Positions 1 to 32,056 of a stretch of 32,056 nucleotides of DNA are shown piece after piece (within the stretch, counting starts at the first letter, position 1; every line of letters starts with the position of its first letter). The DNA is taken from contig CAIWWH010000154.1 of assembly GCA_903916385.1 (NCBI GenBank), forward strand, positions 1 through 32,056, written 5' to 3'. Under the pieces are notes generated by a model. That model searched no databases. It saw nothing but the letters and a program-made list of their open reading frames with translations, and was not told the origin of the DNA. A program made the position numbers and the translations under genes. Source of the DNA: an uncultured Actinomycetes bacterium. GTDB lineage: Bacteria; Actinomycetota; Actinomycetes; Nanopelagicales; Nanopelagicaceae.

Positions 1-332
1 GCAACCTTCGTAAGTTTTGAGTCCGCGTAGCGAGAGATATCAGATGGAAGATATTTACAGAGAGCCAAGATGCCCTGCGGGGATTGGGTATCAGCCATCG
101 CATTCATGACTTGATCGGTGACCATGATGATCTCGTGTCGATCGAGGATCTCTTGTGCAAATTCCGAGCGCAACTTTTCTAAACCTGAATCGGTCAGATA
201 GAGCAGATCAATGAGTGGCGCACTTGCTACATGTGGCACCAGCGCGCTGCGCAGCGATTGCAGACCATCGGCAACAAAAGTTTTTTCAAGAGTACGTAAC
301 TTCTTACCCCGTGGACCCAAAAGAGCCTTCAC
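1..332 (-). CDS. TrmH/SpoU-family rRNA 2'-O-methyltransferase, N-terminal part (cut by window edge)
   Basis: About 110 N-terminal residues are visible; the gene runs off the left edge. They match the substrate-binding domain that precedes the SPOUT methyltransferase fold in TrmH/SpoU enzymes: a GPRGKKLRTLEK start, a FVADGLQSL segment, a LLYLTDSG strand, and the typical VTDQVMNAMADTQSPQGIL segment. The catalytic knot domain lies outside the window. Such a gene commonly follows rplT in actinobacteria, before pheST, so it probably methylates rRNA; the target base cannot be told. The start is uncertain. GTG at 332 is used here, but it has no clear ribosome binding site and lies inside the 3' arm of the hairpin behind rplT. 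GTG at 341 or 338, or TTG at 320 preceded by GAAGG, are alternatives. Confidence 0.85.
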   Translation of the reverse strand, partial: MKALLGPRGKKLRTLEKTFVADGLQSLRSALVPHVASAPLIDLLYLTDSGLEKLRSEFAQEILDRHEIIMVTDQVMNAMADTQSPQGILALCKYLPSDISRYADSKLTKV

Positions 333-360
333 TCGCACCACATGGGGCGAATGAAGGCTC
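319..360 (-). terminator. Terminator-like hairpin between rplT and the methyltransferase gene
   Basis: On the minus strand a 14-base arm (360-347, GAGCCTTCATTCGC) pairs with 336-323 (GCGAGTGAAGGCTC) with one G-U wobble and a 10-base loop. It is followed by only four T residues (322-319) and then GGG. The stem is strong but the U tract is short, so termination is probably partial. The hairpin starts 33 bases after the rplT stop codon and overlaps the candidate starts of the next gene. Confidence 0.65.
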
Positions 361-392
361 GTAATAGGAGCGTGTGTCAAAGCTGGGTGAAA

Positions 393-755
393 CTACACGT
401 TAACGACGTGTTGGCGCGCTACTTCTACCAAAGCTGCAAATGCTGCTGGATCATTTGTGGCCATCTCAGAGAGAACACGACGATCTACTTCAATTCCTGC
501 AGCCTTAAGGCCTTGGATGAAGCGGTTGTAGGTCAAGCCATGTGCACGTGAGCCAGCATTGATGCGCTGAATCCAGAGTTGACGGAAGTCGCCCTTCTTA
601 TCCTTACGGTGATCGAAGGCGTAGACCATACTGTGCGTGAGTTGCTCTTTAGCCTTGGTGAATAGGCGAGAACGCTGACCGCGATAACCTGCGGTGCGCT
701 CGAGGGTGGTACGACGCTTCTTGGCAGCGTGGACGCCGCGTTTTACTCTAGCCAT
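393..755 (-). CDS. rplT: 50S ribosomal protein L20
   Basis: This 120-residue basic protein is full length for bacterial L20. It starts [15 protein letters not shown], continues with the [15 protein letters not shown] and [20 protein letters not shown] segments, and has the globular C-terminal part with the typical [17 protein letters not shown] segment. L20 binds 23S rRNA early in large-subunit assembly; in several bacteria it also represses its own operon by binding the leader mRNA. The start ATG has a good ribosome binding site (AAGGAG about 7-8 bases upstream). It is the third gene of infC-rpmI-rplT, 12 bases after rpmI. Confidence 0.98.
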
Positions 756-767
756 TTACCCTGCTCC

Positions 768-965
768 TTACTTCAAACCGAGCATGCGCTTGGCTGTCAT
801 GGTTACTGTCTTCTTACCAGTGGCATCGTTACTCAAACGACGAGTGACGCGCGAAGATTTGTGTTCGAGAAGGTGGCGCTTACCAGCGCGCTCGTGCATG
901 ATCTTGCCGGTGCCGGTCAGACGGAATGTCTTCTTGGCCCCACTGTGGGTCTTCATCTTTGGCAC
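768..965 (-). CDS. rpmI: 50S ribosomal protein L35
   Basis: A 65-residue, highly basic protein with the L35 pattern: [22 protein letters not shown], then [14 protein letters not shown] and a C-terminal KRMLGLK. It is a structural component of the large ribosomal subunit. The start is GTG at 965, supported by a near-perfect ribosome binding site (AGGAGG, six bases upstream); an ATG four bases further upstream is out of frame. It lies between infC and rplT, as in most bacteria. Confidence 0.97.
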
Positions 966-1051
966 TTCATACCTCCTGTTGGGACTAACGTGTTGGACTG
1001 ACTCTTGCTTTCTTGCTAAAACCTTCTTGCTAAAACTTCCTTGAAAAATAT

Positions 1052-1648
1052 TTACTGAGCGACCTCTTGTGAAGCTGGAGCCTCCGCGGCAACAGCAACA
1101 ACTGGCTTCGGCGCTGGCTTCTTGGCCGCCTGGCTCTTCTTCAGAACCGGTCCCAAGACCATCGTCATGCTCTTACCCTCTTTTTTAGGCGCAAATTCGA
1201 CAAAGCCGAATTCGAGAACCTCCTCCGAGAGTTTCATAAGCAATCGGTAGCCCATCTCTGGACGCGTCTGCTCTCTTCCCTTGAACTGAACAGTTACCTT
1301 TACCTTGTCGCCACCCTTTAGAAAGCGCTCAATGTGAGCCTTCTTCGTCTCGTAATCGTGTGGCTCAATCTTCAATCCAAAGCGAATCTCTTTGACCACG
1401 ATATGGGTCTGGTTCTGCCTGGCCTCGCGTGCCTTCTGTGCGATCTCGTACTTATACTTTCCGAAATCCATGATCTTGCATACGGGCGGTTTGGCATCTG
1501 GGGAGATTTCTACGAGATCTAGTCCAACCTCTTCTGCCATGGAAAGGGCAGTAGCGGTAGCTACGATTCCGACCTGCTCACCAGAGAAACCGATCAGACG
1601 AACTTCTGAGGCTCTGATTCGATCGTTGATTCTTTGTTCGGCGCTGAT
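1052..1648 (-). CDS. infC: Translation initiation factor IF-3, with AUC start codon
   Basis: IF-3 binds the 30S subunit, keeps it apart from 50S and checks the start codon and initiator tRNA. The first ATG (1540) would remove the family's conserved N-terminal domain. Reading upstream in frame restores it: [13 protein letters not shown], then [15 protein letters not shown], joining [11 protein letters not shown] and the [15 protein letters not shown] linker. An in-frame TAG stop 12 bases before the ATC at 1648 limits the choice, and no ATG, GTG or TTG lies between, so ATC is the start (198 residues). A purine-rich AGAGAGGAAGAG sits just upstream. Rare AUU/AUC/AUA starts are a known hallmark of infC, letting IF-3 repress its own translation. 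The C-terminal domain is followed by an Ala/Pro/Lys-rich tail of about 30 residues. Confidence 0.95.
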
Positions 1649-1830
1649 AACTCTTCCTCTCTAGAAAAGAATGCTTTTACAAGAGGGGTAAGTCGCGCGC
1701 AAAAACAGACCCCCCAAATATGGGTGGGTATCTTCTTGACCAATCAGCCAAGGCCGATGAGGTGGGAGCGACGAACTCCACTTGTTGGGGTAAGGATACC
1801 CCGAAGGCGCGCAAAGGGAGAAATCGGTGG
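1649..1830 (-). promoter_or_regulatory. Structured infC leader with competing hairpins
   Basis: The 182 bases between the fabI stop and the infC start hold ordered structures on the minus strand. Hairpin A is a perfect 6-bp stem with a 4-base loop (1802-1787, GGGGTA-TCCT-TACCCC). Hairpin B is a bulged stem near 1781-1762 (GTGGAG with CTCCCAC). Next comes a terminator-like stem at 1729-1709 followed by T5. The 7-base GATACCC at 1732-1726 can pair either with GGGTATC at 1801-1795 or, in part, within the terminator, so the two folds exclude each other. This resembles an attenuator. The controlling ligand is unknown; L20 is a candidate by analogy with other bacteria. Confidence 0.6.
1701..1729 (-). 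terminator. Probable intrinsic terminator/attenuator in the infC leader
   Basis: On the minus strand ACCCACCC (1729-1722) pairs with GGGGGGT (1715-1709) with one bulged A and the six-base loop ATATTT. CTG and then five T residues (1705-1701) follow. It lies about 55 bases before the infC start, so it would stop leader transcripts rather than end an operon. Confidence 0.55.
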
Positions 1831-2601
1831 CTATCCCCCGATTGCGTGGACTCCACCATCTACATGGATGATCTCGCCCGTTGTCTTCGGGAACCAATCC
1901 GATAGCAGGGCTACCGCACCACGGGCGGAGGGCTCTGGATCGGTGAAATCCCAGGCCAAAGGCGAGCGGGCGTTCCACACCTCTTGATACTCCTCAAAAC
2001 CAGGGATCGATTTAGCCGCGATCGTGGCCAAGGGGCCAGCCGCGATCAAGTTGACGCGAATATTGTCCGCACCCAAATCTCGGGCCAAGTAGCGATTGGC
2101 AGATTCAAGACCTGCCTTGGCGACGCCCATCCAGTCATATTTTGGCCATGCGACCGTGGCGTCGAAGGTGAGACCTACGATGCTTGCTCCACTCTCGGGA
2201 TAGAGATCACGAACAGCCATTGCAAGAGACTTATAAGAGAAGGTTGAGGTGTGGACTGCGATAGCGACATCTTCCCACTCGGTATTGAGGAAATTGCCGC
2301 CGAGCGCTGCTTGTGGAGCAAATCCGATGGAGTGGACTACTCCATCAAGGTGCGGGAGATACTTTTTCACTTCACCGGAGAGAGCCGCCAAATGCTCCTT
2401 GTTGGTGACATCGAGTTCAATGACGGGAGCAGGATGAGGCAGGCGTCCAGCAATTCGAGTGGTCAAACTAAGCCCGCGTCCAAAGCCCGTCAGAACTACA
2501 TTAGCGCCCTCTTCCTGAGCGAGTTTGGCGATGTGAAAAGCAATGGAGCTATCTGTGAGGACTCCCGTCACCAAAATGTTCTTGCCAGTAAGTAGTCCCA
2601 T
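1831..2601 (-). CDS. fabI: Enoyl-[acyl-carrier-protein] reductase (NADH), InhA-like
   Basis: This enzyme reduces the trans-2-enoyl bond in the last step of each fatty-acid elongation cycle. The 256-residue protein has the FabI/InhA form of the short-chain dehydrogenase fold: the cofactor loop GVLTDSSIAFH (13-23), SIGF at 91-94, and the catalytic Tyr155 and Lys162 in YDWMGVAKAG. Phe146 lies where FabI enzymes carry a substrate-positioning aromatic. The C-terminus ends GEIIHVDGGVHAIGG, as in the family. Its start overlaps the fabG stop by one base (TAATG), so the two are probably translationally coupled, as in the mycobacterial mabA-inhA pair. It is 182 bases upstream of infC. Confidence 0.97.
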   Translation of the reverse strand: MGLLTGKNILVTGVLTDSSIAFHIAKLAQEEGANVVLTGFGRGLSLTTRIAGRLPHPAPVIELDVTNKEHLAALSGEVKKYLPHLDGVVHSIGFAPQAALGGNFLNTEWEDVAIAVHTSTFSYKSLAMAVRDLYPESGASIVGLTFDATVAWPKYDWMGVAKAGLESANRYLARDLGADNIRVNLIAAGPLATIAAKSIPGFEEYQEVWNARSPLAWDFTDPEPSARGAVALLSDWFPKTTGEIIHVDGGVHAIGG

Positions 2602-3323
2602 TAGTGACCCATTCCCATTCCTCCGTCGACCGGAATAACTGCTCCTGTTATGTAACTAGCCTCTGGAGAGGCGACAAATTTAACGACTGCAGCGACTTCC
2701 TCCGGCGAACAGAAGCGGCCCAGGGGAATTGCTCCCACATACTTTTCGCGCAGCGACTCGCTGAGCTCTGCCGTCATATCGGTTTCAACAAAGCCGGGCG
2801 CAATCACATTGAAGGTCAACCCACGGGAGCCGTATTCGCGAGCCAGCGCTCTGGCCATCCCAACGAGACCACTCTTAGTAGCGGCGTAATTCACCTGACC
2901 GGCAGATCCTAAAAGTCCAACGACCGATCCGATGAAAATCACCCGTCCGCTGCGCTTCTTCATCATCGGCGCAATGGCCTTCTGCGCGGTTCTAAATGTC
3001 CCAGTCAGATTGGTTTCAACGACCGCAGTGAAATCTTCTTCACTCATACGCATCGTGAGCCCATCGCGGGTAATTCCGGCATTTGCTACCAGCACATCGA
3101 CCGAGCCGTACTTCGCTTCAATCTCGGCGAAGGCTGCGTTGACGCTCTCTTGGCTAGTGACATCCATCTGCACCCCAACGAGTCCATCTGGTGCACCGCC
3201 TGTGCGATAGGACACAATCACCAGATCTCCATCTTTGGCGAAGGAGCGAGCAATCGAAAGCCCAATCCCGCGATTGCCTCCGGTCACAAAAACAATCCGC
3301 GGACCTTCAGCCTTCGATGTCAT
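2601..3323 (-). CDS. fabG: 3-oxoacyl-[acyl-carrier-protein] reductase
   Basis: FabG carries out the NADPH-dependent first reduction of fatty-acid elongation. The 240-residue protein is a classical short-chain dehydrogenase: TGGNRGIG at 14-21, NAG at 81-83, catalytic Ser133, and YAATK with Tyr146 and Lys150. The C-terminus has the usual YITGAVIPVDGGMGMGH. Pairing with an InhA-like fabI supports FabG rather than a general dehydrogenase. No ribosome binding site precedes the ATG; instead a TAGCCT hexamer lies at -12 to -7, suggesting a leaderless transcript. It is divergent from the DUF3099 gene. Confidence 0.95.
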   Translation of the reverse strand: MTSKAEGPRIVFVTGGNRGIGLSIARSFAKDGDLVIVSYRTGGAPDGLVGVQMDVTSQESVNAAFAEIEAKYGSVDVLVANAGITRDGLTMRMSEEDFTAVVETNLTGTFRTAQKAIAPMMKKRSGRVIFIGSVVGLLGSAGQVNYAATKSGLVGMARALAREYGSRGLTFNVIAPGFVETDMTAELSESLREKYVGAIPLGRFCSPEEVAAVVKFVASPEASYITGAVIPVDGGMGMGH

Positions 3324-3329
3324 AGGAGC

Positions 3330-3358
3330 AGGCTAACTGCTACTGATGCGTAGTTAAA
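3330..3358 (-). promoter_or_regulatory. Probable leaderless promoter of fabG-fabI
   Basis: Minus-strand hexamer TAGCCT at 3335-3330 fits TANNNT and sits exactly 12 to 7 bases before the fabG ATG, placing the transcription start at or next to the start codon. A weak -35 candidate, TTTAAC, lies 17 bases upstream (3358-3353). There is no Shine-Dalgarno sequence. Confidence 0.45.
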
Positions 3359-3383
3359 AGAGGCGCGAAAGGGTCGTCACCTC

Positions 3384-3389
3384 TACTCT
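3384..3389 (+). promoter_or_regulatory. Probable -10 element, leaderless promoter of the DUF3099 gene
   Basis: TACTCT matches TANNNT and sits exactly 12 to 7 bases before the ATG at 3396. No convincing -35 or ribosome binding site is visible. Confidence 0.4.
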
Positions 3390-3395
3390 TTAGCC

Positions 3396-3722
3396 ATGTT
3401 TAGAGACGGCGCCAAATCCGGAAAGAAGCAGACACCGGTAGTCATCACGAGCGCTCTTGACCCACTCTCGCAAGATCAGCGCGGTAGACAACGTCGCTAC
3501 TTCCTCTCCATGATGATCAGAACAGCCTGCTTTATAGCCTCAATCTTCCTTCCCAATCCGTATCGCTGGATCTCAATGGCCGGAGCAGTATTCCTCCCTT
3601 ATGTGGCCGTCGTTTTAGCTAATGCCGGCCGGGAAAATTCCTCGGGACCAAACTCTCTCATGGGAGTGCAGAGAAGGCAGATTCCGGGCAATTCAAAGGA
3701 TCTGTTACAGGGCGGAATTTAA
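3396..3722 (+). CDS. DUF3099 family small membrane protein
   Basis: A 108-residue protein matching the actinobacterial DUF3099 family. It has a PVVITSALDPLSQDQRGRQRRY lead-in, two hydrophobic segments (about 39-53 and 58-75) joined by PNPYRW, and the ending LPYVAVVLANAGRE. The function is unknown; it is probably an inner-membrane protein with a short polar N-terminus and a roughly 30-residue polar tail. It is divergent from fabG (72-base gap), and its last 18 bases overlap the end of the convergent ABC transporter gene. The ATG has no clear ribosome binding site. Family assignment is from the recalled pattern, not a search. Confidence 0.8.
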   Translation: MFRDGAKSGKKQTPVVITSALDPLSQDQRGRQRRYFLSMMIRTACFIASIFLPNPYRWISMAGAVFLPYVAVVLANAGRENSSGPNSLMGVQRRQIPGNSKDLLQGGI

Positions 3723-5591
3723 AACCTGTCGTTGGTAGAGATCGAAATAGAGCCCGCGTAAACCAACCAGATACTCGTGCGTTCCCTGCTCCACGATTCT
3801 TCCCGACTCTAAAACCAGGATTTGATCGGCCTTCTGGATCGTCGAAAGTCTGTGCGCAATCACGATGCTGGTTCGACCTTCTAGTGCAACTTCAAGAGCT
3901 TCTTGAACGAGGGCTTCATTTTCAGAATCTAGGTGAGCAGTTGCCTCATCCAGAATGACGATGCTTGGCGCTTTGAGGAGCAAACGTGCAATAGCCAAAC
4001 GCTGCTTTTCGCCTCCACTTAAACGATGGCCTCGCTCTCCTACCACCGTATCGAGCCCATTGGGAAGGGATTGAATAAAGGACCAGATTTGAGCCGCCTC
4101 ACACGCGGCCTGAATTTCAGTTTCAGTAGCATCGTTCTTCGCATAGAGAAGGTTGGCTTCGATAGTGTCGTGAAACATATGGGAATCTTGTGTGACCACT
4201 CCTATTTCATTGCGCAAAGATGCAAGAGTCAATTCGCGAACATCTACTCCATCGATTTGAATCGAACCTTGAGTGACATCGTAGAGTCGTGGAACGAGAC
4301 CTGAAATCGTGCTCTTTCCTGCACCGGATGGTCCAACTATCGCCGTGAAAGTCCCAGGAGCGCAGTAGAAGGAGATATCTTGCAGAACAACTCCTGAATC
4401 CACCATCTCTTTCTTCGCGGCCAACTCCAGCGAAGCAAGTGAGATCTCACTCGCCTTTGGGTATGCAAATTGCACATGGTCGAATGTGATCGAGGGGCGA
4501 GTAGAAGCAATAGCGTGCGCGTCATCGCGATCGCGCACCATGGGCTGTAAATCCAGAACTTCAAAGACTCTTTCGAATGAGACGAGAGCCGTCATGACAT
4601 CAACTCGCACATTAGAGAGCGAGGTGAGAGGACCATAGAGGCGAGCCAAAAGAGTAGTAATCGCCAGCAGCGATCCCACGGTGATGGCGCCAGATATCGC
4701 AAGGTGGCCGCCAATTCCGTAGGCCAAGGCGGATGCGATCGCTGCAATAGTTGTGATGGTCATAAAGAAGATGCGATTGAGCATTGCAGTTTGGATGCCA
4801 ATGTCAGCAACTCGGCGAGCTTTCAGTCGAAAACTCTCCTTCTCGCGAGCGGGCTCTCCGTAGAGCGTGACCAGCAGAGCACCGGAGACATTGAAGCGCT
4901 CGGTCATAGTCGAAGCCATTTCGGCATTAAGAGTGAAAGATGCCAGGGTCAGCCCTTGAATCTTCTTACCCACCCACTTGGTCGGAATCAAGAAGAGCGG
5001 AAGCAAGAGCAGCGATGCCACTGTTATCTGCCACGAAAGTGTGATCATCGCGGCTGCGACAAGAGTGAGCGTGAGGATATTGCTCAGAATGCCTGAGAGC
5101 GTGTCAGTGAAGGCGTTCTGCGCTCCCATAACGTCGGAGTTGATGCGTGAGATGAGGGCACCGGTCTGCGTTCGAGTGAAGAAGGCAATCGACTGCTTCT
5201 GAATATGTGCAAATACCTGTGTACGCATCTCGTAGATCAGACCTTCACCGATGCGCGATGAGTACCACCTTGAGATGAGATTCACACCAGTATCGACCAG
5301 AGCAATTACGGCGACAATGGCTGCAAGTTCGGTGACCACGGTGCCATTGCGAGGAATCACACCTTTATCAATCAAATTCTTGAGAAGAAGCGGCGTGGCG
5401 ACAGTAAGAAAGGAGTCGGCGATGATCGTCAGCAGGAAGAGAAAAAGGTAGAGCTTGAATGGTTTGGCAAATTCCCAGATACGGCGCAGGGTATCTGGTT
5501 TGAGCTTCATATCCTTAACAGCAGGATCTCGCGTTAGTGAGCGCATCGCAGATCGCGCCCCGCCACCGCCACCCCTGGCACCCATCGACAT
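3705..5591 (-). CDS. ABC exporter, fused membrane and ATP-binding domains (MsbA/multidrug type)
   Basis: A 628-residue half-transporter expected to dimerise in the inner membrane. A Gly-rich N-terminus (4-13) precedes a six-helix membrane domain (about 45-330). The nucleotide-binding domain follows: Walker A GPSGAGKST (420-428), signature LSGGEKQ (524-530), Walker B IVILDEAT with Glu549, and H-loop His580. All catalytic residues are present. The substrate cannot be told from sequence. It lies 19 bases after sufT on the same strand with its own ribosome binding site (AAGGA), so it may be the last gene of the suf operon. The 3' end overlaps the DUF3099 gene by 18 bases tail to tail. Confidence 0.92.
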   Translation of the reverse strand: MSMGARGGGGGARSAMRSLTRDPAVKDMKLKPDTLRRIWEFAKPFKLYLFLFLLTIIADSFLTVATPLLLKNLIDKGVIPRNGTVVTELAAIVAVIALVDTGVNLISRWYSSRIGEGLIYEMRTQVFAHIQKQSIAFFTRTQTGALISRINSDVMGAQNAFTDTLSGILSNILTLTLVAAAMITLSWQITVASLLLLPLFLIPTKWVGKKIQGLTLASFTLNAEMASTMTERFNVSGALLVTLYGEPAREKESFRLKARRVADIGIQTAMLNRIFFMTITTIAAIASALAYGIGGHLAISGAITVGSLLAITTLLARLYGPLTSLSNVRVDVMTALVSFERVFEVLDLQPMVRDRDDAHAIASTRPSITFDHVQFAYPKASEISLASLELAAKKEMVDSGVVLQDISFYCAPGTFTAIVGPSGAGKSTISGLVPRLYDVTQGSIQIDGVDVRELTLASLRNEIGVVTQDSHMFHDTIEANLLYAKNDATETEIQAACEAAQIWSFIQSLPNGLDTVVGERGHRLSGGEKQRLAIARLLLKAPSIVILDEATAHLDSENEALVQEALEVALEGRTSIVIAHRLSTIQKADQILVLESGRIVEQGTHEYLVGLRGLYFDLYQRQVLNSAL

Positions 5592-5610
5592 AAGTTATCC
5601 TTAATAAAAG

Positions 5611-5931
5611 TTAGACAGTAAACCCGATGGCGCGCAGTTGCTCGCGCCCATCGTCTGTGATCTTGTTCGGACCCCAAGGTGGCATCCACACCCAATTGAT
5701 CTGCACATCCGACGTTATATCGGCGAGCACCTGACGAGCTTGATCTTCGATGACATCCTGCAGAGGGCAGGCTGCTGAAGTAAGGGTCATATCTAGCACA
5801 GCAACATTCTCGGCGTTGACGCTCATCTCGTAGACGAGACCGAGATCCACGACGTTGATACCCAATTCTGGGTCGATGACATCCTTGAGGGCCTCGGTTA
5901 CCTCATCCAAAGTAGCTAACTGCTGACTCAT
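5611..5931 (-). CDS. sufT: SufT-like iron-sulfur cluster assembly factor (DUF59/MIP18 family)
   Basis: A 106-residue single-domain protein with the DUF59 signature DPELGINVVDLGLVY (20-34) and the conserved cysteine in TSAACPLQDV (Cys55). Proteins of this family help mature or deliver Fe-S clusters to targets. Its ATG overlaps the sufU stop by four bases (ATGA), so it is probably coupled to sufU. Placement at the end of suf operons is usual in actinobacteria and Firmicutes and supports the role over the PaaD branch of the family. Confidence 0.9.
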   Translation of the reverse strand: MSQQLATLDEVTEALKDVIDPELGINVVDLGLVYEMSVNAENVAVLDMTLTSAACPLQDVIEDQARQVLADITSDVQINWVWMPPWGPNKITDDGREQLRAIGFTV

Positions 5932-6365
5932 ATCTCTGCTCCATTCTGAATCGCTGCATCCTTAAATGCCATCCAACTCAATAACGCGCACTTTACTCGT
6001 GCTGGGAATTTAGAGACACCCGCTAACGCGATCGCATCCTCTAAAACTTCCTCGTCGCCAGATATATTCCCCTTGCTCTGCATCAACTCGGTAAATTCAC
6101 GGAGAGCAACTCCAGCCTGCGCCACAGACTTTCCATTCACTAAATCACTCATGATGGAGGCGCTCGCCTGGGATATCGAGCAACCAACCCCATCCCAGAT
6201 TAAGTCCTCGACAACCCCATCTTTGATCGAGAGGCTAAGAGTGATCTCATCTCCGCAGTTGGGATTGACGTGATGCACTTGAATCTCGCCGACAGGCAGA
6301 CCCTTGTTATGTGGCTTCTTGTAGTGATCGAGGATCACCTCTTGATAGAGCGAATCGAGTTCCAT
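5928..6365 (-). CDS. sufU: SufU, zinc-dependent sulfurtransferase of the Suf system
   Basis: A 145-residue IscU-like protein. Candidate zinc and sulfur-acceptor residues are Cys37 and Asp39 (NPNCGDE), Cys62 (GVGCSISQAS) and Cys126 (RVKCALLSW). It has the roughly 20-residue insertion between the second and third cysteine regions (about 95-115) that separates SufU from IscU. In SufU systems the protein accepts persulfide sulfur from SufS rather than acting as the scaffold, which is SufBCD. It starts with a one-base overlap on the sufS stop (TAATG) and overlaps sufT by four bases. Confidence 0.95.
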   Translation of the reverse strand: MELDSLYQEVILDHYKKPHNKGLPVGEIQVHHVNPNCGDEITLSLSIKDGVVEDLIWDGVGCSISQASASIMSDLVNGKSVAQAGVALREFTELMQSKGNISGDEEVLEDAIALAGVSKFPARVKCALLSWMAFKDAAIQNGAEI

Positions 6366-7615
6366 TAGCGCTTCCTAAAGTAATCTCGAGCACCGATTAC
6401 AGACTCGAGGAGAACATCAACATCTGAGAGATCGTTATACAGATAAAAAGAGGCACGAGTTGTGCCTACGACGCCAAGCTTGCGAATTAGCGGCCAAGCG
6501 CAGTGATGGCCCGTTCTAACTGCCACGCCATATTGATCCATCACCTGTCCCACATCGTGGGGATGTAGGCCGTCAACTACGAAGGAGATAACTCCCCCGC
6601 GAGCTTGCATACTTTGTGGCCCGAGCACGCGAACCCCTTCGATCTCTTGGAGACCCCTAAGGGCGTACTCGGTAAGGGTCATCTCCCATGAGTGAATATT
6701 TGGAAGTCCAATATTGGAGAGGTATTTAAGAGCCGCTTCCAGGCCGACAGCCTGGGCCATATTTGGCACGCCAGCTTCGAAGCGACGTGGAATTGCAGCC
6801 CATGTTGAGTCGGTCATTGTCACTGACTCGATCATGGAACCGCCATACAAATAAGGCTCCATCTGATTGAGAAGCTCGGCCCGTCCCCAGACAACTCCAA
6901 TGCCGGTTGGCCCAGCAGCTTTGTGCCCTGAGAAGGTAAGAAAATCGACTCCCATCGCGCGGACATCAACAGGCATGTGTGGAATCGATTGGCAGGCATC
7001 TAAGACGAAGCGTGCACCCACTGCGTGCGCGGCAGCGATAATCGGTGGTAGATCTGGAACTGATCCTAAGACATTTGATTGATGGGTTATGGCAACAACT
7101 TTGGTCTTCTCGGTTATAACTTCATCTATATTGGTGAGGTCCAAAGAGCCATCTAGATTCATGGAGAACCATTTGAGGACGGCTCCGGTGCGCTTGGCTA
7201 ACTGCTGCCAAGGTAAGAGGTTTGCGTGGTGCTCTAACTCCGATACAACGATCTCATCGCCCGCTCGGATACCGAGTTGGCCTGCGCTTCTCTCGAAAGA
7301 GGTCGCCAACAGGTTGAGACCTTCGGTCGCGCTCTTGGTAAAGATAACTTCATCGCTATCAACCGAGAGGAAGTCGGCGACGCTCTGCCTAGCACCCTCG
7401 TAGGCAGCGCTTGCCTGCTCGGCTAAGTAGTAACTACCACGATGCACTGCAGCGTTATGTTTGGTGTAAAAATCTCGCTCTGCATTAATCACCGCCCACG
7501 GCTTCTGACTGGTCGCCCCACTATCAAGGAAGACCAAACGTTTTCCCCCGCGCATCTTCTCTTCAAAGATGGGGAAGTCGCTCTTGATCGCAGCTACATC
7601 AAAGGGTGGATTCAT
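6365..7615 (-). CDS. sufS: Cysteine desulfurase SufS (group II)
   Basis: This PLP enzyme takes sulfur from cysteine as an enzyme-bound persulfide for cluster assembly. The 416-residue protein is full length. It has the DSGATSQKP start (31-39), ELEHHANLLPW with His130, the PLP lysine Lys232 in SGHKAAGPTG, and the catalytic Cys372 in RTGHHCAWP. The short active-site loop around the cysteine is typical of SufS rather than IscS. It starts two bases after sufC and overlaps sufU by one base, next to its expected partner. Confidence 0.97.
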   Translation of the reverse strand: MNPPFDVAAIKSDFPIFEEKMRGGKRLVFLDSGATSQKPWAVINAERDFYTKHNAAVHRGSYYLAEQASAAYEGARQSVADFLSVDSDEVIFTKSATEGLNLLATSFERSAGQLGIRAGDEIVVSELEHHANLLPWQQLAKRTGAVLKWFSMNLDGSLDLTNIDEVITEKTKVVAITHQSNVLGSVPDLPPIIAAAHAVGARFVLDACQSIPHMPVDVRAMGVDFLTFSGHKAAGPTGIGVVWGRAELLNQMEPYLYGGSMIESVTMTDSTWAAIPRRFEAGVPNMAQAVGLEAALKYLSNIGLPNIHSWEMTLTEYALRGLQEIEGVRVLGPQSMQARGGVISFVVDGLHPHDVGQVMDQYGVAVRTGHHCAWPLIRKLGVVGTTRASFYLYNDLSDVDVLLESVIGARDYFRKR

Positions 7616-7617
7616 CT

Positions 7618-8370
7618 TTAAGCAGTGACGTACTCTGCATAGCCATTCTCTTCGAGCTTCGTGGCCAATTCAGGTCCGCCCTCTTCCACGATTCGACCAC
7701 CGGCAAAGACATGAACAAAGTCAGGCTTGATGTAACGCAAGATGCGGGTGTAGTGGGTGATGAGCATGATTCCAAGATCTTGATTCTCTTTCACTCGGTT
7801 CACGCCTTCGGAGACGATACGAAGCGCATCAACGTCAAGACCAGAATCGGTCTCATCAAGGATCGCGATCTTTGGCTTCAAGAGCTCCATCTGCAGAATT
7901 TCGTGGCGCTTCTTCTCGCCACCAGAGAATCCCTCGTTGACGTTGCGTTCGGCGAATGCAGGATCCATCGAGAGAACTGACATCGCCTCTTTGACCTCAC
8001 CGACCCACGTTCTGACCTTTGGAGCCTCGCCGCGAATCGCGGTAACAGCTGTGCGAAGGAAGTTGGAGACTGAGACGCCAGGTACCTCAACGGGATATTG
8101 CATCGCGAGAAAGAGACCAGCCTTGGCGCGCTCATCAACGGTCATAGCGAGAACATCTGCACCATCCAGGGTCACAGAGCCAGAGGTGATGGTGTACTTG
8201 GGATGGCCAGCAATCGAATATGCCAAGGTAGATTTACCTGAACCGTTAGGCCCCATGATGGCGTGTACCTCACCTGATTTAATCGTCAGATCTACGCCAC
8301 GAAGAATCTCTTTAGAGCCCTCCTCGGTGACAACAGAGACATGCAGTCCCTTTATCTCTAGTGTGCTCAT
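7618..8370 (-). CDS. sufC: SufC ATPase of the SufBCD scaffold
   Basis: A 250-residue soluble ABC-type ATPase that powers conformational change of the SufBCD complex. It has Walker A GPNGSGKST (40-48), the SufC-type signature FSGGEKKR (148-155), Walker B IAILDETDSGLD (168-179) and switch His206. DETDSGLD is characteristic of SufC. No membrane domain is encoded nearby for it; its partners are sufB and sufD upstream. It begins immediately after the Rieske gene stop and ends two bases before sufS. Confidence 0.97.
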   Translation of the reverse strand: MSTLEIKGLHVSVVTEEGSKEILRGVDLTIKSGEVHAIMGPNGSGKSTLAYSIAGHPKYTITSGSVTLDGADVLAMTVDERAKAGLFLAMQYPVEVPGVSVSNFLRTAVTAIRGEAPKVRTWVGEVKEAMSVLSMDPAFAERNVNEGFSGGEKKRHEILQMELLKPKIAILDETDSGLDVDALRIVSEGVNRVKENQDLGIMLITHYTRILRYIKPDFVHVFAGGRIVEEGGPELATKLEENGYAEYVTA

Positions 8371-8682
8371 TTACTTCTCCTTCGTCTTAGGGCTAATAGT
8401 TAAATCGTTTCCATCGCGAGTAACGCTAAAAGTTTCAATTGCTTCAGTTGCTGGCAGCGTAAGTGCTTCCCCGGTCCGTAAATCAAAGTCCGCACCGTGT
8501 AGCCAGCATTCGATTGCAAAGCCTTTTACCTCGCCATCTGATAGTTCGGCATACGAGTGTGAACAGATGTTTGAGATTGCAAAGACCTCATCGCCAACGC
8601 GAGCGATACAAACGGGCTTTCCATCAACCTCAAGCGCTACAGGCTTCCCCGGTAATAGGGAATCAAATGCGATCTGGGTCAT
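8371..8682 (-). CDS. Rieske [2Fe-2S] ferredoxin of the suf operon
   Basis: A 103-residue small Rieske protein like the ferredoxin subunits of ring-hydroxylating dioxygenases. Cluster ligands are visible: Cys40 and His42 (CSHSYAELSDG), Cys59 and His62 (CWLHGADFD). No oxygenase subunit is nearby. A gene of this type between sufD and sufC is a common actinobacterial arrangement, so it may supply electrons for cluster assembly; that role is inferred. It overlaps sufD by four bases and abuts sufC. Confidence 0.92.
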   Translation of the reverse strand: MTQIAFDSLLPGKPVALEVDGKPVCIARVGDEVFAISNICSHSYAELSDGEVKGFAIECWLHGADFDLRTGEALTLPATEAIETFSVTRDGNDLTISPKTKEK

Positions 8683-9767
8683 ATCCGCACCGTCGCTAGT
8701 TCATTATCGATCCGGCTCATGATCCGCTCCTCAACCTCCGGCAGTGCCAACTTAGAGACGATCTCGGAGAAGAATCCGCGAATCACAAGGCGGCGTGCCT
8801 CTTCAGATGGAATTCCGCGAGACATCAAATAGAAGAGTTGCTCATCGTCGAAACGACCTGTGGTGCTCGCATGGCCAGCACCCACAATATCTCCGGTTTC
8901 GATCTCTAGATTTGGCACTGAATCCGCGCGCGCACCATCAGAGAGCAACAGGTTGCGGTTGAGCTCGTATGTATCCGTACCCTGAGCCGCGGCTTTAATA
9001 AATACGTCGCCAATCCAGACGGTGCGGGCAGAGTCACCATTGAGTGCGCCCTTGTAGTTGACTCGGGACTTCGCTCCCGGAACACCATGCTCAACGTGAA
9101 CGCGATGCTCAAGGTGCTGACCATCAGTTGCAAAGTAGAGTCCGAAGAGTTCGGCACTTGCGCCCGGACCGGTGTACTCAACGGTCGGTAAGAGGCGCAC
9201 GAGGGAGCCACCGACTGTTACGACATATGAGGTAAATGTGGCGTCCTTAGCGATTATCGCGTGGTGGCGCGCAACATGCACAGCTTTAGTCGACCACTCC
9301 TGCAGGGTGATGAAGCGCAGGTTGGATCCGGGTTCGAGGTTGAGTTCAATATCCTCAGCGAATACCCCATCCCCCGCATTTGAAATAACAATAGTTGCGC
9401 GACTGTGGAGGCCTGCGTTTATCTGAACGCGCGAAGCTTCAGCAGCCATCTCCAAAACTTTGCGCGTAAGAATGATGGGAGTGCCAATCTCCGCATCCTT
9501 TGCAATCGAAATCACCAAGACTTTCGAGGCGCTCTCGCGGACGCGTTGTACTACTTGGTCCTCACTCTCTGAGAGTGGCGGGAAGGAAGCGGCATCCTCG
9601 ACAGTGATGGAAACCCCGAAAGGAATATCAGCGGGCTCCAGAGAGATGCGATCGTGCAGTTCTACAGCCTGATCCTGCAACCCAGCGAGACGATTAAGAG
9701 GAGTAAAGCGCCAGGGCTCCTCGCGTCCCGTGGGAGTTAAGTAATTAGTAGTTGTTGCGAGAGACAT
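8679..9767 (-). CDS. sufD: SufD, Fe-S cluster scaffold subunit
   Basis: A 362-residue SufB/SufD-family protein with the right-handed beta-helix core and the conserved C-terminal region ([26 protein letters not shown], in parts, then EARRLVIRGFF). The VGAGHAS motif holds the histidine typical of SufD. SufD pairs with SufB and SufC as the scaffold. It is shorter than SufB and lacks its long N-terminal region. Its start overlaps the sufB stop by one base (TAATG), and its end overlaps the Rieske gene by four. Confidence 0.95.
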   Translation of the reverse strand: MSLATTTNYLTPTGREEPWRFTPLNRLAGLQDQAVELHDRISLEPADIPFGVSITVEDAASFPPLSESEDQVVQRVRESASKVLVISIAKDAEIGTPIILTRKVLEMAAEASRVQINAGLHSRATIVISNAGDGVFAEDIELNLEPGSNLRFITLQEWSTKAVHVARHHAIIAKDATFTSYVVTVGGSLVRLLPTVEYTGPGASAELFGLYFATDGQHLEHRVHVEHGVPGAKSRVNYKGALNGDSARTVWIGDVFIKAAAQGTDTYELNRNLLLSDGARADSVPNLEIETGDIVGAGHASTTGRFDDEQLFYLMSRGIPSEEARRLVIRGFFSEIVSKLALPEVEERIMSRIDNELATVRI

Positions 9768-11182
9768 TAGCCAACAGCGCCTTCCATTTGCAGTTCGATC
9801 AAACGATTAAGTTCAAGGGCGTATTCCATTGGAAGTTCGCGCGCGATCGGCTCGATAAATCCACGGACAATCATCGCCATGGCTTCGTCCTCGGAGAGAC
9901 CCCGCGACATGAGATAAAACAGTTGATCGTCGCTAATTTTGGAGACGGTCGCCTCGTGTCCCATCGAAACATCGTCTTCACGAATATCAACGTAGGGGTA
10001 AGTGTCAGAGCGCGAGATCGTGTCGACTAGTAGCGCATCGCACTTTACGGTGGACTTAGAGTGATGCGCACCGGGTTGCACCTGAACTAAGCCGCGATAC
10101 GAAGTGCGTCCTCCGCCGCGCGCCACTGACTTTGAGATAATTGTCGACGACGTATACGGAGCAGCATGCACCATCTTTGCACCGGCATCTTGATGTTGGC
10201 CTTCGCCAGCAAAGGCGATGGAGAGAGTTTCACCCTTCGCATGCTCACCCATAAGAAAGACAGCTGGATACTTCATCGTGACCTTGGAGCCAATATTTCC
10301 ATCGATCCACTCCATGGTTGCACCCTCAGCACAGGTAGCACGCTTGGTGACTAGGTTATAAACGTTGTTCGACCAGTTCTGGATCGTCGTGTAACGGACA
10401 CGGGCATTCTTCTTCACGATGATCTCAACAACAGCTGAATGCAATGAGTCTGAGGAGTAGATAGGTGCAGTGCAACCTTCTACGTAGTGAATGTATGAAC
10501 CCTCATCAGCAATGATCAGGGTACGTTCGAATTGACCCATATTTTCGGTGTTGATGCGGAAGTAAGCCTGAAGAGGAATATCAACGTGTACACCCTTAGG
10601 GACGTAGATAAATGAGCCCCCAGACCAGACTGAGGTATTGAGAGCGGCAAACTTGTTATCGCCGACTGGAATGACAGTTCCGAAGTACTCCTTAAAGAGC
10701 TCTTCGTGTTCGCGTAAACCGGTGTCGGTATCTACAAAGATTACGCCAAGCTTTTCGAGATCTTCGCGGATTGAGTGGTAGACCACTTCAGACTCATACT
10801 GAGCGGCAACACCTGCAACAAGGCGATTCTTTTCAGCATCGGGAATTCCAAGGCGATCGTAGGTATTGCGAATATCTTCAGGTAACTCTTCCCACGAAGT
10901 TGCCTGCTTCTCAGTAGAGCGCACGAAGTACTTAATGGTGTCAAAGAAAATTCCAGAGAGGTCCGAACCCCATGATGGCATTGGCTTCTTCTCGAAAAGC
11001 GAGAGTCCCTTGAGCCGCAGATCGAGCATCCATTGTGGTTCTGACTTCTTTGCCGAGATATCGCGCACAACATCTTCGTCGAGACCACGCTTTACATTGG
11101 TGCCAGCTGCATCTGAATCTGACCAGCCGTACTCGTAGGTTCCGATTCCATCGAGTTCTGGATGGAGAGTTGTATCGCTCAT
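9767..11182 (-). CDS. sufB: SufB, Fe-S cluster scaffold subunit
   Basis: A 471-residue protein with SufB hallmarks: PEWMLDLR-like (here [12 protein letters not shown]) near the N-terminus, [15 protein letters not shown], the YVEGCTAP segment, and [13 protein letters not shown], which holds a Cys near residue 380 thought to help bind the nascent cluster. It ends with the [20 protein letters not shown] block and the [10 protein letters not shown] motif. It forms the scaffold with SufD and SufC. It starts on a four-base overlap (ATGA) with the sufR stop, so repressor and scaffold are coupled. Confidence 0.97.
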
Positions 11183-11871
11183 GCTCGTGCTCCCTTTTTC
11201 TTAGATGAAACGCTCTTCTGCAGTGAATGCGTTGCGGGTATAAAAGTCGTGCAGATGCCATCGCCATGGGCGATGGTTGCTAAACGCTGGACATGTGTTC
11301 CAAGCAGGCGGGAGAAAGCTTCAGTCTCTGCCTCACAGAGTTGGGGAAATTCAGAAGCTACGTGCGCGATAGGGCAATGATGTTGACAGAGTTGAACTCC
11401 AGCAGGGGTGGTCTTGCTCTCTGCGGCGTACCCTTCGGCGCTTAAAAAGTCGGCGAGCGCAGCGACCTTCTTTGCCTGTGAGTTCGCTCCCTCTGCCGCC
11501 TTGGTTACCCGACGCTCGATGTCATTCGCCCGACTCGCCGCAAAAGCGCCGACCAGACCAGGCTCTTCGAGGGTATCGAGGAAGCGCAGTGCCGAGAGGG
11601 CGAGATCGTCATAAGAATGCTCAAATTTTTCACGACCCAGATCGGTGATGACAAATACCTTCGATGGTCGACCGCGACCGCGGAGGGAGGTCGCAACTCG
11701 GTGGGGTTCGCGCGGTTCCAAAATCCCAATTTCGATGAGGAGATCTAAGTGGCGGCGGATACCAGCTGGCGTCAGTTGCAAGCGCTCGGCGAGCTCAGCG
11801 GCGCTCTGTGGTCCATTTTCAAGAATAGTGCGGGCAACCAAATCTCTGGTCTTATCCTCGCTCTTTTTCAC
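11179..11871 (-). CDS. sufR: SufR, Fe-S-binding transcriptional repressor of the suf operon
   Basis: A 230-residue winged-helix regulator. The helix-turn-helix is at about 23-45 ([20 protein letters not shown]), followed by the wing GRGRPSKVF. The C-terminal half holds four cysteines: Cys162, Cys166, Cys179 and Cys207, in an [20 protein letters not shown] context that matches cluster-binding SufR proteins. SufR with a 4Fe-4S cluster represses suf; loss of the cluster relieves repression. Reading extends in frame to TTG at 11955, but the extra 28 residues do not look like family sequence. GTG at 11871 is preferred: it fits the usual N-terminus and a leaderless promoter with an operator. It heads the operon and is divergent from ctaA. 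Confidence 0.93.
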
Positions 11872-11884
11872 AACAGAAGTGTTG
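11868..11884 (-). promoter_or_regulatory. Predicted SufR operator over the sufR start
   Basis: CAAC-ACTTCT-GTTG at 11884-11871 is a perfect inverted repeat of the form CAAC-N6-GTTG, which I recall as the cyanobacterial SufR operator. The overlapping string ACACT-N5-TGTGA (11882-11868) also agrees with the mycobacterial SufR site as I remember it. It covers the proposed -10 and the start codon of sufR, so bound SufR would block transcription. Confidence 0.7.
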
Positions 11885-11907
11885 CGTAATTCCGTCCATT
11901 CCGCCAA
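11878..11907 (-). promoter_or_regulatory. Predicted suf operon promoter (leaderless)
   Basis: TTGGCG at 11907-11902 and AACACT at 11883-11878 are separated by 18 bases. The -10 candidate keeps the key A at its second position and T at its last, and lies 12 to 7 bases before the GTG at 11871. There is no ribosome binding site, so the mRNA would start at the GTG. Confidence 0.5.
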
Positions 11908-11960
11908 TCGGAGATATCGGGATCTCCCGAGGAGAATCGAGGCTCCCAGCCGCAAGGCAA

Positions 11961-11966
11961 TAGGCT
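11961..11966 (+). promoter_or_regulatory. Predicted -10 element, leaderless promoter of ctaA
   Basis: TAGGCT fits TANNNT and lies exactly 12 to 7 bases before the GTG at 11973. The same hexamer at the same distance precedes coaE. The -35 region (about 11937-11942, TCGAGG) is weak, and no Shine-Dalgarno sequence is present. Confidence 0.5.
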
Positions 11967-11972
11967 AGGCAG

Positions 11973-12872
11973 GTGAATCTAGCCAGCCTGATCTACACGG
12001 CGCTCGTCATCCTGCAAGTAGGAATCATCCTCACCGGAGGCGCTGTCAGACTCACAGGTTCGGGACTCGGCTGCCCCACCTGGCCGCAGTGCGTATCGGG
12101 TTCGATTGCTCCGGTCCCCCATCAGGCTCAGGGCACCCTGCACTCGTGGATTGAATTTGGAAATCGCCTATTGACGGTTCTCTTGGTAATCGCGGTCATC
12201 GCGGCTGTTATCGGAGCTTTCCGTTGGGGCAAAGGGCGCGGAGACTGGAAGATGATCCGGCTGCTCGCCCTCACCCAAATCGTGGGGATTGTCGCTCAGA
12301 TCGTGCTGGGCGGGATTACGGTTCTTACAAAGCTCAACCCCTTTACCGTCTCAGCTCACTTCTTACTATCCATCGCATTGATTCCTCCAACTCTCTCGCT
12401 GCGCGAACGCATCTATGCCAAAGCGCGCACCGACGTATTGCCCACTACTCGACTATTGATTCGCAGCGTGACGCTCCTCAGTCTCATCGTCATCACCCTT
12501 GGAACAGTTGTTACTGGATCCGGTCCGCATGCCGGTGATATTCAAGCCAAGCGCTATCACATCGATCCGCGCACGATCTCATGGATTCACGCAGACGCTG
12601 TAATCGCATTGATCGGCCTCACCATTGCGCTCTTCCTCGTCATCAAGGTTTCCGAGCCGCTACCCATCCAATCCTTCATCGGTAAGAAGGTCCTTCTCTT
12701 CTTGGCAATCTGTCTGGGACAGGGCTTGATTGGTTACATCCAATATTTCACTCACCTGCCTGAAGCACTTGTCGCCGCGCACTTACTCGGAGCTGGATTG
12801 ATCTGGCTCTCCGTGTGGAACATCGCCTTCAAGGCCAATGCATTTAGTCGCCAGCCGTTAATCAACAGTTAA
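11973..12872 (+). CDS. ctaA: Heme A synthase (COX15/CtaA family)
   Basis: This membrane enzyme oxidises heme O to heme A for cytochrome aa3 oxidase. The 299-residue protein has about eight hydrophobic helices in two four-helix halves. Conserved residues are visible: Cys34/Cys40 in GLGCPTWPQC, a pair known to form a disulfide in the family; His57 and Glu61 in HSWIEFGNR; and His129, His206 and His270 as likely heme ligands. GSGPHAGD (182-189) is also typical. The GTG start is leaderless by prediction. ctaB, usually the neighbour between this gene and tkt in actinobacteria, is absent; only 71 bases separate the two genes. It is divergent from sufR. Confidence 0.94.
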   Translation: MNLASLIYTALVILQVGIILTGGAVRLTGSGLGCPTWPQCVSGSIAPVPHQAQGTLHSWIEFGNRLLTVLLVIAVIAAVIGAFRWGKGRGDWKMIRLLALTQIVGIVAQIVLGGITVLTKLNPFTVSAHFLLSIALIPPTLSLRERIYAKARTDVLPTTRLLIRSVTLLSLIVITLGTVVTGSGPHAGDIQAKRYHIDPRTISWIHADAVIALIGLTIALFLVIKVSEPLPIQSFIGKKVLLFLAICLGQGLIGYIQYFTHLPEALVAAHLLGAGLIWLSVWNIAFKANAFSRQPLINS

Positions 12873-12880
12873 TCAGGACT

Positions 12881-12912
12881 TTGACGAACAAGGACGTTCG
12901 AGAGTTAACAAT
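12881..12912 (+). promoter_or_regulatory. Candidate promoter of tkt-tal-pgi
   Basis: TTGACG at 12881-12886 matches five of six consensus -35 bases. The -10 is ambiguous: GTTAAC (12904), TTAACA (12905) or AACAAT (12907), giving spacers of 17 to 20. A ribosome binding site (GGGAG, 12929-12933) ten bases before the tkt ATG shows this transcript has a leader, unlike its neighbours. Confidence 0.35.
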
Positions 12913-12943
12913 AGACAGTATGGAAATAGGGAGATAACTCGCA

Positions 12944-14998
12944 ATGGAACGCAATACCTGGAGCCCAACAGACGATAGTGCGGTAGCAATCGCCCGAGCC
13001 TTAGCTATGGATAGCGTTCAGAAGGTTGGCAACGGTCACCCTGGAACTGCGATGTCCCTTGCGCCAGTTGCATACACGCTCTTTCAGCGTTTCTTACGTC
13101 ATGATCCATCCGATTCAGCATGGCTTGGACGAGATCGATTTGTTCTCTCCTGTGGTCACTCCTCTCTGACCCTTTACATTCAACTCTTCTTATCGGGCTA
13201 TGGTCTATCGCTCGATGATCTCAAGTCATTCCGCACACACAACTCGTTAACCCCTGGCCATCCTGAGTACGGTCACACCAATGGCGTAGAAACGACTACT
13301 GGTCCCTTGGGAGCCGGCGTCTCGAATGCAGTTGGAATGGCGATGGCGGCCCGCTTCGAAAAGGGGCTACTCGACCCTGAAAGTTCAACATCCCTCTTCG
13401 ATCACAACATTTGGGTGATCTGTTCTGATGGTGATCTTGAAGAGGGCATTAGCGGAGAGGCATCATCACTTGCTGGAACGCAAGCGCTCGATAACTTGAA
13501 GATGATCTACGACGATAATCGCATCTCTATTGAGGGCGATACCCACGTGGCATTTACCGAAGATGTTGCCGCTCGTTATCGCGCCTACGGCTGGCACGTG
13601 ATTGAAATTCAAGCCCTGAGTGATGGGAACGTGGATCGCGTCAAGCTAGAAGAGGCGATGATCGCAGCTGAGGCAGTTGTCGATCGCCCAACTCTCATCA
13701 GGATGCACAGCGTTATCGCCTGGCCTGCGCCAACTGCCCGTGGCACGGAAGGCTCTCATGGTTCAGCTCTCGGCGCAGATGAAATTGCCGCAACGAAGGT
13801 TCTGCTGGGCCTTGATCCTGCGGAAAGTTTCATCGTTCCTGAAGAAGTTCTCGCCCATACGCGCCAAGTTATCGAACGCGGTCAAGCTGCGCATGCAGCG
13901 TGGAATGAAGAATTTGCACTCTGGAAAGAGAAGAACCCAGAGCGCGCAGAGGTTCTTGAGCGTTTGCGCAATCACACCCTTCCTGCGGGCTGGCAGGCCG
14001 CTCTTCCAGTCTTCCCGGCAGGCAAAGATGTGGCAACGCGCTCTGCTTCAGGGAAAGTCATCAGCGCTATCGCATCAGTACTCCCAGAATTCTGGGGCGG
14101 TTCAGCAGATTTAGCTGGAAGCAATAACACCACCATTGATGGCAGCAAATCCTTCTTGCCAGCTTCAAGTGAGATGGAGAACGCCGATCCATACGGTCGC
14201 TTAATTCACTTTGGAATTCGCGAGCATGCTATGGGTGGAATTCTCAATGGCATCGCACTGCACGGTTTGACCAAACCTTTCGGCGGAACTTTCCTGGTGT
14301 TCAGCGATTACATGCGTGGCTCTGTGCGTCTTGCCGCCCTCATGAATCTTCCTGTCACCTTCGTCTGGACTCACGACTCCATCGGACTCGGTGAAGATGG
14401 TCCTACCCACCAACCAGTTGAGCACGTCGCTTCATTGCGCCTCATCCCCAACCTAGCCGTAATTCGACCTTCAGACGCGAACGAGACCGCGATCGCTTGG
14501 CGCGAGGTGATCACCCGTCGAAAGCCAGCTGGCTTTGCACTATCACGGCAGAACCTGCCGGTTATTGATCGCACAATCTTCGCCAGCGCTGAAGGTGTGG
14601 CCCAGGGTGCTTATGTGGTGAGCGATACTTCCGGCACTCCAGATGTCATTCTTATTGCTACAGGATCTGAAGTTGCTCTAGCGATCGCAGCGAAGGAGAT
14701 CTTGACGGCCGATGGAATTGCAACGCGCGTTGTCAGCGCTCCGTGCTTAGAGTGGTTTGCGGAGACCAGCTCGGAATATCAAGAGTCTGTCTTGCCTAGT
14801 TCGGTTCGGGCCCGTGTCAGTGTTGAAGCCGGCGTAACAGCTGGCTGGCGCGAATACGTAGGCGACGCAGGAGTGAGTATCGGTTTAAATCACTTCGGAG
14901 CATCGGCTGCTGCGGGAATTCTCTTTAAAGAGTTCGGGTTCACACCAGAGGCGGTCGCATTGGCTGCCAAAGAATCAATTGCGAAGGCGGGCAAGTAA
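12944..14998 (+). CDS. tkt: Transketolase
   Basis: Transketolase moves two-carbon units between sugar phosphates in the pentose phosphate pathway, using thiamine diphosphate. The 684-residue protein has the N-terminal GNGHPG motif (29-34), the cofactor motif SDGDLEEGIS to DDN (161-192), a central pyrimidine-binding domain with FGIREHAMGG including the catalytic glutamate, and the C-terminal domain (ATGSEVALAI). Length is normal. It starts at ATG 12944 with GGGAG upstream. The stop overlaps the tal ATG by one base (TAATG). It is the first gene of tkt-tal-pgi. Confidence 0.97.
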   Translation: MERNTWSPTDDSAVAIARALAMDSVQKVGNGHPGTAMSLAPVAYTLFQRFLRHDPSDSAWLGRDRFVLSCGHSSLTLYIQLFLSGYGLSLDDLKSFRTHNSLTPGHPEYGHTNGVETTTGPLGAGVSNAVGMAMAARFEKGLLDPESSTSLFDHNIWVICSDGDLEEGISGEASSLAGTQALDNLKMIYDDNRISIEGDTHVAFTEDVAARYRAYGWHVIEIQALSDGNVDRVKLEEAMIAAEAVVDRPTLIRMHSVIAWPAPTARGTEGSHGSALGADEIAATKVLLGLDPAESFIVPEEVLAHTRQVIERGQAAHAAWNEEFALWKEKNPERAEVLERLRNHTLPAGWQAALPVFPAGKDVATRSASGKVISAIASVLPEFWGGSADLAGSNNTTIDGSKSFLPASSEMENADPYGRLIHFGIREHAMGGILNGIALHGLTKPFGGTFLVFSDYMRGSVRLAALMNLPVTFVWTHDSIGLGEDGPTHQPVEHVASLRLIPNLAVIRPSDANETAIAWREVITRRKPAGFALSRQNLPVIDRTIFASAEGVAQGAYVVSDTSGTPDVILIATGSEVALAIAAKEILTADGIATRVVSAPCLEWFAETSSEYQESVLPSSVRARVSVEAGVTAGWREYVGDAGVSIGLNHFGASAAAGILFKEFGFTPEAVALAAKESIAKAGK

Positions 14999-16086
14999 TG
15001 TCATCACACCTCCAAGATTTGAGCGCTGCAGGAGTATCCATCTGGCTCGACGATCTTTCCCGAGATCGCTTACAGAGCGGCAGTTTGGCTGCGCTTATTA
15101 GTGGTTCTAACGTCGTTGGTGTAACCACAAATCCAAGTATCTTCTCTGCCGCAATTAAAGGTTCAGCGCTTTACAAGGATGATGTACTTGCACTCAAAGT
15201 CGAAGGTGAGAGCGTCGCCTCTATCGTCACTACGTTGACGACCTCTGACGTTAAATCCGCCTGCGATCTCTTCCTCGATACTTTCAACTCGTCGGGCCAT
15301 GTAGATGGACGCGTGAGTATTGAGGTCGATCCCTTCTTGGCTCATGAGACAGCGGCAACCGTCGAGCAGGGGAAGTCACTTTGGCAGTTAGTAAATCGTC
15401 CAAATCTCCTTGTGAAAGTTCCTGCAACGTTGGAGGGGCTCCCTGCAATTCGTGAGCTCACCGCGGCTGGAATTAGCATCAACGTAACTTTGATCTTCTC
15501 AGTGGAGCGCTACCTCAAGGTTATGGATGCTTACATGGGCGGACTAGAAGATCGACTGGCTGCTGGCCATTCCATTACTGATATCCATTCAGTCGCTTCC
15601 TTCTTCGTATCTCGTATTGACACTGAAATTGATAAGCGCCTTGATGCAATTGGGGCAGGATCCCCACTACGAGGTCAAACGGCTATAGCCAACGCTGTTC
15701 TCGCCTATGAGGCTTACCTTGACGTGATCGCCTCGCAGCGCTGGAAGAGCTTGGTCGAGCAAGGCGCAAATCAACAACGTCCTTTGTGGGCATCTACCGG
15801 CGTGAAAGATAAGGCATACGACTCAACGCGATACGTGATTGAACTGGTAGCAGCAAATTGCGTAAATACGATGCCCGAAGGAACTCTCAACGAGGTTCGT
15901 GAGCATGGAGCAGTTCGTGGCGACACAATTACTCCTGCTATCGCCTCGGCACACGCTCACTTTGCAGCGCTACCCGCTGCGGGAATTGACTTCGAAGATG
16001 TTGTGGCCTTCCTCGAGAAGGATGGTGTCAAGAAATTTGCCGATGCCTGGCAAGAACTCCTAGACAATGTAAGCGCGGTGGCATAA
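14998..16086 (+). CDS. tal: Transaldolase
   Basis: Transaldolase transfers dihydroxyacetone units in the non-oxidative pentose phosphate pathway. The 362-residue protein has VTTNPSIF (42-49) and the Schiff-base Lys140 in NLLVKVPAT. The length fits the longer actinobacterial and cyanobacterial transaldolases. It overlaps tkt by one base. Its TAA stop is followed immediately by the pgi ATG in the same reading frame, so one stop codon is all that separates it from a Tal-Pgi fusion, a form known in some other bacteria. Confidence 0.96.
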   Translation: MSSHLQDLSAAGVSIWLDDLSRDRLQSGSLAALISGSNVVGVTTNPSIFSAAIKGSALYKDDVLALKVEGESVASIVTTLTTSDVKSACDLFLDTFNSSGHVDGRVSIEVDPFLAHETAATVEQGKSLWQLVNRPNLLVKVPATLEGLPAIRELTAAGISINVTLIFSVERYLKVMDAYMGGLEDRLAAGHSITDIHSVASFFVSRIDTEIDKRLDAIGAGSPLRGQTAIANAVLAYEAYLDVIASQRWKSLVEQGANQQRPLWASTGVKDKAYDSTRYVIELVAANCVNTMPEGTLNEVREHGAVRGDTITPAIASAHAHFAALPAAGIDFEDVVAFLEKDGVKKFADAWQELLDNVSAVA

Positions 16087-17631
16087 ATGATCTCGGTTTC
16101 AGGTGCAGCACTCTCTATCGCAACAGAAGAGACAACAAATTCGCTCATTGCGATCGTGGATCGTCTAGCAGCCAAAGATCACACCCTGTGGGGGGCTGAC
16201 GCGGAGGCCGAAGCCGCAGTTCGACTCAATTGGATTGATCTACCGACCAGTTCACGCGCGCTGCTCCCAGAGTTGGATGCGCTCACGGCATGGGCGCGCT
16301 CTCGCGAAATCTCCTCGATCGTCCTCGCAGGTATGGGTGGTTCATCACTTGCTCCGGAGGTAATTGCAAAGACTTATAAGAAGTCACTTACCGTCTTGGA
16401 TACTACTGACCCTGATCAGATCAACGCTGCTATTCCGGCAGACCTCGCACACACTCTCGTGGTTGTTGGATCAAAATCGGGTTCTACTATTGAGACCGCC
16501 TCTCATAAAGCCTTCTTCACTAATCTGTTTGTCGACGCTGGGTTAAATCCTGCCGATCACTTTGTGATTGTTACCGACCCAGGTTCACCACTTGATAAGT
16601 CTGCGCGCGCCGATGGACTGCGAGTTATCAATGCAGATCCCAATGTCGGTGGCCGATACAGCGCGCTCTCGGCTTTCGGTCTGGTTCCGGCAGCTCTCAT
16701 TGGGGTCGACGCGTCAATTCTGTTGGATGACGCGGCCTCTGCAGCAGAGAAGTTTGTACTTCCGGGCTCTGCAGCAATTCAACTGGCAGCAACTATCTTT
16801 GATAAGGGAGAACAGAACGTAGCGTTCTTCGATTCCGACTCAGATCTTCCTGGAATCTCCGATTGGATCGAGCAACTCATTGCTGAGTCCACTGGTAAGA
16901 ACCAGACCGGCCGCCTACCGATCGCAATTGAATCTGCTGCTTCCCCTATTGCAGGTGCTGGACTGAAGATTGGCTTTCGTGAAGGAGGCAGCGCTGATCT
17001 CGTAGTTACTGGATCACTTGGCGAACAATTTATTTTGTGGGAGTGGGTTACTGCGCTCCTGGGCTACAGCCTCAAGGTCGATCCATTCAACCAGCCCAAT
17101 GTCACTGAAGCCAAAGAACGCACGGGTGCGCTGCTCTCGACATGGAACGATGGCAAGGTTCCACACTTCAAACCAGCATTCGAGAATGAGCTACTCGCCG
17201 TATACAGCAGTTCTTCTGCCGTCGACTTGGCTGGCCAGCTCGAAGATTTCTTTGCGCACTCCAGCCATTACATAGCGATCATGGCTTATCTCTCCCGCGG
17301 AATTGATGAAGGGGCAAATAAGTTGCGTGAAATAGTTGCCGCTCGCAGTGGCAAGGGAACAACATTTGGTTGGGGTCCACGCTTCTTGCACTCCACGGGA
17401 CAATTCCACAAGGGGGGTCAGCACAATGGCGCCTTCTTGCAGATCACCGGAGAGAACACAGGGGATCTGGCGATTCCACACCAGAACTTCTCATTCCACA
17501 CCCTGCTCATGGCCCAGGCCCTTGGTGATGGAGAGGCGTTATCGGATCGCAAATTCCCACTGCTTCGCCTGCATTTAAAGAATCGCGAGTTGGGCCTTGC
17601 TCTCTTGTTGGAAGAGTTAGCCAAGAATTAG
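16087..17631 (+). CDS. pgi: Glucose-6-phosphate isomerase
   Basis: This enzyme interconverts glucose-6-phosphate and fructose-6-phosphate. The 514-residue protein has two SIS sugar-phosphate domains: GMGGSSL (82-88) and SKSGSTIET (129-137) in the first, and the C-terminal HKGGQHNG segment (about 441-448). Sequence and context fit the Pgi type that occurs fused to transaldolase elsewhere rather than the E. coli type. It starts directly after the tal stop with no room for its own ribosome binding site outside tal, implying coupling. The stop overlaps the convergent rbpA stop (ttag, 17628-17631). Confidence 0.94.
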   Translation: MISVSGAALSIATEETTNSLIAIVDRLAAKDHTLWGADAEAEAAVRLNWIDLPTSSRALLPELDALTAWARSREISSIVLAGMGGSSLAPEVIAKTYKKSLTVLDTTDPDQINAAIPADLAHTLVVVGSKSGSTIETASHKAFFTNLFVDAGLNPADHFVIVTDPGSPLDKSARADGLRVINADPNVGGRYSALSAFGLVPAALIGVDASILLDDAASAAEKFVLPGSAAIQLAATIFDKGEQNVAFFDSDSDLPGISDWIEQLIAESTGKNQTGRLPIAIESAASPIAGAGLKIGFREGGSADLVVTGSLGEQFILWEWVTALLGYSLKVDPFNQPNVTEAKERTGALLSTWNDGKVPHFKPAFENELLAVYSSSSAVDLAGQLEDFFAHSSHYIAIMAYLSRGIDEGANKLREIVAARSGKGTTFGWGPRFLHSTGQFHKGGQHNGAFLQITGENTGDLAIPHQNFSFHTLLMAQALGDGEALSDRKFPLLRLHLKNRELGLALLLEELAKN

Positions 17632-17966
17632 TCGTCGCCGCGAAGTTTGGCGAGAGCATCTCCCAAAATCTTCTCGGCTTCCGCCTCAGTGCGCCGCTCT
17701 TTCACGTATGCGAGGTGAGTCTTGTATGGCTCGTTCTTAACGGGCTTCGGTGGCTTATCTTTGTCGAGGCCAGCCGGAAAACCGCAGCGAGGACAATCCC
17801 ACTCGTTAGGAATAGTTACAGTGCCATCTTCAGCGAAAGATGGGCGAGTCTCATGGCCATTAGCGCACCAATATGAGACACGAAAGCGAGCTATCGCCTC
17901 GCCACGCTCCGCCTCACCCATTGGGCCAGCTCCGACGCGACTACCGCGGATTGCACTTCCTGCCAT
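17628..17966 (-). CDS. rbpA: RNA polymerase-binding protein RbpA
   Basis: RbpA is an actinobacterial factor that binds RNA polymerase and group 1/2 sigma factors and stabilises the open promoter complex. The 112-residue protein closely resembles the Streptomyces form: N-terminal AIRGSRVGAGPMGEAERGE, a core domain with possible zinc ligands Cys34, His38, Cys58 and Cys61 (WDCPRCGFPAG), and the C-terminal sigma-binding helix region (EPYKTHLAYVKERRTEAE). The ATG has a strong ribosome binding site (AAGGAG, six-base gap). It lies 49 bases after secG, so it may belong to the gap operon or have its own promoter. Confidence 0.97.
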   Translation of the reverse strand: MAGSAIRGSRVGAGPMGEAERGEAIARFRVSYWCANGHETRPSFAEDGTVTIPNEWDCPRCGFPAGLDKDKPPKPVKNEPYKTHLAYVKERRTEAEAEKILGDALAKLRGDD

Positions 17967-18015
17967 CTCTTACTCCTTCGAAAACTAGTTATGCAAGGAA
18001 AAACGAAAGTCCGAA

Positions 18016-18243
18016 CTACTTTAGATAGATACCTAAAGAGACAACCCCTGCGAACCAGAGGAATCCAACCACGATCGTGATCCGGTCGAGATTCTTCTCT
18101 ACAACTGAAGAGCCACCATAGGTGGAGGAGATTCCGCCGCCAAAGAGGTCCGACAGTCCGCTGCCTTTGCCCTTATGGAGCAGAACCAGCAGGATCATCA
18201 GCACGCTGGTGATCGCAAGAAGGATTGATAAAGCTAAAACCAC
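18016..18243 (-). CDS. secG: Preprotein translocase subunit SecG
   Basis: A 75-residue membrane protein with two hydrophobic helices (about 1-22 and 53-74) joined by a Gly/Ser-rich loop holding GKGSGLSDLFGGG, the SecG signature. SecG assists the SecYEG channel. The start is GTG at 18243 with AAAGGAG seven bases upstream. Its place behind gap-pgk-tpiA is usual in actinobacteria and many other bacteria. Confidence 0.95.
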   Translation of the reverse strand: MVLALSILLAITSVLMILLVLLHKGKGSGLSDLFGGGISSTYGGSSVVEKNLDRITIVVGFLWFAGVVSLGIYLK

Positions 18244-18270
18244 GATTCGGCTCCTTTTATTTCTTACCTC

Positions 18271-18295
18271 CTGAACCTGCTTGAAGCAGGTTCAG
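18271..18295 (-). repeat. Perfect inverted repeat in the secG leader
   Basis: A 25-base near-perfect palindrome with 12-base arms around one base (CTGAACCTGC ... GCAGGTTCAG). As RNA it gives a stem of at least 10 bp with a five-base loop. It ends about 27 bases before the secG GTG, shortly upstream of its ribosome binding site. No U tract follows on either strand, so it is not a standard terminator. Confidence 0.75.
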
Positions 18296-18316
18296 ACGCA
18301 ATAGGTGGGTGCTGCA

Positions 18317-18348
18317 GACCCTTCGGGTCAGGCGCTAAGGATAGCGTC
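18317..18348 (-). repeat. Two adjacent small hairpins behind tpiA
   Basis: Directly after the tpiA stop are GGCGCTA-AGGA-TAGCGTC (18331-18348; seven pairs with one G-U in the plus-strand reading) and GACCC-TTC-GGGTC (18317-18329), one base apart. No U tract follows. Together with the palindrome at 18271-18295 they fill most of the 108-base tpiA-secG gap. They could be mRNA processing or stability elements, or part of a weak terminator. Confidence 0.5.
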
Positions 18349-18351
18349 TAA

Positions 18352-19131
18352 TTAAGCGGTAGCGACGCGGTGGTACCTGGCGATTCGGGCGAACTCCTCG
18401 GGATCAAGGCTCGCTCCCCCAACCAGCACGCCATCTACATCAGCTTCACGCATAATGTCGACGATATTGGCCGACTTTACTGAGCCGCCGTAAAGAATTC
18501 GAGCGCCCGCGGCGATCTCGTCACTTCCAATGGATCTGAGAGCTTCGCGGATAGCAGCGCAGACCTCCTGAGCGTCGGCAGGTGTCGCAGTCTTACCGGT
18601 CCCAATCGCCCAGACGGGCTCGTACGCGAAGACCACCTTCTTCAGGTCAGGCTTGTGGAGTCCCTGAACGGACTCAGTGAGTTGAGCGACGACGAAATCA
18701 ACCTGATTTCCAGTTTCGCGGATGGAGAGATCTTCTCCAATGCAGAGCACTGGAACCATCTCATTCTCAAGCACAGCTTTCGCCTTACGTGCCACTAGAG
18801 CGCTGCTCTCTGCGTGAATGGTGCGACGCTCAGAGTGTCCCACCAAGACAAATGCACATCCCAACTTATTGAGCATCCCGCCAGAGATATCCCCTGTGAA
18901 GGCGCCCGATGCTTCTGGTGAGAGATCCTGCGCTCCATAGAGGAGGCGGAGTCTGTCGCCATCGATCAAGGTCTGTACAGAGCGGATATCAGTGAAGGGA
19001 GGGAAGATCGCAACATCAACTGCATCGAAATCCTTCTCTTCTAGAGAGTACGAGAGTTTCTGGGTCACCGCGATCGCCTCGAGATGATTGAGATTCATCT
19101 TCCAGTTTCCGGCGATAAGTGGCTTACGCAT
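18352..19131 (-). CDS. tpiA: Triosephosphate isomerase
   Basis: Interconverts dihydroxyacetone phosphate and glyceraldehyde-3-phosphate. The 259-residue protein begins [13 protein letters not shown] with Lys11, has catalytic His99 in VGHSERR and Glu171 in [16 protein letters not shown], and ends with the YGGSVK and VGGASLDP phosphate-binding loops. The frame is open a further 30 codons upstream into pgk, but ATG 19131 gives the correct family start and has GAGG eight bases before it. It overlaps the pgk end by eight bases. Confidence 0.97.
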
Positions 19132-20319
19132 TATTAAGTACCTCAATCCCTGGGAGGGCCTTTCCTTCGAGGTATTCGAGCGAAGCTCCACCACCCGTTG
19201 AGATATAGCCAAATTGATCATCGGAAAATCCGAGCGCCCGAACAGCCGCTGCTGAATCGCCCCCGCCTACAACCGAGATACCTTGCACCTTAGTCAGGCT
19301 GGTTGCGACAACTTTGGTTCCATTCGCGAAGTTTGGAAATTCAAAGACGCCCATTGGGCCATTCCAGAAAACGGTGTGACACTTTTCAATCGCTGCGCCA
19401 AATGCCGCTGCAGAGTCAGGTCCGATATCGAGCCCCATCTGGTCAGCAGGTATGGCATATGCGCTCACGAGTGTGGGCGGTGCATCAGCCGCGAATGTGG
19501 GTGCAACCACGATATCTGTTGGAAGTAGAAGTTCTACCCCGAGATCTTTCGCCTCCTGCAACAACTTCTTGACATCATCGAGTAGCTCTAATTCGACGAG
19601 TGACTTTCCGATCTCGTGCCCCTCGGCTGCAAGGAAGGTGAAGAGCATGCCGCCACCGATGGCCAGGACATTAACCTTGCCAAGTAAGTTCTTGATGACG
19701 CCGATCTTGTCAGAAACCTTCGCGCCGCCGAGAACGACCCCGTACGGGCGATCTGGGTTTTCGGTCAACTTTTTTAAGACCTCAATCTCGGCAGCAACTA
19801 GGAAGCCAGCTGCGCTGGGAAGCAACTTGGCAACATCATAGACAGATGCATGCTTGCGGTGCACAGCTCCGAAGCCATCACTGACAAAGAGATCCATCCC
19901 AGTTGCGAGCTGTGCGGCGAAAGCAGCACGCTCCGCCTCATCTTTGGAAGTCTCTGCAGCTTCGTAGCGGATGTTTTCGAGGAGAAGAATTTGACCGGGT
20001 TGCAGCGCCGCCTTCTTAGCATCTACTTCTGCCCCAACGATCGCTGATGAGAATAGAACTGGCTTGCCTAAGAGTTCGCTTAAACGATCTGCAACAGGCG
20101 CCAAGGTCATATCAGGATTGCGCTCACCCTTTGGTCGACCAAGGTGGGCGGTGATAACGACACTTGCGCCATTATCAACGAGGTAGTTGATAGTAGGAAG
20201 CGAGGCCCGGATGCGACCATCATCGCGAATAACGCCCTCTTTAATAGGGACGTTGAGATCGCACCGGAGCAGAACTCTCTTTCCTGCAACATCAATAGAT
20301 TGAAGCGCAGTAAAACTCA

Positions 20320-20320
<1 letters not shown>
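19124..20320 (-). CDS. pgk: Phosphoglycerate kinase
   Basis: Transfers phosphate from 1,3-bisphosphoglycerate to ADP. The 398-residue protein has RCDLNVP (19-25), the HLGRPKG segment, SDGFGAVHR, the nucleotide-domain [11 protein letters not shown], and GGGDSAAAV near the C-terminus, so both lobes are complete. It starts on a one-base overlap with the gap stop (TAATG) and ends eight bases inside tpiA, giving a tight gap-pgk-tpiA glycolytic unit. Confidence 0.98.
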
Positions 20321-21364
<1,044 letters not shown>

Positions 21365-21369
<5 letters not shown>

Positions 21370-21388
21370 ACATCACGACACTGTGATG
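21365..21388 (-). terminator. Weak terminator-like hairpin after whiA
   Basis: On the minus strand CATCAC (21388-21383) pairs with GTGATG (21376-21371) around AGTGTC, followed by TTTCTT (21370-21365). A short stem with an interrupted T run, 21 bases after the whiA stop and just before the gap promoter. Possibly a partial terminator. Confidence 0.35.
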
Positions 21389-21408
21389 AGAAAATCCTAT
21401 CAGTCTGA

Positions 21409-22389
21409 CTATTCCGCCAATAAATCTGGTGTGAGCCCTGCCTCAGTATCGGGGATCCCCAAATCGTGAGCCCGCTTATCTGCCATCGCTAAGAGGCGGC
21501 GGATACGCCCTGCAATTGCATCTTTTGTCATGGGCGGAACGGCGAGTGAACCCAGTTCTTCTAGGCTCGCTTGCCCAAAGTTAATGCGCAATTCACCTGC
21601 CTCTTTGAGGTGGCCCGGGATCTCATCACCCAAAATCTCTAAGGCGCGTGCGACTCTAGCCGAGGCAGCTACCGCGGCCCGAGCGGAGCGACGAAGGTTG
21701 GCATCATCGAAATTAGCTAAACGATTAGCGGTAGCCCTCACCTCGCGTCGCATCCGACGCTCCTCCCAAGCCAGGACACTCTCGTGTGCCCCTAGCCGCG
21801 TCAAGAGTGCTCCGATGGCATCGCCATCTCGAATTACGACACGATCCACGTTGCGAACTTCGCGCGCCTTGGCAGCGATACCTAAGCGGCGCGCAGCTCC
21901 CACAAGTGCCAGGGCCGCCTCGGGGCCAGGGCAGGTAATTTCAAGAGCAGATGAACGACCAGGTTCGGTGAGTGAGCCGTGGGCGAGGAAGGCGCCACGC
22001 CAGGCAGCCTCAGCATCGCAGATTCCGGCGGAAACAACCTGCGGAGGCAGGCCTCGTATTGGTCTGGCGTTGCCATCAACTAATCCTGCCTGTCTAGCGA
22101 GGGCATCGCCTTCGGAGACAACGCGAACTACGTACCTGCTCCCCTTGCGTAGTCCGCTTGGAGAGAGGACCGAGAGTTCGCTCTCGTGCCCATAAATCTC
22201 CGCAATATCTTTTCGCAATCGGCGTGCAGCTTGCGCAGTATCTAACTCAACTTCAATAACAATCTTTCCCGATGCGATGTGCAACCCTCCAGCAAAGCGC
22301 AGGAGCGCAGATACTTCGGCCTTCCGGCAACATGGCTTGGAGACGTTGAGTCGACTCAGCTCGTCCTTTACTGAAGCAGTCATCGCCAT
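21409..22389 (-). CDS. whiA: WhiA, sporulation/cell-division regulator family DNA-binding protein
   Basis: A 326-residue WhiA with both expected parts: an N-terminal LAGLIDADG-like domain lacking nuclease function ([15 protein letters not shown], later [14 protein letters not shown]), and a C-terminal helix-turn-helix (about 270-312; [27 protein letters not shown]). In Streptomyces WhiA acts with WhiB to control sporulation septation. A non-sporulating streamlined host would use it for cell division or envelope functions, as in Bacillus; this is inferred. Start ATG 22389 ([11 protein letters not shown]) matches the Streptomyces form. It follows yvcK by 19 bases. Confidence 0.96.
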
Positions 22390-22408
22390 GCGGCAATCTA
22401 AGCAGTCT

Positions 22409-23338
22409 TTACTCCATAATGTGGGCGAAAACTGAGCGAAGTTTTTTTACATCGTGGTGGTAACTACCTGGAGATTGAGAGAGTGGCGCAACCACTAATT
22501 CCCCACCCAAACCCTCAACCAAACCTTTAAGTTTTGGAGCGCTCTCGCTCGCACTTGGATCAACAATGGCGTAATCAATTCGCAATTTCGGGAGATGTTG
22601 CAGAATAAACTCCAGATGGTCAGCCGCTGAAGAACCAGCAAACTCATCTACGGAATCCGGCTCTGGGAGGTTAAGAACCATAATTCGTTTCGCAGCTGAG
22701 GCAACTACGGCCTGAGCCAATTCAGGCAAGAGCAGGTGGGGCATCACGCTGGAGAACCAAGAACCTGGTCCAATCGTGACCCACTCGGCCTTACCCAGTG
22801 CACTCAAAACTTGTGGAGTCACTCGTGGATTCTCGGGAATCAAGCGGAGCGACTCGATCCGACCTTTTGTGGTTGCAACTTCTACCTGGCCGCGAACAAT
22901 CTTTCTGCCATACGAAGTATTGAAAGTGCCCTCAATATCCAATGGATCGAGTGACATCGGTAGGACTTCTCCAACAATGCGCAGAAGATTTCCGACTTGG
23001 CGGATGCCCCGTACCGCATCGCCATCCATATCCCATAACGCCATCATTAATAGATTGCCGAGCGCATGACCACTCAACTCTCCACCACCGTGGAAGCGAT
23101 ACTGCATTACTTCTGCCCAACCGCGTCCCCATTCATCATCACTGCAGAGAGCTGCCAACGCCATTCTTAAATCTCCGGGGGGAAGCGAACCAAATTCGTT
23201 GCGAAGTCGACCGCTGGAGCCACCGTTATCTGCAACAGTTACCACGGCGGTAATCTCCGAAGTGACGCCACGCAGGGCGGTCAGCGTTGCAGCTAGACCA
23301 TGTCCCCCGCCGAGTGAAACTACTTTCTGTTCACCCAT
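22409..23338 (-). CDS. yvcK: YvcK family protein (gluconeogenesis factor, CofD-like fold)
   Basis: A 309-residue protein with GGGHGL (10-15), [10 protein letters not shown] (38-47) and PPGDLR (53-58), the standard YvcK/CofD pattern. YvcK binds UDP-sugars in Bacillus and is needed for growth on gluconeogenic carbon and for normal cell shape; mycobacterial homologues (CuvA) affect the cell wall. It lies between rapZ (three-base gap) and whiA, the conserved rapZ-yvcK-whiA order of Gram-positive bacteria. Confidence 0.95.
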
Positions 23339-23341
23339 TCT

Positions 23342-24214
23342 TTAGAGTTCACGTCCCAGATCGCGATGAATTGCCGTCGCTTCTATGCGTTGTTGACCTA
23401 CTACACCGCGTTGATTGAAGAGGCGAGCCAGCTCCTCAGCAATTGCAACGCTTCGGTGTTTTCCACCTGTGCAACCAATCGCCAGGGTGAGATATTTTCG
23501 ACCTTCTTGAAAAAATCCAGCGGCCATCGTTTCAAAGAGAGATTGATATTTGGCGAGAAAATCTTGCACATTTTCCGTACCCAATACTCGCTCTGATACT
23601 GCCGCATCTAAACCAGTAAGGGGCCGGAGGGCTGGATCCCAATGTGGGTTGGCAATGAAACGACAATCCATAACGAGATCCGCATCCACGGGAATTCCAT
23701 ATTTATATCCAAAAGAGAGGAGGTTGACGCGGAGATCTGCCGTGGAGGATGTTGCGAAGAGCTCGGCTATCTTCTGCTCCAATTGATGGATATTGAAAGA
23801 TGACGAGTCAATAAGTACATCGGCCACCGATCGTACTTCGCGCAGGCGCTCGCGCTCTTTGGCAATTCCATCGACAATTCGATCATTGCCTTGCAAAGGG
23901 TGTGGCCGACGAGTGGATTCAAAGCGGCGAACAAGTACATCATCATTTGCATCAACAAAGAGAACTTGTCTGTCGATGCCGCGATCTGCCAGTTCATTAA
24001 GGGCGCTACTGAGGTTACCAAAGAACTCTCGACCCCGGACATCAATTACTACCGCAATTTGAGAGGTGCTATTTGCGGCCATCTCGCATAGATTGGCTAG
24101 CAACGCAGGTGGCAGATTATCTACAACGTACCAACCCAAATCCTCCAAGGCGTGTGCGACGGTCGAACGACCTGCCCCGCTCATACCGGTGATGACCACG
24201 ACCTTGCCATTCAT
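23342..24214 (-). CDS. rapZ: RapZ/YvcJ family nucleotide-binding protein
   Basis: A 290-residue P-loop protein: Walker A GMSGAGRST (10-18) followed by LGWYVVDNLPP, and the C-terminal GCTGGKHRSVAIAEEL motif. In E. coli RapZ guides RNase E to the small RNA GlmZ; in actinobacteria the role is less clear, and the usual annotation is RNase adapter or nucleotide-binding protein. The frame runs 44 codons further upstream into uvrC, but those residues are Arg/Ser-rich and unlike the family, so ATG 24214 is chosen. It begins ten bases after the uvrC stop without a clear ribosome binding site. Confidence 0.94.
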   Translation of the reverse strand: MNGKVVVITGMSGAGRSTVAHALEDLGWYVVDNLPPALLANLCEMAANSTSQIAVVIDVRGREFFGNLSSALNELADRGIDRQVLFVDANDDVLVRRFESTRRPHPLQGNDRIVDGIAKERERLREVRSVADVLIDSSSFNIHQLEQKIAELFATSSTADLRVNLLSFGYKYGIPVDADLVMDCRFIANPHWDPALRPLTGLDAAVSERVLGTENVQDFLAKYQSLFETMAAGFFQEGRKYLTLAIGCTGGKHRSVAIAEELARLFNQRGVVGQQRIEATAIHRDLGREL

Positions 24215-24224
24215 GGCACTGAGT

Positions 24225-26135
24225 CTATCCGCGGATCTCCCCGGTTCCCAGATCGACTGAGATCTCGGATCTGTTTGCAAGGAGCGCCGCTTCGATAATT
24301 CCTGCGATCTTCTCTCCGATTCCTGGAACCGCCGCGATCTCCTCAATCGTAGCCTTCTTCAGCGCACCTACCGATCCAAAGCGATCTAAGAGGGCACGAC
24401 GGCGTACCTCTCCAAGAAGTGGAATCTCATCGAGCAAAGATTCCAACATCACGGCCGAGCGCTTAGAGCGATGGAAGTTGATGGCGAAGCGGTGCGCCTC
24501 ATCGCGCACTCGCTGCAACATGTAGAGACCTTCACTGTGCCTAGGCAAGATGATGGGATCTGGACTATTAGGTAGCCAAACTTCCTCTAACCTCTTCGCC
24601 AAGCCCACTAGGGGTATCTTTTCAAGACCCAAGGCAAGGAGAGCTTGATAGGCAGCGCTGACTTGTGGAGCCCCACCATCTACGACAATTAGTTGCGGAG
24701 GATAAGCAAATTTAGGTCGGGCTCCTCCTTGCATCTTTAACTCGTTGATATCGACCTCGCGCTCTGCAAGATAGCGCTTGAGTCGACGAGTGATGACATG
24801 GTTCATCGCGCGGGTGTCGTCGAAGCCGGCATCGTCATCGATGGCGAAGCGACGGTAATCAGATTTCTTTGGTTGCCCATCTTCGAAGACGACCATGGAG
24901 GCCACCATATGTTTGCCTTGAATATTGGAAATATCAAAACACTCGATACGAAGTGGAAGTTCGCCCAGAGCCAAGGCGCTTTGGATCTCTTCCAGAGCCC
25001 GTCCGACCACAGCAACATCGTTGGAGCGTTTACTTAAGTATTGAATGAGTGCCTGGTGGGCATTGCGAGCAACTGTTCGCATCATCTCAACTTTGTCCCC
25101 GCGCTGTGGAATGGTGATATTGACCTTGTGACCTGCCATGCTTCCCAGCCATTCAGCTACCGCAGCCGCATCACTCGGCTCACGATCAACCAAAATCTCT
25201 GAGGGAGCCTTACTCTCAATATAGATCTTGGCAAGGGCAGCAGAGATGACATCTTCCTCTTCCAGTACATCCGAGAGATCAATAATCCAAGCGCGGGAGG
25301 CGATGATCCTTCCGGCACGAATAGAAAATAGAGAAGCGGCGGCATGGGTGACCTCTTGGTGAATCGCGATCAGGTCTGCCGAGAAATTATTATTGAGCGA
25401 GGTCTCAGTAAATTCAGTGGTCTTACCCAGCGCTTCCAGCTGGTCACGCAGCCTGGCAGCAAGTTCAAACTCTTCATTTGCAGAAGCGCGCTCCATATCG
25501 AGTTGGAGCGACTCGGCGATATCGGTTGGATTTCTATCGAGGTAAGCCACCAAGTTCTTGGCGAGCTTGGTGTGCTCGTCCTGTGAAATCCAGCCGACAC
25601 ATGGGGCCGAGCATTTTCCAATATCCCCCAAAAGGCATTGCCGTTTGGTCGCGACAGCACGATTGAAGTTTGCTTGGGTGCAGGCACGCACCGGAAAGGA
25701 GCGCTGCAGCACCTCTACTGTTCCCCGTAAAGCCCAAGTATTTGTGAAGGGGCCGAAATATCTATTGCCCTTAACATGCTTCTGTCGCGAAACGAAGAGA
25801 CGTGGGTACTCCTCGGAGAGAGAGACCGCCAAGTAGGGATATGTCTTGTCATCCTTAAACTGCACGTTGAACTGCGGGTTAAAGGATTTAATCCAGGTGA
25901 ATTCGAGGGCAAGGGCCTCAATCTCAGTGCCCACGATCGTCCAATCAACCCGAACCGCGGTATGCACCATGCGGTAAGTCTTCGCAGCCAGATTTGAGCC
26001 GAAGTAGGAGTTAAGTCTGTTCTTAAGATTTTTCGCTTTTCCAACGTAAATGACACGATCATGCGAATCGTAGAAGCGGTATACCCCAGGTTCGGTGGGG
26101 ATATTGCTGGGGCGGTAATCCGCAGGGTTACTCAC
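24225..26135 (-). CDS. uvrC: Excinuclease ABC subunit UvrC
   Basis: UvrC makes both incisions in nucleotide excision repair. The 636-residue protein has the N-terminal GIY-YIG nuclease (PGVYRFYD to VIYVGKAKNLKNRL, about 16-41), a cysteine-containing linker (RQCLLGDIGKCSAPCVG), a UVR domain (about 207-235), an RNase H-like C-terminal nuclease (ECFDISNIQGKHMVASMVVF and LIVVDGGAPQ), and terminal helix-hairpin-helix motifs (ALLDRFGSVGALKKAT, VPGIGEKIA). The start is GTG at 26135, two bases after the uvrA stop. Confidence 0.97.
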   Translation of the reverse strand: MSNPADYRPSNIPTEPGVYRFYDSHDRVIYVGKAKNLKNRLNSYFGSNLAAKTYRMVHTAVRVDWTIVGTEIEALALEFTWIKSFNPQFNVQFKDDKTYPYLAVSLSEEYPRLFVSRQKHVKGNRYFGPFTNTWALRGTVEVLQRSFPVRACTQANFNRAVATKRQCLLGDIGKCSAPCVGWISQDEHTKLAKNLVAYLDRNPTDIAESLQLDMERASANEEFELAARLRDQLEALGKTTEFTETSLNNNFSADLIAIHQEVTHAAASLFSIRAGRIIASRAWIIDLSDVLEEEDVISAALAKIYIESKAPSEILVDREPSDAAAVAEWLGSMAGHKVNITIPQRGDKVEMMRTVARNAHQALIQYLSKRSNDVAVVGRALEEIQSALALGELPLRIECFDISNIQGKHMVASMVVFEDGQPKKSDYRRFAIDDDAGFDDTRAMNHVITRRLKRYLAEREVDINELKMQGGARPKFAYPPQLIVVDGGAPQVSAAYQALLALGLEKIPLVGLAKRLEEVWLPNSPDPIILPRHSEGLYMLQRVRDEAHRFAINFHRSKRSAVMLESLLDEIPLLGEVRRRALLDRFGSVGALKKATIEEIAAVPGIGEKIAGIIEAALLANRSEISVDLGTGEIRG

Positions 26136-26137
26136 GG

Positions 26138-28978
26138 CTAGCGCAGGACTTCCGCCAAGAATTTTCCAGTGTAACTCGCGGCAACCTTAGAGACTTCTTC
26201 CGGAGATCCCTCGGCGATAACAGTTCCTCCCCCTGCTCCCCCTTCGGGACCCATGTCGATGACCCAGTCGGCAGATTTAATAACGTCGAGATTATGTTCA
26301 ATCACCACAACGGTATTACCAGAGTCAACCAGTCGATTGAGGACAATCAATAGTTTGCGAACATCTTCAAAGTGCAGACCGGTGGTTGGCTCGTCAAGGA
26401 CATAGATGGTGCGCCCGGTCGAGCGACGTTGCAATTCGGTAGCGAGCTTTACGCGTTGCGCCTCGCCCCCCGAAAGAGTCGGAGCTGATTGTCCGAGACG
26501 GACGTAACCGAGGCCGACATCGTTGAGAGTCTTGAGATAGCGTGCAATCGCCGGAACGGATTCGAAGAAGTGTGAAGCCTCTTCAATCGGCATATCGAGT
26601 ACCTGGGCGATTGTCTTGCCTTTGTAATGCACCTCAAGAGTCTCGCGGTTGTAGCGCGCGCCGTGGCAGACCTCGCACGGAACGTAGACATCAGGCAAGA
26701 AGTTCATCTCAATCGTGATCGTTCCATCACCGGCGCAGTTTTCGCAGCGCCCTCCCTTTACATTGAAGGAGAAGCGGCCCTGCTGATAACCTCGAATTTT
26801 CGCCTCTGTCGTCTCAGCAAAGAGGGCGCGAATCTTGTCAAAGACTCCTGTATAGGTAGCTGGGTTGGATCGCGGCGTGCGGCCAATCGGAGATTGATCA
26901 ACGTGGACGACCTTGTCGAGGAGATCTATTCCTGTGATGGTGCGATGGCGACCAGGAACAATACGCGCTCCATTGAGTTTGTTAGCAAGAACCGAGTAAA
27001 GGACGTCGTTTACTAAGGTCGATTTTCCCGAACCGCTAACACCGGTTACCGCCACAAAGAGTCCCAAAGGAAATGCAACGCTAATGCTCTTCAAATTATT
27101 TTCTTTCGCTTCTTTAACGACGAGGGCACGCTTTGCATCCCGTGGGCGACGCTCGGCAGGGATCGGGATAGAGCGCCGTCCCGCCAAGTAATCTCCTGTG
27201 ATTGACTCCGGAGCCGTGATTAACGCTTGATAATCACCAGAGGAGACCACCTTGCCACCGTGCTCGCCAGCACCAGGCCCGATATCGACAATCCAATCGG
27301 CTATGCGAATCGTGTCTTCATCGTGTTCAACGACGATCAGAGTGTTTCCGAGGTCGCGAAGACGGGTTAAGGTCTCGATGAGGCGACGGTTATCTCGCTG
27401 ATGCAGCCCGATGCTCGGCTCGTCAAGGACGTAGAGAACTCCTGTGAGTCCGGAGCCAATTTGAGTAGCGAGTCGAATGCGCTGCGCTTCTCCACCAGAG
27501 AGAGTCGCGGCGGGACGCTCGAGCGAGAGGTAATCCAAACCAACATCCAGAAGGAAGCCCAGACGAGCATGAACCTCTTTGAGGACGCGATCGGCAATCT
27601 TCTTCTCGCGTGCGTTCAGAGAGATCTTCTTCAGGAAGAGGGCACACTCCGCGATGGAGAGTTCACAGATCTGCCAAATATTTTTACCACCGAGCGTCAC
27701 CGCTAATACCTCTGGCTTGAGCCGCGCACCCTTGCAGACGGGGCAGGGGGTTTCACGCATATACGCTTCATACTTTTCGCGACTGAAGTCAGAGTCAGTT
27801 TCAGCATGCTTTCGCTCAATAAATCCTAGAACGCCTTCGAATCCAGTTGAGTAGTTGCGAACCCGCCCATAGCGATTCTTGTACTTCACGTGGACTTCAT
27901 AATCAGAGCCATAAAGCACTGCTTCGCGTGCCTTCACCGTCAACTTGTTCCACGGCTTATCCATAGAGAAGCCGAGCTCATCTGCTAGCCCTTGTAGGAG
28001 TCGATTGAAATACTCGGCGGAGTGGCCACCGGACCAGGGTGCTATCGCACCTTCATTGAGAGAGAGCGAATCATCAGGAACAACTAGTTCCTGATCCACC
28101 TCAAGGCGGGTACCAATTCCAGTGCACTCGGGACAGGCGCCGAAAGGCGAGTTGAAAGAGAAGGAGCGGGGCTCCATCTCTTCAAAGGAGAGACCGCAAT
28201 CGTGGCAGGCCATATGTTCGCTGAAGGTCCGCTCCTTCTCAGGATCGGTAGCTTTGGCATCCACAAAATCCAGTACAACCAAACCGCTCGCTAATTTCAG
28301 CGCCGTTTCAATGGAGTCCGTGATGCGCGACTTCGACTCTTTCTTAACAGCGAGTCGATCGACAACAACTTCAATGGTGTGCTTTTCCTGCTTTTTAAGT
28401 TTAGGAACCTCATTGAGTGAATAGACGGTTCCATCTACGCGGGCGCGTGAAAATCCTTGTGTTGTGAAATCGGTAAAGAGATCCAGGAACTCCCCTTTAC
28501 GCTCACGGACGACGGGAGCGAGAACTTGAAACCGCACTCCCTCGTCTAGCGCAAGAATCTGATCGACAATATTCTGCGGAGTCTGTCGAGCGATCGGCTT
28601 GCCGCAATTTGGACAATGTGGTCGACCTGCGCGAGCGAAGAGGAGGCGGAGGTAGTCATAGACCTCGGTGATGGTTCCTACGGTCGAGCGAGGATTTCGG
28701 TTGGTGGATTTCTGATCGATAGAGACCGCCGGAGAAAGCCCTTCAATGAAATCGACATCGGGCTTATCCATCTGACCAAGAAATTGGCGAGCGTAAGCCG
28801 AGAGAGACTCTACATAGCGGCGTTGACCTTCGGCAAAGATGGTATCAAAGGCGAGAGAGGATTTACCCGAGCCAGAAAGACCGGTAAAGACGATCAGCGC
28901 GTTACGCGGCAAGTCGAGTGATACGTCCTTGAGGTTGTGCTCACGCGCTCCTCGAATTATGAGGCGATCTGTGCTCAA
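26138..28978 (-). CDS. uvrA: Excinuclease ABC subunit UvrA
   Basis: UvrA is the damage-recognition ATPase. The 946-residue protein has two ABC-type halves: first Walker [10 protein letters not shown] (33-41) and second GVSGSGKST, each with a later LSGGEAQR signature and a DEP-type Walker B. Zinc modules are visible: CHDCG with CPEC, and CENC with CEVC. The start is TTG at 28978 on a four-base overlap with the uvrB stop (TTGA), which may lower its translation relative to UvrB. It leads directly into uvrC. Confidence 0.98.
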
Positions 28979-31053
28979 ACGCCTGCCTCCTCCATGCCTC
29001 GTAGTTCACGCTTAAGTTCGCGCAGTTCATCGCGCAGCCGCGCAGCGAGCTCAAATTGCAATTCAGCAGCTGCCGACTTCATCTGATCAGTGAGCGATTC
29101 TATGAGAGCGAGGAGTTCTTGTCGTGGCAGAGATGCCCCTTTAGGGCGTTGATGCTTGATCGCTGGGGTCTGATTCGCTTTATTCTTTGATCCGACGGTG
29201 AGAGAGGCGCTATCTTCCGCCTCTTTTGTGATGAGATCGGTGATATCGGCGATCTTCTTCCGCAATGGAGTGGGATCTATTCCATTTTCTAGGTTGTAGG
29301 CAACCTGCTTTGTGCGACGACGATTAGTCTCGTCAATCGCTTGCTCCATCGCTGGAGTTACGCTGTCGGCGTACATATGCACTTCGCCGGAGACATTGCG
29401 GGCGGCGCGGCCAATCGTTTGAATCAATGAGGTGGCCGAACGCAGGAAGCCTTGCTTGTCAGCATCGAGAATCGCTACAAGAGAGACCTCAGGAAGATCT
29501 AGCCCTTCGCGAAGCAGATTAATTCCGATGAGAACGTCATATTCTCCCGAACGAAGTTCGCGGAGCAATTCAACACGGCGCAGGGTATCTACCTCAGAGT
29601 GCAGATATCGGACTCGGATACCGAGGCCTAAGAGATAATCTGTTAAATCCTCCGACATCTTCTTAGTAAGTGTCGTAACAAGAACTCTCTCGTTTCTTTC
29701 AGCTCTCAAACGAATCTCACCAACCAGATCATCGATCTGCCCTTTAATGGGCTTGAGAATGATGGCCGGATCAATGAGACCGGTCGGACGAATAACCTGT
29801 TCGACTACATCCCCTTGTACCTTCTCGAGCTCATATTTTCCGGGAGTCGCCGAGAGATATAAGGTCTGACCTTTTCGTGTCAAAAACTCATCGAAGCGGA
29901 GTGGCCGATTATCCATGGCGCTGGGAAGGCGGAAACCATGTTCAACGAGAGTGCGCTTTCGAGAAGCATCTCCTTCATACATTGCACCGATTTGAGGGAC
30001 TGTTACGTGGGACTCATCAATCACCACCAGGAAGTCTTCGGGAAAGTAGTCCAAAAGGCAATTGGGTGGCGAGCCGGCGCCACGCCCATCGATGTGGCGC
30101 GAGTAATTCTCGATACCACTGCAGAATCCAAGCTGCTGCATCATCTCGATATCGAAGGTGGTGCGCATACGCAGACGCTGCGCCTCCAATAATTTACCGG
30201 CACGTTCAAATTTAAGAACGGCCTCCTCCATCTCTTCGGTGATATCTGCAATAGCGCGCTTCATTGTCTCGTCGCCTGCTGAGTAGTGCGAGGCAGGGAA
30301 GATATACATTTCGCTCTCATCGGCGATGATCTCTCCCGTGAGTGGATGCAGAGTCATGATCTTTTCGATCTCATCACCAAACATCTCGATACGAATCGCA
30401 TGCTCTTCGTACATGGGAATTATCTCGATCGTGTCACCGCGCACCCGGAAGGTGCCACGCTCAAAGGCCATATCGTTGCGCTTGTACTGCACATCAACAA
30501 AACGTCGAAGCAGCTGGTTGCGCTCAATTGAGTCGCCGACTCGAAGACGAATCATTCGATCGACATACTCCTGTGGAGTACCTAAGCCATAAATGCAGGA
30601 GACTGTCGCTACGACGATGACGTCTCGACGGGTGAGAAGTGAGTTAGTCGCTGAGTGGCGCAGGCGTTCGACCTCTTCGTTAACAGAGGAGTCTTTCTCG
30701 ATGAAGGTATCGGATTGCGGAACGTAGGCTTCAGGTTGGTAGTAGTCGTAATAGGAGACGAAGTATTCGACAGCATTATTGGGTAGGAGCTCTTTAAACT
30801 CGTTTGCCAACTGCGCAGCCAAGGTCTTATTGGGTGCGAGGACGAGAGTAGGACGTTGCAACTGCTCGACGAGCCAAGCAGTTGTCGCCGACTTGCCCGT
30901 ACCTGTAGCGCCAAGGAGAACGACATCCTGCTCCCCCGCTTGAATGCGGCGAGTAAGGTCCGCGATTGCAGTGGGCTGATCACCAGATGGGGTGTACTCA
31001 CTAATAACTTCGAAGGGCTTTACGCGACGCTGCAGATCAGTAACGGGCCTCAT
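28975..31053 (-). CDS. uvrB: Excinuclease ABC subunit UvrB
   Basis: UvrB verifies damage and recruits UvrC. The 692-residue protein has Walker [10 protein letters not shown] (48-56), the beta-hairpin segment [12 protein letters not shown] (101-112) that clamps DNA, the VVIDESH Walker B, helicase motifs SATPG and QTIGRAARN, and a C-terminal UVR domain (from about 655, [17 protein letters not shown]) that pairs with UvrC. It starts on a four-base overlap with coaE (ATGA) and ends four bases inside uvrA. Confidence 0.98.
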
Positions 31054-31652
31054 TTCATACCCAATCGCGCCGGATAGAGGCGATCCTCATAGAGATTCTC
31101 GACCTGGCGGAGCAGTTCGTCTTCACTTCCCTCATTGATCAAAATGGCATCTGCAATCGCGGCGCGTTGCAGATCGGTAGCTTGTGCCTGCATCCGTTGA
31201 GTCACCTGATAATCCTTCATTCCACGTTTGATGAGTCGGGCGCGGCGAGTATCCTCCGTGGCACTGACAGTGACCACGAAATCAAAGGGATACTTATGCT
31301 CGCTCTCCGCCAGGAGCGGGATCTGGCTCACCAGGATCGCTTCCGGGTCTAGTTCGCTGACAATCTGATCAAAGGAGGCCCGGATCTTGGGGTGGGTTAT
31401 AGCCTCGAGATCTTTTCGAGCAATATCATCGCTAAAGATGATCTCCGCGAGGCGGGCTCGGTCGAGGTTGCCCTCCCGAAGCACCTCATCCCCAAAGCGA
31501 AGGAGAATCTCGTCAAAGCCCTCGCTCCCCCGCTCGACCACATCGCGCGCGAGCTGATCAAAGTCCAAAACTTCTGCACCGCAGGCGGAAAAATATTCGG
31601 CGGCGAGTGACTTTCCGGAGCCAATTCCACCAGTCAACGCAACGAGGAGCAC
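31050..31652 (-). CDS. coaE: Dephospho-CoA kinase
   Basis: Phosphorylates dephospho-CoA, the last step of coenzyme A synthesis. The 200-residue protein has the P-loop TGGIGSGKS (7-15), the [10 protein letters not shown] segment, the lid motif with THPKIR, and RMQAQ near the end. It has only the kinase domain and lacks the C-terminal UPF0157 extension seen in mycobacterial CoaE. The start is GTG at 31652 with no ribosome binding site and a TAGGCT hexamer at -12 to -7, suggesting a leaderless mRNA. It heads a coaE-uvrB-uvrA-uvrC-rapZ-yvcK-whiA gene train. Confidence 0.95.
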
Positions 31653-31658
31653 CTAGTA

Positions 31659-31687
31659 AGCCTACTCACCGCCTTTTATCCCGTCAT
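31659..31687 (-). promoter_or_regulatory. Predicted leaderless promoter of coaE-uvrBAC
   Basis: TAGGCT (31664-31659) lies 12 to 7 bases before the coaE GTG; ATGACG (31687-31682) is a fair -35 with a 17-base spacer. The rpsA terminator just upstream makes an independent promoter here necessary. Confidence 0.5.
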
Positions 31688-31702
31688 CATGAGTGCAAAT
31701 GC

Positions 31703-31731
31703 AAAAGGCCCCGACTTTACGTCAGGGCCTT
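31703..31731 (-). terminator. Intrinsic terminator of rpsA
   Basis: On the minus strand AAGGCCCTGAC (31731-31721) pairs with GTCGGGGCCTT (31715-31705): 11 pairs with one G-U and a five-base loop. T4 follows (31706-31703, its first two bases overlapping the stem end), then GCATTTG. It begins 19 bases after the rpsA stop. Confidence 0.85.
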
Positions 31732-31749
31732 CAACTTTAGGGGTGAGGG

Positions 31750-32056
31750 TTACTCAGCAACCTCTTCGACGGCATCTACTGCGGCTGCATCTGCTGCCTT
31801 GGCCTCTGCCTTTTGCTTCTTGTGAGCGAGGAAGCGAGCCTGAGCTTCAGCGTATTGGCGCTCCCACTCTTCGCGTTGAGCTTCAAAGCCTGGGCGCCAC
31901 TCTTGTGAATCAGCTTCAAAGCCCTCTGGGTAGATGAAGTTTCCTTCAGCATCGTAGCGAGCTGGCATTCCATATTGCGATGGATCGAAAGCTTCGATCT
32001 CTACTTCGTGACCCTCGTTAGCCTGCTTGAGGGAGAGTGAGATACGACGGCGCTCA
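31750..32056 (-). CDS. rpsA: 30S ribosomal protein S1, C-terminal end (cut by window edge)
   Basis: About 101 C-terminal residues are visible. They start with ERRRISLSLKQAN, the last beta strands of an S1 RNA-binding domain, and continue with the FDPSQYGMPARYDAEGNFIYPEGF segment typical of the actinobacterial S1 tail. A Glu/Ala/Lys-rich helical end follows. S1 binds mRNA on the small subunit. An adjacent coaE is the usual actinobacterial neighbour. The N-terminal S1 repeats are outside the window. Confidence 0.95.
   Translation of the reverse strand, partial: ERRRISLSLKQANEGHEVEIEAFDPSQYGMPARYDAEGNFIYPEGFEADSQEWRPGFEAQREEWERQYAEAQARFLAHKKQKAEAKAADAAAVDAVEEVAE

Follow-up and report, generated by a model that had tools for sequence, protein, structure and literature searches.

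The L20 leader preceding infC in Bacillus subtilis is represented in Rfam by RF00558, whose alignment runs in the order AAG-hairpin-C-gCC...GGc. In a 2013 survey, this motif was reported to be confined to the Firmicutes and Thermotogales (PMC3766115); a later study describes other L20 scaffolds in Gamma- and Deltaproteobacteria (PMC7247131). For the deltaproteobacterial r-leader candidate, the later study proposes an AA dimer together with two G-C pairs in succession as the determinants of L20 recognition (Eckert and Weinberg 2020, PMC7247131). In Streptomyces ambofaciens, the homologue of the Streptomyces RNA Scr1601 (RF02830) is placed among the UTRs (PMC8388888). Our search, confined to the open-access literature, yielded no paper that we recognised as dealing with actinobacterial attenuation of infC or by L20.

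The window, by which we mean the whole stretch of 32,056 nt analysed, is one contig of a small actinobacterial genome (1.35 Mb). Complete Planktophila genomes and MAGs bearing the name Candidatus Nanopelagicaceae are among the named genomes closest to it, and for this reason we refer to its family as the Nanopelagicaceae. Three MAG records (L049, L059 and L063) are titled Streptomycetaceae or Streptomyces griseus, yet their infC genes and leaders are of the Nanopelagicaceae type, and the titles look wrong. On the minus strand, to which all leader features described here belong, two short-chain dehydrogenase-like genes (fabG-like and fabI-like) are followed by infC (IF-3, 1052-1648), rpmI (L35, 768-965) and rplT (L20, 393-755, the presumed source of the regulator). 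The infC start codon is the AUC at 1648-1646 and not the ATG at 1540; the protein has the Pfam domains IF3_N and IF3_C, and the IF3_N match begins at residue 7 when translation is counted from this AUC. The AUC start is conserved, occurring in 129 of the 143 actinobacterial leaders with a further 7 assigned by position. GTC is found in five family members and ATA in one actinobacterial leader. The Shine-Dalgarno (SD) region, AGAGAGGAAGAG (1651-1662), is nearly invariant among the closest relatives.

Our comparison started from 171 loci, and the leader counts cover the 143 that remained once 28 (27 alphaproteobacterial loci and L084, which is the same record as L144) had been set aside. These are loci rather than species, as L001 and L002 both correspond to the window and several other pairs come from the same contig. 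The 97 leaders of the family are distinct sequences, and the family membership of named contigs was assigned partly from infC identity.

The leader folds better than shuffled sequences (z of -3.16 for 1640-1840 and -2.92 for the predicted transcript, 1786-1646), in agreement with an earlier note on this DNA that had described a structured infC leader. That note had GATACCC (1732-1726) choosing between an upstream hairpin, hairpin A, and the stem of a U5-tailed terminator. All of the elements are present in the letters, with GGGGTATCCTTACCCC at 1802-1787, GATACCC and the U5-tailed hairpin at 1729-1701, but the choice between them does not hold up among relatives. Of 16 close relatives, the window itself among them, just one has the 7-bp match of GATACCC with GGGTATC, and L011 reaches seven pairs only with wobbles and in a different register. 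Among the 40 family leaders with ATC or AAC directly before the core's AAG, the window alone has a 6-bp hairpin where hairpin A lies (1787-1802), the others having 2-5 bp. Every one of these 40 leaders has a TANNNT starting 14-16 nt ahead of AAG, and position -3 is A in all of them. In the window, the hexamer is TATCCT (1793-1798), with a conserved box, GATTTC (1825-1820), upstream of it. TANNNT looks like a -10 box and is likely to direct transcription from about the A at 1786, 7 nt downstream of it. Because hairpin A lies over this TANNNT, which is present in 40 of 40 leaders and has the invariant A after it, the 5' arm of the hairpin is most likely untranscribed promoter DNA rather than RNA. 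Hairpin A was rejected as an RNA element on the strength of the conserved TANNNT and of a GATACCC pairing private to the window, and competition between it and the terminator stem is very improbable even though the 7-nt complement exists. Compensatory changes in relatives, whose absence the earlier note had named as a refutation, are missing from that note's helices; they are found in the core and in a long-range helix instead.

The core begins directly after the putative transcript start and occupies 1738-1784. It has the form AAGU-[P1]-C-ACC-[P2]-GGU in the window and AAGN-[P1]-C-ACC-[P2]-GGU in general. P1 (1765-1779) pairs 1779-1775 with 1769-1765, and P2 (1739-1763) pairs ACC (1763-1761) with GGU (1741-1739) and AUCGGC (1758-1753) with GCUGAU (1748-1743). 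A descriptor of this core matches 139 of the 143 actinobacterial infC leaders; of the four that it misses, two are truncated at the end of their contig, and the other two, L137 and L160, keep a shorter version with AAGNGGAGAAATCCCACC. We aligned 42 sequences (alignment A1) chosen by hand from the 114 core sequences listed, taking only family members and leaving out near-duplicates. Their 14-pair structure has a covariation of 0.258, compared with 0.120 for shuffled alignments, and 89% of cells are paired, compared with 32-54% when the structure is slid. A second alignment (A2), of 26 sequences chosen by hand from 33 listed core sequences of other families and classes after seven long or odd ones had been left out, has changes on both sides in all five pairs of P1, whose pairs were counted in both alignments.

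The pattern AAG-stem-one base-NCC is found in 34 of 60 leaders from other families of the phylum, against a null of 4.6% from two-base-block shuffles, and 37 leaders from other families have the complete layout, CACC...GG[T/C]. Leaders outside the family form a series from AAGNAGAAGC..GCUUCUCACC through AAGNGGGGC..GCUCCCACC to AAGUGGAG..CUCCCACC. In one subclade (L016, L017, L019, L020 and L023), P2 is enlarged to about 50-62 nt and carries a long conserved arm, GATTATYTGAG...ATAATC.

Two covariance models were built from these leaders. The family model, R1, has a single match in the window's own genome, the infC leader core (1734-1786, E 8.4e-20). It finds 6 of 28 distant leaders outside the family at E up to 1, and 7 of its 17 genome matches across the phylum lie before infC while 10 lie elsewhere; it was set aside as a phylum-wide detector, being too narrow and unspecific. 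The second model, R2, was built from 26 leaders of other families and high-GC relatives, with neither Nanopelagicaceae nor leaders hit by RF00558 among them, and was run against 22 family leaders, 17 RF00558-hit leaders and L093. R2 finds all 22 Nanopelagicaceae leaders offered and 15 of the 17 RF00558-hit leaders, the weakest being L236 at E 0.39, and gives no match in L093, L240 or L246. Its best match in the 32-kb window is the infC leader core at 1784-1738 on the minus strand (E 1.3e-5). The next, at 12015-12060 on the plus strand (16.6 bits, E 0.047), is probably due to chance.

The known L20 model does not pick out the site. An Rfam scan of the window at gathering scores returned no match, RF00558 and RF02830 included, and in a relaxed scan of the leader the sole hit was to an lncRNA model without relation to it (E 1.3), with RF00558 absent even at E 5. 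RF00558 was also without a match in the window's own genome and in 12 genomes of the same class that were drawn. In the phylum, 26 of 149 genomes have RF00558 matches, one of them above the cut-off, and 26 of the 28 matches lie directly before infC (the genome draws for RF00558 and R1 share genomes). Two of the RF00558-hit genomes have a T-box leader about 1.2 kb from the L20 leader on the same strand (L172, 82-315; L173, 53-277). Judged from their sequences, elements related to the window's core precede infC in many other actinobacteria, and most of these elements escape the standard model. Scr1601, an sRNA family of Streptomyces, is, by the same kind of comparison, this leader too: three leaders from 8-10 Mb genomes, L162, L176 and L179, score 171-184 bits against RF02830. 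Since RF02830 is the infC leader in these three, the Scr1601 "sRNA" is probably its terminated form.

Mutually exclusive folds, which the earlier note had expected in this cis-regulatory leader, do appear to be conserved before infC-rpmI-rplT, with partners other than hairpin A and GATACCC. GUCGC (1768-1772), from the loop and 3' arm of P1, is the 5' strand of a co-varying long-range helix whose 3' partner is GCGAC (1692-1696). In the minimum-energy fold, the helix extends to 1785-1768 paired with 1679-1696. A perfect downstream complement of the P1-loop 5-mer is found in 74 of the 97 distinct family leaders, whereas 10000 permutations gave a mean of 26.5 and a maximum of 41; permutation tests of this kind ignore kinship and so overstate significance. 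Twelve of the 23 leaders without a perfect partner keep a match containing G-U pairs downstream, not always in the homologous place. A tree of 96 leaders, based on a 195-nt stretch of infC, has 23 changes of the 5-mer, whose partner switches along with it at separate places (L041 beside L053, L113/L114, L123, L120, L070 and L130-L133). L011 and L012, which lie beside the window's clade, have the G-U intermediate GUCGC:GCGGC. The long-range duplex has a family mean of -17.5 kcal/mol, compared with -13.5 (sd 0.31) for permuted pairs. Because P1 and the long-range helix share bases, nested minimum-energy folds cannot show both, and among the folds of 86 leaders the long-range helix appears in 48, P1 in 23, neither in 15 and both in none. 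As predicted structures, P1 and the long-range helix exclude each other.

The distant strand of this helix overlaps a strand predicted to be able to cover the infC SD. In the window, the anti-SD strand GACUUACCCCUC (GACUU..CCCUC, 1694-1683) pairs with GAGAGG..GAGUU (1661-1649), up to the start codon. Across the family, the helix between the distant strand and the SD region averages -11.3, compared with -9.4 (sd 0.26) for permuted pairs, and 0 of 2000 permutations were as low. Changed letters on both sides of this helix are seen in L048, where CTCCTTGCGGT faces ACCGAAGGAG, and in L064, where CCTATGCGGT faces ACCGAACATAGG. The SD hairpin of the window is weak (-12.2 kcal/mol, z -1.11) and not unusually stable alone. 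Within the window's clade, the SD helix can hardly co-vary because the SD is nearly invariant there. From these pairings, the true exclusive choice in the leader is that between P1 and a long-range helix reaching past the U-tailed hairpin, and it bears on the SD and not on the terminator.

The terminator-like U5-tailed hairpin itself, P3 (1701-1729), is real and specific to the window's clade. Five or more T in a row are found in 15 of the clade's 16 leaders, compared with 3 of the 70 others in the family for which a partner was identified. The stem of P3 has an A bulge and is separated from the U-run by a 3-nt spacer, a consensus terminator scan did not flag P3, and the U-run has a further possible partner in the CAAGAA that directly follows P2. 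The competing upstream structure that would make it an attenuator did not emerge: an antiterminator for the 5' arm of P3, sought by eye in the clade sequences, was not consistently found. Because P1, P2 and P3 form side by side when 1786-1701 is folded, ahead of the U-run, nothing was found that makes P3 conditional.

We consider it probable that the RNA ahead of infC is a divergent ribosomal leader of the L20 type that switches between P1 and the long-range helix, with anti-SD control of infC. The ligand would be ribosomal protein L20, because of the layout, because the AA with two C-G pairs resembles the determinants set out in PMC7247131 and because rplT is in the operon. L20, encoded in the same operon, would bind AAG, P1 and P2. 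When L20 is scarce, the long-range helix would form and hold the anti-SD, so that infC is translated; when it is in excess, P1 would be locked, the anti-SD (1694-1683) would pair with the SD and the operon would be repressed. In the window's clade, P3 may add partial termination. We infer both this direction of control and the transcript start from the arrangement of the leader.

As in Bacillus, an L20-type attenuator could instead act mainly by ending transcription at the U5 hairpin (1729-1701), with the SD pairing incidental. The retention of the U-tailed hairpin in the window's clade suits such a mechanism, and outside the family, in other classes and in high-GC relatives, P1 is complementary to strands of which several (L158, L162, L196 and L236) start a U-tailed hairpin, a logic resembling that given for B. 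subtilis L20 attenuation in PMC10931766. The pairing energies lean the same way, P1 and its own downstream strand averaging -16.3 compared with -14.9 permuted in 26 high-GC leaders (of 27 ids listed) and -17.6 compared with -15.1 in 34 others. This signal is the weaker one, because P1 pairs best with its own strand in just 4 of the 26 and 4 of the 34 leaders. We find termination as the main mechanism rather unlikely, given that P1, P2 and P3 can coexist with no conditional element found, that the co-varying partner lies after the U-run and that most of the family keeps the long-range helix while lacking a U-run. It is unlikely, too, that the core resembles L20 leaders in structure but has changed its ligand, the regulator being another factor or IF-3 itself, in view of the AUC start. 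That start codon is conserved, and control of infC by IF-3 in E. coli is stated in PMC10931766, but control at the start codon would not require a leader of this kind and might operate in addition, and the core keeps both the RF00558 layout and an AAG with two C-G pairs like the L20 sites described in PMC7247131. IF3 or L35 may also be alternative ligands of the leader.

On balance, we lean towards one ancestral L20 leader across the Actinomycetota, RF00558-like in some classes and represented by Scr1601 in Streptomyces. In the Nanopelagicaceae, its platform would have moved from termination to SD sequestration with the P1-competing helix kept, the window's clade also having a U-tailed hairpin. 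If so, a phylum-wide actinobacterial branch would provide a mechanism balancing IF-3, L35 and L20 in Streptomyces and many uncultured lineages, the Rfam sRNA family Scr1601 would be reinterpreted as a leader transcript, and the expression platform would have changed from termination to translation within one RNA family.

Among described systems, the leader looks like a divergent L20-type leader, a relative of RF00558 that the RF00558 model misses. As in the B. subtilis infC leader, it lies directly upstream of infC-rpmI-rplT, has AAG, P1, a C and a P2 closed by CC/GG in the order AAG-hairpin-C-[A]CC-hairpin-GG[U/C], and has a P1 strand that can pair with part of the platform further downstream. 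The earlier statement that the arrangement does not obviously copy known L20 leaders is not supported, since the core shares the AAG-hairpin-C-ACC...GGU layout. The letters of P1 differ (AGAAGC..GCUUCU in RF00558, GGAGU..GCUCC in the window), and the strand competing with P1 is in the 5' arm of the terminator in RF00558, whereas in the window it lies 3' of the U-run, after the U-tailed hairpin and beside the anti-SD. Because the model fails and the link to the terminator is of a different kind, we did not file the window under RF00558; RF02830, likewise without a match, was rejected as well. Scr1601 shares the position directly before infC in L162, L176 and L179 and a consensus with the layout CACaAGuGGaGG..CuCCCaCC..GGGuC and a U-tailed end. 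It differs in being filed as an sRNA, in being restricted by name to Streptomyces and in having an outer stem and a strong terminator, both absent from the window. Two further systems are likened by description only. The deltaproteobacterial L20 r-leader candidate has the same proposed determinants on a different scaffold, and the E. coli L20 translational operator, as presented in PMC10931766, shares translational control through long-range RNA pairing but controls rpmI-rplT and not infC.
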